The translations under genes were made by a program, and so were the position numbers. The notes beneath the pieces are model-generated. The model was not told where the DNA came from, did not search any database, and saw only the letters and a list, made by a program, of their open reading frames with translations. Positions 1-64,000 of a stretch of 64,000 nt of DNA are shown one piece after another. Every line of letters begins with the position of its first letter. Position 1 is the stretch's first letter. Origin of the DNA: Alphaproteobacteria bacterium (GTDB taxonomy: Bacteria; Pseudomonadota; Alphaproteobacteria; Rhizobiales; Rhizobiaceae); contig JANSYK010000001.1 of assembly GCA_024742485.1 (NCBI GenBank), positions 2,108,001 through 2,172,000 of the forward strand, read 5' to 3'.

Positions 1-498
1 ATTACATTTGTGCTTTTTAGACCTGACCGCTGGCAACGAGTCAGGAGCAATGCCAGTTGAACTCACCTTCCCTTGCGCAAACACACGGCGCTTGGATCTA
101 GCTTTGCAGGATTTGTTCCGACTGTGGGACCCAAAAATCAATATTCGATCGTGATCTGTCCGTGCAATTGCCTCTATGTCAGATATCGTGAATGAATCCT
201 CATCGTCGGGAACAGGGAAGCCATCCAGTGGTAGTTCTCGGCGTCCTTCCAGCCTAACACTCGCTCCGTCATCTTCTATTTGAAACAGAAATAGTCGGTC
301 TCGTACTTCATTGTCGCCAACCACCAGGCACTCGCCCTTTAGAGGCTGCGGACAATCAATTGCGACTGCTGCTGACGCTTCACACAGGGGATATCCACCA
401 AGAGACCGCTGAACTTGATCATGGGATCCTGCCTCTGCTGATAAAGTGACCGCAAAACTCATCAAATGCATAAGAATTAGTTCGCGACACCAAGTCAT
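1..498 (-). CDS. DUF3616-like secreted protein, N-terminal part, cut by left window edge
   Basis: An open frame of 166 codons starts at ATG 498-496 and runs off the left edge without a stop. A good ribosome site (GAGGTG, 8 nt spacing) precedes it. The first 22 or so residues look like a signal peptide (hydrophobic core followed by Ala-Glu-Ala-Gly). Residues 110-145 contain a DIEAIA segment followed by GSHSRNKS, which resembles the conserved core of DUF3616 proteins. These are secreted proteins of unknown function thought to be propeller-like. The family call rests on motif memory only. Seven cysteines are present, several after the predicted signal. No partner gene is visible upstream. The function is unknown. 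Confidence 0.6.
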   Translation of the reverse strand, partial: MTWCRELILMHLMSFAVTLSAEAGSHDQVQRSLGGYPLCEASAAVAIDCPQPLKGECLVVGDNEVRDRLFLFQIEDDGASVRLEGRRELPLDGFPVPDDEDSFTISDIEAIARTDHDRILIFGSHSRNKSCKARSKRRVFAQGKVSSTGIAPDSLPAVRSKKHKCN

Positions 499-1189
499 TT
501 TCAACACCTCTCATTGTTTTAAAACGACATTCTCTCAATGGTTTTCCATGTACTTATATTCAAATCTCACACAGAATACCGAGTTCGCTCTTCTCACCTG
601 ATGCTGGTTTTTTACTGGGACGCTGGATTGCTATCTGAAGGGCATCCTGGAAATCTACCCGCAGCGAATCAACTAGAGTTTGGTCAACTCGAAATGCACA
701 CCGTCCTTTCTTTCTGAGTAGTGCCCACCCCGCAAATAAACGGCCGCATTGGCTGACTCCACAAGTTCACGCACAGAACCCTTTGCCCGCACTTTGCTGG
801 AGTTTTCCCGAGCCATTTCCATGGCGTGCTAATGTCGAAAGCTGACGGTCGATCGGCCAGTGACGACGAGGTCTTGCCAAACAAGCAATTCCTAATTGGG
901 GCGGCATCAGCTACATCACATCACAACACTGTTGCCCTTCAGGCTCGATCGAGGCGCGCCGGCCTTTCAGGGCGTTCTGGTCTTCTTGGACGCTCAGGTC
1001 TATTGGGACGCTTGGGGCGTTGGCGGTGCCTGGGGAAACTAACACGATCCGCCAGGGACGGTTGAGTGGTTTTGTCGAGAATAGACAACGATTGGGGCAA
1101 TTCAAATCTCCCGGAGATACTGTTTTACCTGCATCAAACCTGGCGACCGCAGCGGTCGACCCGATATGACTCGACCATCGCTTACACAG
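499..1189. other. 691 bp without a convincing gene; probably degenerate coding DNA
   Basis: No frame here has both a good start and a ribosome site. Two minus-strand frames read like protein. Positions 822-673 give 49 codons ending in a VYLRGGHYSERKDG-type stretch and a TAG stop, with no ribosome site. Positions 1124-939 are open for 62 codons with no ATG and end in a Pro/Arg/Glu-rich run of RPNRPERPRRPERP type before TGA. The repeat in that run comes from an imperfect tandem repeat around 965-1020. They may be decayed gene ends. Confidence 0.35.
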
Positions 1190-1636
1190 TCACTTAGACG
1201 AGCATGTCTTGTGTCTGCCGTTTTCCCGGCATGCTGAAATTCTGGCCGCCGGGCCGGTGGCAAAAATCGTCGCTATACCGCCGGTATTCGCCGAGTTCGC
1301 ATTTGTGTTGAAGGCAGCATATGTAGAGAACGTGTCCTCTTCTCCCTTCGGGAGCTTGTTGGTAGCTACTTCTGACGTAGAGGTTAAAAGATTGACCTCC
1401 CCATCCGTCTCGCTTTTAGCGATTGTTGGAAGTGTAACGAAGTTTACCTCCCGAAATCCGACCGTAATCTCCGGGGCTTGTCCACCGGACACCGAAGAAG
1501 CTGACACACCCAAGGTCCGCGCACTTCCGAAGTAAATTGGAGCATTTTCGTTATAAGAGCCGCACCCCACCAATAGAACAACAACGGGCAGCAGCGAGAA
1601 TATATGGGTCACCCTATTTTCCATCACACGATACAT
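1190..1636 (-). CDS. Small predicted lipoprotein, function unknown
   Basis: The product is 148 residues. A hydrophobic N-terminus ends in a lipobox (LLVGC, Cys about residue 25), so it is predicted to be exported, cleaved by signal peptidase II and lipid-anchored. The mature part is Ser/Thr/Ala/Asn-rich and shows no catalytic motif. The chosen ATG (1636) has an AAGGA element about 10 nt upstream and overlaps the preceding lipoprotein gene by 13 bp. An internal ATG at 1624 would make a TGATG stop-start overlap. Either way the two genes appear translationally coupled. They follow the amidase gene in the same direction and may form one transcript with it. No family was recognised. Confidence 0.6.
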   Translation of the reverse strand: MYRVMENRVTHIFSLLPVVVLLVGCGSYNENAPIYFGSARTLGVSASSVSGGQAPEITVGFREVNFVTLPTIAKSETDGEVNLLTSTSEVATNKLPKGEEDTFSTYAAFNTNANSANTGGIATIFATGPAARISACRENGRHKTCSSK

Positions 1637-1995
1637 GAGTTCTCAATCCTTTTTGCCATGTCTTCAATCGCCGCAAGGTCAGCTCCTTCGTTCACAAAAA
1701 AAATGACCTGACATCCTTCAAGACAGCTTGTTTTCACATTTGTCACGCCAAGCGCACTTGTCCCGGCTACAGAAGAAAATCCGACAACTTTTACCTCCGA
1801 CACTGAGGGTCCAGACGCACCGCAACCATCGGATCTCTGAGCAGCACCCGGCTTCAAGTCAGATGTGCCAGACACCCCTGCCCCCTGACATCCGCAAACG
1901 AGAATGCTCACAATTAAGAACATCACGGAGCCACTGCAGCTACCCATCGCTGACCTGAAAGGAGATTCGGTTCGCACACTCCGAGGCTTACCCAT
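1624..1995 (-). CDS. Small predicted lipoprotein, function unknown
   Basis: The product is 123 residues, with a hydrophobic segment followed by a lipobox-like VCGC at about residue 36. An in-frame ATG at 1947 gives a shorter, more typical lipoprotein signal and may be the real start; neither start has a strong ribosome site. The mature region has paired cysteines and a C-terminal helix-like segment (AAIEDMAKRI). The gene lies 30 bp downstream of the amidase and overlaps the next lipoprotein gene. It could be a partner or envelope anchor for that enzyme, but this is inference from position only. No homologous family was recognised. Confidence 0.55.
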   Translation of the reverse strand: MGKPRSVRTESPFRSAMGSCSGSVMFLIVSILVCGCQGAGVSGTSDLKPGAAQRSDGCGASGPSVSEVKVVGFSSVAGTSALGVTNVKTSCLEGCQVIFFVNEGADLAAIEDMAKRIENSCIV

Positions 1996-2025
1996 GTCTG
2001 GACTATCCGTTTGCCAACTCAGATT

Positions 2026-2889
2026 TTACGCTTCGACAAGCCATCTACCATGGACCCATCCGGACATTTCGGCATCCCCGTTTGCATCCAAAGCCACTAC
2101 GTAACGCCAGCTACCATCAGCCTCGATAACCTCGGTCAGCGTTCCATCTGGCAAAGGGTCGTTCTGAAGCTTGTCAAAGGTAGCACCAGGTCCAGAGCGG
2201 ATGTTTAAACCAGCAGCGGACCGGACGACAAAGAGTGCATCGCCAGGGTCACCAACATCAGAGCCCTCTGAACGGCCGAACACGCGCGCCTTGAATGAAT
2301 TCATCTCCCATGCCGGCCCTGGGTCGATCTTGCGTCCCGGCGAAATATCGTCGTGACCCAATATCTCAGTAATCTCGTATTGTTCGCAAATGGCCTGGGC
2401 AACTTCGACTGTGGCTTTGATCTGAGCTTCCGTAAAGGTCTCCCATCCACAGTCAGGCTTACCAAACTTGTGCCGCGCCTCAATGACGCGGGAGTTTTCT
2501 ACTTTCGCACCCGTCCAGGACCGCCATTCACCGCCAGTCCACTTGAGCGGCCCCCAGTTTTCGATCTCGATTCCGATAGAGTATTTGTTGAGGCCGACAT
2601 AGGTTTGCCCGTTGCTCGAAATCCAGCGGCTCTTTCCTGCATGCCAACCGATCGTATCAAAAGGTACACATTGAATTACTGTTCCATCGCGCCGAACTAC
2701 TATATGTGCAGAGACCTTTGCACTGCTCTTCGAGAAGTACTTGGCGATGTTCGCACCAGGCCCACTAGCTGTGTAGTGGACAATTAGGAACCTCAAATCT
2801 GCATGGTTGCCACTTACATTGGGCGAACGAACAAGCTCGACGTTTGAGGACCCAAATGCAAGCCGATGATTACGCACTCTATATGTCAT
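2026..2889 (-). CDS. N-acetylmuramoyl-L-alanine amidase (Amidase_2) with C-terminal SH3b domain
   Basis: The product is 287 residues. Residues 25-200 form an Amidase_2/AmpD-type zinc amidase that should cleave the MurNAc-L-Ala bond of peptidoglycan. His38 (LIVHYTASG), His179 (GHDDISPG), Lys187 and Asp189 (KIDPGP) occupy the usual zinc and catalytic positions. Residues 218-285 look like a bacterial SH3 domain (LNIRSGPG, then WRYV and GWVHGRWL), a common wall-binding module. No signal peptide is evident, so a phage-type endolysin or a non-classical export route is possible. The start has a GGGAGCG ribosome site. Two small lipoprotein genes follow. It sits in the island region with the second amidase at 9330-10766. 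Confidence 0.85.
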   Translation of the reverse strand: MTYRVRNHRLAFGSSNVELVRSPNVSGNHADLRFLIVHYTASGPGANIAKYFSKSSAKVSAHIVVRRDGTVIQCVPFDTIGWHAGKSRWISSNGQTYVGLNKYSIGIEIENWGPLKWTGGEWRSWTGAKVENSRVIEARHKFGKPDCGWETFTEAQIKATVEVAQAICEQYEITEILGHDDISPGRKIDPGPAWEMNSFKARVFGRSEGSDVGDPGDALFVVRSAAGLNIRSGPGATFDKLQNDPLPDGTLTEVIEADGSWRYVVALDANGDAEMSGWVHGRWLVEA

Positions 2890-3208
2890 TTAACGCTCCC
2901 AATAGTAGTATTTCAGTTACACACCCTGCCCGATTGGAATGATGCTATCCGGGGCGGCGTGAGCCAGCTGTGAGGGGATCGTGAAACGGCTGTGAAAAAT
3001 CGGTGAGTTACGGACGCACAAACGCAGGTGGACTCAATGGCCGCTTCCGATGAATCAGGCCAGGACAAAAGGGAACTGAACCTAGGTCTTACCGGTTCGC
3101 AATTCCGCAAGTAGGATTGTCAACGGCGCATGGAGTTATTTGCAGATATTCGGGCCGCAAAAACGCATCATGGATTGCAACTTACCGTTGGGCGCCCCAA
3201 CGCGCGGT
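2890..3208. other. 319 bp intergenic stretch, nothing convincing
   Basis: The stretch separates the leftward amidase from a small leftward gene. A 25-codon plus-strand frame at 3037-3114 has an AGGTGGA element before its ATG, but is too short to support. No terminator with a T-run was seen. Confidence 0.3.
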
Positions 3209-3421
3209 TCAATCAATATCCTGCATTCCAACGCGATCGGCCAGAGCGATTAACCAACGTAATGTTTCGGCTTGATGTGGATCGAGTTTCGCTCCGTTCA
3301 GCACACGGGTCGCTACGGGTCGGAACTCGTCCCATCTGAGATGAAAATCGACTAGATCTCGAGCCGGTTCGGGACTTTTGGGACACCCATTTTTTCCTGT
3401 TTCTTCGGATGATCGGGACAT
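3209..3421 (-). CDS. Small hypothetical protein (70 aa)
   Basis: ATG 3421 gives 70 residues. The C-terminal 45 residues read like a real folded helical protein (FRPVATRVLNGAKL, then TLRWLIALADRVG). The first 25 are polar and low in pattern. A TTG 12 nt further upstream is a possible alternative start. The composition is protein-like and unlike a shadow frame, and no longer gene competes on either strand. I do not recognise the family with certainty; similar short helical proteins are found on rhizobial plasmids and islands. It is divergent from the regulator gene at 3583. Confidence 0.5.
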   Translation of the reverse strand: MSRSSEETGKNGCPKSPEPARDLVDFHLRWDEFRPVATRVLNGAKLDPHQAETLRWLIALADRVGMQDID

Positions 3422-3582
3422 GCCGCTTTTCAACCTCTTACTCGCTTTCTTGCAGCCAATTGCGCTCAGGTGCCCTAATCATAAGAGCTTATCTCGCGGT
3501 AGCCTCGTGAATAAAGTGTGAAACGGGTTGGCATCCAATACAACCAGTAATAGTCTGTGAAGTATCCTCTTCGCGCAAAGTA

Positions 3583-5250
3583 ATGGGGCGCAGTCAATTG
3601 ATAGAAAAGATGATAGAGATCAATCTATTTGGGGCGTGTATCGTCCGTGGCGGTTCAGAACACCATTACGAACTGTCGGGATCAAAACATCGTGCTCTTC
3701 TAGTTCTTCTTGCAACTGCGCCATTCGGCCGCAGAACGCGCTCATTCCTGCAGGTGACGCTTTGGGGGACAGCTTGTTACGACAGCGGACGGCAGAGTCT
3801 TCGCCGAGCACTTGCGGATATAAAGCGTATCATGGGCAATGACTTCGACATCTTGATTTCTTCGACAAACGCCGACGTCACACTCGATGTTTCAAAGGTG
3901 CGGTTCATCGGAAAGCCGGGAAGCGGCGAGTTCCTTGAAGGAATTGATCTGAAGGAGGAGGGGTTCGAGGATTGGCTACGGGGGATCCGCTCCAATCCCG
4001 AGCAGATTCATTCCCTGTTCAGCCTAGCGAGCCAGGCACCAGCCAAGGCATCCGTTCCGACAATTGCGATACTGCCGTTCCGCATGATCGCCAGCGCGGC
4101 AGATGAGGCTGTGCTCGGCGACTGGCTTGCGGAGGAGGTCTGCCGTTCGCTCTCCCGGTCGAACTTGATCTCCGTCATTTCTCACCTTTCTGCTAGAGAG
4201 GTGACGCGACGCTCTATCGAGCTGGCCCAGGTGCGGGAAAAACTGGCTGTGGACTATTGCGTATGCGGTAGCGTGCGGGTGGTTGATGGTACCGCTTTAT
4301 TGGATGCCGATATGCTTGATGCGGAATCGGGTCGGATATTGTGGACGCGAAGATTCTCCGGAAGCCTCGGCGAATTTTTGAGCTCCTCTGGCGATGCGAT
4401 CAATGAAATTGTCAGGGCCGTGGGGCGGACAATAGCGAGCGAGGCAATTACTCATGCGCGCAGCAAGGATCTGCCAAGCCTTGCTGATCACCAGCTTTTG
4501 GTCGCCGGTGTCGGATTGATGCATCAGCTCAGACTGCAAAGTTTCGCGCATTCACGCAAACTGATCGAAGAATCCGTTCGCCGTTCCCCGCGGTCGGCTG
4601 AGTCCCATGCTTGGCTGGCGGAGTGGTACGTCATGTCTGTCTTCAACGGCTGGAGCACAGACATTTCTAACGATAGCGGTAAGGCTGTCGATCACGTCGC
4701 CCGTGCACTCGATATTGATCCCGAAAACGCCTTCTGCCTGACAATCGACGGAGTCGTTAACAACAATCTGTTGCAAAGGCTGGATGTCGCGGAGAACAGG
4801 TTCAATCTTGCACTTGAATACAATCCCAACGAGTCCCTGTCGTGGCTGTTCAGCGGCGTTCTGCACGCATATCGCGACGATGGTTCCGCTGCGGTCAAAC
4901 GTGCTGAAAACGCGTTGCGGTTGTCTCCTTTGGATCCACTTGGCTATTTTTTTGATTCCTTCATGGCATCCTCGTATCTGTCGACCGGCAATTTCGAAGC
5001 TGCACTCGAGTATGCTAACCGGTCGTTGTCCGTAAATGACCGGCATCTTTCCACACACCGTGCTCGCATTTGCGCGCTTCACAATCTAGGTCGGGACGAG
5101 GAAGTTCTGCACGCCGGTGCCCAACTGTTGGAGCGGCAACCCGACTCTACTGTTTCCGGCTATATGGCAAGCCATCCCGCGTCGAGTTTCAATTTTGGAC
5201 GATTGCACGCGGATGCGTTGACTGCCGCCGGAATTCCAAAAGGAGATTAG
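3583..5250 (+). CDS. SARP/CadC-like winged-helix regulator with TolB-like and TPR domains
   Basis: The product is 555 residues. Residues 10-100 resemble the OmpR-type winged helix found in SARP-family activators (INLFGACIVRG, ALLVLLAT, LRRALADIKRI), followed by a short segment like the start of a BTAD domain. Residues 155-285 resemble the TolB/FlgO-type N-terminal fold seen in TPR regulators (TIAILPFR, DYCVCGSVRV, GRILWTRRF). Residues 300-530 are helical TPR-like repeats (ALDIDPENA, ALEYNPNES, ALRLSPLDP). There is no membrane segment, so it should be a cytosolic DNA-binding protein. ATG 3583 has a poor ribosome site and ATG 3610 is an alternative. The downstream PAP2 gene starts 2 bp after its stop, with its ribosome site inside this gene. 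The two are therefore one operon, and this protein is the likely regulator or sensor of the module. Confidence 0.7.
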   Translation: MGRSQLIEKMIEINLFGACIVRGGSEHHYELSGSKHRALLVLLATAPFGRRTRSFLQVTLWGTACYDSGRQSLRRALADIKRIMGNDFDILISSTNADVTLDVSKVRFIGKPGSGEFLEGIDLKEEGFEDWLRGIRSNPEQIHSLFSLASQAPAKASVPTIAILPFRMIASAADEAVLGDWLAEEVCRSLSRSNLISVISHLSAREVTRRSIELAQVREKLAVDYCVCGSVRVVDGTALLDADMLDAESGRILWTRRFSGSLGEFLSSSGDAINEIVRAVGRTIASEAITHARSKDLPSLADHQLLVAGVGLMHQLRLQSFAHSRKLIEESVRRSPRSAESHAWLAEWYVMSVFNGWSTDISNDSGKAVDHVARALDIDPENAFCLTIDGVVNNNLLQRLDVAENRFNLALEYNPNESLSWLFSGVLHAYRDDGSAAVKRAENALRLSPLDPLGYFFDSFMASSYLSTGNFEAALEYANRSLSVNDRHLSTHRARICALHNLGRDEEVLHAGAQLLERQPDSTVSGYMASHPASSFNFGRLHADALTAAGIPKGD

Positions 5251-5252
5251 TC

Positions 5253-6395
5253 ATGCCGCTTCTCGGACCCTTTCATGCATCTCATGCATCTCATGCATCT
5301 CATGCATCTCATGCATCTCATGCATCTCATGCATCTCATGCATCTCATGCATCCCACGCATCGGGGGGCTCATCATTCTCCGCCTACGGCTCTGAGACCG
5401 GACTGCAGTCAAGCGCACAGGCGATCGTCCATGCCGCCGGATTCGGAGAGATCAACAACATGCGAGTCAAGGCGCTTAAGTTCAGTTCTTCGGACAATCT
5501 GTCGCGATGGTCGGTAAATATAAGACGCCAGATTTTTGTTGGAGAATTTCTCCGGAATCTCGATTGGGAGATCGAATCCGCCAAGTCCATACTTCACATG
5601 AAGTGGGCGTCGATGCCATTCTTCAAACTCAAGCGTCCGACAGCGCGGCGTTTTGCGCAGGAATTGCCGTATGTCCGCGACTACGCGGATCAAAGGGCTG
5701 ACAGGAGCGCGGAGATTCTGTCACAGCTCGATTCGATTACGGACTATTTTGCAATGGTGCTGGGGCTCACCGGCTCACGAAATCCTTTCACGCTCGAACT
5801 CATAGGCTTGGTTAGTCACCTTGCGGGTCAGGCAGTGATGATACCCAAGCACGTCATGGCCTGCCGGAGGCCGGATGAGTTGGACGGCCGCCTGATGCCG
5901 CTGATTCCAACCCCTGGTCACAGCAGCTTTCCAAGCGGCCACGCGACACAAGCAGCAGCCGTTTCAACTGTGCTACAGTCGCTGCTTTCGCAATGTCCCG
6001 ATCACTTTCCGGATCACCAGGAAAGGATATCGCTAATAAAGATGATGGCACACAGAATCGCGGTGAATCGGACAGTCGCCGGTGTTCATTTTCCGATCGA
6101 CAGCTGGGCGGGCGCTTTTTTCGGAACCAAGGTGGGTGAGATCTTTACGGCAGCGGCGGGGACAAAGGTTGGACACATCTCAGCCGCATGTTTTGAGCCC
6201 AGCAAAACCAAAGGTGACTTTTTCTTCGATGATATGCATGAGGCACAGAAAGCAACCACAGATCAGAGCAGCGGTGGAAGCCCGAAGTCAAAGATGATCA
6301 AGGTGGACAAAAGCGATGAGCTGGGCTGGTTGTGGCGCAATTGCATCGCCGAGTTTGCAGTCGGCGCGCGAAGAAGAAGGGGACAAACGTCGTGA
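5253..6395 (+). CDS. Soluble PAP2 / vanadium-haloperoxidase-fold enzyme with N-terminal (His-Ala-Ser)x10
   Basis: The product is 380 residues, starting at ATG 5253 behind an AGGAGA ribosome site. The three PAP2/haloperoxidase signature blocks are present and in order: Lys199-x6-Arg206-Pro, Pro227-Ser-Gly-His230, and Arg273-x5-His279-x3-Asp283. The first residue of the third block is Asn272 instead of the usual Ser. These residues would bind phosphate or vanadate, so the enzyme is either a phosphatase or a vanadium-dependent haloperoxidase; the sequence does not decide which. No membrane helices are seen, unlike typical lipid phosphatases. Residues 8-37 are ten perfect His-Ala-Ser units, possibly metal-binding. 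The gene lies 2 bp after the regulator gene and overlaps the protease gene by GTGA. Confidence 0.75.
   Translation: MPLLGPFHASHASHASHASHASHASHASHASHASHASGGSSFSAYGSETGLQSSAQAIVHAAGFGEINNMRVKALKFSSSDNLSRWSVNIRRQIFVGEFLRNLDWEIESAKSILHMKWASMPFFKLKRPTARRFAQELPYVRDYADQRADRSAEILSQLDSITDYFAMVLGLTGSRNPFTLELIGLVSHLAGQAVMIPKHVMACRRPDELDGRLMPLIPTPGHSSFPSGHATQAAAVSTVLQSLLSQCPDHFPDHQERISLIKMMAHRIAVNRTVAGVHFPIDSWAGAFFGTKVGEIFTAAAGTKVGHISAACFEPSKTKGDFFFDDMHEAQKATTDQSSGGSPKSKMIKVDKSDELGWLWRNCIAEFAVGARRRRGQTS
5274..5363 (+). repeat. In-frame 9-bp tandem repeat, 10 units, coding (His-Ala-Ser)10
   Basis: Eight perfect copies of CATGCATCT (5274-5345) are followed by CATGCATCC and CACGCATCG, all in frame in the PAP2-type gene. 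Each unit contains the palindrome ATGCAT. Because the unit is nine bases, slippage would change protein length by three residues without breaking the frame. The two divergent units sit at the 3' end. Confidence 0.95.
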
Positions 6396-8803
6396 GCCTC
6401 CAAACCACACCTGGGTCCGCCGCTGAACCGGATTTTCTCGCGGGGCCTTTTGAAAAATGGATGTTGGAATACGGCAAGTATTACGATCTTCCGGCCCTTA
6501 GGATGCAGGATTCACCGTACCGGACGCATGTTGCGGAGGCCTTAAACGGGTCACTCGTGCCGGCATCGCTGATGGACGGTCTGTGCCTTAAGGACAAAAA
6601 CACCATCGTTCGTTTGCCAGCCCTGTGGACCGATTCCGGCCGCTACCAACTGTCATTTATTCCGTTTGTGTGCCAAGGCCTGCAAGGGCGTAGTAATAAG
6701 CAGGTTTCGTTTAAAGACTACTCTTTCGGCGATTTGGTGGATCTGGACGAGTTCTTTGGCAAAAAATTCTGGATGGAAATTGCTGAGCGCGCTCGGACCA
6801 AGTCTAACAGCGGGAACAAAGTGTCGCCATCCACATCGGCCAAATCGTTAGATAATTTGCTTTCAAAAAAGCAGCAACTTTTCTTTCGCCTGAACTACCC
6901 GATAGATCCGTCAACTTATGATGATCGCCCGATTGCGTGGCACGTGCCGGATCTCGGCTTTAGAAAACTCGCTTCGCCTGTTCCTAATGCCAAAGACGCC
7001 TCGTTGGTTATTACGGCCATAATCGACGACGGTATACCGTTTGCTCATACCAACTTCAGAACCGTCGACAACGCAAGAACACGTGTTGATTTCTGTTGGG
7101 CGCAGGGCGCTACTACACCGGTCAGAAACGAACTTGCTGAATCGAGGAGCGGCAAGACAACCACAGTGCCATTCGGTAGGGAATACGCCGCGCCAGATAT
7201 TAATGAATTGCTACAGCAATACAAAGAAGACGAAGATGCTCTTTATGGCGCTGCCGGTTTGCTTAGTGAGCCAGGCGCACCGTTAAAACCTCTCAGCCGA
7301 ATGCAATCCCACGGTGCTCACGTGCTTGACGCGCTTTCCGGCAACTGGCCTTTGGCCAGTGAAGAACAGTGCAGAATAATCGCGGTTGACCTGCCATCTA
7401 GCGCATCCTGGGACGCATCGGGTTTCGGAACTGACATGTTCGTCTTAAGTGCAATGCACTACATCTTCAAAAGGGCGGATGACATCGAGAAAGCATTCAA
7501 TAACGCCAACGGTACCAATGTAAGGGCGCGCCTGGTCGTCAATCTAAGTTACGGATTTACAGGCGGCCCACATGATGGCAGCAGTCTTATCGAGGCTGCC
7601 TTGCATGAAATGATCGAGCAACGGAGACGCAGCGCCCCGACCGCATTGACCATGCCGAGCGGAAACACCTTTCTGGAGAATTTGCACTCGGTGGTGATGG
7701 ACAAACATTTTGCAGCGACAGACAAAAACGCGGACCGCGAAGCAACGCTTCGATGGAAGTTGGCACCCGATGATCGGACGTCTAGTTTCCTGGAGATCTG
7801 GCTACCTCCAGAGCTGCCTAGCAGCAATATTGAAATCACAGTGGAGTCTCCAACGGGCTCCAAATGCCGAATGAGAGGTAAGAAACATAACGATAAGTCA
7901 CCGACATGCACGGGTATCTGTGACCAGAAAGACATCCTCGCTAGTGCTGGGATAAAGGTCGGACGATTGACACTGGACCGGTATCGTCGCGGCAAGGAAC
8001 GATTCATGATTGCGCTGGCTCCGACAGCCGCCTGCCTGCCGCAGGGCCTGCCTGCCGCGCCGTCTGGCAATTGGATTGTCCGACTGAAAAAGATGTCCGC
8101 AAACGCAAATGCAATAGGTCCGATGAACGGCCGTGCTAAGAACTCGAGTCGCGTGAAAGACGTTGGCATCGACTGTTACATCCAGCACGATATCAGTTAC
8201 GGCCAAGGCAATACGGGAGCTAGACAAAGCTACTTTGTCGACGATCAGGACATTCCGTACAATCGGCAGGGCGGTTTCAACCAGGTGGATTCTGTCGAGG
8301 GGCTGAGACCGGACCGAAACCGTGGCCGCAAAGCAAAGCTTCGGCGCTTCGGTAGCATCAATGGCATGGCCACCGCACCATCGACAATAGTGGTAGGCGG
8401 CTATGTTGAGGCCACCGCTAAAGCCTCAGTGTACAGCAGCGCGCGCGCGCTTCGATACCGAGGGCCGTATTCAATCGATCGGCTCGGCAAGGGTGTTGAT
8501 ATATCTGCAGTGACCGAGCGCAGCCAATGGCATCCGGGCATAATCGGAGCAGGAACTCGTAGTGGCATCACCGTCGCGCTGCGAGGAACCTCTTCAGCTG
8601 CGCCGCAGGTGGCAAGACAATTGGCGAAAGCGATGCTCGACTCGACTTGGACTGCCTTAGACTGGCGACAGAACGCTGATGTAAATTATCGCGACCTACT
8701 GAAGTCTATTGAAATGACCGAAGTCGCGGACCGGCCGACAGCTCATCCGGCATCGGAAGATCGTCTAGGTGCTTATGTTCTGCGGGAAACGTTCCAAACC
8801 TAA
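6392..8803 (+). CDS. Subtilisin-like serine protease (peptidase S8), cytosolic
   Basis: The start is GTG 6392 in a GTGA overlap with the PAP2 stop, with an AAGGGG element upstream, giving 803 residues. The catalytic triad is visible: Asp212 (AIIDDGIPFAH), His307 (SHGAHVLDALSG) and Ser734 (GTSSAAPQVA). A PSGN segment around residue 410 is the likely oxyanion-hole Asn. About 200 residues precede the catalytic Asp, and a long beta-rich insertion lies between the oxyanion Asn and Ser734. This is far larger than a secreted subtilisin. No signal peptide or membrane segment is present, so it should act in the cytosol. Tight coupling to the PAP2-type gene suggests that the two products work together or on one target. 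The substrate is unknown. Confidence 0.85.
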   Translation: MSLQTTPGSAAEPDFLAGPFEKWMLEYGKYYDLPALRMQDSPYRTHVAEALNGSLVPASLMDGLCLKDKNTIVRLPALWTDSGRYQLSFIPFVCQGLQGRSNKQVSFKDYSFGDLVDLDEFFGKKFWMEIAERARTKSNSGNKVSPSTSAKSLDNLLSKKQQLFFRLNYPIDPSTYDDRPIAWHVPDLGFRKLASPVPNAKDASLVITAIIDDGIPFAHTNFRTVDNARTRVDFCWAQGATTPVRNELAESRSGKTTTVPFGREYAAPDINELLQQYKEDEDALYGAAGLLSEPGAPLKPLSRMQSHGAHVLDALSGNWPLASEEQCRIIAVDLPSSASWDASGFGTDMFVLSAMHYIFKRADDIEKAFNNANGTNVRARLVVNLSYGFTGGPHDGSSLIEAALHEMIEQRRRSAPTALTMPSGNTFLENLHSVVMDKHFAATDKNADREATLRWKLAPDDRTSSFLEIWLPPELPSSNIEITVESPTGSKCRMRGKKHNDKSPTCTGICDQKDILASAGIKVGRLTLDRYRRGKERFMIALAPTAACLPQGLPAAPSGNWIVRLKKMSANANAIGPMNGRAKNSSRVKDVGIDCYIQHDISYGQGNTGARQSYFVDDQDIPYNRQGGFNQVDSVEGLRPDRNRGRKAKLRRFGSINGMATAPSTIVVGGYVEATAKASVYSSARALRYRGPYSIDRLGKGVDISAVTERSQWHPGIIGAGTRSGITVALRGTSSAAPQVARQLAKAMLDSTWTALDWRQNADVNYRDLLKSIEMTEVADRPTAHPASEDRLGAYVLRETFQT

Positions 8804-8845
8804 CATACGCCGAGATTGGACAACTGCTTCGGGACAGAGGCCACG

Positions 8846-8999
8846 TGACCTGCTCCCCTGAATGTACCCATTCATAGGCTAGCCCTGTTCGCGTTGTGGT
8901 CCATTTTGAACTGTGTTGCAAATTCGTTCGGTGTGAGCCCATCAAGGCTCGTATGTGGCCGGTTGAGATTGTAGTCGATACGCCATATCGTTCGGGGAT
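8846..8999 (-). mobile_element. IS3-family remnant: inverted-repeat end plus C-terminus of transposase OrfB
   Basis: Reading leftward, the frame from about 8999 to the TGA at 8872-8874 matches the C-terminal end of an IS3-family integrase-type transposase (WRIDYNLNRPHTSL, then LTPNEFA). Just beyond the stop, TGACCTGCTCCCC at 8846-8858 looks like the terminal inverted repeat. All upstream parts of the element are missing, so it is dead. Confidence 0.7.
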
Positions 9000-9044
9000 C
9001 GCAGTACGCATCGGCTGCACTCGGTCTTCGGTGCAAGTAAGCCG

Positions 9045-9320
9045 GCGTCCGGCCATCCATGGATCGGTTGGTGATGCCTATTACAACGCCATGTGCGAGA
9101 GCTTCTTCGCCATACTGGAATGCGAGTTGCTGGACCAGAGAAAATACCAAACCGAGGCGAAGGCCAAAATGGCCATCTTCGAGTTCATCGAGGGATAATA
9201 CAATCCTGCCCGACGCCATTCGGCGCTCGGATATCAGTCCCCGATAGCTTACGAAAGGAGGCAGGCTGAACGGCTAGAATCTGCTAGCGTATAACCGTCC
9301 ACAAAACCGGGGGAACTCCA
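9045..9320 (+). mobile_element. IS3-family remnant: broken C-terminal part of a second transposase
   Basis: Reading rightward, the frame from about 9045 gives GDAYYNAMCESFFA and ECELLDQ. It then meets an in-frame TAA at 9196-9198, after which it resumes as YNPARRHSALGYQSP and ends at TAA about 9290. This is the catalytic-core C-terminus of an IS3-type OrfB, with a nonsense codon where a Trp or Tyr codon is usual. The sequence up to 9320 (CCACAAAACCGGGGGAACTC) looks like its right inverted repeat. It faces the 8846-8999 scrap tail to tail. Confidence 0.7.
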
Positions 9321-9329
9321 ACTGCCGCA

Positions 9330-10766
9330 TCATCCCCCGAATGGACAGTCGCCGTCTTCCTGAATAATCCGCACGGTCAACGGCTGCAAATGCTTGATAC
9401 CATGGTCATAAACACGCTGCATAGAGACCTTTCCCAACCCAGTGAACAGATCGATCCGGTCATCTTGGATTGCACTCCCACCGTCAATGGCGTACCAACG
9501 CCCGTCGTGTAGGTTGCCATCGCCCAAGGGCATGCCGATGGTTTCCTCTATCTCCAACAAGCTGTTCAAGGGAACGACTTCCGGATCCACCGCTACAGCG
9601 CGCATCGGTGCCAATGGACAGGCACCTCTGCCAAGCCCGTATGCACTGCCTACTTCACTCCAGCGAATTTCGCCGCCCACTTTGCTATGGTAGTTCAACA
9701 CACGGCCGTCCGCCAGCTTCGCACTGCCCTCGATCTGCGCGCCCTCTAGAAACGCTCGTGAGACACGTGCCAGTATCGTGCCATCGGGCGCTAGAAAGGC
9801 CGCATCCGATCCGGCCGGATACTCAGAATGCATCGCCACATAATAGTTGGTTGTACGCAGCGACAGCACTGGGTGCTGGTCACCCAACCCATGCGAAAAT
9901 ATTTGGATGTCGTTTAGCAGTGCGTCCAAAGCCGTATCAAATGCTGCCAGATCAAAATTCTGAGGATCGTCGTGGCCGTCGGGCAGGTGGTTGTCCATAA
10001 CCGCATGATAGGCCGGGATTATCCAATCGCCACGCCGTACGCTGGCTGAGACGTAAAGCAAGGCGAGCCACCTGTACTGGCTTTCAGAAAAGCCGGGTTT
10101 CGGTGCAATGGCGTCATTCTTGGCACCACCCTGCGGATCACGGCGACGTGGCTGTACCAGTTCCACATGCAAGAACAATCCCCGGCTGTCCGTTCCGATC
10201 TCGTCAATCTCGAGCTTCGTGGCTCGCCAAGGCACCGAGAAGTCCAGCTGGTTGTAGACCGCCCCCTCCCGGTTTATGTAGACGTGTGCTTTTTCTTTAC
10301 CGGGTGGGCGTTGGTAACGGTCTAGATCATTAACATAAGCGTCGGAGTTCACGTTGTCTGGGAATGGATGGTCGCCATAATAAGGCCAGCTAGTGTCATG
10401 GATCACCAGATACCGCGCCTGAGGGGCGTTGTGATCATTTGTGCGGGCTCGAGACAATGGGCTAAATAAATCGCCTCCCAACTGCGCTGCCTCAAAGCCA
10501 TGCGCCTCTCGGTAGGAATCCAGTTTGCTCGCAGAGAGCTCCACGTCTGTACCCAGAAGCGCCGCGAGAGTGGGCGGCAGTTGTGATAGAGTTTCACCAA
10601 GGTGGGCATATTTGCCGACGGGGGTCAGAAGGCAGCGAGCCTGTTCAGACGGCGTACCTTTAAACGACATGGTTACGCCATCAAAATCACAATGATCGGA
10701 TGAATGCGCTATGCCCAGATCCGAAAAACTACTTAGTACTGCGATGAAAAAAATCGTATACCTCAT
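9330..10766 (-). CDS. Exported amidase-like protein with C-terminal 3D (double-psi beta-barrel) domain
   Basis: The product is 478 residues with a cleavable signal peptide (residues 1-20, cut after GIAHS or nearby). Residues 115-290 look like an Amidase_2-type fold: RYLVIHDTSW with His123, His161 in AHVYINREG, His254 in IPAYH, and HDDPQNFD at 265-272. That would make it a zinc peptidoglycan amidase. Residues 370-470 match the 3D domain of MltA/resuscitation-type lytic enzymes (VDPEVVPLNS and IDGGSAIQDDRIDLF, with three conserved Asp). An amidase joined to a 3D domain suggests a two-activity wall hydrolase. The start has CAGGAT about 13 nt upstream. The gene sits alone between the IS scraps and a 489-bp gap. 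Confidence 0.75.
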   Translation of the reverse strand: MRYTIFFIAVLSSFSDLGIAHSSDHCDFDGVTMSFKGTPSEQARCLLTPVGKYAHLGETLSQLPPTLAALLGTDVELSASKLDSYREAHGFEAAQLGGDLFSPLSRARTNDHNAPQARYLVIHDTSWPYYGDHPFPDNVNSDAYVNDLDRYQRPPGKEKAHVYINREGAVYNQLDFSVPWRATKLEIDEIGTDSRGLFLHVELVQPRRRDPQGGAKNDAIAPKPGFSESQYRWLALLYVSASVRRGDWIIPAYHAVMDNHLPDGHDDPQNFDLAAFDTALDALLNDIQIFSHGLGDQHPVLSLRTTNYYVAMHSEYPAGSDAAFLAPDGTILARVSRAFLEGAQIEGSAKLADGRVLNYHSKVGGEIRWSEVGSAYGLGRGACPLAPMRAVAVDPEVVPLNSLLEIEETIGMPLGDGNLHDGRWYAIDGGSAIQDDRIDLFTGLGKVSMQRVYDHGIKHLQPLTVRIIQEDGDCPFGG

Positions 10767-11255
10767 AAAATGATCCTGGGCGAGATTTGAGAGACAGAAA
10801 TGATTTGATTCTACTTACAGTCTGAATATTACTGCATTGTGAGTTTTCATTCCATCAGAATTCTTAATCCATACAATGGCCGTATAAACAGAAAATAAAA
10901 CGGGTTGGGTAATTTGAGAAAACTATATCCATTCCGAATACAATGCGTCAGATCACGGTGTTATGAATCGTTTCAACCTCCGCCGAAGCGATATTGCGAC
11001 TCGGAAAAGTTGATTTAGAATATCGAGAAAAGCACCGTTTTGTTACGCGACCTCAACGGCGTCGTTTGCATTAATCCGTTCAAGATTTGCAAAGTCCAGC
11101 ACACAAGCCTCGGTGCAAATTACCACCAAAGCCCGATTAGCGCCTAAGCGGCTATCGAACGAAGCTCCGAACCCAGGCCAATCAGCATCAAATTCCCTCA
11201 TATCGCCTCAAACCATACCCTGACACGCGAATAATTCGATCTTATTGTCGGGGTC
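10767..11255. other. 489 bp AT-rich intergenic gap, no gene seen
   Basis: This is the divergent spacer between the leftward amidase and the rightward integrase remnant. Both strands are broken by stops. No hairpin with a T-run, tRNA fragment or obvious direct repeat of the tRNA-Met 3' end was found. Confidence 0.4.
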
Positions 11256-12478
11256 ATGAAAAAACGCCTGACACCCAAGACTATCGATGCGTTGCAACCT
11301 GCCGATAACAAACGTTACGAGGTCCGCGATCAACTGCTGCCTGGCCTGCATCTGCGAGTGTCAGCCGCGGGTGGGAGAGTGTTCTACGTTTCCAAGCGGA
11401 TCGACCGCCGCATGAAACGCATCAGGATCGGCGCATGGCCAATTCTCTCATTGCATGAGGCCCGCGATGAGGCACGCAGCATCCTTCGTGAGATCGAACT
11501 TGGCCGCTATAACGAAAAGGCGCTGCATATTGAGCAGCCAACACCGACGCTGGGTGATGTTGTTCCGCAGTTCATTGACCTTTACGCCAAACAGCAGACC
11601 AAAGACTGGAAGGGCACTGAACGTATTCATCAAAAGTTTGCTCCGCTCTTTCCCGCCCGATCGATCAAATCAAACGCACCGACATTGTGCGTGTGCTCGA
11701 TACAGTCGTTGCCAGCGGTGCACTCATACGGGCAAACCGGGCGCTTGCAGCGATCAAAAAGCTCATGAACTGGTGCATTGACCGGGGTATGATCGAAACA
11801 TCGCCTGTGGCCGCCCTCAGGCCGCCAACAAGGGAGGTTGCACGTGATCGTGTGCTCACAGATGATGAATTAATCGCCATCTAGAATGCTGGCGCGCCCG
11901 AGGGCTTCCCATTTGCGCACTTCGTGCAGCTACTCATTCTGACGTGTCAACGCCGTGGCGAAGTCGCAGGTATGTGCTGGCCGGAGGTTGATCTCGACAA
12001 AGGCATTTGGACGCTTCCCGGCAGGCGTGCCAAGAACGCCACGTCGCACATCGTGCCGTTGGCACCCCTGACCATAACTGTCCTCAAGTCAGAGCCGAGG
12101 TTTTTGAATAGCGATCTGGTGTTTACAACAACAGGTACCTCACCCATTTCGGGTTTTGGTCGGCTGAAGGAGCGCCTTGATTGCGCCATGGGGTCCAACG
12201 TCGAAGACTGGCGGGTCCATGACCTGCGCCGCACGATGGCCACCAACATGGCAATGATGCGCATTCAACCGCATATCATCGAAGCCGTCCTCAACCACAA
12301 AACGGGTATAGTCTCAGGTGTCGCTGCAACCTAAAAATGTCATGCATATCTGGATGAAAAACGCGAAGCGCTGGAGGCTTGGCTTTACGGTGCCAGTATA
12401 CTAAATCCATTGTTGACCTTCGAGCATTCCACAATGGCGACAACCGACAATCTTAAGGCATTCAAGCACAGCCATTAG
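11256..12478 (+). pseudogene. Tyrosine recombinase (phage/island integrase), inactivated
   Basis: The frame begins as a P4-type integrase: an arm-binding DUF4102 domain (LTPKTIDAL, LLPGLHLRVS), then a core-binding domain. A frameshift near 11640-11660 moves the reading to a frame running through IKRTDIVRVLD to a TAG at 11881-11883. The catalytic domain resumes in another frame (TCQRRGEVAGM with the first Arg, HDLRRTMATN, VLNHKTG). A TAA at 12332-12334 falls exactly where the catalytic Tyr codon belongs. The original C-terminus (AYLDEKREALEAW) is still readable after it, to TAG 12476-12478. At least three lesions make it non-functional. It lies next to the 3' end of tRNA-Met, the usual attachment site for such enzymes. 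Confidence 0.9.
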
Positions 12479-12562
12479 AAACCCATATGCAACCTGGGTC
12501 GTTCTGCGAATGTATGCTCGTGCAGAAGACGCAAGTTAACTATCTGATTTAAAAGGAATTCC

Positions 12563-12639
12563 TGGTAGCGGGAGAGGGACTTGAACCCCCGACACGCGGA
12601 TTATGATTCCGCTGCTCTAACCACCTGAGCTACCCCGCC
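12563..12639 (-). tRNA. tRNA-Met (anticodon CAU)
   Basis: The 77-nt minus-strand cloverleaf has acceptor strands GGCGGGG and UCCCGCU, D arm GCUC...GAGC, anticodon stem GCGGA/UCCGC with loop AUCAUAA, and T arm GGGGG/CCCUC with loop UUCAAGU. It ends in an encoded CCA. Anticodon CAU together with the GC-rich acceptor fits elongator Met better than the lysidine-modified Ile2 tRNA of this group. Its 3' end faces the integrase remnant. Confidence 0.93.
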
Positions 12640-12660
12640 GGACCAGTCAGGAACGGCGCG

Positions 12661-12689
12661 ATATAATGGCGCAGTATCGCCAGTGTCAA
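12661..12689 (-). promoter_or_regulatory. Sigma-70-type promoter of tRNA-Met
   Basis: On the minus strand, TTGACA (12689-12684) and TTATAT (12666-12661) are separated by 17 nt and end 21 nt before the tRNA 5' end. Confidence 0.75.
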
Positions 12690-12784
12690 GCAAAAGCTTG
12701 CAATATCGCCGCTCCGCCACTTGCATGGTCTGCCGCCTGCCGATATTGCAACCGTCGAGCAGGAAAATCACGCGGAAAGACGCC

Positions 12785-13744
12785 ATGGACAGCACACCGG
12801 CAATTGCCGTGATTGGCTGCGGCTATTGGGGCCGAAATCACATCAGGACACTCAGCGAACTGGGCATGCTCCGGGCCGTCGCCGATGCCGATGCGGAGCG
12901 GGCAAAAGCCTGTGCCACGGAGTTCGCCGTCGAGGCCATGACGCCGGATGCGGTCTTTGACGCGGCCCATATCGACGCCATCGTGCTGGCCCTGCCCCCG
13001 CAATTCCACGCCACAAATGCGCTGCGCGCCATTGCCGCCGGCAAACATGTGCTGATCGAAAAACCGATGGCCCTCGATGTGGCGGAAGCCGAAGCGATCG
13101 TCGATGCGGCCGACCAGGCCGGTGTCACCGTCATGACCGGCCATGTGCTGCGGTTTCACCCGGCCTTCGAAAGCCTCAGCCAGATGGTGAGCGATGGAGA
13201 TTTGGGCGCCATTCGCTACATCCATTCCCACCGTGTGGGTCTGGGTGCCTTTCATGCCAAAAACGACGCATTGTGGGACATTGCACCCCATGATCTGTCA
13301 CTCATCCTGGCGCTGACGGGCGAGGAACCCAGCTCCGTGCGCGGCGAAGGGTCGGCGACGATCAACCATCTGAGCGATTTTGCCCATCTGCACCTGTCTT
13401 TTCCCGGCGGCATCCGCTCCCATGTGTTTGCCTCCCGCCTCAATCCTTATCGCGAGCGCCGCCTCACGGTGATCGGCCAGCAGGCGATGGCGGTCTTTGA
13501 CGATGCCGCGCCCTGGTCGGAAAAACTGGCGATTTACGACCACAAGGTCTGGGAAGACGGCGCAGGCTGGCAGTTCGAGACCGCCGAGCCGCGATTCATC
13601 GATGTGCCCGAAGGCCTGCCGTTGACCCGCGAATGCCAGCATTTTGCCGATTGCATCCGCCGGGGTGAGCAACCCCGCACACCGGCAGCCGAAGGGTTGG
13701 CCGTCATCCGCATCCTGTCCGCCGGCACGGTGGTGCATGACTGA
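12785..13744 (+). CDS. Gfo/Idh/MocA-family NAD(P)-dependent sugar oxidoreductase (GnnA/WlbA-like)
   Basis: ATG 12785 (GGAAAG ribosome site) gives 319 residues. The N-terminal Rossmann fold has VIGCGYWGRNH at residues 8-18, and the family motif EKPMALD follows at about 95-101. The central block GHVLRFHP and the catalytic-region DIAPHDLSL fit UDP-GlcNAc 3-dehydrogenases. The likely reaction is oxidation at C3 of a UDP-GlcNAc-type sugar. The aminotransferase gene 283 bp downstream would then add the amino group. With no UDP-GlcNAc 6-dehydrogenase or acetyltransferase nearby, the GnnA role in making 2,3-diaminoglucose lipid A is more likely than the Wlb/Wbp O-antigen route. That is inference. Confidence 0.75.
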   Translation: MDSTPAIAVIGCGYWGRNHIRTLSELGMLRAVADADAERAKACATEFAVEAMTPDAVFDAAHIDAIVLALPPQFHATNALRAIAAGKHVLIEKPMALDVAEAEAIVDAADQAGVTVMTGHVLRFHPAFESLSQMVSDGDLGAIRYIHSHRVGLGAFHAKNDALWDIAPHDLSLILALTGEEPSSVRGEGSATINHLSDFAHLHLSFPGGIRSHVFASRLNPYRERRLTVIGQQAMAVFDDAAPWSEKLAIYDHKVWEDGAGWQFETAEPRFIDVPEGLPLTRECQHFADCIRRGEQPRTPAAEGLAVIRILSAGTVVHD

Positions 13745-14026
13745 CAGAAGCTGAAAACGGGCCGAAGTTTCAGGCTATAACAATTCGTGATCACCTGCGG
13801 TAACAATTTGCCCCGGAGTGTGAAGGTGGCGGGACTGGATATCGGTGCAAAGACAGCGTATTAGCTAGATTCAGACAGCCGTGCTGGCACTTTAACCTCC
13901 GGGTTTGGGATTTTCGGTACAATGAGGGAAACCGAGCTCCGCAACGGATGGCATTGACCCCGGCACGACTTTGATTGAAATTCCACACGCGGCGACGGGC
14001 GATGACCGCAGGGGGACGAACAGAAT

Positions 14027-15166
14027 ATGCAGTTTATAGATCTTGCCGCGCAGCGAGCGCGCATGGGGGACCGGCTCGAAAAGGCCGTGTCGAAGGTTTT
14101 GCACGAAGGCCGCTATATTCTCGGTCCCGAGGTCACGGAATTCGAAAACCAGATCGCCGATTATGTCGGCGTCAAGCACGCTGTGGGATGTGCCAATGGC
14201 ACCGATGCGTTGCTGATCCCGCTTCTGGCCCATGAAATCGGCCCCGGCGATGCCGTGTTCGTGCCGTCCTTTACCTTTGCGGCCACCGCCGAGGTGGTGG
14301 TGCTGGCCGGCGCCACACCGGTGTTTGTCGAAATCTCGCCGGAGACCTACAATCTCAGCCCGACCCATCTCGAAGATGCCATCGAGGCGACCATCGCCGA
14401 GGGCAAATTGACACCCAGGGCCATTATCCCGGTGGATCTGTTCGGCACGCCTGCCGACTACACGGCCATCGATGCGCTGGCGGTCAAGCACAATCTGCTG
14501 GTTCTGTCGGATGCGGCCCAAAGCATCGGCGGTTCGGCCAACAACCGGCGCTGCGGATCCTTTGGCCATGTTGCCGCCACCAGTTTCTATCCGGCCAAGC
14601 CCCTTGGCTGCTACGGCGATGGCGGCGCCATGTTCACCGATAATGACGACCTGGTGGAGAAGTTGCGCTCCTACGCGTTCCACGGCATGGGTAAAAGCCA
14701 GTATGACAATGTCCGCGTCGGACTGAACTCACGGCTCGATACGATTCAGGCGGCAATCCTTCTGGAAAAACTGGCAATCTTCGACGAGGAACTCGAGGCG
14801 CGCCAGGCGGCGGTCGACTATTACAGTGAGCACCTCAAGGACCATGTTCGCGTGCCGCGCGTGCCACAAGGGCTTCGCTCGGCCTGGGCGCAGTTCGCCA
14901 TCGAGACCCCCCATCGCGACGGCCTGAAGGCGCATCTGGCCGCCAAAGACATTCCCTCGGTAATCTATTACGTCAAGCCGCTGCACCGCCAGCCGGCCTA
15001 TGCGCATCATCCGGTGGGTCCCGGCAAGATGACCGTGACCGAAACCCTGCCGGACACGATCCTGTGTCTTCCGATGCATCCCTATCTGGCGCGCGACGAC
15101 CAGGACCGGATCATTGGCGCCATTCAGGAATTCATCGGGGCACAGCAGGTCGTCGCGGCGGAGTAA
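14027..15166 (+). CDS. DegT/DnrJ/EryC1/StrS-family PLP sugar aminotransferase (GnnB/WlbC-like)
   Basis: The 379-residue product is the usual length for the family. Key sites are visible: GTDAL at 58-62 (phosphate binding), SFTFAAT at 81-87, Asp162 in SDAAQS, and the PLP-binding Lys191 in SFYPAKPLG. Closest in character are aminotransferases that act on 3-keto UDP-sugars (WlbC/WbpE/GnnB). It follows the oxidoreductase gene in the same direction, and the pair would convert UDP-GlcNAc into UDP-GlcNAc3N. An AGGGGGA ribosome element lies before the ATG. A TACAAT element at 13918-13923 could belong to its own promoter. It ends 27 bp from mnmA, which converges on it. Confidence 0.78.
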   Translation: MQFIDLAAQRARMGDRLEKAVSKVLHEGRYILGPEVTEFENQIADYVGVKHAVGCANGTDALLIPLLAHEIGPGDAVFVPSFTFAATAEVVVLAGATPVFVEISPETYNLSPTHLEDAIEATIAEGKLTPRAIIPVDLFGTPADYTAIDALAVKHNLLVLSDAAQSIGGSANNRRCGSFGHVAATSFYPAKPLGCYGDGGAMFTDNDDLVEKLRSYAFHGMGKSQYDNVRVGLNSRLDTIQAAILLEKLAIFDEELEARQAAVDYYSEHLKDHVRVPRVPQGLRSAWAQFAIETPHRDGLKAHLAAKDIPSVIYYVKPLHRQPAYAHHPVGPGKMTVTETLPDTILCLPMHPYLARDDQDRIIGAIQEFIGAQQVVAAE

Positions 15167-15193
15167 TCCGGAAGATTTTCACAGTGGGTTCAC

Positions 15194-16402
15194 TCAGAGC
15201 GTCGAAACCGGTGCTCTGCCTGTGGCATCCGTGGCCAGCACCGATTGAATCAACCGTTCCGCCTCATCGGTGCGTTCCGTCCGGTCGATGAACCCGCCGC
15301 CATAGACGCGCGCATCGTCCTGATCGCTGGAATACAGAACACAGGCCTGTCCGGGTGCAACGCCGGCTTCTCCATCGTCAAGTTCAACCACCAGCGTGCC
15401 GTTCCGATGCCATGCCGTAGCCGCACGCGGGGGGCGGGTTGAACGCACCTTGGCGAAGCAGGAAAATCCCTCGGGCGGGATGGCATCGACCGGGCCATCG
15501 CCCAGCCAGTTGATGTCTCGCAGGAACAGCCGGCGTGTCTCCAGCGCTTCACGCGGCCCTACGATGACCCGCGCCGAGCGCGCATCCAGATGCACCACAT
15601 AAAGGGGTTCGCCAACGGCGACACCAATGCCCCGGCGTTGTCCGATCGTGTAGTGGACAATCCCTTCATGCCGTCCGAGTTGCCGCCCGTCGATATGCAC
15701 GATGTCGCCGCCTATCGAGGCTTCCGGCTTCAACCGGGAAATGATGTCGGTATATTTGCCTTGCGGGACGAAACAGATGTCCTGGCTTTCCGCCTTGTCG
15801 GCAACAACAAGCCCCATATCCGCCGCCAGCGCGCGGGTTTCAGCCTTTGAAAGCGACCCCAGCGGAAAGCGCAGATAGTCGATCTGCTCCTGGGTCGTTG
15901 CAAAAAGGAAATAGCTCTGGTCCTTGTCCGCATCGATCGGCCGGTAGAGTGACCGGTGCGCCCCGTTGGCGCGCGAACGGATGTAATGACCGGTTGCCAG
16001 TGCATCGGCGCCCAGCTCCCTGGCCGTCTTCAGAAGATCGGCGAATTTGACGGTCTGATTGCAGGCAACGCAGGGGATTGGCGTTTCACCGGCCACATAG
16101 CTGTCGGCGAAAGGATTGATCACCGCCTCGCGAAACCGCTGCTCATAGTCGAGCACGTAGTGGGGAATGCCGAGCGTTTCGGCCACCCGCCTGGCATCGT
16201 CGATGTCCTGACCGGCGCAGCACGATCCGGCACGGTGAACCGCTGCGCCATGATCGTAGAGCTGGAGCGTCACGCCGACGACGTCATAGCCCTGGCGTTT
16301 GAGCAATCCGGCAACAACGGATGAATCGACTCCGCCGGACATCGCCACGACAATGCGCGTGTCCTCCGGCTTCTTGTCGATATCGAGTGTGTTCAGGCTC
16401 AT
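15194..16402 (-). CDS. mnmA: tRNA-specific 2-thiouridylase MnmA
   Basis: The product is 402 residues and thiolates U34 of the Glu, Gln and Lys tRNAs. The PP-loop SGGVDSS binds ATP. The catalytic Cys pair is visible as CVACNQ (nucleophile region) and the Cys near DICFVPQG is replaced by context typical for alphaproteobacterial MnmA. GHYIRS and the C-terminal beta-barrel segment ([15 protein letters not shown]) are present. I chose ATG 16402 over a GTG at 16411, because upstream GAG spacing favours it and the extra residues are not conserved-looking. It converges with the aminotransferase gene. Confidence 0.93.
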
Positions 16403-16741
16403 GTCTTGCACTCAGGAAACATCATTTCGGAAAAATCGAAATGTGTTTCGATCAATTGGTATCACGGGGTTTGCGTTGCCGGGAGATAGCGCACACCTGT
16501 TCAAGATTCTCACCAACCAAACCCGCTCAACTCCATCGGGTGATTGGCTCCGGTCTTCTTTTCAAGTGTATCGCAACTGCCTTCCACGCTTTCGCGCATC
16601 ATATATGCAATTGTGCCTCCTGCGGCAAGCATTGCAGGCGTAAAAGACCGGCAGCACCGGGTTCCGACGACGGCGCCTCCATTACGTTACAGGCCATAAA
16701 CATATGTTGATTCAACGTTGTAGAAACTTGTCCCGGTTTGT

Positions 16742-16756
16742 TTAGACAATCTTTAA
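16742..16756. promoter_or_regulatory. CtrA-box-like site (7/8) upstream of sciP
   Basis: TTAG-N7-TTAA lies 57-71 nt before the sciP ATG and matches the CtrA consensus TTAA-N7-TTAA at seven of eight bases. A single GANTC (GATTC, 16709-16713) lies just upstream. The rest of the 410-bp gap (16403-16812) holds no gene that I can support. Confidence 0.45.
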
Positions 16757-16812
16757 ACCTCAATCTGTATGGTGATGATCAGTAAGGTCTTTGAGTGTGT
16801 ATAGAGAGTCCA

Positions 16813-17088
16813 ATGACCGAAATGGTGCGACCAAGAATTAAATACGTGATTGGCCCGGATGGCAGTCCGCTGACCATTGCCGATCTTCCTCCAACATCGA
16901 CGCGGCGTTGGGTGATCCGACGCAAGGCGGAAGTGGTAGCGGCCGTCAGAGGCGGCTTGCTCAGCCTCGAAGAGGCGTGCGAACGCTATACGCTGACGGT
17001 CGAGGAGTTTCTCTCCTGGCAGGCCTCGATCGATGCGCACGGCCTTGCCGGTCTTCGCACGACACGCATTCAGCAATATCGCCACTGA
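16813..17088 (+). CDS. sciP: SciP, small CtrA-inhibitory protein (DUF1153)
   Basis: The 91-residue product starts at ATG 16813. It is nearly a textbook DUF1153 protein: VRPRIKYVIGPDGSPLT, then RRWVIRRKAEVVAAVRGG with a helix-turn-helix (SLEEACERYTLTVEEFLSW) and a C-terminal LRTTRIQQYRH. In Caulobacter, SciP binds DNA-bound CtrA and blocks RNA polymerase recruitment, which limits CtrA-activated genes. The ctrA gene lies 1.5 kb to the right. A longer start at 16795 is possible but adds residues outside the family. A perfect 8-bp hairpin (17095-17114) lies 7 nt after the stop, without a T-run. Confidence 0.92.
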   Translation: MTEMVRPRIKYVIGPDGSPLTIADLPPTSTRRWVIRRKAEVVAAVRGGLLSLEEACERYTLTVEEFLSWQASIDAHGLAGLRTTRIQQYRH

Positions 17089-17189
17089 AGGCGGTTCCGG
17101 CCAACCGGCCGGAAACGCTCCCCTCCAGGATCCGGGCTGTACCGCCCCGGGCTTTGTTTCAAAAGCAGCAATCGAACCGACCGGCAACT

Positions 17190-17702
17190 CTATGTGGCGC
17201 CGGCAACATCATCCCGTTTTCGCAACGCAAAGTGCGCCGCCGTCACCGCCAGGGCCGAGGCCGCGTAGAACCACAGCCCCGGCTGGGTGAAGGCATCGGC
17301 AACGCCGCTGGTCTTTGCGGCAACGATCACCAGCGCCACCAGCATGACATCCATCATTGACCATTTGGAAAGGACCGGCAGCAGCGCGCTGACGAGTCCC
17401 TTGCGCGACGCGCCTGCTGTGTCGACGCCAACGGCTTCGACCATCACCGCGAGAAGTTTGGCAATCGGAAACACCGCGGAAAACAGCGCCACCAGAGTCG
17501 CCAGAAGATAACTGCCATCGACCCAGAGGGTCATGATGATGGCGATCAGCGACGGCGTATCTTCAAAGAAATAGAGTGTCTCGAATCGGACCAGCGGCAG
17601 GGTCAGGCCGAGGGCGAGAAAGAACGGTGCGACCACCAGCAGGAAAGACAAGGCGAACCGGTAGATCAAAATGGGAGTCCCTGCGCTCGATGGAGCAATC
17701 AC
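17190..17702 (-). CDS. Paraquat-inducible protein A (PqiA)-family inner-membrane protein
   Basis: The product is 170 residues with four likely transmembrane helices (about 14-34, 60-82, 115-135 and 143-160). The hallmark FPIAKL and the KWSMMDVMLVAL segment are characteristic of PqiA/YebS proteins, which work with MCE proteins in envelope lipid transport. It is a single-domain version without the N-terminal zinc ribbon of E. coli PqiA. The start is GTG 17702 with a weak ribosome site. No pqiB-like MCE gene is adjacent, so a stand-alone role is likely. Confidence 0.8.
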   Translation of the reverse strand: MIAPSSAGTPILIYRFALSFLLVVAPFFLALGLTLPLVRFETLYFFEDTPSLIAIIMTLWVDGSYLLATLVALFSAVFPIAKLLAVMVEAVGVDTAGASRKGLVSALLPVLSKWSMMDVMLVALVIVAAKTSGVADAFTQPGLWFYAASALAVTAAHFALRKRDDVAGAT

Positions 17703-17824
17703 CGGATTGCAATGCCAGGTCCGGGATCGGCAGTTTTGTCACGGCGCCACAAAAGCATATTGCGGCGGCTGAAACCAGTCAGCCGCCGTTCAGGGAAACG
17801 GGATGGTCATGGGAAGAGGGTCGG

Positions 17825-18181
17825 TTAACCGGCTTTTGCACCGCGCGAGCCGCTGTCACGGACTTCGAGCGCTGTCGCCTTTTCAAGTTCGGCTTCCGCC
17901 TCCTCGACGGCGATCTCCGCTGCATCCTGCTGAACGCGCAGTTCGCGAATCGATCCCTGAAGATTATCGGCTCTCTGCCGCGCCGCCTTCGCGAAGGTCG
18001 GATAGGCAAAATGGGCGGGATCAGTGATGCCCGCTTTCTTTTCTTCAGCCGCGATCTGATACTCCAGTTCAGCCGCCATTCGTTCGAATTCAGCCATCAT
18101 CAACTGAATCTGATCTAACTGACGGCGTTTGTCGTTGACCTGAAACTCCTTCAGGCGAACAAGGCTCTCACTCGACTTCAT
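17825..18181 (-). CDS. fliJ: FliJ-like coiled-coil protein (flagellar export chaperone family)
   Basis: ATG 18181 gives 118 residues. Nearly the whole chain is heptad-rich helix (LVRLKEFQVNDKRRQL, then FERMAAELEYQI). It contains the FAYPTFAKAARQRADNL segment typical of the FliJ-like proteins found beside ctrA in Hyphomicrobiales. FliJ family members act in the flagellar type III export apparatus. No other flagellar gene lies here, so the flagellar role comes from family annotation and is not shown by context. It shares a 436-bp divergent regulatory region with ctrA. Confidence 0.75.
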   Translation of the reverse strand: MKSSESLVRLKEFQVNDKRRQLDQIQLMMAEFERMAAELEYQIAAEEKKAGITDPAHFAYPTFAKAARQRADNLQGSIRELRVQQDAAEIAVEEAEAELEKATALEVRDSGSRGAKAG

Positions 18182-18383
18182 ACGCAATACTCCCGTGACG
18201 CGAGATCCTGGCAAAACAGCTGCTCGACCCGCAAACCCTTTGTCCTGAATCACCAGCCCGAATCGATCGGGAAATGGCATTTTCGGCCATTTGGTAACCT
18301 TTCGTTTACGGACATCGTTAATCATAGAGCCAATCGCTTAAGGCCGGGTAAATGAATGGCTCATGTTTCAAGTTTTCTTTCGT

Positions 18384-18528
18384 GAGTCTACCGAGTCGGT
18401 TATAGGCGTTTCTTAATGTGAAACGTTAATATCTATGTTTGCGATTCATGTTGAGAATCAAATGATTACATCACAAAACTGACAGACTCATTAAGGGTTG
18501 CCATACCGAATTAGAATTTGTTAACCAT
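18384..18528. promoter_or_regulatory. ctrA upstream control region: five GANTC sites and a CtrA half-site
   Basis: GANTC (CcrM methylation) sites occur at 18384-18388, 18393-18397, 18443-18447, 18455-18459 and 18485-18489. TTAACCAT at 18521-18528 matches a CtrA half-site. The region lies 90-234 nt before the ctrA ATG and also faces the fliJ-like gene. Confidence 0.65.
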
Positions 18529-18617
18529 TTGATGGCAGTTTTCGGAGCAGGCAACGACTGGATCCGTGGGATGTCAGAAGGCCGTTGCAACCTTCTGTGG
18601 CGGAAAAGGGGAAATTC

Positions 18618-19319
18618 ATGCGGGTTTTATTGATTGAGGACGACAGCGCCACGGCTCAGAGCATTGAACTGATGCTGAAGTCGGAAAGCTTTAACGTGTA
18701 CACCACCGACCTCGGTGAAGAAGGCGTGGACCTTGGAAAGCTGTATGATTACGACATCATATTGTTGGACCTCAATCTGCCGGACATGTCGGGCTATGAA
18801 GTTCTGCGCACATTGCGCCTGTCCAAGGTAAAGACACCCATTCTCATACTTTCGGGCATGGCCGGCATCGAAGACAAGGTGCGTGGCCTCGGGTTTGGTG
18901 CTGACGATTACATGACCAAGCCGTTCCACAAGGACGAGTTGATTGCACGCATCCATGCAATTGTCCGCCGTTCGAAGGGACATGCGCAATCGGTCATTAC
19001 CACCGGCGACCTGCTTGTCAACCTCGATGCCAAAACCGTCGAGGTGGCTGGTCAGCGGGTTCATCTGACCGGCAAGGAATACCAGATGCTGGAGCTGCTG
19101 TCCCTGCGCAAGGGCACGACCCTGACCAAGGAAATGTTCCTCAATCATCTCTATGGCGGCATGGATGAGCCGGAGCTGAAGATCATCGATGTGTTCATTT
19201 GCAAGTTGCGCAAGAAGCTCGCAACCGCGGCCGATGGCAAGAACTACATCGAAACCGTCTGGGGCCGCGGATACGTACTGCGCGAACCGGAGGAAACCGA
19301 GATTCGCGAAAGCGCCTGA
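18618..19319 (+). CDS. ctrA: Cell-cycle master response regulator CtrA
   Basis: The 233-residue product starts at ATG 18618 behind AAAAGGGG. The receiver domain (1-120) has the acidic pair Glu7/Asp8/Asp9 and phospho-acceptor Asp51 ([12 protein letters not shown]), and a conserved Lys in [10 protein letters not shown]. The OmpR-type winged helix follows (about 125-230), including [17 protein letters not shown] and [11 protein letters not shown]. CtrA binds TTAA-N7-TTAA boxes, represses replication initiation in Caulobacter, and activates division, envelope and motility genes. It is phosphorylated through CckA-ChpT, and chpT is 0.8 kb downstream. A strong terminator (19346-19378) follows. Confidence 0.97.
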
Positions 19320-19345
19320 CCAAAACAACTTCCAAATCGACGAAA

Positions 19346-19378
19346 CCGCCAGGGCCGGGAAGCCCGTGGCGGTTTTTT
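19346..19378 (+). terminator. Rho-independent terminator of ctrA
   Basis: A GC-rich stem (CCGCCAGGGC with GCCCGTGGCGG) around a short loop is followed by TTTTTT, 27 nt after the ctrA stop. Confidence 0.85.
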
Positions 19379-19467
19379 CATGTTCAGTTTCGAAGCGGAA
19401 TGCCGCGGAACGCTGGCTGGCGTGGAACTCTGACGTAGATCAGTCAGCGCCAGCCGCAAAACACGTT

Positions 19468-19572
19468 TCTTTGACCGTTTCATGGCTTATCGGAAACTGA
19501 CAGCGGTGTCGGATTTTGAATTTGCTGATGCATTCAGGTTTTGCCGAACCCGGCAAATCCTGAATTGCGCTA
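19468..19572 (-). repeat. 105-bp dispersed repeat, copy A
   Basis: Read leftward it begins with TAG GCAATTCAGG-type sequence, contains an imperfect palindrome (AATTCAGG ... CCTGAAT) and ends with GAAACGGTCAAAGA. Its first three bases are the TAG stop of the receiver gene. It aligns without gaps to copies at 39564-39668 and 56614-56718. Confidence 0.85.
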
Positions 19573-19935
19573 GGCTGCGGTCCGCGCCTGGTCGGCAAAC
19601 ATCTTGGTCAAAATCTGTCGATCGAAAGGCTTGAGCAGAAAATCATCTGCGCCGGCGCGTTTGCCCTGCATCATGGCTTTCAGCTTTGCTTCAATCAGGC
19701 AATAGTAGATTTTCACCGCTTTACCGTCGGGGAGAGCCCGCACCTCACGGATGAACTCGGCGCTCCCGTCAAGGCATGCATCAACGATAAGCACGGCAGG
19801 TAGCCCGCCTTCGCACAACGTCATCGCCGATCCGGTATCCTCGGCTTCCGTCACCAGATAGCCCAGATCGGAGAGAATGCGCTTTCCGACTTTGCGGATG
19901 ATCACGGATCCATCAACTAGGATGAGTCGCTGCAT
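19570..19935 (-). CDS. Stand-alone receiver-domain protein, degenerate
   Basis: The 121-residue single receiver domain has a strong GAAGGAGT ribosome site. Asp52 (LIVDACLDG) sits at the phosphorylation position and Lys102 (LKPFDRQI) is conserved. The N-terminal acidic pair is reduced to Asp8-Gly9 (LVDGSVIIRK). The usual Thr/Ser of the switch is replaced around Cys79-Leu80. It matches in position the receiver commonly found between ctrA and chpT in this order. Phosphorylation may be weakened, or it may act as an unphosphorylated adaptor. It is not CpdR-like in its N-terminus. The stop codon lies inside the dispersed 105-bp repeat. Confidence 0.75.
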   Translation of the reverse strand: MQRLILVDGSVIIRKVGKRILSDLGYLVTEAEDTGSAMTLCEGGLPAVLIVDACLDGSAEFIREVRALPDGKAVKIYYCLIEAKLKAMMQGKRAGADDFLLKPFDRQILTKMFADQARTAA

Positions 19936-20135
19936 GACCAGTACTCCTTCAATCGATGGTTTTTGACAACGGACCTTCGAAAACTTCCGAAATGTGTGCC
20001 CGGTTGCTCAACGACCAATTTCCCCCAAACCAATCGCAGTCTATCGGCAGGACAAAAAGAATTGGTTATCAGACAGGCTTAATTTTGTGTTGAAGCGGCG
20101 CCTAAATCTGGACCGGTAACCAGGCCGTCACGTGG

Positions 20136-20780
20136 TTACAGGCCCGGAGTCGCCGTAAATGTGACTTCATCCGGACCAACCGTGGCGCCAATGGTCATGC
20201 CCGCTTCATCGGCCAGCAGGACCGTGTAGTAGGGCTGGATGGAATGGGCATCGACGGCCTCGCTCAGAGCGCCGCTCTGGATTTCCAGAAACTTCGGCGG
20301 AACCCGCACCATCTTGCCACGGGCGACCAGACTGAAGCTGGGTTCGGTTTCCAGATTATCCAGAGTGACCGTGATCGAACCGCCACGCGGGATGGCGCCA
20401 TAGGCCACCAGAAACAGGTTCAACAGCAGCTTGACCTTGTTCTTGGCGATAATGGCCCGAGTACCGTGCCATTCGACCTCGGTCTTGTTGTCGGCGCTGG
20501 AAAAGTCCTGCACCGCCTTTTCCGCCTCGCCGGTATCGATCGATGCACCAACCGACCCGGACGCTCCGAAAGCCAGTCGTGCAAATTTCAGGCGAACCGA
20601 AGCATTGTGGGCACTGGAACGGATGAGATCCATGGCATCCTCGTCCGCCCCACCTTCATCCAGCAGCTCCAGGCCATTGTTGATGGCACCGACCGGTGAG
20701 ATGATGTCATGGCAGACCCGGCTGCACAGAAGTGCCGCAAGATCTGGTCCCGACAAGGTGAGGTTAGGATTCGTCGACAT
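20136..20780 (-). CDS. chpT: Histidine phosphotransferase ChpT
   Basis: The product is 214 residues. The phospho-accepting His24 lies in CHDIISPVGAINNGLELL, the typical ChpT helix. The C-terminal part resembles a degenerate ATPase fold without ATP-binding boxes (ADEAGMTIGATVG). ChpT passes phosphate from CckA to CtrA and CpdR. Its position near ctrA and sciP supports this. It has an AAAGGAG ribosome site. It is divergent from eipA, and a CtrA-box-like site lies between them, so ChpT could be under CtrA feedback. Confidence 0.92.
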   Translation of the reverse strand: MSTNPNLTLSGPDLAALLCSRVCHDIISPVGAINNGLELLDEGGADEDAMDLIRSSAHNASVRLKFARLAFGASGSVGASIDTGEAEKAVQDFSSADNKTEVEWHGTRAIIAKNKVKLLLNLFLVAYGAIPRGGSITVTLDNLETEPSFSLVARGKMVRVPPKFLEIQSGALSEAVDAHSIQPYYTVLLADEAGMTIGATVGPDEVTFTATPGL

Positions 20781-20877
20781 GGTCCGCTCCTTTGAAAGCC
20801 AATTTGGTCTTTTGCCCTATTTTCCGACGCATGCAATGCCAATATTTCACCGAAGGACATAATGACACCACATTTGG

Positions 20878-20892
20878 TAAACCGACTGTTAA
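20878..20892. promoter_or_regulatory. CtrA-box-like site (7/8) between chpT and eipA
   Basis: TAAA-N7-TTAA lies 98 nt before the chpT start and 66 nt before the eipA start. In Brucella, eipA is reported to be under direct CtrA control, which makes this site plausible. Confidence 0.5.
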
Positions 20893-20957
20893 TGTCCTGC
20901 CGTCATTATAGGTGCAGAGTTCTATCAGCACCTTAATGTCATGACGGAGTATCACCG

Positions 20958-21560
20958 ATGAAAAGCATCAACCGCCTGTTCACGGCAGCGATTCGGCGAC
21001 CGGTATTGTTGATCGTGATGCTTGCCGCTTCTGTTTTCCCGGTGAGCGCCCAACAGCAGCAACAGCCTGTGAATTCGTCGCATTATACGGCGCAGGAAAT
21101 GGTCGACGCCGGCCATCAGTTCTTCGGGGCAGCAACCGATGGACTGGCCAATGTGGTTGAAAAGGCCTTCGAACGCTATGGCCTGCCCAATGGGTATATT
21201 CTCGGAGAAGAGGCCTCAGGCGCCTTCATTGGCGGCCTGACCTATGGCGAAGGGCGCATGCATACCAAGAATGCCGGCGACCACCCGTTGTTCTGGCAGG
21301 GACCTTCCGTCGGATTTGATTACGGTGGCCAGGGCAGCCGCGTCATGATGCTCGTCTACCATCTGCAAAGCACCGACGACATCTATGGCCGGTTCGGTGG
21401 CGTGAGCGGACAGGCTTATCTGGTTGCCGGGGTCGGAATGACCGTGCTGCAGGGGGGCCGGGTGATGATCGTGCCGATCCGGACCGGAGTCGGCGCCCGT
21501 ATCGGTGTCAATCTTGGCTATCTCAAGCTGACCGCCCGTCCGACCTGGAATCCGTTCTGA
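20958..21560 (+). CDS. eipA: Envelope integrity protein EipA (DUF1134)
   Basis: The product is 200 residues with a signal peptide ending near VSAQQQ (residue about 31), so it is periplasmic. The DUF1134 core is clear: GHQFFGAATDGLANVVEKAF, then YILGEEASGAFIGGLTYGEG, DHPLFWQGPSVGFDYGGQG, and a C-terminal GVGARIGVNLGYLKLT. In Brucella abortus, EipA supports outer-membrane integrity, interacts genetically with O-polysaccharide synthesis, and is CtrA-controlled. It has a GGAG ribosome site. A GC-rich inverted repeat at 21579-21606 follows without a T-run. Confidence 0.93.
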   Translation: MKSINRLFTAAIRRPVLLIVMLAASVFPVSAQQQQQPVNSSHYTAQEMVDAGHQFFGAATDGLANVVEKAFERYGLPNGYILGEEASGAFIGGLTYGEGRMHTKNAGDHPLFWQGPSVGFDYGGQGSRVMMLVYHLQSTDDIYGRFGGVSGQAYLVAGVGMTVLQGGRVMIVPIRTGVGARIGVNLGYLKLTARPTWNPF

Positions 21561-21798
21561 CGACAGGTCTCAGGACACCGCGACAGGCTTGAAAGCGGGC
21601 TGTCGCGACCGATTGCAATGGGGTGGCCGTCGAAACCGGCCGCCCCGAATTCGTTCAACCGAACGCAGCACGCGCCTTATTTGATGGGGTTCGGTCTTTA
21701 CCGAACCCGCCAGTCATGCTTAATGATTTGTCTGACACGGGGACTGATGGGGACGGTTCGACGGTTTCGCGTGAACCATTGAAACAGCGGAAGAACCC

Positions 21799-23841
21799 GT
21801 GGTTGAATTTCTTCTCATATTTGCATTGGGTTTTCTGGCAGCGGCCTTGATCGGCATGCTGATCACACCGGCAATATATGGGCGCATCGTCAAGCTGACC
21901 GAAAAGCGTATTCAGGCCACGGTGCCCTTGAGTGCCGCCGAAATCAAAGGCAAATCAGATCTGATGCGGGCAGGCTTTGCCAGCGAAACCGCCAAACTCA
22001 CCACCCAACTCGAAAAAGAGCGCGAGAACCTGGTCGCCCAGGAGTGGGCTGCAAACAAATTGCAGGGTGACCTTGCGACCCTGGCTGGAGAAAAGAGCGA
22101 GGCCGATCAGAAAATCGCCGAGTTGGAGACACAGTCCGCAGATATGCGGTCCGAGGCCCGCAAACAACAACAGCTTATCGACAAGCTTTCCGGCACAGTC
22201 ACGGAATTCGAGCGCATGAAGCGGGCCGATACGGAGGAAATCAATCGTCTCAACAACGATCTCATGGCCATTTCAACGGAAGTTGAAAGCATGAAAATCG
22301 ATCTGGCAACGAGTGGCACCGAAGCCGTCAGCCTGCGCGCCGAAATCAACTCGCTCGAGGACCAGCGGCAACAGTTGCAAACCGAGATCAAGGCCATCGC
22401 CGACACGGCCCATGATCTGCAGCAGGAGTTCAAACTCGAACAGGAACGGCACAACAACAGCCGCATCGACTTGGCGGCCACGCAATCAACCTTGGCGGAT
22501 GCAGAAATGCAGCTCGGTCATGCCAATGAGGAAATCGAAGCGCTGCAACAGGTCAATCGGGAACTGAAAGACGAAGCCAAGGCCATTGCGGACACGGCCC
22601 ATGACCTCCAGGAGACCCTCCAGCGCGAGCAGGCCGCGCATGAGGAGACCCGCAGCGAATTGACCGCGAAACAATCGGAACTGGTGGAACACCAGGCCAT
22701 GCTGGTCCAGTCAACCGACAATCTGGAAACCCAGCTGGCGCAATTGCAGACAGTGACAGAATCCGAACAACTCGGCGTTAAGGCGCTGAAAGAAACTGAA
22801 CAGCGGATCGAGGCACTGACCGCCGAACTGGAAGACACGCAGAGCGCCCTGAAGGAAAGCCGGACGACCCTGGCCGAAACCGAGGAAGCTCTCGCAGACG
22901 AACGCAAAGGTCACAAGAATGCGCGCCGAGAATTGTCTGCAAAGCAATCCGCACTCTCGGAGCGCCAGACCGCACTGGAAGAGACCGCTGAAAAGAACCA
23001 AGAACAATTGCAGCAGTTGCGGGGGCTGACAGAGTCTGAACGACGGACCTCAAAGGCCTTGAAAAAGAGCGAACAAAAAGTTGAGTCGCTGGCGGAAAAA
23101 CTGCAGAGCACAAAGGCGGCCCTGAAAAAGAGCCAGAATTCGGTCGCCGAACTCAAGGACAAGATTGCCGGTTTGAATGCCAGCGAAAAACAGCGTCTGA
23201 AGGATGCCTCCATTGCCGCCGACCGCCTGAAGGATCTGGAGGTCAGTCTGCTGGAGGAAAAGCAGGTGGATGAACCGCCGACTGAGGAACACGATCATGA
23301 CTCCGCCGGGAGAGAACGACATTCTGGCGACAAGCAGAACGAGAATCGCAATGGCAGCGAACTGGAGGCACAGGTCGGCGCGCTCAAGGACGCACTTCAA
23401 AAGAGCAAGGAAATGTCAGGCGAATTCCGGCAGCAGCTCAGCAAGATGCGGCGCGAAGTCCATCAGCTCCACCCGGTCGACACCGTCAACGGCAACGACA
23501 GCCTTGGTGACGATTCGGCCGACGGCATGGATGAAGACAACACCCGCGAAAACGGAATTGGACGGGCCATGCAGTCGGATCCGGCATTGAAAAACCGTGT
23601 CGAGGAGTTGCGGGCGCGCCAGCAGGCACTGATTTCCGACCTCAACACAGGCGACAGCAAAGACGATGACAGATTGCGCGAGGAAATCGCCGATATTGCC
23701 GCCCTCGCGGTCGGCCTCTCGGCCCAGCGTGGCGGGCGCCTTTCTCCGGTCCGCGCCATGATCGCCGAAAACGGCGGTTCGGATTTTCGCCCATCCGGGC
23801 GAAAAAGCCTTGCGGAACGGGCGCGCGAACGCGTTGAGTGA
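21799..23841 (+). CDS. Large membrane-anchored coiled-coil protein, function unknown
   Basis: The start is GTG 21799 behind GGAAG, giving 680 residues. Residues 3-24 are one transmembrane helix (FLLIFALGFLAAALIGML). Residues 30-520 are almost unbroken heptad coiled coil with internal near-repeats (IKAIADTAHDLQQEF and AKAIADTAHDLQETL; several blocks of L-E-E-T-x-E type). This suggests growth by duplication. The last 150 residues are less regular and Arg/Asp-rich. It looks like an envelope-anchored spacer or scaffold. Comparable membrane-coiled-coil proteins sit after DUF1134 genes in related genomes. No enzymatic motif is present. Confidence 0.75.
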   Translation: MVEFLLIFALGFLAAALIGMLITPAIYGRIVKLTEKRIQATVPLSAAEIKGKSDLMRAGFASETAKLTTQLEKERENLVAQEWAANKLQGDLATLAGEKSEADQKIAELETQSADMRSEARKQQQLIDKLSGTVTEFERMKRADTEEINRLNNDLMAISTEVESMKIDLATSGTEAVSLRAEINSLEDQRQQLQTEIKAIADTAHDLQQEFKLEQERHNNSRIDLAATQSTLADAEMQLGHANEEIEALQQVNRELKDEAKAIADTAHDLQETLQREQAAHEETRSELTAKQSELVEHQAMLVQSTDNLETQLAQLQTVTESEQLGVKALKETEQRIEALTAELEDTQSALKESRTTLAETEEALADERKGHKNARRELSAKQSALSERQTALEETAEKNQEQLQQLRGLTESERRTSKALKKSEQKVESLAEKLQSTKAALKKSQNSVAELKDKIAGLNASEKQRLKDASIAADRLKDLEVSLLEEKQVDEPPTEEHDHDSAGRERHSGDKQNENRNGSELEAQVGALKDALQKSKEMSGEFRQQLSKMRREVHQLHPVDTVNGNDSLGDDSADGMDEDNTRENGIGRAMQSDPALKNRVEELRARQQALISDLNTGDSKDDDRLREEIADIAALAVGLSAQRGGRLSPVRAMIAENGGSDFRPSGRKSLAERARERVE

Positions 23842-23930
23842 TCCGTCAGATCGACGACGTTGCTTCTGCGACAAACAGACCGACCGAATCTGACCCGCCA
23901 AAGTCGTTGGGGTTTTCCCCTGTTTGCAGG

Positions 23931-23953
23931 CCGTCAAAACCTGAATTTCGCTA
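23931..23953 (-). repeat. Truncated copy D of the dispersed repeat
   Basis: Only the first 23 bases match (TAGCGAAATTCAGGTTTTGA and three more). As in copies A and C, the first three bases are the stop codon of the gene, here the methyltransferase. Confidence 0.6.
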
Positions 23954-24775
23954 AACGCGCCCCATCGACGTCGCGATCGAATGCAGCGCAATTCCGGCTG
24001 CCATGGCGACATTGAGGCTGTCGAGCGATCGCGATTGGGCAATACGGACACTGTCGAGCCGTGCCAGCAATGACGGCGCCAGCCCCTCGCCTTCGGTTCC
24101 GACAATGAGCGCCGTCCTGCGACCGGGAATGTAATCGCTCAGCACAACACGTCCGGCCGGCGACAGCGCGACGATGTCAAAACCATTGGCGGCAAGTGTC
24201 GCGCCGATATCCTCCACGCTGTTGCCACGGATGTATGGCAATGTCAGTGCCGTACCGACCGAGACCCGAATACACTTGCGATAGAGCGGGTCGCAGCACC
24301 GGCGATCCAGACAGATGAAGTCGGTTGAAAAGGCCGCCGCATTGCGAAACAGCCCACCGAGATTGTCATGGTTGGACAGCCCCGCGCACACCAGCACCAG
24401 CCCCGCGTCGTCGAGCCGGTCGATTCTGTCCTGCAGATCGTCTGGTGAGCGTGTCCGGCCAATAGCCAATACACCGCGATGCATTGGAAAGCCCGTGATC
24501 CGGTCCATAATGTCGCGACTGCACACCATGATGGGTATGTGTGGTTCGAACGCAGCAAGAATATCGGCGATTCCGGCAACCCGGCCGTCAAGGACAAGAA
24601 TTTTTTCCGCGTCGAACCGATCCGATTGCGCCAGCATGCGCAGCACCACATTGCCCTCGGCGACAAATCGACCTTGACGCCCCACAAGGTCGCGCTCGCG
24701 AATATCGCGAAACTCCGCCACACGGGGATCGTCCGAATCGCTGACCGTCACAAGACGCGCGGCTATTGCGTCCAT
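23951..24775 (-). CDS. SpoU/TrmH-family RNA 2'-O-methyltransferase
   Basis: ATG 24775 gives 274 residues in a TGATG overlap with the upstream gene. The SPOUT knot motifs are visible: SNHDNLGGLFRNA (motif 1), LIVGTEGEGL (motif 2) and SLNVAMAAGIALH (motif 3). A substrate-binding N-terminal domain (residues 10-105) with KxxLxxx-type organisation precedes them. The enzyme should methylate ribose in tRNA or rRNA using S-adenosylmethionine. The exact target cannot be told. Translational coupling to the small membrane protein gene is clear. Its TAG stop is contributed by a truncated dispersed repeat. Confidence 0.88.
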   Translation of the reverse strand: MDAIAARLVTVSDSDDPRVAEFRDIRERDLVGRQGRFVAEGNVVLRMLAQSDRFDAEKILVLDGRVAGIADILAAFEPHIPIMVCSRDIMDRITGFPMHRGVLAIGRTRSPDDLQDRIDRLDDAGLVLVCAGLSNHDNLGGLFRNAAAFSTDFICLDRRCCDPLYRKCIRVSVGTALTLPYIRGNSVEDIGATLAANGFDIVALSPAGRVVLSDYIPGRRTALIVGTEGEGLAPSLLARLDSVRIAQSRSLDSLNVAMAAGIALHSIATSMGRV

Positions 24776-25170
24776 CAATTCTGATCCGTGATCCTGACCC
24801 TGGCCACCAACTGTTCCGTGGCGACGTCAAATATGTAGGCTTGCGGACCACCGCCGGTCATCTGTCCATAGAACAGGATTTTTGAGCCGTCGAGGGAAAC
24901 ACTGTCGATGCGAAATGCCGCGGGCAGGGCTGCCGTCACGTCCAATGGCCCGTCAACGGGTACGGCCAGCGTATCGGCCGTCATGCGGACCGGTGCGTCT
25001 TCCTCATTGTTTACGACCTTGTAGACAACCCCGGCCAGCACCGCCATAACACCCAGGAACATGATGCCCAGCGAAACAGCCAGAAGCCGCACCATTTTGC
25101 GCCGCACCTTCTCCATCTCCGGATCGAGCGGTTTTTCTTCCTCGTGGTCCAGCTCCGCGTTCGACATCAT
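24775..25170 (-). CDS. Single-pass membrane protein with periplasmic beta domain, unknown function
   Basis: ATG 25170 (AGGGGAA upstream) gives 131 residues. An acidic cytosolic N-terminus (DHEEEKPLDPEMEKV) is followed by one transmembrane helix (residues about 28-50), then a domain ending in DVATEQLVARVRI. That domain reads like a beta-sheet fragment. A longer start at 25227 would run into the divergent rluD gene and is unlikely. Similar short proteins commonly sit between SpoU methyltransferase and rluD genes in Hyphomicrobiales. It shares a 30-bp intergenic space with rluD. Confidence 0.7.
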   Translation of the reverse strand: MMSNAELDHEEEKPLDPEMEKVRRKMVRLLAVSLGIMFLGVMAVLAGVVYKVVNNEEDAPVRMTADTLAVPVDGPLDVTAALPAAFRIDSVSLDGSKILFYGQMTGGGPQAYIFDVATEQLVARVRITDQN

Positions 25171-25200
25171 TTCCCCTAAACTTTCCGGATCGGTTGCTTC

Positions 25201-26244
25201 ATGAGTGAACCCTTTACCGAAGGCCATGACGATAGGAAAGTGCTGAAAGCCGGCGAAGACGCATCCGGCAGGCTCGATTCCTGGCTGGCCGCCGCCCTGG
25301 AAGGGCAGATTTCAAGGAGTCGGATCAAGGATCTGATCATCGGCGGGTCGGTAACGCTCAACGGTGCCGCGGTCGTTGAGCCGAAACGAAAGATAGCGCC
25401 CGGTGATCAGGTGGAGCTCATTGTTCCTGAACCGCTCGACCCGCTGCCGCAGCCCGAGAACATCCCGCTCGACATTCTTTACGAGGATGATGATCTGGTG
25501 GTTGTGTCAAAACGAGCCGGAATGGTCGTTCATCCCGGTGCGGGCAACAGATCGGGAACCATGGTCAACGCGCTGCTGCACCATTGCGGCGCGTCCCTTT
25601 CGGGTATTGGCGGTGTACGCCGGCCTGGCATCGTTCACCGGCTGGACAAGGATACGAGCGGCGTGATGGTGGTCGCCAAGAACGATCACGCCCACCACCA
25701 TTTGGCAGCACAGTTTGTCGACCATGGACGAACGGGTCCGCTGCAACGCGCCTATCTTGCACTCGTCTGGGGAAAGCCGGTTCCGCCGAAAGCCACGATC
25801 GATGCGCCTGTGGGGCGAGCAACATCGGATCGAACCAAACGCGCCGTCAAACGCGCTGAAACATCCGATTCCCGCCATGCCATCACCCATTACCAGCTTC
25901 GGGCGGCCTATCACTGGAGTGGGGAAGTCCCTGCCTCGCTGCTGGAGTGCCGTCTCGAAACCGGCCGGACCCATCAGATCCGTGTTCACCTGTCCCATAT
26001 CGGGCATCCGCTGATCGGCGATGCAGACTATGGCGCCGCCTTCAGAACCAAGGCCAATAAGCTGCCGCCAGAGACAGCCGCAATCGTATCGGCCTTTCAG
26101 TGCCAGGCGCTGCATGCCTATCTGCTGCAGTTCGAACATCCGAAAACCGGTCAGGTCATGCGCTTCGAGGCGCCGCCGCCGGAAGACATGAAGGCGCTCA
26201 TTTCCGCATTTGACACCCTCGATCGGACCCCTGCAACCCCTTGA
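25201..26244 (+). CDS. rluD: Large-subunit rRNA pseudouridine synthase RluD family
   Basis: The product is 347 residues. An S4 RNA-binding domain (residues 16-75, SRSRIKDLIIGG) precedes the catalytic domain. The hallmark HRLDKDTSG carries the catalytic Asp at about residue 148, and RTHQIRVHLSHIGHPLIGD is the second family motif. RluD forms pseudouridines in helix 69 of 23S rRNA. The start is only 30 bp from the divergent membrane-protein gene. rpoH follows in the same direction after 154 bp with its own heat-shock promoter. Confidence 0.92.
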   Translation: MSEPFTEGHDDRKVLKAGEDASGRLDSWLAAALEGQISRSRIKDLIIGGSVTLNGAAVVEPKRKIAPGDQVELIVPEPLDPLPQPENIPLDILYEDDDLVVVSKRAGMVVHPGAGNRSGTMVNALLHHCGASLSGIGGVRRPGIVHRLDKDTSGVMVVAKNDHAHHHLAAQFVDHGRTGPLQRAYLALVWGKPVPPKATIDAPVGRATSDRTKRAVKRAETSDSRHAITHYQLRAAYHWSGEVPASLLECRLETGRTHQIRVHLSHIGHPLIGDADYGAAFRTKANKLPPETAAIVSAFQCQALHAYLLQFEHPKTGQVMRFEAPPPEDMKALISAFDTLDRTPATP

Positions 26245-26288
26245 AAACAATACAAATCAGTGTTTTTCCGACAAAGTTCAACCGACTG

Positions 26289-26317
26289 CTTGATATCGCC
26301 ACGATTCACACCTATCT
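26289..26317 (+). promoter_or_regulatory. RpoH (sigma-32)-type promoter of rpoH
   Basis: CTTGAT (26289-26294) and CCTATCT (26311-26317) are 16 nt apart, the alphaproteobacterial heat-shock pattern. The rpoH ATG is 81 nt downstream. The leader contains a GGGTTC/GAACCC hairpin (26350-26375). Confidence 0.65.
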
Positions 26318-26398
26318 GAAAGTCATGTGTGCCTATTGCAAGGGTACGGCGGGTTCGCCTCCGTGAGGGAACCCAGATCAAGTGAAAGGGGTGCTGAT

Positions 26399-27301
26399 AT
26401 GGCCCGAAACACTCTGCCATCCATTACCGCCGGTGAAGGCGGTCTCAATCGTTATCTCGAAGAAATTCGCCGGTTTCCCATGCTGGAGCCCCAGCAGGAA
26501 TACATGCTTGCCAAGCGGTATCATGAACATGAGGACACCAAGGCCGCGCATGAATTGGTGACAAGCCATCTGCGCCTGGTTGCAAAAATCGCCATGGGCT
26601 ATCGTGGATACGGTCTGCCGATCGGAGAGGTTATCTCCGAAGGCAATGTCGGCCTGATGCAGGCAGTCAAAAAATTCGATCCGGAACGCGGATTTCGCCT
26701 GGCAACCTATGCCATGTGGTGGATCAAGGCGTCCATTCAGGAGTACATTCTGCGCTCGTGGTCCCTGGTGAAGATGGGAACGACCGCCAATCAGAAACGC
26801 CTGTTTTTCAACCTGCGAAAGTTGAAGGGAAAGATCCAGGCATTGGAAGATGGCGACCTTCGGCCGGATCAGGTGTCTCACATCGCAACCAAGCTGAACG
26901 TCAGCGAGGAAGAGGTGGTCTCCATGAACCGGCGCCTGTCCGGCGATGCATCACTCAACGCGCCGATCAAGGCCGCCGAAGGTGAATCGGGCCAATGGCA
27001 GGACTGGCTGGTCGATGAGGGCGATGATCAGGAAACGATGCTGATCCAGCAGGATGAGCTGGATGATCGCCGCGCCATGCTGGCCTCGGCCATGGATGTG
27101 CTCAATGATCGCGAAAAGCGGATATTTCAAGCACGCCGGTTGTCGGAGAACCCGCTGACGCTGGAAGAGCTCTCCGGTGAATTCGACATCAGCCGGGAGC
27201 GTGTTCGCCAGATCGAGGTTCGGGCGTTCGAAAAGGTCCAAAAGGCCGTCAAGAACGCGGCGGCGGAACGCGCCAACGCCCTGCAGCCGGTGGCATCCTG
27301 A
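26399..27301 (+). CDS. rpoH: Heat-shock sigma factor RpoH (sigma-32)
   Basis: ATG 26399 gives 300 residues. Region 2 is textbook (GNVGLMQAVKKFDPERGF, LATYAMWWIKASIQEYI). It is followed by the RpoH box QKRLFFNLRKLK, which separates RpoH from other sigma-70 proteins. Region 4 has LTLEELSGEFDISRERVRQIE. It directs transcription of chaperone and protease genes; ftsH in this window has a matching promoter. The own promoter is also of RpoH type, pointing to autoregulation. An upstream in-frame start at 26327 lies within the leader and is unlikely. Confidence 0.97.
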   Translation: MARNTLPSITAGEGGLNRYLEEIRRFPMLEPQQEYMLAKRYHEHEDTKAAHELVTSHLRLVAKIAMGYRGYGLPIGEVISEGNVGLMQAVKKFDPERGFRLATYAMWWIKASIQEYILRSWSLVKMGTTANQKRLFFNLRKLKGKIQALEDGDLRPDQVSHIATKLNVSEEEVVSMNRRLSGDASLNAPIKAAEGESGQWQDWLVDEGDDQETMLIQQDELDDRRAMLASAMDVLNDREKRIFQARRLSENPLTLEELSGEFDISRERVRQIEVRAFEKVQKAVKNAAAERANALQPVAS

Positions 27302-27358
27302 TCGAGAGCTGTCTGAAAAATGGGGATGGAGGGGCCAACCCTCCTCTCCGCACCGGTT

Positions 27359-28828
27359 TTACTGTGAGCTGACCGCCCGTGCCTCCCAGGCACGGATAAC
27401 CTGATCGAAGACCTCCGCCCCGGTCGATCCTTTCTCCAAAGTCAAAAGAGCCCGTCGCCCGTTTCCATAGGCAACCGGAAGATCAATCCAGTTTCTTTCC
27501 CGCATCAGTTTCAGATTGAGCTGAACCGCTTCGACATAGTCGTTGAGCGCAATCATGAAAAAACTGTCGGTAATCTTGGCCGGCACGGCAATCAGCGAAT
27601 CACCGGTATCCTGTTCGGTCTGCTTCATGGCAAAATTCTGGATCGATTTGATCCCGCCACCGTCGAAGCTCTCCGCGAGGGCAAAGACGATTTCAATCAG
27701 ATGGCTGGCGGGCAATGACGGATCGGCATTTCGCTTGATGGTCAGGATCGCACTGATCCCCTTCTCGGCCAGATTCACATTTGCCTGGATTGCCGGTTCC
27801 GGCGGGAGGTTTTCACCCGGCGATTCGCGAACGATGGTCCACACAACCAGACCTTCTTCGGCCGTCGGCGCCTGTTGGCCGAGCCGCTCCTCATAGAGGA
27901 ACATTTTCTGGCCGATGGCCGGAGGGGCCGCCGTTTCGGCGGTTGCCGTTTCATCGCTTGCCGCCGGTGTTTCAACTGCGGGAGTATCCGTGGTGACCTG
28001 GGACTGATCGATCGCGGCAACGGATTTGCCTTCATCTGCCGGTCTTTCAGCCCCGGCCGCGGGGCCTTCATCCACTTCGGTACCGTCTTCCAGCAGGCGC
28101 TGGGTGAATTTTCGCTCGTCGCTCAGGCCACTTTCCAGTGCACCGGCGCCAGAGGTGTTGTCCTCGCCGGTCCCGGCTGCGGAGACGTTGTCCGCCGATG
28201 AGTCATCCGTCGTCAGTGACGCGGTCTGTTCCATGGGCGGCGAGATAAGCTCGCCGATCGGCCCGCTCAGCAGCCAGACACCGATCCCCAGACCGACAAC
28301 CAGGATCACCGTAACGGCGGCGATGATCCACGTACTGGCGGATTTCGATTTTGGCTGTTCGTAGTATTCCTGTTCGGGATCTCCGCCCATGCGGGCCGAA
28401 TCCGGCGTGACACCATTGTCAATTCCAAACTCGTCGTAACCGGAGGCGCCGTATCCATCATCAAGCCCCATCTCCGGTCCGCGCGCGGGTTCGAAGGATG
28501 GCTGTTCGGGCGGCATATCGGAATAGGTGCCGGCCGGCGGACCCGGATCAGCGTCCAGCTCATCCTCCGAACTGGCGAAGATATCGGCGAAGACATCTTC
28601 ATCGATCGCGGGAAGAGCTTCGGTGTTGCGGTCCTCGATTTCTGCTATGGCCTCTTCGAGCCTGGCCAATTGCTTGTTCTTGACCGCATCGCTCAACGGC
28701 GGATCGATATTGTCCAACTGCCGGCCAATGGCGGCACGGGCCTTGTCATAGACCCGTTCACGCAACTCAGGCGTATTTTCGCTGAGCCCGTCAACGGCCT
28801 TTTCTATAACTGCAACAAAATCCACCAT
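27359..28828 (-). CDS. Single-pass membrane protein with acidic linker, unknown function
   Basis: The product is 489 residues. Residues 1-75 are helical and basic/acidic mixed (VIEKAVDGLSENTPELRERV). Residues 80-165 are acidic and low-complexity. One transmembrane helix follows at about 170-190 (WIIAAVTVILVVGLGIGVWLL). A Thr/Ala/Glu-rich linker leads to a folded C-terminal domain (about 325-489), presumably periplasmic. No catalytic motif was recognised. Architecture and position beside rpoH and purA recur in Hyphomicrobiales as an uncharacterised family; this is from memory. Its end converges with rpoH, with a weak inverted repeat (27328-27345) between. Confidence 0.7.
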   Translation of the reverse strand: MVDFVAVIEKAVDGLSENTPELRERVYDKARAAIGRQLDNIDPPLSDAVKNKQLARLEEAIAEIEDRNTEALPAIDEDVFADIFASSEDELDADPGPPAGTYSDMPPEQPSFEPARGPEMGLDDGYGASGYDEFGIDNGVTPDSARMGGDPEQEYYEQPKSKSASTWIIAAVTVILVVGLGIGVWLLSGPIGELISPPMEQTASLTTDDSSADNVSAAGTGEDNTSGAGALESGLSDERKFTQRLLEDGTEVDEGPAAGAERPADEGKSVAAIDQSQVTTDTPAVETPAASDETATAETAAPPAIGQKMFLYEERLGQQAPTAEEGLVVWTIVRESPGENLPPEPAIQANVNLAEKGISAILTIKRNADPSLPASHLIEIVFALAESFDGGGIKSIQNFAMKQTEQDTGDSLIAVPAKITDSFFMIALNDYVEAVQLNLKLMRERNWIDLPVAYGNGRRALLTLEKGSTGAEVFDQVIRAWEARAVSSQ

Positions 28829-29023
28829 AGCACTGCTCTAAAAAACTCTGCGTTCCCGACACCGGTGTCAGGTCCGGTTCATCTCATCCATTCCGCGCCG
28901 CCGTGAGAGCCCAAAGGCAGGCAATCCATGCTCGATAAGGCATCAAACCCTGTCTTTTTGTACTTTCCGGCATGCGATCGCCCCTGAACAAACAGAATTG
29001 AATGGTATTAATGTGTCCTGACC

Positions 29024-30322
29024 CTAGTCTTCAAAAGGGTCAGTAACAAGGATTGTGTCATCACGCTCCGGACTTGTTGACAGAAGAGCGACCGGCGCGC
29101 CGATCAGTTCCTCGATATGACGAACATATTTGACCGCCTGTGCCGGCAGATCATTCCAGCTTCTCGCGCCCACGGTCGATTCCTTCCATCCCTCAAGTGT
29201 CTCATAAACAGGCACCACTCTTGCCTGCTGCCCCTGGCTGGCCGGCAGAAAATCCATCTCCTGGTCATCCAGACGATAACCCACACATATTTTCAATTCG
29301 TCAAGACCATCGAGAACGTCAAGTTTGGTCAGGGCAATGCCGGTAATTCCATTGGTTGCGACCGCCTGGCGCACCAAAACCGCATCAAACCAGCCACAAC
29401 GCCTTTTGCGGCCCGTGACGGTTCCGAACTCATGGCCTCGCTCACCCAGAAATTGCCCGACCTCATTATCCTGTTCCGTGGGAAAGGGCCCCTCCCCCAC
29501 CCGGGTCGTATAGGCTTTTGTAATCCCGAGAACATAGCCCACCGATCCCGGTCCCATGCCCGAACCGGCCGCCGCCTGCCCGGCCACGGTATTTGACGAT
29601 GTCACGAAAGGATAGGTTCCATGGTCAATATCGAGCAACGTACCCTGTGCGCCTTCGAAGAGAATTCTCTTGCCGCCGCGGCGCTTGCCGTCCAGCAGCC
29701 GCCAAACGGTTTCCCGAAACGGCAGGATCTGGTCGCGAACGGATGTCAGTTCCTCCATGATCGCCTGATGAGAGACTTCCGGCTGTTCCAGGCCGCGGCG
29801 CAACGCATTGTGATGGGTGAGCAAGCGGTCGACCTTGGCCGGCAGCGTTTCCATATTGGCAAGATCCATGACCCGCACGGCACGCCGTCCGACCTTGTCC
29901 TCATAGGCCGGACCGATGCCTCTCCGGGTCGTGCCGATTTTGGTTCCCGAATTTGAAGCAGCATCCTCGCGAATGCCATCAAGTTCCCGGTGCAGGGACA
30001 AGATCAGCGTGGCATTGTCGGCAATGCGCAGATTGTCCGGCGTTATTGTAACACCCTGCTTGCCCAGCCGGTCGATCTCGGCAACGAGCGCATGCGGATC
30101 GATAACGACACCATTGCCGATGACGCCCAGCTTGCCTTTTCGCACGACCCCCGACGGCAGGAGCGAAAGCTTGTAGCTGACGCCATCGATTACCAGCGTG
30201 TGTCCGGCGTTGTGACCGCCCTGAAAGCGCACGACGACGTCGGCGCGTTCGGACAACCAATCGACAATCTTGCCCTTGCCCTCGTCGCCCCATTGCGAGC
30301 CGACCACCACGACATTTGTCAT
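29024..30322 (-). CDS. purA: Adenylosuccinate synthetase PurA
   Basis: The 432-residue product is the standard length. The N-terminus [20 protein letters not shown] holds the GTP-binding P-loop and catalytic Asp. GGHNAGHTL carries the catalytic His. Further blocks ([45 protein letters not shown]) confirm the family. It joins IMP and Asp in the first step of AMP synthesis, using GTP. It has a CAAGGGG ribosome site and its own promoter. Confidence 0.97.
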
Positions 30323-30377
30323 GAAATCCCCTTGCCGGTTCGGCCGAATTCGGCCGCTTTTGATTCAAACCCGCGCA

Positions 30378-30405
30378 TCTATACCGCATGTTCGGCCAGT
30401 ATCAA
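30378..30405 (-). promoter_or_regulatory. Sigma-70-type promoter of purA
   Basis: On the minus strand TTGATA (30405-30400) and TATAGA (30383-30378) are 16 nt apart, 56 nt before the purA ATG. The remaining 30406-30636 stretch shows nothing I can name. Confidence 0.55.
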
Positions 30406-30636
30406 ATCACCCACCGTTGATTTCCGCGCCGATTCAAGACGATAGGCGCAACCGCAATCCGCACGTCGCGTCGGTTCAAGGCCATTTACAATGCGTGTCA
30501 AAGGCCATACTGGAGTGTGTCGGGCGCAAGCCTGCAACCGTGGATTTCCCGGGAAGGAGCAGCCAATTGAGCCCATTTGAGAACATCGCTGAAACCTCCT
30601 TCCGCTGCCGCAAACCCGAATGTGCCGCTGCATAGG

Positions 30637-31533
30637 ATGGCCGTGCGTGCATACATCTACCTGACCATCACGACAGCCGCCTGGGGCGGCAACGCCGTCG
30701 CCGGAAAATTCGCTGTCGGCCACGTCAGCCCGGCAGCTCTGACCAGTCTGCGCTGGAGCCTTGCGGTTCTTCTGTTGCTGCCCTTTGCCCTGCCCCATCT
30801 GCGGCGCCAATGGCCGATCGTCAAGCAAAGTTGGCCAATCCTGTTGTTCCTGGGTGTGCTGGGCTTCGCCCTGTTCAACAATTTTCTTTATGTTGCGCTG
30901 AACCACACCAGCGCCATCAACGCCACAATCGAACAGGCGGCGACACCACTGGTGATTTTCGTCGCCAGCTTTGTGCTGTTCCGGCAGCGCGTCACCGCCG
31001 GACAGCTGGTCGGCTTTGCCATCTCCGTCGTCGGCGTCGCATTGGTGGCGAGCCACGGAGATTTGTCGCGCCTGCTCTACCTCGATGTCGGGTTTGGCGA
31101 CGCCATGCTGCTGCTGGCGGTCCTGTGCTACGGAACCTACACGGTGTGCCTGCGCTGGAAGCCGAAATTGCACTGGCTGAGCCTGATGACCGCCCTGGCT
31201 GCCGGTGCCTTTGCCGGAAGCCTGCCATTTTCCCTGAGAGAAAGCCTGGCGGGTGACATGATTCTCCCCGATACAGAGGGTTGGCTCGTCATCCTTTACG
31301 CGGCGATCTTCCCGTCCATCGTTTCGCAGGTTTTGTTTATCAAGGGCAATGAATTGATCGGCGGCAATCGTGCGGGCGTGTTCTTTAATCTTGTTCCGAT
31401 ATTTGGCACCTTTTTCGCCGTCATCCTGCTGGGCGAGAGTTTTCACCTTTACCACCTGGCTGCGCTGGCCCTGGTGCTCGGCGGCATCGCCATCGCCGAA
31501 CGGCGAAGCCGCCAACCGGCCGTCGTGCCCTGA
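30637..31533 (+). CDS. DMT-superfamily (EamA) transporter
   Basis: ATG 30637 gives 298 residues with about ten hydrophobic helices in two EamA repeats. The first covers residues 8-135 (LTITTAAWGGNAVAGKFAVG, SPAALTSLRWSLAVLLLLPF) and the second 150-290. This is the drug/metabolite transporter architecture. Many members export amino acids or metabolites, and the substrate cannot be told here. The start has a weak ribosome site; a TTG at 30577 is possible but adds a non-membrane tail. It converges with serA, separated by 39 bp that contain a GCCGCG inverted repeat. Confidence 0.85.
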   Translation: MAVRAYIYLTITTAAWGGNAVAGKFAVGHVSPAALTSLRWSLAVLLLLPFALPHLRRQWPIVKQSWPILLFLGVLGFALFNNFLYVALNHTSAINATIEQAATPLVIFVASFVLFRQRVTAGQLVGFAISVVGVALVASHGDLSRLLYLDVGFGDAMLLLAVLCYGTYTVCLRWKPKLHWLSLMTALAAGAFAGSLPFSLRESLAGDMILPDTEGWLVILYAAIFPSIVSQVLFIKGNELIGGNRAGVFFNLVPIFGTFFAVILLGESFHLYHLAALALVLGGIAIAERRSRQPAVVP

Positions 31534-31572
31534 CACGAAGGGCCGCGACAACATCGTTGCCGCGGCATGGTG

Positions 31573-33168
31573 CTATTCGACCGCAAAGACCAGCGGCTTT
31601 GCCGACTGGATTTCCGCATGCCCGCGAACCAGATCCAGCACGTCTTCACCAACCGGTGCGTCGACATAGAGAAGCGCAATCGCATCGCCACCGGGATGGT
31701 TGCGGCCAAGTGAGAAGTTGGCAATGTTGACACCCGCTTCTCCAAACACGGTGCCCAGCAGTCCGATGATACCAGGCGCATCCGCATTGGTCGTATAGAC
31801 CATATTGGCACCGACCTCGGCATCCAGATTGATGCCCTTGATCTGAATGAAGCGCGGCTTGCCGTCTGAAAAACAGGTTCCGGCGATGGTGCGCGTCTGT
31901 TTCGGTGTTTTGACCGTCAGCTTGATATAGCCGTCAAACACACCGGATTTGTCCCGTTTGGCTTCAGACAGGATGATGCCGCGTTCCTTGACCATGATCG
32001 GCGCCGAGACCATGTTGACATCGGCCACCTGGGGCCGGATCAATCCGGCCAGGGCGGCACTGGTCAGCGCATTGGTGTTCATGGAAGCAGTCGATCCGTC
32101 ATAGAGGATTTCAACTTCGCTGATGGCACTTTCCGTTACCTGGCCGACAAAGGCACCGAGCACTTCGGCCAGTTTGACGAACGGTTTGAGCCGCGGCGCC
32201 TCTTCGGCGCTGATCGACGGCATATTGATGGCGTTTGTCACGGCACCCTTCAACAGGTAATCGGACATCTGCTCGGCAACCTGCAGCGCGACATTTTCCT
32301 GTGCCTCACTGGTCGACGCACCCAGATGCGGTGTGCAAACGACATTCGGCAGGCCGAAAAGCGGACTGTTGGTCGCCGGCTCTTCTTCGAACACGTCAAA
32401 GGCGGCGCCGGCCACTTTGCCCGATGTGATGGCGGCGGCAAGGTCCGCCTCGCTGACCAGGCCACCGCGGGCGCAGTTAATGATGCGCACACCATCCTTC
32501 ATTTTGGCGATCGTTTCGGCATTGATGATATTGCGCGTTTTGTCGGTGAGCGGGACGTGCAGGGTGATGAAGTCCGCGCGTTTCAGGAGATCGTCAAGCT
32601 CCACTTTCTCGACACCGAGTTCCTCGGCCCGCTCGACGGACAAAAACGGATCGAAGGCGATAACATTCATTTTCAGGCCGATACCGCGCATTGCTGCGAC
32701 CGATCCGATATTGCCGCAACCAATCACGCCGAGCGTCTTGCCGGTGATTTCCACGCCCATGAATTTCGACTTTTCCCATTTCCCGGCCTGTGTCGAGACA
32801 TCGGCTGCCGGAATCTGACGGGCCACGGCAAACATCATCGCAATGGCATGTTCGGCGGTTGTGATGGAGTTGCCGAAAGGCGTGTTCATCACGATGATAC
32901 CCCGGCGCGACGCCGCCTGAATATCGACATTGTCGACGCCGATCCCGGCGCGGCCGATAACCTTCAGATTGGTGGCCGCGTCAATCAGTTTGGATGTGGC
33001 TTTGGTGGCGGAACGGATGGCAAGTCCATCATATTGATCGATGATGGACAGCAGTTTTTCCTTGTCCTTGCCGATGTCGGGCTGGAAATCGACCTCGACG
33101 CCGCGGTCACGGAAGATCTGAACGGCGGTCTCGGAAAGTTTGTCGGAAACGAGGACACGTGGTGCCAT
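31573..33168 (-). CDS. serA: D-3-phosphoglycerate dehydrogenase SerA
   Basis: The product is 531 residues, the long form with an intervening domain and C-terminal ACT domain. NAD-binding GCGNIGSVAAMRGIG, the catalytic Arg region INCARGGLV, Glu (FDVFEEEP) and the His in VCTPHLGAST are all present. The ACT domain spans about 455-531 (DAPGIIGLLGTVFGEAGVNIANFSLGR), a serine-sensing module. It oxidises 3-phosphoglycerate, the first step of serine synthesis. It lies 76 bp downstream of serC in the same direction with a GGGAGG ribosome site, so serC-serA form an operon. Confidence 0.97.
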   Translation of the reverse strand: MAPRVLVSDKLSETAVQIFRDRGVEVDFQPDIGKDKEKLLSIIDQYDGLAIRSATKATSKLIDAATNLKVIGRAGIGVDNVDIQAASRRGIIVMNTPFGNSITTAEHAIAMMFAVARQIPAADVSTQAGKWEKSKFMGVEITGKTLGVIGCGNIGSVAAMRGIGLKMNVIAFDPFLSVERAEELGVEKVELDDLLKRADFITLHVPLTDKTRNIINAETIAKMKDGVRIINCARGGLVSEADLAAAITSGKVAGAAFDVFEEEPATNSPLFGLPNVVCTPHLGASTSEAQENVALQVAEQMSDYLLKGAVTNAINMPSISAEEAPRLKPFVKLAEVLGAFVGQVTESAISEVEILYDGSTASMNTNALTSAALAGLIRPQVADVNMVSAPIMVKERGIILSEAKRDKSGVFDGYIKLTVKTPKQTRTIAGTCFSDGKPRFIQIKGINLDAEVGANMVYTTNADAPGIIGLLGTVFGEAGVNIANFSLGRNHPGGDAIALLYVDAPVGEDVLDLVRGHAEIQSAKPLVFAVE

Positions 33169-33244
33169 GATTGGCCTCCCTGTGGATGGTCTTCAATGAA
33201 TCAATGTGATGGAAACGGGACGCCGCTCGCGCCCCGCTGAAAAA

Positions 33245-34420
33245 TCAGGCCGCTGCCGGCAGAGTCGCACGCTGAACACCATAGGCCCAGTCGAGCCACG
33301 GCATTAATGCGTCGAGATCCGATGCCTCGACGGTCGCACCGGTCCAGATGCGCAGGCCCGGCGGTGCATCCCGGTAGGCGCCGATATCGAAGGCAACGCC
33401 TTCGTCCTCCAGCAGGCCTACCAATCCTTTGGCAAAGGCTGACTGGGCATCTGCTGAAAGTGTTGTGACCTGCGGATCGATGATTTTGAGGCAGACCGAG
33501 GTGTTGGACCGCGTTGCCGGATCGACAGCCAGATAGTCGATCCAGTCAGTGCGTCCAACAAAGTCGCCGATTATGGCTGCGTTACGGTCAGCGCGATTGA
33601 ACAGCGTTGTGCGGCCGCCGAGAGTCTCGGCCCAATTCAGCGCGTCCAGATAGTCTTCAACGCACAGCATGGATGGCGTGTTGATGGTGGCTCCCTCGAA
33701 GACGCCTTCGATGAGTTTTCCGCCCTTGGTCATGCGGAAGATCTTCGGCAGCGGCCAGGCCGGCGTATAGCTTTCAAGTCGCGCCACTGCGCGCGGCGAC
33801 AAGATGATCACGCCATGGCCGCCCTCACCTCCCAGTACCTTCTGCCAGGAAAATGTCACGACATCGAGCTTGTTAAAAGGCAGGTCCTGCGCAAAGGCGG
33901 CCGAAGTGGCGTCGCAAATCGTCAGGCCGGCCCGGTCCGAAGGAATGAAATCGCCATTGGGGACCCGTACACCGGACGTGGTTCCGTTCCAGGTGAAAAC
34001 CACATCACGGTCAAATTCGATTGCCGACAGGTCGGGCAAATGTCCGTAATCGGCTTCCAATGTCTTGGCGTCATCGAGCCGCAATTGTTTGACGACATCG
34101 GAAACCCACCCGGATCCAAAGGATTCCCAGGCGACCATGTGCACACCGCGCGCGCCGAGTATCGACCACAGCGCCATTTCCACCGCGCCCGTATTCGATG
34201 CCGGCACAATACCGATACGATAGTCGTCGGGCACACCAAGCACGGCTCGGGTCCGGTCGATGGCTGATTTGAGTTTGGATTTTCCAATCTTGGCGCGATG
34301 CGACCGGCCAATGGCGGCATCGTGCAGCGCGTCAAGCGACCAGCCAGGTCGCTTGGAACAAGGTCCAGATGAAAAATGGGGATTGGCCGGACGGATGTCC
34401 GGTTTGGCATTGTCTCGCAT
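33245..34420 (-). CDS. serC: Phosphoserine aminotransferase SerC
   Basis: The 391-residue product is of the alphaproteobacterial type. It opens with [18 protein letters not shown]. The PLP-binding Lys lies in [15 protein letters not shown], and [11 protein letters not shown] provides the Asp that binds the pyridine ring. It transaminates 3-phosphohydroxypyruvate to phosphoserine, directly after SerA in the pathway. The GGAAGGA ribosome site sits inside a small hairpin of the leader (34425-34440), so translation may be controlled by leader folding. Confidence 0.96.
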
Positions 34421-34473
34421 GTGGCTATCCTTCCAGATAGTTGCCCCTCGTTGGGGAGGGGTGTCCCACGTAT
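34421..34473 (-). promoter_or_regulatory. serC leader RNA (two hairpins, second masks the ribosome site)
   Basis: In transcript direction, CCCCTC/GAGGGG (34461-34456 with 34449-34444) makes the first hairpin. CTATC/GATAG (34440-34436 with 34429-34425) makes the second, enclosing GGAAG. Position and layout fit the alphaproteobacterial serC motif (Rfam RF00517). Confidence 0.6.
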
Positions 34474-34566
34474 CGAGCTATGCCGAAGAGAGCGCGAAGT
34501 CAAGCCGTCTTCTGAGCGACGACATTTTTATCATCGGATTGGCGACACGACTGCAACCACATCAAC

Positions 34567-34590
34567 AAAAAAGGCGGGCATGAGCCCGCC
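34567..34590 (-). terminator. Rho-independent terminator of the omp gene
   Basis: On the minus strand a perfect 7-bp stem (GGCGGGC/GCCCGCC) with a 4-nt loop is followed by six T. It lies 31 nt after the stop of the omp gene at 34621. Confidence 0.9.
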
Positions 34591-34620
34591 TTCGGTCGGT
34601 TCGTGGAGGATCGCCCGACC

Positions 34621-35475
34621 CTACCAGAGCGAGTAGCGCAGCGACGCCCGGATCTGGTGGACGTCGAAGCCATTGTCCGTTCCCTGAACGCCCGTGGCAC
34701 CACCGGCAGCAGCCGTTGTTCCAAATCCGTAGGCATCACCACCCGCGACGTTGATGTAGCGATAGCCGATATCGGCTTTCAGGTTCCGGCTGAACGAATA
34801 GGCCATGCCGGCCATCAGCGAATAGGTAAAGCGCCAGTCGGATTCGCCCGAATGCGATTGGGCGGGGAATGTTGCCCCGGCGCAAACCGCAACACCGTCC
34901 ACGCAGGTATCCTGGGAAGCATAACCATCATAGGACACCAGCGTCATGCCCGCACCCGCGCCAACATAGGGGGTGAAGCCGACATAGGTTCCCAGATCGA
35001 TATATCCGTTCGCCATCAGACCATAGGCGTCGAAATCGCCAGATCCCGTTGTTGAACATCCGGTATTGACCGGACCGCCGGCACCACTCAGACACGGTGC
35101 GCCCGAGCTGCTCGTATTGCTGAACGTGCCCGTATAATAATCCAGCCCCGCTTCCGCCCTCAACCAGTCAGTTAACTGGTATCCGACCGCTGCACCGACA
35201 CCCCAATCCGTCTCCATCGTCGATGTTGTGTAGTTCTGCGTGCCATAGGTGGTGGTCCCGGTATTGTAGGTCCGATAGGACGTACCACCGCCATCAGTGG
35301 AGAAATTGTAGCTGACATCGCCGCGAAGATACCAGCCATTGCCGACTTCGACCGGCACGGTCCTGGGCAGCTCCGGCGCATAGACAATATTGTCCAGATC
35401 GGCCGTGAGCGCCGGGCCGGATGCACTGAGAAACAGTGCCGCGACAACTGAGCGAGATAGTATCGACTTCATCAT
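34621..35475 (-). CDS. Outer-membrane beta-barrel protein, Omp25/Omp31-like
   Basis: The product is 284 residues with a signal peptide (cut after GPALTA, residue about 24). It has alternating aromatic/polar beta strands (WYLRGDVSYNF, VGAAVGYQLTDWLRAEAGLDYY, LKADIGYRYINV) and ends in a C-terminal Trp after LRYSLW, as outer-membrane barrels do. It belongs with the eight-stranded OmpA-like/Omp25-Omp31 group of Hyphomicrobiales. Loops contain Cys pairs and Thr-rich tracts. A perfect CtrA box lies 80-94 nt upstream and a strong terminator follows. A sister gene lies 196 bp upstream in the same direction. The two are separate transcripts, since a terminator lies between them. Confidence 0.88.
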   Translation of the reverse strand: MMKSILSRSVVAALFLSASGPALTADLDNIVYAPELPRTVPVEVGNGWYLRGDVSYNFSTDGGGTSYRTYNTGTTTYGTQNYTTSTMETDWGVGAAVGYQLTDWLRAEAGLDYYTGTFSNTSSSGAPCLSGAGGPVNTGCSTTGSGDFDAYGLMANGYIDLGTYVGFTPYVGAGAGMTLVSYDGYASQDTCVDGVAVCAGATFPAQSHSGESDWRFTYSLMAGMAYSFSRNLKADIGYRYINVAGGDAYGFGTTAAAGGATGVQGTDNGFDVHQIRASLRYSLW

Positions 35476-35554
35476 ACAACCGGTCCCTTACCTGGTCTTC
35501 GGCACTCTTGACGCCGAACGGAAATCCTCATGGGCCCACTATCGGGCAAACAGG

Positions 35555-35569
35555 TTAAGGTGCGGTTAA
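35555..35569. promoter_or_regulatory. Perfect CtrA box (TTAA-N7-TTAA) upstream of omp gene
   Basis: TTAAGGTGCGGTTAA matches the CtrA consensus at all eight bases, 80 nt before the omp ATG at 35475. In Brucella, CtrA is known to control Omp25-type genes. Confidence 0.75.
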
Positions 35570-35622
35570 GTATGTTCGTTCACCACGTTTGTTAAGACAG
35601 CTTTATCCATACAGATACGAAC

Positions 35623-35647
35623 AAAAAAACGCCCGGAAAACCGGGCG
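35623..35647 (-). terminator. Rho-independent terminator of the upstream omp gene
   Basis: On the minus strand a CGCCCGG/CCGGGCG stem with a TTTT loop is followed by seven T, 25 nt after the stop of the omp gene at 35672. Confidence 0.9.
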
Positions 35648-35671
35648 CTCTTCAATGGATCAGGTGCGGTC

Positions 35672-36529
35672 TTACTTGTAGACCGGCGGCTCGTATGGCG
35701 GAATAACCGGAGGAGGCGAGCAGTCGCGGCCCGGATAGTAGCGCAGACCGGCGCGGGCTTCATGGACGTGGAAATCCTGATCGTAGCCGGGGCCACCGCC
35801 TGTCGAGTAGCCGAACATCTGACCACCGGAAACATAACGGTAACGATAGCCGACATCGGCAGCAAAGTCGCAGCGGAAGTGATAGGCGCCACCGGCCATC
35901 AACGCGCCGCTGAAGCGCCATTCGGAGTTGCCACCATGGGTAATCGTCGGATCGCAGTTCGTCGGATTGCCAGTTTCACAGGAGGTGTTCTGCAGATCGT
36001 TCCATTTGACATAGGTCCCGCCGATACCGGCGCCGACATAGGCGGAGAAACTGCCATAAGTCCAGAAATCGACATAGGCGTTGGCGAGAAGCGTGTAGGC
36101 GCTCATGCTGGAAAGATCGGTTGACACACAAGCGGCGGCGACACCGCAAGACCCGCTCGTTGATCCCTGAAAGTCGGCATCGAACATGTAGTCCAGTGTC
36201 ACATCCGTGCGCAGATAGCGATTGATCTGATAACCGACACCACCGCCAAGCGTCCAGGAATTGTCGAGTTCATAAGTATCGAACGTGCCTGAATCACCGG
36301 CAAATCCGTAAAGGGTGTAGTTGATGCCCTTCAGATCCGTCCAGTTGTATCCGACGTCACCGCGAACATAGAAGCCTTCCCAGGATGCGGCCTCGACCTC
36401 ATGGCTCCCGCGAATCTCGTATTGCGGCACCGGCTCGGCAGCGGGGATATGGGCAATTGTGTCAGCCGCCCAGACCTGGGTCGAAACCAACATGGCTGCC
36501 GTTGTAAGCAAATATAATTTCATCTTCAT
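35672..36529 (-). CDS. Outer-membrane beta-barrel protein, paralog of the neighbouring omp
   Basis: The product is 285 residues with a signal peptide (cut after QVWA, residue about 21). The same strand pattern occurs as in its neighbour (FYVRGDVGYNW, GGGVGYQINRYLRTDVTLDYM, FAADVGYRYRYV). It ends with an unusual Cys/Pro-rich tail (CSPPPVIPPYEPPVYK) instead of a terminal aromatic. That tail may face the periplasm or wall. Its loops carry several Cys. It has an AAAGAGGG ribosome site and a 7/8 CtrA-box-like site 89 nt upstream. It probably arose by tandem duplication with 34621-35475. Confidence 0.85.
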   Translation of the reverse strand: MKMKLYLLTTAAMLVSTQVWAADTIAHIPAAEPVPQYEIRGSHEVEAASWEGFYVRGDVGYNWTDLKGINYTLYGFAGDSGTFDTYELDNSWTLGGGVGYQINRYLRTDVTLDYMFDADFQGSTSGSCGVAAACVSTDLSSMSAYTLLANAYVDFWTYGSFSAYVGAGIGGTYVKWNDLQNTSCETGNPTNCDPTITHGGNSEWRFSGALMAGGAYHFRCDFAADVGYRYRYVSGGQMFGYSTGGGPGYDQDFHVHEARAGLRYYPGRDCSPPPVIPPYEPPVYK

Positions 36530-36617
36530 GGCTCGACGCCCTCTTTACTCTCGTGACACAACCGCCAAGGCGAAGGACACTTATTGGGTTAACGGGCATC
36601 ATCATGCACCAAAAAGG

Positions 36618-36632
36618 TTAAGAGCCTGTTAT
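36618..36632. promoter_or_regulatory. CtrA-box-like site (7/8) upstream of second omp gene
   Basis: TTAA-N7-TTAT lies 89 nt before the ATG at 36529, almost the same distance as the perfect box of the sister gene. The rest of 36530-36792 holds no gene I can support. Confidence 0.5.
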
Positions 36633-36792
36633 CTATGTCTGTTTACCGAAGAATCTGAATTTATCGTTTGATTTCAATGGGAAATGGCAAAAGTGGATGG
36701 GTCGCGGAACAGAAGAAACAGCGGATTCAGACTATCTTCAGCATGTTGAGGCAACAACAAGATGACCGGCCGCCGGCACCTGTCATCTATCC

Positions 36793-37674
36793 TCAGTTCG
36801 CCGGAATATGCGCCTCGAAGTGGGCCGGAACCCGACGCCTGGCATCATTTCGGGCGGGCTCGTTTGTCCCAATCAGGGGTCGCGTCCCATCCGCCAACAC
36901 CGGAGTTGACCGGCGTTGCAGAGGCAAACTCGGTGCGTCGAAGGAATGTGCGGCGTCCGGATAGACCTGGATCGTAACGGGTTGCCGCCTTCGCTGGGCC
37001 GCATGGACAAATTCCTGACACGGTCTGACCTTTGTCCAATTGTCCTTTGCGCCGTGCAAGACGAGCAGGGGAATGGAAGTTGACCACTGTCCTGGCTCAA
37101 CAGAAGTATACGGCCTGGATTGCGCGCGCGTGCTGCAGGCACTCGGATAGAACGCCACGGCCGCCTTGAAGTCGTGCTCGGGCCGTGGATCCGGTCGGCC
37201 GATGCTTTCCGAGACAACGGTCAGCAGGGTGATCCCCCCGCCTTGCGACCAACCCGCCAAGCCAATCCCGTCGGCCCGAACATCCGGTCTCGACTGCAGA
37301 TAACGCAGCGCGCCATAGGCGTCCAACGGTCGATTGAAATACATCCGTTTTCTGGCGTCTCCCGCACCACAGGTCGTTCCAAACCCTCTTGGCGCCGCGC
37401 TGTCGACCATCAGCACTGCGAAGCCGGCATCGTTGAGAAGCTTGCCCCAGGCAGAATAGGTCGCGCTGATGGCCCCGTTGCGCTTGAGACCGCTGCAACC
37501 GTGCAGGAATACGATGGCTCGGAACGGCGGATCGGACTGCGGTAAACGCAATTCCGCCGGCAAACGTGTTTTGCCGTCCAGGCTGTCGAACTCGACCTCT
37601 TCAGCAATCGCTCCCGCAGCGCCAAGAAGCTCGATACCGATCAGAGCCAGCAGCAGGCGGAGATAACCGCACAT
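36793..37674 (-). CDS. Exported dienelactone-hydrolase-family alpha/beta hydrolase
   Basis: ATG 37674 (AGGGAATG upstream) gives 293 residues with a signal peptide (to about residue 22, AIAEE). The alpha/beta-hydrolase fold shows IVFLHGCSG (oxyanion region), the nucleophile elbow GWSQGG, LLVLHGAKDNWT with the Asp, and DAAHSFD with the catalytic His. Extra Cys residues (HGCSG, TTCGAG, SACST, RPCQEF) suggest disulfides, fitting a periplasmic location. Natural substrates are unknown, and ester or lactone cleavage is expected. Confidence 0.85.
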   Translation of the reverse strand: MCGYLRLLLALIGIELLGAAGAIAEEVEFDSLDGKTRLPAELRLPQSDPPFRAIVFLHGCSGLKRNGAISATYSAWGKLLNDAGFAVLMVDSAAPRGFGTTCGAGDARKRMYFNRPLDAYGALRYLQSRPDVRADGIGLAGWSQGGGITLLTVVSESIGRPDPRPEHDFKAAVAFYPSACSTRAQSRPYTSVEPGQWSTSIPLLVLHGAKDNWTKVRPCQEFVHAAQRRRQPVTIQVYPDAAHSFDAPSLPLQRRSTPVLADGTRPLIGTNEPARNDARRRVPAHFEAHIPAN

Positions 37675-37728
37675 TTGGCATTCCCTATTCATCCAATAAG
37701 AGTGCTGTGGCAGCACGCGACAGAATTA

Positions 37729-38100
37729 TCAAAAATCACAGACAATTTCGGCCGTGTTTTGCTTGTTTCTGCACAATTGCGGCTCAACGGTGACATTGCC
37801 AATCTCGTAGAACCGTCCGGTACCGAACTTCTTCCGGGCCTCTTCGAGCGCCTCTTCGAAGCTGACATCGCCATCGCTGACAGCCGTGATGAACCGCGCC
37901 AGGGTCTGCGCACCACGCTCCATTTCATAGGCCTCTGGCGTCACACAGATGATCGTGCAGTCAGGTCCGGAAGCCTGTGGGCAAATCTCGACATGGATGA
38001 AAACCTCGGCGTTCCTGTCGTCGCCGTAACACACCGCGGCCATGGCGGCGCTGCAAGGCAAAAGGAACACAAACAGGCAAAGGCCCGCAAGTCGCAGCAT
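37729..38100 (-). CDS. Small secreted Cys-rich protein, function unknown
   Basis: ATG 38100 (GGAGCC site) gives 123 residues. Residues 1-20 form a signal peptide (LAGLCLFVFLLPCSAAMA). The mature part has six Cys placed as C-EIC-DC-C-LC-VC, suggesting three disulfides in the periplasm. A helix (VSFEEALEEARKKFG) lies in the middle. A longer start at 38262 would extend into glmM and is unlikely. No family was recognised. Confidence 0.6.
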   Translation of the reverse strand: MLRLAGLCLFVFLLPCSAAMAAVCYGDDRNAEVFIHVEICPQASGPDCTIICVTPEAYEMERGAQTLARFITAVSDGDVSFEEALEEARKKFGTGRFYEIGNVTVEPQLCRNKQNTAEIVCDF

Positions 38101-38188
38101 CGTATTGGCTCCGATCAGCACACAACTGCAATGGCATGACAATAGCACGGCGCGGTCGGCACAACCGGTCACGTTCCCGTCAGCGGGT

Positions 38189-39541
38189 TCAGGCGGCGTT
38201 ACGTACGCCCGATATGACGTCGACAATTTCGTCGACCACACGTTCAACGAGCGCCCGATCATCGCCTTCGGCCATGACCCGAATGAGCGGTTCTGTTCCC
38301 GAGGGCCGTATCACCAGCCGACCGCTGGATCCGAGCGTCTCGGTCGCTTCGTCGATGGCGTTTCGAACATGCTTGTTTTCGAGCGGCTTGCCGCCCGTAT
38401 AGCGAACATTCTTCAGAAGCTGCGGCACCGGATCAAAGCGATGGCAGACTTCGCTGACCGGCCGGCCCATGCGCTGCACGCAGGCAAGAATCTGCAACGC
38501 TGCGATCAGTCCGTCGCCCGTTGTGGCAAAATCGGATAGCACAATGTGGCCGGATTGCTCACCGCCGACATTGAAGCCCTCCTTGCGCATGTGTTCCACC
38601 ACATAGCGGTCACCCACCTTGGTGCGTGCAAGCGTCAGATCATGGTCACCAAGAAAACGTTCCAGTCCGAGATTGGACATCACCGTGGCAACGATCCCGC
38701 CGCCGGTCAGACGGCCGTCCCCGGACCAGGATTCGGCAATAACGGCCATCAGCTGGTCGCCATCGACCACCGCACCCTTCTCATCGATGATCAAAACCCG
38801 GTCGGCATCGCCATCCAGCGCAATGCCAATATCGGCGCGCACCTCGTGTACCTTCTTGGCCAGCGCCGCCGGATGGGTCGATCCACAGTTGAGATTGATG
38901 TTGTTGCCATTCGGCTCATCGCCGAAGGCAATGACTTCAGCACCCAGTTCCCACAGGGCTGCCGGGGCCACCTTGTAGGCGGCACCATTGGCGCAGTCGA
39001 TCGCGACGCGCAGTCCGTTCAGTGAGGACTTGCGCGGCATGGTCCGCTTCGCAAATTCAATATAGCGATCATGAACGCCGTCAATTCGCTTGGCGCGGCC
39101 GATATCAGGCGCGTTGGTCAACTGGTCGGAAATATCCGCATCGATCAACCGCTCGATTTGCAACTCCAGTTCATCGGAAAGCTTGAAACCGTCCGGACCG
39201 AAGAGTTTGATTCCATTGTCCTCGAAAGGATTGTGCGAAGCCGAAATCATCACACCGATATCCGAGCGCAGAGAACGGGTCAGCATGGCAACAGCCGGTG
39301 TTGGAATCGGCCCAAGCAGAAAGACATCCATGCCCGAAGCCGTGAATCCGGCAACCAGCGCGTTTTCCAGCATATAGCCCGAAAGCCTTGTGTCCTTGCC
39401 GATCACGACCCGATGACGATGGTCTCCGCGGCGGAACACCTTGCCGGCTGCGAGGCCCACGCGCATAGCGACCTCTGGGGTCATGGGAAATGTATTGGAT
39501 TTTCCCCGGATTCCGTCGGTTCCAAAATACTGCCGCGACAT
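38189..39541 (-). CDS. glmM: Phosphoglucosamine mutase GlmM
   Basis: The 450-residue product starts at ATG 39541 (TTGGGGAC site). The active-site Ser102 is in [15 protein letters not shown]. The metal-binding loop DGDADR and the sugar-binding GGEQSGH are present, and the C-terminal phosphate loop is [12 protein letters not shown]. It converts glucosamine-6-phosphate to glucosamine-1-phosphate for UDP-GlcNAc, hence peptidoglycan and LPS. It follows ftsH in the same direction, with a 206-bp gap that holds repeat copy B. Confidence 0.97.
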
Positions 39542-39563
39542 GCTGTCCCCAATTGCAGTTTTA

Positions 39564-39668
39564 TCTTTAAACCGTTTCTTGTTTTGTCAAAACCAGACAC
39601 GGCGTTAGTCGTTGATTTTATTAATGCATTCAGACGCTATCGTTTCCGGTAAAGCCTGAATTGCCTTA
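39564..39668 (-). repeat. 105-bp dispersed repeat, copy B
   Basis: Read leftward from 39668 it aligns base for base in length with copies A and C (GCAATTCAGG ... TCTGAATGCATT ... GAAACGGTTTAAAGA). It is more diverged and sits between ftsH and glmM, 79 nt after the ftsH stop, instead of on a stop codon. Confidence 0.8.
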
Positions 39669-39747
39669 TCGTGCGGCCAATCCGCACTGTCTTTATGCAA
39701 AATGGCCGCCGAAGCAGCCATTGTTGCACATTTATATTGACGGGGCG

Positions 39748-41688
39748 TTACTGAGGTTGTGGCTCCATACCGGGATCGGTCTTGTCGTCCGGCTCTTCCT
39801 TGCCATCCTGGCTTTTCGCACCGGCTTTCGGAACGGCCGATCCACGCGATGGCGGCGTATCGTCGCCCATATCCCGCGATGGCTTTTCGCCGCGCAGCAG
39901 CGCCTTGATCTCGTCACCTGACAGGGTTTCGTATTCCAGCAGGCCTTCCGCCAGCGTTTTGAACTCGTCATTCTTATCGGTCAGGATTTTGCGCGCGGAT
40001 GCATAGGCATCATCGATCAAACGGTGAATCTCGCTGTCGATTTTCTGCGCCGTTGATTCTGATACATTTTTTTGTTGCGCCACCGAATGGCCAAGGAAAA
40101 CTTCCTGCTGATTCTCGCCATAGGATACCTGGCCAAGCTCGTCGGAGAAGCCCCACTGGGTCACCATCGCCCGCGCGAGCTTCGTCGCTTGTTCGATGTC
40201 GGAAGACGCACCCGAAGTGATGTTTTCCTTGCCGAAGGTCAGCTCTTCGGCCACTCGTCCGCCCATCATGATCGCCAAACGCGAGACCATGTATTTGTAG
40301 CTCATCGAGTACCGGTCGCCTTCGGGAAGCTGCATCACCATGCCGAGCGCGCGGCCACGTGGAATAATGGTCGCCTTGTGCACCGGATCGGCCGATTCGA
40401 CGTTCAGGGCAACAATCGCGTGCCCGGCTTCGTGATAGGCCGTCAGCTTCTTTTCTTCCTGCGTCATCGCGCTGGAGCGGCGTTCCGCTCCCATCATCAC
40501 CTTGTCCTTGGCGTCTTCGAATTCCAGCATGGTAACCAGCCGCTTGTTGCGGCGGGCGGCCATCAGGGCGGACTCATTGACAAGGTTCATCAGATCGGCG
40601 CCGGAAAATCCGGGCGTGCCGCGCGCAATCACTTTCAGGTCGACATTTGGCGCCAATGGAACATTGCGGACATGGACCTTGAGGATCCGTTCGCGGCCAA
40701 CAATGTCCGGATTGGGTACAACCACCTGACGGTCGAAACGTCCGGGCCGCAACAACGCAGGATCCAGAACATCGGGACGGTTGGTGGCGGCAATGAGGAT
40801 AACACCCTCATTGGCCTCAAAACCGTCCATCTCGACCAGGAGCTGGTTGAGGGTCTGCTCACGCTCGTCATTGCCACCGCCAAGACCGGCGCCACGATGG
40901 CGTCCAACCGCGTCGATTTCATCGATAAAAATGATACATGGCGCATTTTTCTTGGCCTGCTCGAACATGTCGCGCACCCGGCTTGCACCGACACCCACGA
41001 ACATCTCGACAAAATCCGAACCGGAAATGGTGAAAAACGGAACAGCGGCTTCACCGGCCACCGAACGCGCCAAAAGCGTCTTGCCTGTTCCGGGCGGTCC
41101 AACGAGAAGCACGCCGCGCGGAATACGGCCACCGAGCCGCTGGAACTTTTGCGGGTCACGCAGAAATTCCACAATTTCCTCGAGGTCTTCCTTGGCCTCG
41201 TCAACACCGGCCACGTCTTCGAATGTCACCCGACCATGGGATTCCGTCAGCAGCTTCGCCTTCGACTTGCCAAAGCCCATGGCGCCGCGCGAACCGCCCT
41301 GCATCTGACGCATGAAGAAGATCCACACACCCAGGATCAGCAGGATCGGAAGCCAGGATATCAGGTAACCGAAAAACGTGTTGGATCCATCGACTTCCGG
41401 CGCCGCCGTGATGCTGACACCGCGATCTTCAAGCCGGGCCACAAGACCCGAATCACCCGGCGAATAGGTCTGGAATGTCTTGCCGCCTTCCGCATAGGTT
41501 CCGGAGATCGTGTCGCCGACGATCTTCACATTGCGAATCTGTCCGTTATCGACGTCCTGAAGAAATTTGGAATAGCTGATTTCGCGCGACGAAGTCCGCT
41601 CGCTCGGCCCCTGAAACATGTTGAACAAAGCAATCAGCAACAGCGCTATGATCGCCCAAAGGGCAAAATTTCTGAAATTTGGGTTCAT
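39748..41688 (-). CDS. ftsH: ATP-dependent zinc metalloprotease FtsH
   Basis: The product is 646 residues. Two transmembrane helices (about 7-24 and 106-126) flank a periplasmic domain. The AAA+ domain carries Walker A GPPGTGKT (197-204), Walker [12 protein letters not shown] and the pore motif in [12 protein letters not shown]. The zinc site HEAGH lies near residue 420. FtsH removes membrane proteins and unstable regulators, including sigma-32 in E. coli. An RpoH-type promoter stands upstream, so FtsH and RpoH may be in feedback. It lies between tilS and glmM in the conserved order. Confidence 0.97.
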
Positions 41689-41764
41689 TCGGTTCCCCGG
41701 AACGTCTCAACCGCCATTCGGCGGAAAAATACCAATGACATTGGATAGTGCACAGTTGCCTTTA

Positions 41765-41793
41765 ACATAGGTGCCCCAAGGCCCAATGCCAAG
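41765..41793 (-). promoter_or_regulatory. RpoH (sigma-32)-type promoter of ftsH
   Basis: On the minus strand CTTGGC (41793-41788) and CCTATGT (41771-41765) are 16 nt apart, exactly as in the rpoH promoter. The ftsH ATG is 76 nt downstream. Confidence 0.65.
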
Positions 41794-41845
41794 ACCACGA
41801 AACCCCCTGTTTTTGCAAGTGGTTTATTTTGTTTGCAACATCGGG

Positions 41846-43216
41846 TTAATCAGTCGCAGACACCCGTCGAAATGGCAGTTCGCGATAGCCCGGTCGACCA
41901 AACAAACCAGCGCAGACATCCGCCAGCATAGAATCGAATTCGGGCAAAAACAGGTCGAACAGGGCCAGGTAGCGTTGCACGGACAATGTGTCCGGCAAAA
42001 TCGCCTGTCTGTCGCCGGGCTTCCGATCCTCCGTCGCGGCAAATACAGTCGGCTCCGCGCGCCGGGCGCGCGACCACACGCCAGCGGGAATGTTGTCGTC
42101 TCGGACCGGATCGGCATCGCCGTGCAAACCGGTTGGGCCGTCCTGCCCGGATGTTGGTGCGACGATGAAACTGCGGTGCGGATCTTGATTTGAGATCAGA
42201 TAGCGACCGTCCCAGACCGCCGATTGACCGGGCTCGAGGGTCATCCGGCGCTGGCCACGCCGCTCGCGGTAGATGAAAATGCGATTGGCGCGTCGGTCAA
42301 GCACGGACCGACCGAGATTGATCCTCGGCGGTCCGACATCGGCGCTAAACCGGGCGATCTGGGTTTGCAGCTTCGCGCCGGGCCTATGCGATCGTCCCCC
42401 CATCAGAGCGGCGAAGAGGCCAATGGCCTGTTGCAGGTTCTCTGATATATCCGCCGGCACCTGCGGCAGCTCAGCAACCAGACCTGCGTGAACCGTTGCA
42501 TGCAACTCGGCGAAACGCGACAGGGATAGCGCATCCTCTCGCCGCGCCTCCCCCGCCCGCCGGATCATCTCCAACACTTCATCATCGGCCGCACCGGTAG
42601 AGGCGGTCCGGCGCAATCGCACCCGCTCGAAACGTTCGTCCTGATTGCTCGGATCGTCAATCCAGGACTGTCCCGCATCGGCCAGCATCGCGCGCAACGC
42701 TTCCCTGCGCACCGGCAGGAGCGGTCGAAGGATCCAGCAATCGCGATTGTAGAGCACCGCCTCGGCCATTCCGGAAAGTCCGCGCCCGCTGCCGCGTGCG
42801 CTACGCATCAGGGCCGTCTCGATCTGATCATCCCGTGTGTGACCCGTTACGATGACATCCGCGCCGATGTCCAGGGCCTCGCGCCGCAGCAGGTCGTACC
42901 GCGCCAGCCGGGCAGCTTCCTGCAGTCCCGACTTGGGTTTCCTGCCGCGCCAGGTGGCCGTCCGGTGCACCACGCCCATCGCTTCGCAGCCAGCCGCAAC
43001 ACGAGCCGCCTCACTCTTCGATTCGCGGCGCAAACCATGGTCGACTGTGACGGCAACCAGATGAGGGCATTCGCCCTTTGGCAGCCGTGTGCAAAGCAGA
43101 TGCAGAAGCGCCATCGAGTCGCTGCCGCCCGAAAGAGCCACAAGAATCGTATCGACAGGATTCAGACGTGAAAGAAAACGATCAATGGCTGCTTCGGGAG
43201 AAAGATCTGTATCCAT
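41846..43216 (-). CDS. tilS: tRNA(Ile)-lysidine synthetase TilS
   Basis: ATG 43216 gives 456 residues. The PP-loop SGGSDSMALLHLL binds ATP, and VTVDHGLR and VTGHTRDDQIETALMR are the second and third family motifs. It modifies C34 of the CAU-anticodon Ile2 tRNA to lysidine so that AUA is read as isoleucine. It lies 28 bp after cpoB and before ftsH in the same direction. The C-terminal 150 residues are variable, as in the family. A TTG at 43234 is a weaker alternative start. Confidence 0.94.
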   Translation of the reverse strand: MDTDLSPEAAIDRFLSRLNPVDTILVALSGGSDSMALLHLLCTRLPKGECPHLVAVTVDHGLRRESKSEAARVAAGCEAMGVVHRTATWRGRKPKSGLQEAARLARYDLLRREALDIGADVIVTGHTRDDQIETALMRSARGSGRGLSGMAEAVLYNRDCWILRPLLPVRREALRAMLADAGQSWIDDPSNQDERFERVRLRRTASTGAADDEVLEMIRRAGEARREDALSLSRFAELHATVHAGLVAELPQVPADISENLQQAIGLFAALMGGRSHRPGAKLQTQIARFSADVGPPRINLGRSVLDRRANRIFIYRERRGQRRMTLEPGQSAVWDGRYLISNQDPHRSFIVAPTSGQDGPTGLHGDADPVRDDNIPAGVWSRARRAEPTVFAATEDRKPGDRQAILPDTLSVQRYLALFDLFLPEFDSMLADVCAGLFGRPGYRELPFRRVSATD

Positions 43217-43244
43217 ACAGCCAGTATAGAGCAAAGTTGAGGGG

Positions 43245-44159
43245 TCAGCAGCTCATACGGCTTTGCTCGACCGAAACCTTTGCCTTGACGGCATCGGTCG
43301 CCTGCGGGTAGCGGGTCAGCACCTCCCGGTAGGTGGCGCAGGCCGTATCGCGGTTATCGAGCGCCGCCAGCGACATGCCGAGCTTCAAGAGCATCTCGGG
43401 CGATTTGGGTGAATTGGGAAATTGCTTGTGGGCTGTCAGCAGGGTTTTGGCGGCCTCATGATATTCGCCCTGCGAATAGAGGGCTTCTCCAAGCCAGAAA
43501 TGCGCGTCCGGCACCCGTTGCGACCCGGGATGCTGTGCAATGAACGTCTGAAACTCTTCCTCTGCGAGCTTGTAGTTGCCGGAAAGCACATGTCCATATG
43601 CCGAGCGATAAAGCGCCTCGGACGCATCAGCCGGCAGCGACGCCGTTTGCGTGTCATCCTGCGACGGATCAGCAGGGACCACCAACTCCCCATCCTGGTC
43701 AACAACGACTTGCCCCAGAGTGTTGCCGGCCTGATTGTCGGATGGCTCGGTCACTGGAGCCGGTGCCGCAGCAACCTGATTGCCGTCCTGGGCCACGGTG
43801 TCGCCGGCATCGCTGCGTCCACCTGAAGAACCGCCTTCAAGCTCCTGAAACCGGAATTCATTGTCTTCCTGCATCTTGCGGAGCGATTCCTGCATCTCCA
43901 GCAATTGAAAACTCAACTCCTCGATGCGGCCGTTCAAAACCCGTATCCGTTCTTCCAGCTGTCCGACCCGAAAGGTGTTGTCACCCGCTTGGGCAAGTCG
44001 CACCGGCGTCGTCTCGCGAACGCTGTTTAGCTGGAGAATTGTCTCTCGCGGCGAAACCGTTTCGTTTTCTTCAACCGGCACGGACAGAGCCGCATTGGCA
44101 ATCACCGGAGTCAAAAGGGCCAACATCAGGCCCGCCAGCACTCGTGGGGTCACACTCAT
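43245..44159 (-). CDS. cpoB: Tol-Pal accessory protein CpoB (YbgF)
   Basis: ATG 44159 gives 304 residues with a signal peptide (LAGLMLALLTPVIANA). An N-terminal trimerising coiled coil (about 55-100, VGQLEERIRVLNGRIEEL) is followed by a polar Gln/Asp linker. TPR repeats fill the C-terminus (about 190-304; ALYRSAYGHVLSGNYKLAEEEFQTF, HFWLGEALYSQGEYHEAA). CpoB links Tol-Pal action to septal peptidoglycan synthesis. It follows pal by 68 bp. In-frame starts further upstream lack a signal-like N-terminus. Confidence 0.93.
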   Translation of the reverse strand: MSVTPRVLAGLMLALLTPVIANAALSVPVEENETVSPRETILQLNSVRETTPVRLAQAGDNTFRVGQLEERIRVLNGRIEELSFQLLEMQESLRKMQEDNEFRFQELEGGSSGGRSDAGDTVAQDGNQVAAAPAPVTEPSDNQAGNTLGQVVVDQDGELVVPADPSQDDTQTASLPADASEALYRSAYGHVLSGNYKLAEEEFQTFIAQHPGSQRVPDAHFWLGEALYSQGEYHEAAKTLLTAHKQFPNSPKSPEMLLKLGMSLAALDNRDTACATYREVLTRYPQATDAVKAKVSVEQSRMSC

Positions 44160-44227
44160 CTTTTCCAAACCTGCCTTTCCTCGGAAGATCGCGGCCGGGA
44201 ACATGTCCGCTGCGCGATCCGCCATCC

Positions 44228-44734
44228 TTAACTGCCGGCGCCGCTGACCACCGTCACCGCCCGTCGGTTCTGGGACCAGCACGAAATATCGTCGCAAACC
44301 GCGACCGGCCGTTCCTTGCCATAGGATATCGTCTTGATACGGCTGGCTGCCACGCCTCTCGACACCAGATAGTTTTTCGTCGCAGCGGCACGCCGGGCGC
44401 CCAATGCCAAATTATAGGCCCGTGTTCCGCGTTCATCGGCGTGTCCCTCGATGGTCACCGACTCTCTTGAATATTTGTTGAGCCACTGCGCCTGCCGTTG
44501 AAGAGTCGCTCCGGAGTCAGCGCGGATGGCCGCTGAATCGGTATCGAAGAAGATTCGGTCGCCAACGTTCAAGGTCAGATCCTGCTGGGAACCGGGGACC
44601 GCACCATTGGCCGCCAGCCCCAATTCCCCGGGGCTGTTGGGCAGTGATTTCTTGTTCGCGCATCCCGCCAGTGCAAGGGCCGCCGCCAGCCCTATTGCCG
44701 CGGGGTTTCGGGCAATGCTCATCATCAGCTTCAT
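44228..44734 (-). CDS. pal: Peptidoglycan-associated lipoprotein Pal
   Basis: The product is 168 residues. The lipobox is ALAGC (Cys about 25). The OmpA-like domain (about 55-165) has RIFFDTDSAAI and VTIEGHADERGTRAYNLALGARRA, the classic peptidoglycan-binding motif. Pal ties the outer membrane to the wall and is moved to the septum by TolQRAB. It has a GAGGAG ribosome site. It lies 98 bp downstream of tolB in the same direction. Confidence 0.97.
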   Translation of the reverse strand: MKLMMSIARNPAAIGLAAALALAGCANKKSLPNSPGELGLAANGAVPGSQQDLTLNVGDRIFFDTDSAAIRADSGATLQRQAQWLNKYSRESVTIEGHADERGTRAYNLALGARRAAATKNYLVSRGVAASRIKTISYGKERPVAVCDDISCWSQNRRAVTVVSGAGS

Positions 44735-44832
44735 GGTCGGTCTCCTCGATATGACGACTCAAATGTTGAAAGCAACGGCCGCATTGACATCCTTATACAA
44801 CATAATGCGGCGCGGGTGGGACATGACACGGA

Positions 44833-46170
44833 CTATTCAAGCAGCGGTGACCAGGCCGGATCGGAAGCGTAATTCGGCGTATCGACGCGTTGCTCGTTGT
44901 AACCTGTCAGGTCAATGGAATGAAGTTGCGGGCCGGCGGCGCCAGCCGGCTGACGGAAGAACATCAGGACACGTCCATTGGGTGCCCAGGTCGGACCTTC
45001 ATTGTGGAACCCGGTTGTCAGGATCCGCTCACCCGATCCATCGGGCTTCATCACGCCGATGGAGAATTTCCCGGCCGACTGCTTGGTAAAGGCGATCAGG
45101 TCGCCCCGTGGCGACCAGACTGGTGTGGAATAGGATCCGTCTCCGAATGATATCCGGTTCTGATTGCTGCCGTCGGCATTCATGACATAGAGCTGTTGGC
45201 GCCCGCCACGGTCCGACTCGAACACAATCTGCCGCCCGTCGGGTGAATAGGACGGCGATGTGTCGATGGCCGGCGTGTTGGTCAGCCGTGTCGTGGCGCG
45301 AGACCGCAGATCCATGGTGTAGATATTCGCATTGCCATCCTGGACGAGGCTCATGATGACCTTCTGTCCATCCGGAGAAAATCGTGGCGAAAAGGTCATG
45401 CCCGGGAAATTGCCGACAATCTCGCGCTGCCCCGTTTCGAGTTGCAGAAGATAGACCCGCGGCTGGCCATCGGCAAAGGACATATAGGTCACTTCCTGGC
45501 GTCCGGGCGAAAAGCGTGGGGTTAGCACCAGATCATCGCCTTGTGTCAGATAGCGCAGATTGGCACCGTCCTGGTCCATGATCGCCAGTTGTTTTTGCCG
45601 GGCATCGCGCGGTCCGGTTTCAGCCACAAACACCACACGCGTGTCGAAATAGCCTCGTTCACCGGTCAGCTTCTCGTAAATCGCATCGGCGATGATATGG
45701 GCAACCCGTCTCCAGTTTTCCGGTTGGGTGAAAAACTGCTGGCCGATCATCTGTTCGGCCGCGAATGTATCCCATAGACGAAATTCAACCCGCAACCGGC
45801 CATCAGTCTCCTTGTTGACCCGTCCGACCACAAGCGCCTGTGCATTGATCACCCGCCAGTCTTCAAACCGCGGAGCAACGTCGGGATTGTGAATTTTCTG
45901 GATAAAGGCCGCCTTGTTGATCGGTGCGAACAGGCCAGACCGCCTGAGGTCATCGGCAATGACATCGGATATCTGCGTGCCGATCCCGTCATCCGAATTG
46001 AAATCCGTAATCGCCATGGGAAGCGGTTCGATATTGCCCTGATTGATGTCGATCTCGACCAACGCCTTGGCGGGGACCAGTGCCAGGAGCAACGTCGCGC
46101 ATGCAACCAGACACGCCATAACGGCTTGCTGCAGGGTCTTCATGATTTGGGTTTGCCCGTTTTTGATCAT
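44833..46170 (-). CDS. tolB: Tol-Pal periplasmic protein TolB
   Basis: ATG 46170, behind GGAGAAGG, gives 445 residues. An alternative ATG at 46143 would shorten the signal peptide, which ends at VPAKA. The N-terminal domain (about 40-165) is followed by a six-bladed WD-like propeller ([29 protein letters not shown], and [13 protein letters not shown] blades). TolB binds Pal and TolA and supports outer-membrane constriction at division. It is 20 bp from tolA in the same operon. Confidence 0.96.
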
Positions 46171-46190
46171 GGCGGTCAAAACCTTCTCCC

Positions 46191-47246
46191 TTAAAACATC
46201 TTGCTTGGGTCGAAATTTACAACGACATCGGCCCAGGTATCATATTTTTCGGCCGGCAGATTATAGGGTGCACAACGCAGCACCGCGCGCCGCGCACCAC
46301 CTGCCAGCACACGCCGGGTCTGTTCGGAGCCGCCGCTCGCATCGACGCTGGGCTGTCCCTCGATTTCACCGGATCGGCTCAGGCGCATGGTCACACGCAC
46401 CCGCACATCGCCACCATCGGCCATTCCCGGCACGATCTGCCAACAGCGCTGGATCTGACCCCGCAGCGCATCCATCTCGCTTTGCGAGAGACGTTCACCG
46501 GCGGTGGTGTTGCGGCCGCCTAGAGCCGCTTCCCGGCTGCCGCGCTTGGCGCCGCCTCCGGATGGATCCTGCCGATTCAACAAGGCGGCGACCTCGTCGG
46601 CATCGAAATCGCTGTCTTTGGCCGATGCCAGTTTGGCGGTCTGCGTCCGCTCCGGATTGTTCTTGCGCTCGGGAGTCTTGGCGGTCTGGGCGCGCGGCGG
46701 CGTAGGACGCGATTTTGGTGTCGGCACCGCCTCCGTCAGGGTCTCGAATTTCGGGGTGACCGTCTCGGCAGCCGAGATCGCATCGGCAACGGGATCGGGA
46801 ACCACAGCCTGCTGCGGTTCCGGCAACGCTGCGACTTCCGTGGCCGGCACGGGTTCCGGTTTTTGCGCCGGCTGCTGCTCGGCCTCCGGCTGCGGGCTGG
46901 GCACCGGGATCGGCTGTTTGGATTGCTCGGGCTCCTGGGCCGCTTCAACGGTGACCGGCTTTGCATTCTCGGTCGGGTTCGATTTCAGATCCACATCGTT
47001 ATCACCGGTATTGACGGCATCTTCGACCGGATCCTGGCGTTCCGTCGGCGCGGGCGCTGCACGTTCCGCCGCGGGTGCCTTGCGGTCTCCTTCCTGGATT
47101 TGCGTGATGGAGGAAACCGGGATGATGTCAACCGGAAGCGCCTCGATATCGGCAACCTCAAAGGACTTTGGTGGCGACAGCCAAAACAGGCCCCAACCCA
47201 GGAGCATGGTGTGACACAGTGCCGATATGATGATGCCGATCTTCAT
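46191..47246 (-). CDS. tolA: Tol-Pal inner-membrane protein TolA
   Basis: The product is 351 residues. It has one N-terminal transmembrane helix (residues 4-24), then a long Pro/Glu/Ala-rich arm of about 200 residues that spans the periplasm. The C-terminal TolA domain (about 250-351) includes [15 protein letters not shown] and [15 protein letters not shown]. TolA uses the proton-motive force passed on by TolQ-TolR to reach TolB-Pal. The arm is Pro-rich here, unlike the helical arm of E. coli. It lies 9 bp after tolR. Confidence 0.93.
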
Positions 47247-47255
47247 CGTCGGTGA

Positions 47256-47717
47256 TCAACCATCCTGCTCCTGGAGGGTCACGAGACCGAGATTCTTGTA
47301 ACCAGCCGACGAAATCCGCGCCATTACCTTCATGACTGTGCCGTAATCCGCATTGCGGTCGCCGCGCACATATATCCGCTCCTGATAGCCAGTCGTGGCG
47401 ATCGCCTCGAGTTTCGGCACGATTTCATTCAGCGGAATTTCCGTTTCCTGAAGGAAAATTGCACCGCTTTCGTTGACGGACACCGTGATCGGCTGGGTTT
47501 CGGAATTCAACGCCTTCGCCTCGGTTTCCGGCAGGTCGATCGGCACACCAACCGTCAGCAAAGGTGCGGCCACCATGAAAATGATCAGCAAAACCAGCAT
47601 GACGTCGACAAAGGGCGTCACGTTGATTTCGCTCATTGGCTTGATTTTGCGGCCGTGCCGGTGACCGGCACTCCGGCGTCGGCCGCCGGACGCCTGCGTA
47701 TCTGTTCCCATCGCCAT
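47256..47717 (-). CDS. tolR: Tol-Pal energising protein TolR (ExbD family)
   Basis: The product is 153 residues. It has one transmembrane helix (about 36-56) with the functional Asp in VTPFVDVMLVLLIIFM. The ExbD-type periplasmic domain has KALNSETQPITVSV and RGDRNADYGTVMKVM. TolR and TolQ form the proton channel that drives TolA. A basic N-terminus (GGRRRSAGHRHGRK) faces the cytosol. It lies 11 bp after tolQ. Confidence 0.96.
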   Translation of the reverse strand: MAMGTDTQASGGRRRSAGHRHGRKIKPMSEINVTPFVDVMLVLLIIFMVAAPLLTVGVPIDLPETEAKALNSETQPITVSVNESGAIFLQETEIPLNEIVPKLEAIATTGYQERIYVRGDRNADYGTVMKVMARISSAGYKNLGLVTLQEQDG

Positions 47718-47728
47718 GTCAGCGGTTC

Positions 47729-48445
47729 CTATTCTGCCGCCTGGCGCGGTTGCAGTTTTTCATCAATCTGACGGGAGAGGATTCCAGAAAACTCATCGGC
47801 AAATCCCTCCATACGGGCAGTCAGCTTTCCCGCGTCAGAGGTAAATTTGTTATAGGCAATCACCGCCGGTATCGCGGCCAGCAAACCGATGGCCGTGGCC
47901 AGCAGCGCTTCGGCGATGCCCGGTGCAACGACGGCCAGGTTGGTCGATTTGGAGCCGGCAATGGCCTGGAAGGACGTCATGATACCGACGACCGTTCCGA
48001 ACAACCCGATAAAGGGCGCAGCCGAACCGATCGAGGCAAGCGACCCCAGCCGCGCCTCCATGCGCTCCGCTTCACGCGCCAACGTGACGTCCATTGCCTT
48101 GTCAATGCGCATTTGCAGGCCCATCGGCGACCGGGCACCGCGTTCGAAGGATTTCTTCCATTCGCGCATCGCTGCAACGAAGATGGAACTCATCCCGGTC
48201 GTCTTGCGGCCCGAGAGCATCTGATAGAGCTCTTCAAGCGACTGTCCCGACCAGAACACCTGTTCAAACCGATCGAACTGACGCCTCGCCCGCATGTAGT
48301 TGATGCTTTTGTCGACGATGATCGCCCAGGTCCAGATGGATGCGCCGATCAGGCCGACCATGACCATTTTGACCACAAAACTGGATTGTAAAAACAGCGC
48401 CCAAAGCGTTACCTCGCTTGCGGCCGCCAAACCTGCCTGTTCCAT
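47729..48445 (-). CDS. tolQ: Tol-Pal proton-channel protein TolQ (ExbB/MotA family)
   Basis: ATG 48445 (GAAGGT site) gives 238 residues with three transmembrane helices (about 18-40, 138-160 and 172-195). IGSAAPFIGLFGTVVGIM and the GIAEALLATAIGLLAAIPAV block are diagnostic of TolQ/ExbB. A longer start at 48625 is not supported. The first gene of the tol operon, it has a double CtrA-box-like site 180-211 nt upstream. ybgC lies 309 bp further upstream. Confidence 0.96.
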   Translation of the reverse strand: MEQAGLAAASEVTLWALFLQSSFVVKMVMVGLIGASIWTWAIIVDKSINYMRARRQFDRFEQVFWSGQSLEELYQMLSGRKTTGMSSIFVAAMREWKKSFERGARSPMGLQMRIDKAMDVTLAREAERMEARLGSLASIGSAAPFIGLFGTVVGIMTSFQAIAGSKSTNLAVVAPGIAEALLATAIGLLAAIPAVIAYNKFTSDAGKLTARMEGFADEFSGILSRQIDEKLQPRQAAE

Positions 48446-48624
48446 GTGTTTTACCTTCGAATCCGAACGCCCGGGCACGAAGTGCTCCGGGTCCCCTGGC
48501 ATCAATGCTTCTGACGCACAGACAGGTTCGGTAAGAATAATCTGTCCGCTCACCCATCCGCTTTGTCGCGGCAAATCTTGGTCAAAGGAAGGCGCGCAAA
48601 AACGCGCCATCCCGACTTCGTCCA

Positions 48625-48656
48625 TTAAGACATGGTTATGGTTAATGACTGGTTAG
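48625..48656. promoter_or_regulatory. Two CtrA-box-like sites (each 7/8) upstream of tolQ
   Basis: TTAA-N7-TTAT (48625-48639) and TTAA-N7-TTAG (48642-48656) are in tandem. The 308-bp ybgC-tolQ gap otherwise holds nothing I can name. Confidence 0.5.
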
Positions 48657-48753
48657 GATTACCGCCATGAGCGCCCGTAGATCAAGTGTTTCCGCGTGAT
48701 AGAGTGGCAGCGGGACCCGATGGGTGGCCCAATCACGATAATAAAAGTTTCTG

Positions 48754-49209
48754 TTATGACGGCGATCCTGATGCAAATCGGGCGCTGACATCGTCGGGAA
48801 GCCGTCGCGGACGCCCGCGGCCATTGACGACGGCAATCGTCACCCGCGCCTGGATCAGCAGCAACCCACCGCTTTCGATTGTCTGATCAAGCACCAGCTT
48901 TGCGCCACCGACCCTATACGATGTCGTGCTGATCTCGACCACATCATCCATTCTGGCAGGTGCCTGGAAATCAAGTTCCATATGCCGGACGACAAATGCC
49001 AACCCCTCTTCCCCGCCAAGCCCTGCACCGCCCTGTTGAATACCCAGACAGCGCAGATAATCCGTGCGGCCGCGTTCCAGAAAATGCAGATAGCGGGCAT
49101 GGTAGACGACGCCGGAAAAGTCCGTGTCCTCGTAATAGACCCGCTGGGAAAGCCGATGACCATCAGCGGTCAGGGTTCCCGATAACTCGTCGGACAATCG
49201 ATCCTCCAT
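48754..49209 (-). CDS. ybgC: Acyl-CoA thioesterase YbgC
   Basis: ATG 49209 gives 151 residues of the hot-dog 4HBT fold. The catalytic Asp lies in VYYEDTDFSGVVYHARYLHFLERGR, the YbgC signature. YbgC cleaves acyl-CoA or acyl-ACP and is almost always linked to tol-pal, with a proposed role in phospholipid handling at the inner membrane. A GTG at 49245 would extend it by 12 hydrophobic residues and is less likely. Its normal neighbour ruvB is here separated by the sqd operon. Confidence 0.92.
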   Translation of the reverse strand: MEDRLSDELSGTLTADGHRLSQRVYYEDTDFSGVVYHARYLHFLERGRTDYLRCLGIQQGGAGLGGEEGLAFVVRHMELDFQAPARMDDVVEISTTSYRVGGAKLVLDQTIESGGLLLIQARVTIAVVNGRGRPRRLPDDVSARFASGSPS

Positions 49210-49363
49210 CAACAATAATAAGCCAGTCAACTGTTGACGGAACACAATTCTCTTGCGAGAGCAAGGCCGTGAACTGTCGGGCGGCGGTCGCCGCCCCGGC
49301 CATCACAATGCTGTCGCGATTCGGGGGCTATGATCGCGCTAAATTTCATTGGAGGAAAATTCC

Positions 49364-50584
49364 ATGAAGATTGCAGTTCTCGGCGGCGACGGATTTGTCG
49401 GCTGGCCCACCTCGCTTCATTTGTCCGAACAGGGCCACGACGTTCATATCATTGACAATTTGAGCCGCCGCTGGATCGATACCGAACTGGGCGTTCAATC
49501 CCTGACACCAATGGATTCCATCCAGGAACGCACCCGTATCTGGCATCAGGAGACCGGCCGTCGCATTCATTTCCACCTGATTGACATCGCCCGCGATTAC
49601 GATGTCTTCAAATCCTGGCTTTCCGAGCACCAACCCGACGCCATCATTCACTTTGCCGAGCAGCGCGCTGCTCCCTATTCGATGAAAACGGACCGGCACA
49701 AGAATTACACGGTCAACAACAATGTGAATGCCACGCACAATCTGCTCAATGCCATGGTCGACACCGGTGTCAATTCCCATCTAGTGCATCTCGGCACCAT
49801 GGGTGTTTACGGCTACTCGACCGTCGGTGCGGCCATTCCCGAAGGCTATCTGCCCGTTGGCATAGAAACGATGGATGGCAAAACCGTCCAGCAGGACATT
49901 CTGTATCCGGCCAATCCCGGCTCCATCTATCATATGACGAAATGTCTGGATCAGTTGCTGTTTCAATTCTACGCCAAGAATGACGGCGTTCGCATCACCG
50001 ACCTGCATCAGGGCATCGTCTGGGGCACCCACACCGAACAGACTCGACGCCACGATCAATTGATCAACCGGTTCGATTATGATGGCGACTATGGCACTGT
50101 CCTGAACCGGTTTCTCATCCAGGCGGCGATCGGTTATCCGCTGACCGTTCACGGCACCGGCGGACAAACCCGAGCCTTCATCCACATTCAGGACTCCGTG
50201 CGCTGCATTGAACTGGCGCTCGAAAATCCACCGGCCAAGGGTGACAAGGTCAAGATCTTCAATCAGATGACCGAGACCCACCGGGTCAAGGATCTGGCCG
50301 AACTCGTTGCCGGTCTCACCGACGGAAAAGTCGCCTACCTTCCCAATCCGCGCAAGGAGGCGGCCGAAAACGATCTGGTGGTCAAAAACGATCAGTTTCT
50401 CGAATTGGGTCTTGAACCGATTACCCTTGAAAAGGGACTGCTCGATGAAGTGGTCGAAGTTGCGAAGAAATATGCCTATCGTGTCGACCGCAGCCGCATC
50501 CCTGCCGTTTCCGCCTGGACCAGGGATATTGCTCCGACACTGAATGCCGATCCGGAAGGCAAGAATCTGAAAACCGTCTCCTGA
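49364..50584 (+). CDS. sqdB: UDP-sulfoquinovose synthase SqdB
   Basis: ATG 49364, behind TTGGAGGA, gives 406 residues. The NAD-binding motif is GGDGFVGWPTSLHLS and the catalytic Tyr-x3-Lys is YHMTK. NNVNATHNLLNAM and FAEQRAAPYSMK fit SqdB, an extended SDR. It makes UDP-sulfoquinovose from UDP-glucose and sulfite, the head group of sulfolipid SQDG. It is the first gene of sqdBDC. A sulfolipid partly replaces phospholipid under phosphate limitation in several rhizobia; no pho-box was recognised by eye. Confidence 0.94.
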   Translation: MKIAVLGGDGFVGWPTSLHLSEQGHDVHIIDNLSRRWIDTELGVQSLTPMDSIQERTRIWHQETGRRIHFHLIDIARDYDVFKSWLSEHQPDAIIHFAEQRAAPYSMKTDRHKNYTVNNNVNATHNLLNAMVDTGVNSHLVHLGTMGVYGYSTVGAAIPEGYLPVGIETMDGKTVQQDILYPANPGSIYHMTKCLDQLLFQFYAKNDGVRITDLHQGIVWGTHTEQTRRHDQLINRFDYDGDYGTVLNRFLIQAAIGYPLTVHGTGGQTRAFIHIQDSVRCIELALENPPAKGDKVKIFNQMTETHRVKDLAELVAGLTDGKVAYLPNPRKEAAENDLVVKNDQFLELGLEPITLEKGLLDEVVEVAKKYAYRVDRSRIPAVSAWTRDIAPTLNADPEGKNLKTVS

Positions 50585-50588
50585 GCGG

Positions 50589-51452
50589 GTGGCGCCGGTG
50601 CCAGACGATCAAGCACTGACGCCGGCGGATCCGGCCCGGTCAGACCAGGCCTACGTCACATTGGTGACCAATGGCGACTATGTGCGCGGTGCCCTGGCAC
50701 TGGTGCGATCCATCACGTTGACCTCCAGCAAGGCCGACATCGTCGTACTGCACACCGGTGCCGTGTCGGCCAGCGAACTGTCACCCGTCCGGGCCCTGGG
50801 CGCCCGCCTCGTCGAAGCAGACCTGCTGCCAACCTCGCAGGCCTTCAACGATCGCCACGCTCGTGCCAGACTGCACGGCGACGCTCCCTTCACGAAAGGG
50901 CGCAAACCGCAGTTTCACACACCGCTCGACAATTTTGTGAAACTGCGCCTCTGGCAACTCGAGGACTATGGGAGCGTGATCTTCATCGACGCTGACGCTC
51001 TTGTTTTGCACAATATTGACCGCCTGTTCGATTACCCCGAATTTTCCGCGGCACCGAATGTCTATGAGACGTTGAGTGATTTTCATCGGCTGAACTCCGG
51101 CGTGTTCGTCGCCCGGCCATCCGCTGCCACATTCGCCGACATGATGCAGGCGCTCGACGGGCCCGAAGCCTTTTGGCGCCGGACGGATCAGACCTTCCTG
51201 CAAAGCTATTTCCCCGATTGGCACGGTCTGCCGGTTTTCTGCAACATGCTGCAATATGTCTGGTTCAACATGCCGGAACTCTGGGACTGGGCGTCCATTG
51301 GTGTTCTTCATTATCAATATGAAAAGCCATGGGAAGCCGATCATCCGAGATCAAGAGATCTGGCCCCTCTGATTCATTTGTGGCACGCCTATTACAGCGG
51401 CGAGGCCATCCCGCGGATCGACGATCTGAAGAACCCGGTCATCATCCCATGA
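50589..51452 (+). CDS. sqdD: Sulfolipid glycosyltransferase SqdD (GT8-like)
   Basis: GTG 50589, 4 bp after the sqdB stop, gives 287 residues (GTG at 50598 is an alternative). The glycosyltransferase-8 pattern is visible: AYVTLVTNGDYVRGALAL, then the metal-binding DAD in SVIFIDADALVLHNID, LNSGVFVARP, and a C-terminal HLWHAYY. In Cereibacter sphaeroides, SqdD is needed for SQDG formation with SqdB and SqdC. It ends in an ATGA overlap with sqdC, so translation is coupled. Confidence 0.88.
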   Translation: MAPVPDDQALTPADPARSDQAYVTLVTNGDYVRGALALVRSITLTSSKADIVVLHTGAVSASELSPVRALGARLVEADLLPTSQAFNDRHARARLHGDAPFTKGRKPQFHTPLDNFVKLRLWQLEDYGSVIFIDADALVLHNIDRLFDYPEFSAAPNVYETLSDFHRLNSGVFVARPSAATFADMMQALDGPEAFWRRTDQTFLQSYFPDWHGLPVFCNMLQYVWFNMPELWDWASIGVLHYQYEKPWEADHPRSRDLAPLIHLWHAYYSGEAIPRIDDLKNPVIIP

Positions 51453-52360
51453 AATCGGTCCTTGTCACCGGTGGCAGTGGTTATGTGGGCCGCTTCATCG
51501 TTGATGAACTGCACAGAAACGGTTGGAAAGTCACGATCGCCGGGCGCCATGGGCCGGTTGAGGACAGCATGCCGTCGGACATCGGCTTTCAGCCGCTCGC
51601 GCTGGAACCATCGGCTGATTTTGTTGCGGCGTTGCAGGGGTTCAACGCGCTGGTTCATGCCGGTTTCTCACATGAAGCCGGTCGCTACCGCGGCGGTGAA
51701 GGCCGTAATGTGCGCGGGTTCTGGGACCGCAATTGCCTGGCGTCGCAGCAACTGTTCGAAGCGGCCCGCAAGACCAACATCGAGCGGATCGTTTTCCTGT
51801 CAAGCAGGGCGGTATACGGCCGCCAGGTGCCCGGTTTGCGGCTGACCGAGAACACCCCCTGTCATCCGGACACGCATTATGGGCTGATCAAATTCGCCTG
51901 TGAGCAGCATCTTGCCAGCCTGGCGTATTCCTCCGGTCTGTCCGCATCCAGCCTGCGTGCCACCGGCGTCTATGGGGTTTTGCATGCTGGTGCCGCCCAT
52001 AAATGGCACAGCCTGATCCGCGATTACCTGGCCGGTCGGCCCATTGATCCGCGTCAGGGCACCGAAGTGCATGGACGCGATGTCGCAAAGGCCGTGTGCT
52101 TGTTGCTCCAGGCGCCACGGGAGCACCTGAACATCGGTCCTTACAATCTGTCCGATATGCTGATCGACCGGAACGATATCCTGATGCCGGTGCGCGACCA
52201 TTTCGGCTGCGAACATCCCCTGCCAGCCCGGCTCAATGCCGCCACCTACAATGTGATGGACACATCAAAGCTCGCGCAATTGGGATGGCAGCCTGGAGGC
52301 CATGCACTGTTCGACCGGACGATGCGTGAAATTCTTGCTGGTCAGTCGGAGTCTTCCTGA
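51449..52360 (+). CDS. sqdC: Sulfolipid biosynthesis NAD-dependent epimerase/reductase SqdC
   Basis: ATG 51449 overlaps the sqdD stop and gives 303 residues. The Rossmann motif is [16 protein letters not shown], with YGLIK as the catalytic Tyr-x3-Lys. It is a short-chain extended SDR, matching SqdC of the sqdBDC operon. In C. sphaeroides its loss causes a sulfoquinovosyl-dihydroxyacetone to accumulate, so it acts late in the pathway. Its 3' end overlaps the convergent ruvB by 19 bp. Confidence 0.85.
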
Positions 52361-53385
52361 AACAGGCTGATCTGTTGCTGTTCCAGATCCCGGGGCACAT
52401 CGAGACCCAGGTGCCGCCAGGCATTGGCCGTCAGCAACCGGCCCCGCGGTGTGCGCTGAATGAACCCCTGCTGGATCAGATAGGGCTCGATAATATCCTC
52501 AATGGCATCACGCGGCTCCGACAGTCCGGCAGCAATCGTCTCCACACCGACCGGTCCGCCGCCGAAATTATGGGCGATCATGGTCAGGTAGCGGGAATCC
52601 AGCTGGTCCAGGCCTCGTTTGTCCACCGACAGGCGGGTGAGCGCTTCGTCGGCAATTTTCCGGTCCACGGCGCCGGCCTTGGCAACCTCGGCAAAATCGC
52701 GCACCCTGCGCAGCAGTCGGCCTGCGATGCGCGGCGTTCCTCTTGCCCTTTGCGCGATCTCCAACGCACCGTCATCCTTGATGCCGAGCCCCATCAGGCG
52801 CGCCCCGCGCCGGACAATCTGTTCCAGTTCGGGAACCGTATAGAAATTGAGGCGCACCGGGATGCCGAAACGGTCACGAAGCGGTGTCGTCAGGAGGCCG
52901 AGCCGCGTCGTTGCCGCGACCAGCGTGAACTTTGCCAGCTCGATCTTGACGGAACGCGCTGCGGGTCCCTCGCCGATGATCAGATCCAGCTGATAGTCTT
53001 CCATTGCCGGATAGAGGATCTCCTCGACCGCGGGATTGAGCCTGTGAATTTCGTCGATAAAGAGGACATCGCGCTCTTCCAGATTGGTCAACAGTGCCGC
53101 CAGATCACCTGATTTGGCGATCACCGGCCCCGATGTGGAGCGGAAATTGACACCCAGCTCCTTGGCCATGATCTGCGCCAGCGTCGTTTTGCCGAGCCCC
53201 GGCGGCCCGACAAACAGCACGTGATCCAGTGCTTCACCACGCGCCTTGGCTGCCTCGATGAACACTTTCAGATTGGCCCGGGCCTCCGCCTGGCCGGTAA
53301 ACTCATCCAGGCTTTGCGGCCGCAGCGAGGCCTCGGATTCATCACTGACCATCTCCGGGGAGACGATACGTTCGCCGTCACTCAT
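52342..53385 (-). CDS. ruvB: Holliday-junction DNA helicase subunit RuvB
   Basis: The product is 347 residues. AAA+ motifs: Walker [12 protein letters not shown], Walker B FIDEIHRL, sensor ATTRLG and arginine-finger PLRDRFGI. The C-terminal winged helix (about 270-340, [15 protein letters not shown]) contacts DNA. RuvB hexamers drive branch migration with RuvA. It follows ruvA by 30 bp. Its 3' end overlaps sqdC on the other strand by 19 bp, a sign that the sqd operon is tightly packed against it. Confidence 0.97.
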
Positions 53386-53415
53386 GCGCCAAACCCATCA
53401 ACCGACATTGGACAA

Positions 53416-54033
53416 TCACCGTGAAAGTTCCTTCAGGCCAAGCCGGATCAAGGTCGCGGAATCGGCTGACTCGCCCGCATTCTTGAGTGCTTGCGCGACC
53501 GCATTGGCGGCCTGGTCGCGAGAATATCCGAGATTGGACAGGGCCGATACCGCATCGCTGACGGGCCCGGCCGCCACACCCTCCCCGAGCTCCTGTTTCA
53601 AGCCTATCGTGCCGCTGGCATCACCGGCAAAGGCAGGGGCCTTGGTCTTCAGCTCCGTGATGATGCGTTGCGCCACCTTTGGTCCGATTCCGGGTGCCCG
53701 TGACACCATCGCCTTGTCCTGCAGCGCGATCGCATTGGCCAGATCCGCAGCCGACAGGGTCGAAAGCACCGCCAGAGCGACCTTGGCCCCGACACCCTGC
53801 ACGCTCTGCAGGAGACGAAACCACTCCCGTTCCAGCGCGGTCGCAAATCCGAACAGCTTCAACTGGTCCTCGCGCACGAATGTTTCAATGTGCAACACCG
53901 CCGCCTCGCCGGCCTGTCCCAGACCCGATAGGGTGCGTGTTGAGCAAAAGGCCACATAACACACGCCATGCACGTCGATCAGCACATGATCCTCGCCGAT
54001 CTCGTCAATGGTGCCTTTGAGTTTTCCGATCAT
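53416..54033 (-). CDS. ruvA: Holliday-junction-binding protein RuvA
   Basis: ATG 54033 gives 205 residues. It starts [12 protein letters not shown] with the OB-fold, then helix-hairpin-helix segments ([34 protein letters not shown]) and a C-terminal RuvB-binding domain ([13 protein letters not shown]). It lies 8 bp after ruvC in the ruvCAB operon. An in-frame start at 54102 would overlap ruvC and is unlikely. Confidence 0.96.
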
Positions 54034-54041
54034 CAGCGTTC

Positions 54042-54563
54042 CTAAAGACTGGCAGCAATTTTCAATTGCCCCACGGCGTTCTGCCGGTGATGGGCGTGGC
54101 AAATCGCGATCGCCAACGCATCGGCGGCGTCATCGGTATCGAAAGTCGCCTTGGGCATCAGTACCTTGACCATCATGTGGATCTGCTTCTTGTCGCCATG
54201 GCCAACGCCGATCACCGATTTCTTGACCGCATTGGGCGCATATTCAGCGACCGATAATCCCGCGAGAGCCGGCACCAGCATGGCAATGCCGCGTGCCTGG
54301 CCGAGCTTCAGCGTGGCAGCAGCATCCTTGTTGACGAATGTTGCCTCCACGGCCGCCTCATGTGGCGCGTATCCGTCGAGGACATCGGCGAGACCGTCAT
54401 GCAACTGGCACAGCCGCGATGCCAGATCGTCATTGCCGTTGGAGCGAACGGTTCCGGACGCAAGAAACCGCAGCGTATTGCCCACCGACTCAACCATTCC
54501 CCATCCCGTTCGCCGAAGGCCCGGATCGATTCCGATGATGCGTGTGATTTCCGCCGCAGCCAT
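54042..54563 (-). CDS. ruvC: Crossover-junction endonuclease RuvC
   Basis: The product is 173 residues. The acidic catalytic residues lie in [14 protein letters not shown] (Asp), [12 protein letters not shown] (Glu) and [16 protein letters not shown] (Asp pair). RuvC resolves Holliday junctions. It is the first gene of ruvCAB; yebC is upstream with its own terminator between them. Confidence 0.96.
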
Positions 54564-54644
54564 TGTCCGCCATCACTCCCCGAAGATCCGTGAATCTATG
54601 ACACACTCATGCGAACAAAACAAAAACATTTCTTTAAGAACCAC

Positions 54645-54670
54645 AAAAAAGCCGGGCCAAGGAGCCCGGC
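54645..54670 (-). terminator. Rho-independent terminator of yebC
   Basis: On the minus strand GCCGGGC/GCCCGGC with a 6-nt loop is followed by six T, 38 nt after the yebC stop. Confidence 0.9.
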
Positions 54671-54708
54671 TCTGGAACTTTCGGTATGCTGCGCCAGCCG
54701 GCAGCCGG

Positions 54709-55458
54709 TCACCGGTCGGCGAGCTTCGCCATGACATCATCCGAAATCTCGAAATTCGCATAGACGTTCTGGACATCATCCTCGTCTTCCAGCGCGTCGA
54801 TGAGTTTGAGCAGGGTTGCTGCCTTGTCCTCATCCACATCGGTGCTGGTCTGCGGTTTCCAGATCGGCTTGACCGATTCCGCCTCGCCGAGGGCTGCTTC
54901 CAGCGCACGCGAGACCTCGCCAATCGATTCGAACGCACAGGTGATGATGTGGCCATCCTCACCCGACTGGACATCATCAGCGCCGGCCTCGATCGCTGCC
55001 TCCATCAAGGCGTCTTCGTCACCAGCGTCAGGGGTGTAGGTGATTTCACCCACACGGTCGAACATGAAGCCGACGGAACCTGTTTCTCCCAACTGGCCGC
55101 CATTCTTGGTGAAACAGGATCGGACATTGGAGGCCGAACGGTTGCGGTTGTCCGTCAGCGCCTCGACGATGACGGCCACTCCGCCGGGGCCATAGCCCTC
55201 ATAGCGGATTTCCTCATAGTCACCGGCGTCGCCGCCGGTCCCCTTGTTGATGGCCCGTTGAATATTATCCTTCGGCATTGACTGGCCGCGGGCGTTTTGA
55301 ACTGCCAGGCGCAGGCGCGGATTGCCATCGATATCGCCACCGCCCATTTTCGCGGCAACGGTGATCTCCTTGGAGAGTTTGGAAAACAGCTTGGAACGCA
55401 CGGCATCCTGACGGCCCTTGCGGTGCATGATGTTCTTGAATTTTGAATGGCCTGCCAT
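54709..55458 (-). CDS. yebC: YebC/PmpR-family translational regulator
   Basis: ATG 55458 gives 249 residues, starting with the diagnostic [32 protein letters not shown] and the [22 protein letters not shown] block follow. The family has been described as DNA-binding regulators, and more recently as ribosome-associated factors that relieve stalling. The classic position next to ruvCAB is kept. A longer start at 55557 adds unrelated residues. Confidence 0.95.
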
Positions 55459-55758
55459 GGCACTCCGCTCATCTGCTCGATATTGCAATGGCGGCGTTAT
55501 AGAAAACTCCGTTCTGATCGTCCAGACAAGCCGCGGCAATCGTCTGGCAATCCGCAATCGTGGCGTCGTATCCTTTCTCGGGACAAAACGGGTTCAATAT
55601 TCGGTGAAGCGAACACGGCTGCGCCAGATGTGATCACGCTGTCGACGCAATTTCTGTTACCATGCTCTCAACCCGCGCAAAGACGGGCACGACGGTTCGC
55701 CGTACGACGGGATCTCGGCGAACCAGCTGACAATGGGAACACAGGAATTGGGGTCAAA
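55459..55758. other. 300-bp divergent spacer, nothing recognised
   Basis: The frame of the MBL-fold gene is open through this stretch, but the part upstream of ATG 55759 is Arg-rich and lacks protein-like pattern. No terminator or known motif was seen. Confidence 0.35.
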
Positions 55759-56616
55759 ATGAAGCGAACAAAGCGCACACGTTGGGCAGTTCAACCGCTT
55801 GTGACAATCATCTGTTTCGTCTTTGCGGTGAGCCCGCATGGTGCAGTGGCCCAAACGTCGCGAGACAGCGCAAACAGCGAACGTGCGCCGGTGTCGATCT
55901 GCCAGGCAGTTGCCAGTGCGCCTTATCAAAACCACGTCGTCCGGGTTGCGGCGCAACCGCCTGAAAAGAACCATGTTCGCCTCACCTATGTCGATCACTC
56001 GACCTATTTCCTGGAAACGCCCGACAGCGTGTCCATTGCCACTGATTTCAATGGATTCACCGGCCAAAAACCGCTGCCTAGAGTGGTCACCATGAACAAG
56101 GCACATTCCAGCCATTACACGCTCTTTCCCGATGAAAATATCGAGCATGTGCTGACCGGCTGGAATCCGAATGGCGGGCCCATTGCCCACAATCTGCAGG
56201 TGGGCGATACCTATATTCGCAATGTCACGACGGACATCCGATCCGGATTTTCCGGCCTTGAGCCGGATGGCAACTCAATCTTCATATTCGAAGTCGCTGG
56301 CCTGTGCATTGGCCATCTCGGCCACCTACACCACAAGCTCGAGGACCGGCATATCGCACAGATCGGGCGGCTGGACATTGTGATGGTGCCGATCGATGGA
56401 GGCCTGACGCTCGGCCATGAGAGCCTGAGCGAAACCGTCAAGCGTCTGCGTGCCTCCATCGTTCTGCCGATGCACCGCAGAGGCATGGCACTCAACTCGT
56501 TTCTGGATCTGTTCGGCGATGATTTTGACCGGCGCATGATGCCCACCGACAATTTCACCGTTTCGCTGCGCACGCTGCCCAAACAACCGACGATCATTGT
56601 CCTGCGCGGCATCTAG
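55759..56616 (+). CDS. Exported metallo-beta-lactamase-fold protein (UlaG-like)
   Basis: ATG 55759 gives 285 residues with a signal peptide (basic MKRTKRTRW, hydrophobic core, cut near AVAQT, residue about 32). The fold is suggested by LTYVDHSTYFLETPDSV, KAHSSHYT (in place of the usual HxHxDH), HLGHLHH, VPIDGG and LPMHRRG. The metal site looks intact but atypical, with Tyr where the third ligand Asp is normal. A periplasmic hydrolase or lactonase is possible. The TAG stop is the first triplet of repeat copy C. Confidence 0.7.
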   Translation: MKRTKRTRWAVQPLVTIICFVFAVSPHGAVAQTSRDSANSERAPVSICQAVASAPYQNHVVRVAAQPPEKNHVRLTYVDHSTYFLETPDSVSIATDFNGFTGQKPLPRVVTMNKAHSSHYTLFPDENIEHVLTGWNPNGGPIAHNLQVGDTYIRNVTTDIRSGFSGLEPDGNSIFIFEVAGLCIGHLGHLHHKLEDRHIAQIGRLDIVMVPIDGGLTLGHESLSETVKRLRASIVLPMHRRGMALNSFLDLFGDDFDRRMMPTDNFTVSLRTLPKQPTIIVLRGI

Positions 56617-56718
56617 AGCAATTCAGGTTTCGACGGAATCGGCAAAACCTGAATGCATCAACACAATCAAAGGCCGACACCATTGTCCCTTTTCTGACAA
56701 AACGTGAGACGGTCTAGA
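56614..56718 (+). repeat. 105-bp dispersed repeat, copy C
   Basis: It begins TAGAGCAATTCAGG with TAG as the stop of the preceding gene. It contains the palindrome arms AATTCAGGTTT and AAAACCTGAAT and ends GAGACGGTCTAGA. It matches copies A and B in full length. Confidence 0.85.
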
Positions 56719-56734
56719 TCCTCATGTATTGGTC

Positions 56735-57559
56735 TCAGTTGCCGAAATCAGGCATGACCTCGGAAAGCCGCCCCCCAAGGCGCAGCGGCTGGATGATTTC
56801 GGCAAGGCCGGTGCGGTCCGATATTTGAACAGCCACACCCGACAGCGTCGCCGGACCCGTTGCCGCCTCGAAGCGCCCTTTTGGCATTTTCGACACGAAG
56901 CGGTTCATCGGCTCTTCCTTGTCCATCCCGAGCGACGAATCGTAGTCGCCGCACATGCCCGCATCTGACAGATAGGCAGTGCCGCCATTGAGGATTTGAT
57001 GATCGGCGGTCGGAACATGGGTATGGGTCCCGACAACAAGGCTGACACGGCCATCGACAAAGTGTCCGAAACACTGTTTCTCGCTTGTGGCCTCGGCGTG
57101 GAAATCGATGATGACGGCGTCGGCCTGCTCACCCAACGGACAGGCATTGAGCTCCCGTTCAGCCGCCATGAACGGATCATCAAGATCGGGATGCATGAAG
57201 ATCCGGCCCATGATGTTGGCAACCAGAACGCGTGCGCCATTGCGCGCCAGGAAAACACCCGAACCGCGTCCTGGCGTTCCCGAGGGATAATTGCTCGGTC
57301 GCAGGAACCGCTCCTGGCGTTCGCAAAAACTGATTGCCTCACGCTGATCCCACACGTGATTGCCGGTCGTGACGACATCAGCGCCGGCATCGATTGTCTT
57401 GAGAAAGATTTCTTCGGTAATGCCAAAACCGCCCGCTGCGTTTTCGCCATTGACCACAACAAAATCCAGCTTGAGGTCGGCAATCAGGCCGGGTAGCTTT
57501 TCCCACACGCAGGTGCGGCCTGTGCGCCCCACCATGTCACCAAGAAAAAGCAGCCTCAT
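56735..57559 (-). CDS. YmdB-like metallophosphoesterase (TIGR00282 family)
   Basis: The product is 274 residues. Metal ligands are seen in FLGDMVGRTGR (Asp), VVNGENAAGG (Asn), TGNHVWDQRE (Asn-His), DFHAEATSEK (His) and GTHTHVPTAD (His-x-His). Bacillus YmdB is a 2',3'-cyclic phosphodiesterase affecting RNA turnover. The alphaproteobacterial role is unknown. It is translationally coupled to the 5-FCL gene through an ATGA overlap. Confidence 0.88.
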   Translation of the reverse strand: MRLLFLGDMVGRTGRTCVWEKLPGLIADLKLDFVVVNGENAAGGFGITEEIFLKTIDAGADVVTTGNHVWDQREAISFCERQERFLRPSNYPSGTPGRGSGVFLARNGARVLVANIMGRIFMHPDLDDPFMAAERELNACPLGEQADAVIIDFHAEATSEKQCFGHFVDGRVSLVVGTHTHVPTADHQILNGGTAYLSDAGMCGDYDSSLGMDKEEPMNRFVSKMPKGRFEAATGPATLSGVAVQISDRTGLAEIIQPLRLGGRLSEVMPDFGN

Positions 57560-58146
57560 TGGACGGTGGTCCGGGTCATTTGCCGCAAGCCACTTTCGGT
57601 CAGCACGGCCGGCATGGCGATATCATGGCTGTCATGGGGAACATTCTCCACTTCCTGAACATCAAAGGCAACGCCGATGAGGCGCGGCAAATGTCCGGCC
57701 TCCCGCAACCGTGCGATGGCCCGGTCGTAATAGCCCGCGCCATAGCCGATCCGATGCCCGGTGCTGTCAAATGCCGCAAGCGGCACAAGCATCAATTGCG
57801 GTTCAAGAACCGTTGCCTGCGGTCCGGGTCCAACCGTTCCGAACCCGGTTTCGACGAGATCGTCACCGCGCACCAATTCACGAAACTCCAGCCTTGTCCT
57901 GTCCATGACGACGGGAAGACACAGGCGAGCGCCCTTTTTCTGCAGCGATGACATGAGCGGTCTGATATCGACTTCCGAGCGGATGGGAAAGAAGCCTGAC
58001 ACGATTTCTCCATCGGCAATGTCGATCCGTTCCGCGCCGATCCTTTCGATGGTCAGACTGGCCTCGACCCGCCATTCCAGGCTCAAACGATCCCGAGCTT
58101 CGAGGGTTTGGCAGCGAAGCGCCGCCTTGGCTGCTTGAAGGGTCAT
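57556..58146 (-). CDS. 5-formyltetrahydrofolate cyclo-ligase
   Basis: ATG 58146 gives 196 residues. Conserved blocks are SGFFPIRSEVDIRPLM, LVPLAAFDSTGHRIGYGAGYYDRAI (the family signature, which binds ATP and substrate) and IGVAFDVQEV. It recycles 5-formyl-THF to 5,10-methenyl-THF. It is downstream of the 6S RNA gene in the same direction, the conserved ssrS-fcl arrangement. It overlaps the YmdB-like gene. Confidence 0.93.
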   Translation of the reverse strand: MTLQAAKAALRCQTLEARDRLSLEWRVEASLTIERIGAERIDIADGEIVSGFFPIRSEVDIRPLMSSLQKKGARLCLPVVMDRTRLEFRELVRGDDLVETGFGTVGPGPQATVLEPQLMLVPLAAFDSTGHRIGYGAGYYDRAIARLREAGHLPRLIGVAFDVQEVENVPHDSHDIAMPAVLTESGLRQMTRTTVQ

Positions 58147-58199
58147 CGACCGTCTTTCCGGCGTTTGTTGTTTTGTCGATAACGCGGGAAAATCCCGGT

Positions 58200-58356
58200 G
58201 CGATCCGCGACGGCCGGCGGACATGTTACGATCCCGGGAACCTACAAAGTAGGTGGGCGCCGTGTGTAAAAACCCACGAGTCTAAACAGGAACAGCTCCC
58301 TTAGGATCAATTAAGGCCCCGGGGATTGTGAGCCCAACCGAGAAGCGCAGATCGCT
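58200..58356 (-). ncRNA. ssrS: 6S RNA (SsrS)
   Basis: The minus-strand sequence has the layout of alphaproteobacterial 6S RNA. The closing stem GCGATCTGCG/CGCGGATCGC lies at the two ends. An inner GGGCCTTAATTGATCC segment and the hairpin ACCTACTTTGTAGGT near the 3' part are present. A TATATT promoter element (58367-58362) sits 6 nt upstream. The length of about 157 nt and its place between zapA and 5-FCL fit. Ends are approximate. 6S RNA traps sigma-70 RNA polymerase. Confidence 0.8.
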
Positions 58357-58458
58357 GCGGGAATATAGGGACGCCGAAGGCAAAGTACCAGCGCCTTTTT
58401 CGGTCGCGGTCTGCTTTGTAGAGGACCGGTGACAGATCGCATTTGCCGGACGATCCGA

Positions 58459-58824
58459 TCAGCCTGTTTTCTGCTCGAGTTTGCTGGCGATGCTCTCGAG
58501 TTTCTGTGTAACTTCGCCAATCGATTTGGCCAGCGTGCTGTCCGTATCATCGAAACGCGCCAGCGCGGTGTCCCGTGTTTTTTTGAGGCTTCCGACTTCA
58601 CTCTCGATTCCGGCAAGCTGGCGCTGAACCTCACTGAGCTCGTCCATCACCATGATGCCGGCCATGACGGTCAGACGCAGATCGCCGATCTCGCCGAACT
58701 GCCCCTTGAGGTGTCCGACATAACGATCAAACTTCTCCGCCAGTTCCGTCAGATGGTCTTCCTGACCAGCCTCGCATGCCATGCGGTAGGCTTTTCCGTC
58801 GATCGTGACCGTTACTTCAGCCAT
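58459..58824 (-). CDS. zapA: Cell-division protein ZapA
   Basis: ATG 58824 (AGGA at 7 nt) gives 121 residues. It starts MAEVTVTIDGKAYRMACEAGQEDHL, the ZapA N-terminal domain, followed by a coiled coil (about 70-115, VQRQLAGIESEVGSLKK). ZapA cross-links FtsZ filaments at the division site. It lies 34 bp downstream of the DUF4164 gene, and 6S RNA follows. Confidence 0.9.
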   Translation of the reverse strand: MAEVTVTIDGKAYRMACEAGQEDHLTELAEKFDRYVGHLKGQFGEIGDLRLTVMAGIMVMDELSEVQRQLAGIESEVGSLKKTRDTALARFDDTDSTLAKSIGEVTQKLESIASKLEQKTG

Positions 58825-58857
58825 GCTCATTCCTGATTGTTGACGCCTGCCGCAGAC

Positions 58858-59130
58858 CTAGCGGTCGAGGACCGCGCGAATCGTTTCCATTGCGGTGACC
58901 AAGCGGCGCGAGACCTCACGATTGGCCTCTTCCAGCCGCGTTGCCCGTTCCTCGGACTGATCAAGCTCCTGTGCAAGGCGCGACCGGTCCGAATTCAGCC
59001 GCTGCACCTCTTCCTCGGCATCGGCGAAATCGCTTTCCTTTTCAACGCGCGCATCGACGGCGTTTTCCAGCCTCGAGAGAACGCTGACGAGGCCTTCCAA
59101 TGCCGATTTCGCAGTATGTTCGCCTGACAT
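58858..59130 (-). CDS. DUF4164-family small coiled-coil protein
   Basis: ATG 59130 (AGGAAAAG site) gives 90 residues, almost all helix with heptads (ALEGLVSVLSRLENAV, LNSDRSRLAQELDQSEERATRL). DUF4164 genes regularly precede zapA in Hyphomicrobiales, which suggests a division role, possibly as a ZapB-like partner. This is inferred from position and shape alone. Upstream, 59131-59434 carries no gene I can name. Confidence 0.8.
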   Translation of the reverse strand: MSGEHTAKSALEGLVSVLSRLENAVDARVEKESDFADAEEEVQRLNSDRSRLAQELDQSEERATRLEEANREVSRRLVTAMETIRAVLDR

Positions 59131-59434
59131 TGTCTTTTCCTGTGCCCCGCGAATTCTCAATTCGTTTGATTCCCGGGCACTTACCAAGCAAAGATTAAGC
59201 AATACAGGAAGCAACCGTCAATCATGTTGCGTGTCTCGGGTCAATCGACTGGGGATAACCGGTCCGGGGTTCAACACGTACGCCGATCACAATCTCACTG
59301 CAATCCGCGTACCTAAAGGACTCTAAAGGCGACATATGCCCAAAAGATGGCAAAACAACCACTGGATAAGAGTTCGTGTGGAGACTGATTCGCCGTAAAT
59401 AAGGTGGGCTGTTTCACATCGACCATGTCATTTA

Positions 59435-59462
59435 TTGACTCCGCGACGCCACCTGCTATGTG
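59435..59462 (+). promoter_or_regulatory. Sigma-70-type promoter of tkt
   Basis: TTGACT (59435-59440) and TATGTG (59457-59462) are 16 nt apart, 67 nt before the tkt ATG. Confidence 0.45.
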
Positions 59463-59528
59463 TCACCTGCTTTCGACGGGCGCCCATCTTGGACCGCCTC
59501 CATACACCCTGATAAAGCTGAAAAAATC

Positions 59529-61529
59529 ATGATCTCAAGCGACAAACATGATCGGATGGCCAACGCGATCCGGTTCCTTTCCATGGACGCTGTGGAAAAG
59601 GCGAAATCCGGGCATCCCGGCCTGCCAATGGGCGCAGCCGACGTTGCAACCGTCCTGTTCAGCCGATTCCTGAAATTTGATCCGAAACGGCCGGACTGGC
59701 CTGACCGCGACCGTTTTGTTCTGTCCGCCGGTCACGGGTCGATGTTGATCTATTCCCTGCTGTATCTCCTTGGCTATGAAGACATCACGATCGACGAGAT
59801 CAAGAATTTCCGGCAAATTGGTTACAAGACCGCCGGCCATCCTGAATACGGCCATGCGGCCGGCATAGAAACGACCACCGGACCGCTCGGTCAGGGGCTG
59901 GCCAACGCCGTTGGAATGGCGATTGCCGAGCGCAAGCTGGCCGATGAATTCGGCGGCGATATCGTCGATCACCATACCTATGTGCTGGCCGGCGACGGCT
60001 GCCTGATGGAGGGCATCAGCCAGGAAGCGATTTCGCTTGCCGGACATCTCAAGCTGAACAAGCTGATCGTCTTCTGGGACGACAATGGCATTTCCATTGA
60101 CGGTTCCCTCTCCCTGTCGGATTCGACCGATCAGATTGCCCGCTTCGAGGCGTCGCAGTGGAACACGATCACGGTCGACGGTCACGATGCCGACGCGATT
60201 GCCGCGGCAATTGAATCGGCGCGCTCTTCCGACAAGCCGACCATGATCGCATGCAAGACAATCATCGGTTTTGGCGCGCCCAACAAGGCCGGCACCGCCA
60301 AGGCGCACGGATCTCCTCTTGGCGATGATGAAATCGCCGGGGTGCGCGAAGCACTGAACTGGACGGCAGAGCCATTTGACATTCCGTCCGATATTCTTGA
60401 CTGCTGGCGCCTCGCCGGGCTCCGTTCCACCAAGGAGCGCCAGGCCTGGGAAGAACGCCTTGCGGCAAGCGATGCGGGCAGCCGGTCCGCCTTCGAGCGC
60501 CGGGTCGGCGGCGAATTGCCGGGTGGCTTCGCTTCGGCCATGGATGCCTACAAGAAGAAGCTGGCCACAGACAAACCGACCCTGGCAACCCGCAAGGCAT
60601 CGGAAGCTGCTCTCACCGTCATCAACGACGCTGTTCCCGAAACACTTGGCGGCTCGGCTGATCTGACCGGCTCCAACAACACCAAGACCGAGCAAACTGA
60701 CGCCATCACACCGGACGATTTTTCCGGACGCTATATCCACTACGGCATCCGTGAACACGGCATGGCTGCCGCCATGAACGGGATCGCCCTGCATGGCGGG
60801 TTGATTCCCTATTCCGGTGGGTTTCTGATCTTCTCCGACTATTGCCGCGCCTCTATCCGGCTCGCTGCACTGATGGGCATTCGGGTTATCCATGTTCTCA
60901 CGCATGATTCGATCGGCCTTGGCGAAGACGGCCCAACCCACCAGCCGGTCGAACAGCTGGCATCCCTTCGTGCCATGCCGAACCTGCAGATGTTCCGGCC
61001 CGCCGATGCAACCGAAACCGCCGAGTGCTGGCAACTGGCGTTGCAATCGGAAGATCGGCCGTCGGGAATTGCACTCACCAGGCAGAACCTGCCGACCGTG
61101 CGGACCGAATATATCGAGGAAAACATGTGCAGCTACGGTGCCTATGACATTGCACCGGCGAGCGATGCGGATGTGACTATTTTTGCGTCGGGATCAGAGG
61201 TCGAGATCGCCCTCGAGGCCAGCGGCAAAATCGAGGCGACAGGCCGGACCGTCAGGGTTGTATCGGTACCCAGTTTCGAGTTTTTCGAGCAGCAGTCGGA
61301 GGATTACAAACGCGCGATCCTCGGTGACTCTCCGGTCAAGGTCGCAATCGAAGCTGGTGTCCGGCAGGGTTGGGACCGGTTCATCGGCAATGACGGAATA
61401 TTCATCGGGATGACCACATTCGGAGCATCCGGGCCCTACAAGGCGCTCTATGAGCATTTTGGAATTACCGCGGACGCCACCTTCGCGGCGGTCGAAGCAA
61501 AACTGAACGGGCAGGCTGACGCCAACTAG
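59529..61529 (+). CDS. tkt: Transketolase
   Basis: The 666-residue product is full length. Thiamine-diphosphate sites include [37 protein letters not shown] (metal/TPP motif) and the catalytic-His HGSPLGDDE region. The middle domain has [23 protein letters not shown] with the Glu that activates TPP. The C-terminal domain follows (about 530-666). It exchanges two-carbon units in the pentose phosphate pathway. tkt, gap, a DUF1272 gene and pgk follow each other in one direction, as in other Hyphomicrobiales. Confidence 0.97.
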
Positions 61530-61606
61530 GGCGACAGGTCACAAGACAGGCCTGTTGTCCTTTGCCGCAAGTAACATATCTTGAACACGGATTGGGAGAT
61601 GAATCC

Positions 61607-62608
61607 ATGACTGTGAAAGTTGCCATCAATGGTTTTGGCCGCATCGGCCGCAACGTTCTTCGTGCCATTATCGAGTCCGGCCGCACCGACATCGAGGTCG
61701 TGGCCATCAATGACCTCGGTCCGGTAGAGACCAATGCCCACCTGATGCGCTATGACAGTGTCCACGGCCGCTTTCCGGGGACCGTAGCGGTCGACGGAGA
61801 CACCATTGATGTCGGTCAGGGACCGATCAAGGTCACAGCTATTCGCGATCCGAAGGAATTGCCCTGGAGCGATATCGACGTGGCCCTGGAGTGCACCGGC
61901 ATTTTCACCGCCCGCGACAAGGCTGCCCTGCATCTGGAGAACGGCTCCAGCCGGGTTCTGGTATCGGCACCGGCGTCCGGCGCGGACAAGACCATCGTTT
62001 TCGGTGTCAATGACAGTGCCCTGACCGCTGACGATGTCGTCGTGTCGAATGCCTCATGCACAACCAACTGCCTTGCACCGGTCGCCTATGTGCTGAACAA
62101 TGCCCTTGGCATCGAAAAGGGCTTCATGACGACGATCCACTCTTACACCGGTGACCAGCCGACGCTCGACACCATGCACAAGGATCTTTATCGCGCCCGC
62201 GCGGCCGCCATGTCGATGATTCCAACATCCACGGGTGCGGCAAAGGCGGTTGGCCTTGTTCTGCCGGAACTCAACGGCAAGCTTGACGGGGTTGCTATCC
62301 GTGTGCCGACACCCAACGTTTCGGTTGTCGATTTCAATTTCATCGCCAGCCGCCCGACCAGCATCGAAGAAGTCAATAGCGCTATCCAGGAAGCCGCAAA
62401 TGGTGACCTGAAAGGCATTCTTGGCTACACCGACGAGCCACTGGTCTCCATCGACATGAACCACAATCCGCATTCATCGATTTTCCATCTGGACCAGACG
62501 AAAGTCCTCGACGGCACCTTTGTCCGGATTCTGACCTGGTACGACAATGAATGGGGTTTTTCCAACCGCATGTCCGACACAGCGGTCGCCATGGGCAAGT
62601 TCATCTGA
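61607..62608 (+). CDS. gap: Glyceraldehyde-3-phosphate dehydrogenase
   Basis: ATG 61607, behind GGGAGA, gives 333 residues. NAD-binding [14 protein letters not shown] is at the N-terminus, and the catalytic Cys151 is in [12 protein letters not shown]. The catalytic His follows in [13 protein letters not shown] and the phosphate site is [10 protein letters not shown]. It lies 77 bp after tkt. It converts glyceraldehyde-3-phosphate to 1,3-bisphosphoglycerate, the substrate or product of the neighbouring pgk. Confidence 0.97.
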
Positions 62609-62633
62609 CAACGGAGCAAGAGGCGCCGGCTGC

Positions 62634-62942
62634 ATGCTGGATATCAGACCGAACTGCGAGTATTGCGACAAGGATCTGCCGGCAGACGCGTCCGACGCCA
62701 TGATCTGCTCCTATGAGTGTACCTTCTGCGCGGTGTGCGTGGAGACGGTGCTCGAAAATGTGTGCCCGAATTGCGGGGGCGGATTTGAAATCCGGCCAAT
62801 CCGGCCGCGAACCGCCTTCCGGCCCGGAACCGGCCTGTCGCATGCACCGGCTTCGGCGCACCGGGTCCACCTGAAGCACGATCCGGCAGCGCTGCCGGCC
62901 TTTGTTGACAAAATCAAATCGCTATCACCGGGAGAACGTTGA
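62634..62942 (+). CDS. DUF1272-family zinc-ribbon protein
   Basis: ATG 62634 gives 102 residues. Cys spacing (CEYCDKDLP, CSYECTFCAVC, NVCPNCGG) points to one or two zinc knuckles in the first 50 residues. The rest is basic and less ordered. The family function is unknown. Its location between gap and pgk, 25 bp after gap and 3 bp before pgk, makes it part of the glycolytic transcript. Confidence 0.85.
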   Translation: MLDIRPNCEYCDKDLPADASDAMICSYECTFCAVCVETVLENVCPNCGGGFEIRPIRPRTAFRPGTGLSHAPASAHRVHLKHDPAALPAFVDKIKSLSPGER

Positions 62943-62945
62943 CCG

Positions 62946-64000
62946 TGACCGATTTTAAAACCCTCGATGATCTCGGTGAAATCGCCGGCAAACGCGTGCT
63001 GGTCCGGGTCGATCTGAATGTTCCGGTTCAGGACGGCAAGGTCACCGACACCACGCGCATCAAACGCGTCGCCCCGACCCTGCGCGAACTGTCCTCCAGG
63101 GGTGCCCGGATTATCCTGATGGCACATTTCGGCCGACCCAAGGGACATGCGAATGAATCCATGTCGTTGAGGCCGATCGCCCACAAGGTTGAGGAGGTGA
63201 TCGACCAGCGTGTACATTTTGCCGGTGACTGTGTCGGCCAATCCGCCGAGGAAGCCATATCCACAATGGTCGATGGCGATATTCTGTTGCTGGAAAATGT
63301 CCGCTTTCACGCTGGTGAAGAGAGCAATGACGGTTCATTTGCGCGTGCCCTGGCCTCCAATGGTGACATCTATGTCGACGACGCATTCTCTGCCGCCCAC
63401 CGCGCCCACGCATCCACCGAAGCGATCGCGGCGCTGCTGCCGGCCTATGCGGGCCGGGCCATGCAGGCGGAACTGGAAGCCCTGGAAAAAGGTCTTGGCA
63501 ATCCCGACCATCCGGTGATTGCCATTGTCGGCGGTGCCAAGGTGTCAACCAAGCTCGACCTGTTGATGAACCTTGTCAAAAAGGTCGATGTGCTGGTCAT
63601 TGGGGGCGGTATGGCCAACACCTTCCTCGCGGCAAAGGGCACCGATGTCGGCAATTCCCTCTGCGAGCACGATCTTGCCGCCACGGCCAAACAGATCATG
63701 ATCGAGGCTGCGACCCAAAACTGCGTGATTGTTTTGCCGGTGGATGGCGTCGTCGCCAAGGAATTCAAGGCTGGCGCCGACAATCAGGTCGTCGATATCA
63801 ATGCGATACCGGCCGACAGCATGATCCTTGATGTCGGACCGAATTCCGTCAAGCTCATCAACGAATGGATCAGCAAGGCCAAGACACTGGTCTGGAACGG
63901 ACCGCTCGGCGCGTTTGAAATCGAACCCTTTGACGATGCCACTGTTGCGGTCGCCAAACATGCCGGAGACAGGACAGAAGAGGGGCTGTTGATTTCGGTC
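62946..64000 (+). CDS. pgk: Phosphoglycerate kinase, cut by right window edge
   Basis: GTG 62946, behind GGGAGAAC, opens a frame of 351 codons running off the edge; the usual length is about 395-400. Substrate-binding RVDLNVPVQDG, MAHFGRPKG and LLLENVRFH are present. So are VDDAFSAAHRAHAS and the nucleotide-side IVGGAKVSTKLDLL and GGGMANTFLAA. It makes ATP and 3-phosphoglycerate, the latter feeding SerA. The C-terminal GGGDT-type loop should lie just beyond the window. Confidence 0.96.

Follow-up and report, generated by a model that had tools for sequence, protein, structure and literature searches.

The window, that is, the whole stretch of 64,000 nucleotides that was analysed, contains three adjoining genes for a regulator (REG), a PAP2-fold enzyme and an S8 protease. 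The features of this trio and its surroundings are as follows.

3583-5250, + strand: regulator (REG), 555 aa, with a winged-helix-like N-terminal part, a TolB-like part and a C-terminal TPR solenoid
4480-5217, + strand: TPR half of REG, residues ~300-545, the part covarying with the array unit
5253-6395, + strand: PAP2/vanadium-haloperoxidase-fold enzyme, 380 aa, ATG at 5253, stop at 6393-6395
5274-5363, + strand: (HAS)10 array, PAP2 residues 8-37, inside the low-confidence segment 1-43
5847-6089, + strand: PAP2 catalytic residues K199, R206, S228, H230, R273 and H279, invariant in 65/65 aligned sequences
6392-8803, + strand: S8 (subtilisin-like) protease with a Csp-like fold, 803 aa, GTG start
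7025-8593, + strand: S8 catalytic residues D212, H307, N425 (oxyanion) and S734, invariant in 57/57 aligned sequences
8872-9219: transposase scrap, adjoining the trio
11256-12334: split integrase, adjoining the trio
12563-12639: tRNA-Met, adjoining the trio

The genes are packed as tightly as the initial annotation had claimed: REG and PAP2 are separated by 2 bp, and PAP2 and S8 are joined by a GTGA overlap in which the GTG of S8 lies at 6392. The tRNA-Met gene, the integrase and the transposase scrap likewise agree with the tRNA-linked island among mobile-element scraps that had been proposed. The GC content is 0.51-0.56 across positions 1-12000 and mostly 0.56-0.62 to the right of these, with a single 2-kb exception of 0.519. 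Inspection of the three proteins by eye, together with the soluble model of PAP2, gives no sign of a signal peptide or membrane helix, which is also what had been claimed. The catalytic residues, earlier described as complete-looking in both enzymes, proved to be invariant in the alignments of both. A comparison of the three proteins with the anti-phage defence models of PADLOC-DB gave no matches at E≤1; the defence, toxin or stress role put forward in the initial annotation is still a candidate.

The PAP2 protein matches Pfam PF01569 with an E-value of 3.6e-10 and 40.1 bits, above the gathering score of 27.2, and all 65 members of the PAP2 alignment match the same family (E≤0.1). The catalytic motif of the PAP2 superfamily is K-x6-R-P, PSGH and R-x5-H, and it is present in the window protein in the six residues listed above. 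The AlphaFold2 model has a mean pLDDT of 86.5, with values of at least 90 at 283 of the 380 residues; the segment 1-43, which holds the array, is probably disordered according to this model. In a fold search the class A acid phosphatases come first (E 1.6e-5) and the bacterial vanadium haloperoxidases lower. A haloperoxidase was therefore rejected as the closest solved fold, the iodoperoxidase 4usz being only at rank 23 (E 2.5e-3). Fold and catalytic motif are shared with both groups of enzymes; however, the PAP2 protein of the trio is apparently cytosolic and has an additional N-terminal region bearing the array, and it may be either a phosphatase or a haloperoxidase.

The S8 protein falls slightly under the cut-off of Pfam PF00082 (E 4e-4, 20.2 bits against 21.8). 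In spite of this, it belongs firmly with the Csp subtilases by both profile and fold: its best PDB profile match is 9sj6 (E 7.5e-25) and its best fold match is 4i0w (E 4.4e-24, TM 0.72 on the target), both from the germination proteases CspB/CspA/CspC. The D-H-N-S residues and the subtilisin fold of a peptidase S8 are all present. The catalytic residues of the window S8 are intact; it differs from the Csp proteins in occurring in proteobacterial loci and in its partner. A sporulation or germination context was not found: PAP2 is the neighbour of S8 in these loci, which come from alpha- and betaproteobacteria, and the bacteria carrying them are not known to sporulate.

The regulator matches Pfam TPR_2 (E 2.1e-7), while its other parts are called winged-helix and TolB by resemblance and these names are putative. 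One relative (L007) matches Pfam Trans_reg_C and some others are of the cyclase type. An assignment to the HilA/EilA regulators (PRK12370) was rejected, with 41.5 bits against an NCBIfam cut-off of 589. It is important to note that the TPRs of REG are not perfect repeats themselves.

The main finding on this trio is the repeat array, which is the hallmark of the family. The initial annotation had recorded (HAS)10 in its title, correctly, but had missed its place as a distinctive family feature. In the window, TRF finds a 9-bp unit repeated 10 times with 97% matches, and 8 of the 10 units have the same DNA; the window array is thus recent and would show nothing alone. In a survey of the family of G331, covering 127 loci out of 129 places, a perfect tandem array opens the regulator-linked PAP2 protein in 121 of the 127. 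The exceptions are an imperfect array (L243), one in another frame (L248), a degenerate one (L285), two loci in which none was found (L252 and L265) and one at a contig edge (L266). No arrays were found in three PAP2 proteins of the secreted type. Among 16 REG loci without a PAP2 match, 15 have no array and the remaining one, at a contig end, has it.

The unit is hypervariable, with 109 different units among 205 non-redundant loci; units seen in the family include HAS, GGF, GGI, GGV, SGGY, NSF, TAQ, SSD, NR, GS and GGGGA. It switches among near relatives, for example between SAGV and SGGY where the bodies are 94% identical. For units compared inside their own arrays, p_S is 0.77 (7191/9317 sites) and p_N is 0.040 (938/23590). 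Synonymous sites vary freely and amino acids hardly at all, so that repetition itself is selected. The free variation at third codon positions, against almost none in amino acids, also led us to reject a DNA- or RNA-level cause of the arrays in the family as a whole. Avoidance of identical neighbouring units was not found (43 of 648 adjacent pairs identical, 45.7 expected from a unit shuffle and 34.4 from a codon shuffle). Perfect repetition kept up by selection while the unit is almost free to vary is seldom encountered in evolution, and in this case it characterises an entire enzyme family.

Two known repeat classes were considered and rejected. The unit HAS fits the H-x-S of the His-Xaa-Ser (HxsA) peptides, but the NCBIfam HisXaaSer_A4 match of the window PAP2 (E 2.2e-4, 22.1 bits) is far below the cut-off of 55, and with more than 100 other units in relatives the likeness is confined to HAS; a substrate of the Hxs radical-SAM system is not indicated. 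Pfam Collagen is matched in 12 of the 65 PAP2 alignment members. The collagen pattern of Gly at every third residue is nevertheless not fitted by HAS, NSF, TAQ or the arrays of period 2 and period 4.

The co-occurrence of the three genes, which had been set out as a check, was examined in 90 loci picked by PAP2 similarity, where S8 is present in 89 and REG in 89; L056 (array in another frame) and L068 (N-masked) were excluded from the array statistics of this set. The relatives found numbered 428, of which 80 were kept. In the survey, REG is present in 121 of the 127 loci and shares its strand with PAP2 in 57 of these 121. S8 has no match in 31 loci; in the other 96 it is on the same strand as PAP2 in 71 and on the opposite strand in 25. 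The composition and linkage of the proposed three-gene operon are thus conserved, but a tight operon is not general, as the strands in the survey are mixed. A second family has arrays and no S8 match.

The unit appears to track the TPR half of REG in preference to the TolB half and to S8, judging from comparisons of sequences, and this is weaker after correction for phylogeny. The covariation set leaves out L068, loci without a REG match, REG read for fewer than 360 residues and repeat runs below 6, and the window locus lies outside it. Within each of two clades, loci with matching units have more similar sequences over the final 40% of REG (p 0.001 and p 0.0005), while S8 and TolB mostly have no gain in similarity in the same test. 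S8 was rejected as the reader of the unit, with little coupling (one segment in one clade, p 0.047). Coupling for matching units recurs in the 67 loci whose REG is on the strand opposite to PAP2, both for REG4 (+0.107) and for REG5 (+0.068; p 0.001), although just 14 pairs share a unit there and PAP2 segment 2 is positive too (p 0.003). Across all 205 loci REG4 has no effect (p 0.59), REG5 has p 0.054 and REG6 p 0.001, and the first quarter of PAP2 is also coupled with the unit (p 0.006). Divergence at 4-fold sites is in excess in part of the REG segments, which indicates that recombination contributes to the coupling signal.

The columns coupled with unit composition concentrate at the groove positions of the TPRs (mean z 1.22 vs -0.09, p 0.009). 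Columns with z>3 make up 5 of 30 in the groove and 2 of 140 elsewhere, the top one being position 9 of TPR5 with z 10.6. At column 304, 15 of 16 GGF loci have S and 11 of 11 GGI loci have T; at column 335, all 11 GGI loci and all 7 GGV loci have A. All 12 loci with NR, SR, NK or TK have D at column 263, and the 11 loci with W there all have Gly-rich units whose period is 2, 4 or 5. When units are permuted inside clusters, the z of column 263 is just 2.4, and those of columns 383 and 210, which do not belong to the assigned groove, are 4.8 and 4.3. The window REG has L306, R317, V391, L422, S463, A494 and F538 at covarying columns. By PGLS, groove columns are favoured for mean volume only (p 0.04); maximum volume, charge and hydropathy do not favour them. 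A comparison of 20 independent aromatic/aliphatic pairs gives 9 vs 2 with 8 ties for the top groove column (p 0.065), while for the best column, 379 in the C-terminal cap, it gives 15 vs 1 (p 5e-4 before correction for column number). Nearest-neighbour prediction of the unit is clearly better from the TPR half than from TolB and modestly better than from PAP2; at the strictest cut, the exact unit is found more often by PAP2 alone (10 vs 6). Complementarity of whole-domain charge was rejected: rho is -0.21 for the REG TPRs, yet -0.33 for the PAP2 body, so this signal is unspecific.

The regulator appears to change with the unit, which suggests a natural lock-and-key code. Our preferred reading, to which we give an even chance, is that the array docks the enzyme in the TPR groove of its own regulator. 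The N-terminal perfect array would be a multivalent address tag in the cytosol, and its unit would be recognised by the concave groove of the cognate TPR solenoid, making a private enzyme-regulator pair. The enzyme may then gate the regulator, or the regulator may recruit the enzyme. The output could be transcription, through the winged helix in the window case, or a cyclic nucleotide in the cyclase-type relatives. S8, where present, may cut the array or linker and free both partners. The data establish the array and its hypervariability, the selection that keeps its repeats perfect, the linkage of the genes and a statistical coupling between unit and TPR half; physical binding, the direction of control, cleavage and the enzyme's substrate are the parts of this scheme that we infer. 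A wider form, in which each TPR groove reads one repeated peptide and more than 100 tag/reader pairs in Pseudomonadota are insulated when sharing a cell, is plausible but somewhat more doubtful.

The coupling with the TPR half is also compatible with a multi-core peptide precursor, in which S8 would dice the array into identical peptides that the TPR regulator reads as a signal, either inside the cell or after export, much as in RRNPP systems; the PAP2 body would then be a carrier or a tailoring enzyme. Synonymous variation under perfect protein repeats and fast change of the unit do resemble multi-copy pheromone or RiPP precursors. However, there is no apparent signal peptide, none of the 12 largest families of neighbouring genes is a dedicated exporter present in most loci, and loci without an S8 match still have arrays; GS, GGGGA, NR and others have no common cleavage or modification chemistry, and S8 covaries little with the unit. 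We consider this explanation unlikely. The low covariation of S8 also speaks against a zymogen, in which the array would keep the active site of PAP2 closed until cut off by the Csp-like protease. CspB processes pro-SleC by removing its propeptide, and the S8 of the trio is Csp-like by sequence and fold and nearly always present in the 90 loci. On the other hand, a propeptide does not need perfect repetition and the second family has arrays without S8, which makes a zymogen highly improbable.

Self-association of the enzyme through the array, as a condensate, fibre or multimer with no dedicated reader, would suit the many units that are like low-complexity motifs (GGF, SGGY, NSF) and the place of the array in the low-confidence segment of the model. 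However, units as different as NR, SSD and GGGGA have no common chemistry, and self-association leaves the coupling of the TPR half unexplained; we regard it as quite unlikely. It may also be supposed that array and regulator make no contact and that the coupling comes from linkage, shared descent and recombination, the arrays being kept for another reason, for example against unfolding proteases. The excess 4-fold divergence, the coupling of the first PAP2 quarter and the weak PGLS result are in its favour. The persistence of TPR-half coupling where REG is on the other strand, and its concentration at groove positions, argue against this idea, and we assign it very little probability.

Docking of the enzyme on its regulator has partial likenesses among known systems. 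The enzymes Aes and MalY bind MalT, a TPR-type regulator, and in this way gate transcription; however, that system has no array and MalT is a STAND ATPase. The RRNPP/RRNPPA regulators (Rap, PlcR, ComR) are likewise cytosolic TPR regulators adjoining a variable cognate peptide gene. The peptide of the trio, by contrast, takes the form of a perfect array joined to an enzyme that has no apparent signal peptide, and the regulator, found in Pseudomonadota, belongs to another TPR family and may include a cyclase. PMC8605241 and PMC10075063 describe coevolution of RRNPP/RRNPPA receptor and peptide, and PMC11343458 and PMC9062424 report tandemly repeated pheromones in Rap-Phr systems and a TVGG-repeat RiPP, respectively. 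In PMC10115654, designed helical repeat proteins read 4-6 tandem tripeptide copies by superhelical matching, the geometry proposed here for the TPR-array pair. Those binders are engineered, whereas the natural TPRs of the trio are non-identical repeats and their binding is predicted. If the proposal is true, the trio would be a natural counterpart of such pairs, and the rules of pairing could be read from genomes. Should the TPR half indeed read the unit, these pairs would supply peptide tags together with their readers as a ready-made library, helical-repeat peptide recognition could be tested directly on more than 100 natural variants, and a conserved cassette hitherto generically named would gain a working model.

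The initial annotation knew of no described system of this exact composition, and none was found in open PMC papers; subscription journals or preprints could hold one. In the records examined, the names are only PAP2 family protein, S8 peptidase, hypothetical protein or generic regulator/cyclase. No universal fourth gene is present among the 12 largest neighbour families. An ABC ATPase group occurs near 21 of the 90 loci and seems to be a mix of different transporters, according to locus maps and the Pfam scan of one member. Other neighbours are Crp/Fnr genes (16 loci), a gene of the haem-peroxidase family (8) and a hydrolase-trypsin fusion (8). Carriage by viruses was considered and set aside, the 42 viral matches being weak, with a best E-value of 2e-10.

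The three-gene layout proposed in the initial annotation was borne out, and the cassette comprises the following genes:

3583-5250, gene for the regulator REG, with winged-helix-like, TolB-like and C-terminal TPR parts; first gene of the cassette
5253-6395, gene for PAP2, an enzyme of the PAP2/vanadium-haloperoxidase fold; 2-bp gap after REG
6392-8803, gene for S8, a Csp-like subtilisin-type protease; GTGA overlap with PAP2

PAP2 matches Pfam PF01569 with an E-value of 3.6e-10. Its predicted structure is confident outside residues 1-43, which contain the array and have pLDDT below 50; the nearest solved structures are the class A acid phosphatases, followed by the bacterial V-haloperoxidases. 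The match of S8 to PF00082 is weak (4e-4, slightly below the cut-off), and the protein was grouped with the Csp germination proteases by a profile of relatives and an AlphaFold2 model (mean pLDDT 80.9). Its residues D212, H307, N425 and S734 are intact. The mobile-island surroundings were also confirmed, with tRNA-Met, an integrase remnant and a transposase remnant near the cassette. The integrase-type sequence at 11256-12334 lies in two frames, adjoins tRNA-Met and may be what is left of the integrase of the island. Cell-wall-type genes, an Amidase_2 protein (weak SH3_3 match) and a 3D-domain protein, are found on either side of the cassette (2026-2889 and 9330-10766, both on the minus strand).

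The (HAS)10 array of the window is one instance of a family-wide rule: PAP2 starts with a perfect tandem array. The units in relatives include GGF, GGL, GGI, GSF, NSF, TAQ, SGGY, SGD and NGL, and further units in the survey are NR, SR, NK, GQ, GS, GKE, ENW, GHE, TPH, GGGGA and NGGM. The 205 non-redundant loci used for statistics hold 109 different units, with period 3 in 152 loci, 4 in 34, 2 in 17 and 5 in 2; copy number ranges from 3 to 20 per array (214 loci). Period 8 occurs in L151 and period 6 in L153. L151, from a genome of the window's own genus, has a GGGLAGSH array and S8, and no REG match was found within the 4.1 kb fetched around it. As a control, 17 of 2068 other open frames in the same loci have a run of at least 9 in the first 100 residues, many of them antisense shadows of arrays or AAPAKK-rich proteins. 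No array was found in three PAP2 proteins with a secretion-type start and without REG (L154-L156). Among 30 REG-centred loci, 14 have a PAP2 match and an array was detected in 13 of these; in the fourteenth, L303, it was missed since the script used ATG starts only, and it is visible in L178, the same place. Fifteen of the 16 REG-centred loci without a PAP2 match showed no array. The other, L311, has a GVH array extending into the contig end, and L312 and L319 are likewise cut short. In L056 and L248 the array and the PAP2 body are in different frames, so these copies appear damaged or mis-sequenced.

The linkage of all three genes, which the initial annotation regarded as an unusual set, is conserved. 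In 90 loci selected by PAP2 similarity (10 from the 44 plasmid records matching PAP2, and the 80 best among 428 relatives that the PAP2 alignment picked up in genomes), S8 and REG homologues are each present in 89. The exceptions, L076 without S8 and L077 without REG, are both at contig ends. S8 lies on the PAP2 strand in 88 loci and on the opposite strand in one, and REG is codirectional with PAP2 in 80 of 89. Because of this selection, genomes were additionally surveyed evenly. Across the class, 13 of 385 genomes had a match at E<=1e-20, counting the window's own. In the family of G331, at approximately one genome per genus, 108 of 345 matched at E<=1e-15; this family is probably Rhodobacteraceae, since PAP2 of the G331 locus L139 is 95% identical to that of Phaeobacter L007. 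Of the 129 listed places 127 were examined, some from the same species as the 90-locus set: REG was found in 121, an S8 match in 96 and a repeat run of at least 6 residues in 121. The tight operon holds in the window but not family-wide, where REG lies on the PAP2 strand in only 57 of 121 survey loci and S8 in 71 of 96. The core is therefore REG with the array-bearing PAP2; neither S8 nor a tight operon is obligatory. A second array-PAP2 family (L142-L147, L149, L150, L262-L289) has REG and no S8 except for one weak match; dipeptide arrays, for example (NR)n, (SR)n and (NK)n, are frequent in it.

The unit is maintained at the protein level. Between units of one array (803 units in 89 arrays, from 88 loci and the window), synonymous differences are 0.77 per site versus 0.040 for nonsynonymous, the latter a lower bound because units at least two residues off end the array by definition. 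Imperfect units number 49 of 803, many at array edges. At four-fold sites the units of one array differ by 0.65 on average, a few arrays giving low values (0.33 in L062, 0.17 in L072 and 0.14 in L077). The unit has switched between loci whose PAP2 bodies are 92-94% identical (SAGV in L061, SGGY in L062; GGI in L020, GGV in L021), and four-fold differences are high even in these pairs. The window array, with 8 of 10 units the same in DNA, is a recent expansion. In nine Phaeobacter plasmids (L007, L290-L297; seven typed conjugative) with PAP2 bodies 97.6-100% identical over 250 residues, there are 5, 6 or 7 NSF copies; here copy number drifts and the unit is constant. The gene following PAP2 in L295 is annotated as a hypothetical protein only.

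The unit was compared with numbered segments of REG, PAP2 and S8. Two clades of 13 loci each, Marivita-type and Hydrogenophaga-type, were tested, consisting of stricter clusters and near relatives. In same-unit pairs REG4 and REG5 are more similar than the rest of the locus predicts (p 0.001 and 0.0005 in the two clades). Most of the remaining segments give values close to zero; coupling is seen for PAP2 segment 1 in the first clade (p 0.03) and for S8 segment 2 in the second (p 0.047). The TPR half of REG gives p 0.008 and 0.0015 in the stricter clusters (10 and 9 loci), versus 0.50 and 0.058 for the other half and 0.81 and 0.16 for S8. Recombination may add to this coupling, because the first clade has excess four-fold divergence in REG5, and the second in REG2 and REG3. 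In the full set of 205 loci the signal is confined to REG6 (p 0.001) and the first PAP2 quarter (p 0.006), with REG5 at p 0.054; among the 138 codirectional loci all three stand out, with values of 0.001, 0.004 and 0.002, respectively. REG4 (+0.107) and REG5 (+0.068) are positive, both with p 0.001, in the 67 loci that have REG on the opposite strand, its TPR end facing away from the array; PAP2 segment 2 is positive there too (+0.056, p 0.003). These 67 loci supply just 14 same-unit pairs.

Positions 2, 5, 6, 9, 12 and 13 of a TPR line its groove. Individual columns were tested by permuting units within REG clusters, with TPR registers assigned by eye. The top columns are 304 (TPR5 position 9, z 10.6) and 335 (TPR6 position 6, z 6.2), followed by 383 and 210, neither of which falls in an assigned register. 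Over five TPRs the groove positions have a mean z of 1.22 versus -0.09 for other TPR columns (p 0.009), and z exceeds 3 in 5 of 30 versus 2 of 140; TolB columns have a mean of -0.37, with 1 of 140 above 3. Residues at these columns seem to complement the unit in size and charge. Column 304 is Ser in 15 of 16 GGF loci (Thr in one), Thr in 11 of 11 GGI loci, Gly with FNS, FGS, GYN, AYG and GWT, and Ala, Asn, Thr or Ile with other aromatic units. Column 335 is Ala in all 11 GGI and all 7 GGV loci. Column 263, with a z of only 2.4, is Asp with 12 of 12 NR, SR, NK and TK arrays and Gln or Leu with other Arg units; each of the 11 Trp residues in this column accompanies a Gly-rich unit whose period is 2, 4 or 5.

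We propose that the array is an address tag, by which the PAP2 enzyme would dock into the groove formed by the TPRs of its cognate regulator. Support is weaker after correction for the tree. In PGLS the groove positions are favoured only when mean unit volume is the trait (p 0.04; column 263 t -4.4, column 232 t -3.6, a TolB column ranking second); maximum volume, charge and hydropathy give no such preference. In 20 independent aromatic/aliphatic pairs the split is 9:2 for column 304, 8 pairs being tied (p 0.065), and 15:1 for column 379, which belongs to the C-terminal cap (p 5e-4, uncorrected for column number). In five independent cationic/neutral pairs, an acid at column 263 is found in the cationic member alone in three and the reverse in none. 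By nearest neighbour, TPR predicts unit composition better than TolB at every cut (p <= 4e-4); the comparison with PAP2 is less clear (p 0.024, 0.052, 0.37, 0.001 and 0.038 by cut), and at the strictest cut the exact unit comes from PAP2 alone in 10 loci and from TPR alone in 6. On account of these weaker results, we consider the docking proposal evenly balanced between right and wrong. Genomes with several loci have differing units (SAY, GS and DGAV in G633; NAY, GHT and NR in G735). This fits insulation but would also be expected by chance, since the same unit turns up in 1.7% of random pairs.

Judged by resemblance, REG of the window type would act on transcription; in relatives L006 and L010, which have a Guanylate_cyc match, the output would be of cyclase type. 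A Crp/Fnr (cyclic-nucleotide-binding) gene is located near 16 of 90 loci (L005:4315-5109, L060-L062 and others), among them L010 with its cyclase-domain regulator. From its Csp-like fold and position, S8 could be the protease releasing the docked enzyme. The component parts are of known kinds. Searches of the open PMC literature turned up no such system, and neither PAP2 nor haloperoxidase occurs in two papers on bacterial conflict and cell-death systems that were searched for these terms. An enzyme tag that is hypervariable yet perfectly repeated, and coupled to the TPR half of a regulator, is to our knowledge new. The cassette may have a conflict role, because haem-peroxidase-family and hydrolase-trypsin genes lie downstream in some loci. 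The former, of the animal-haem-peroxidase family, is found 3' of S8 in 8 of 90; a fusion of an alpha/beta hydrolase with a trypsin-like domain is likewise present in 8 of 90. A peroxidase/protease/lipase set lies downstream of S8 at L047:10136-14533, and also in L036, L038, L041, L044 and others.
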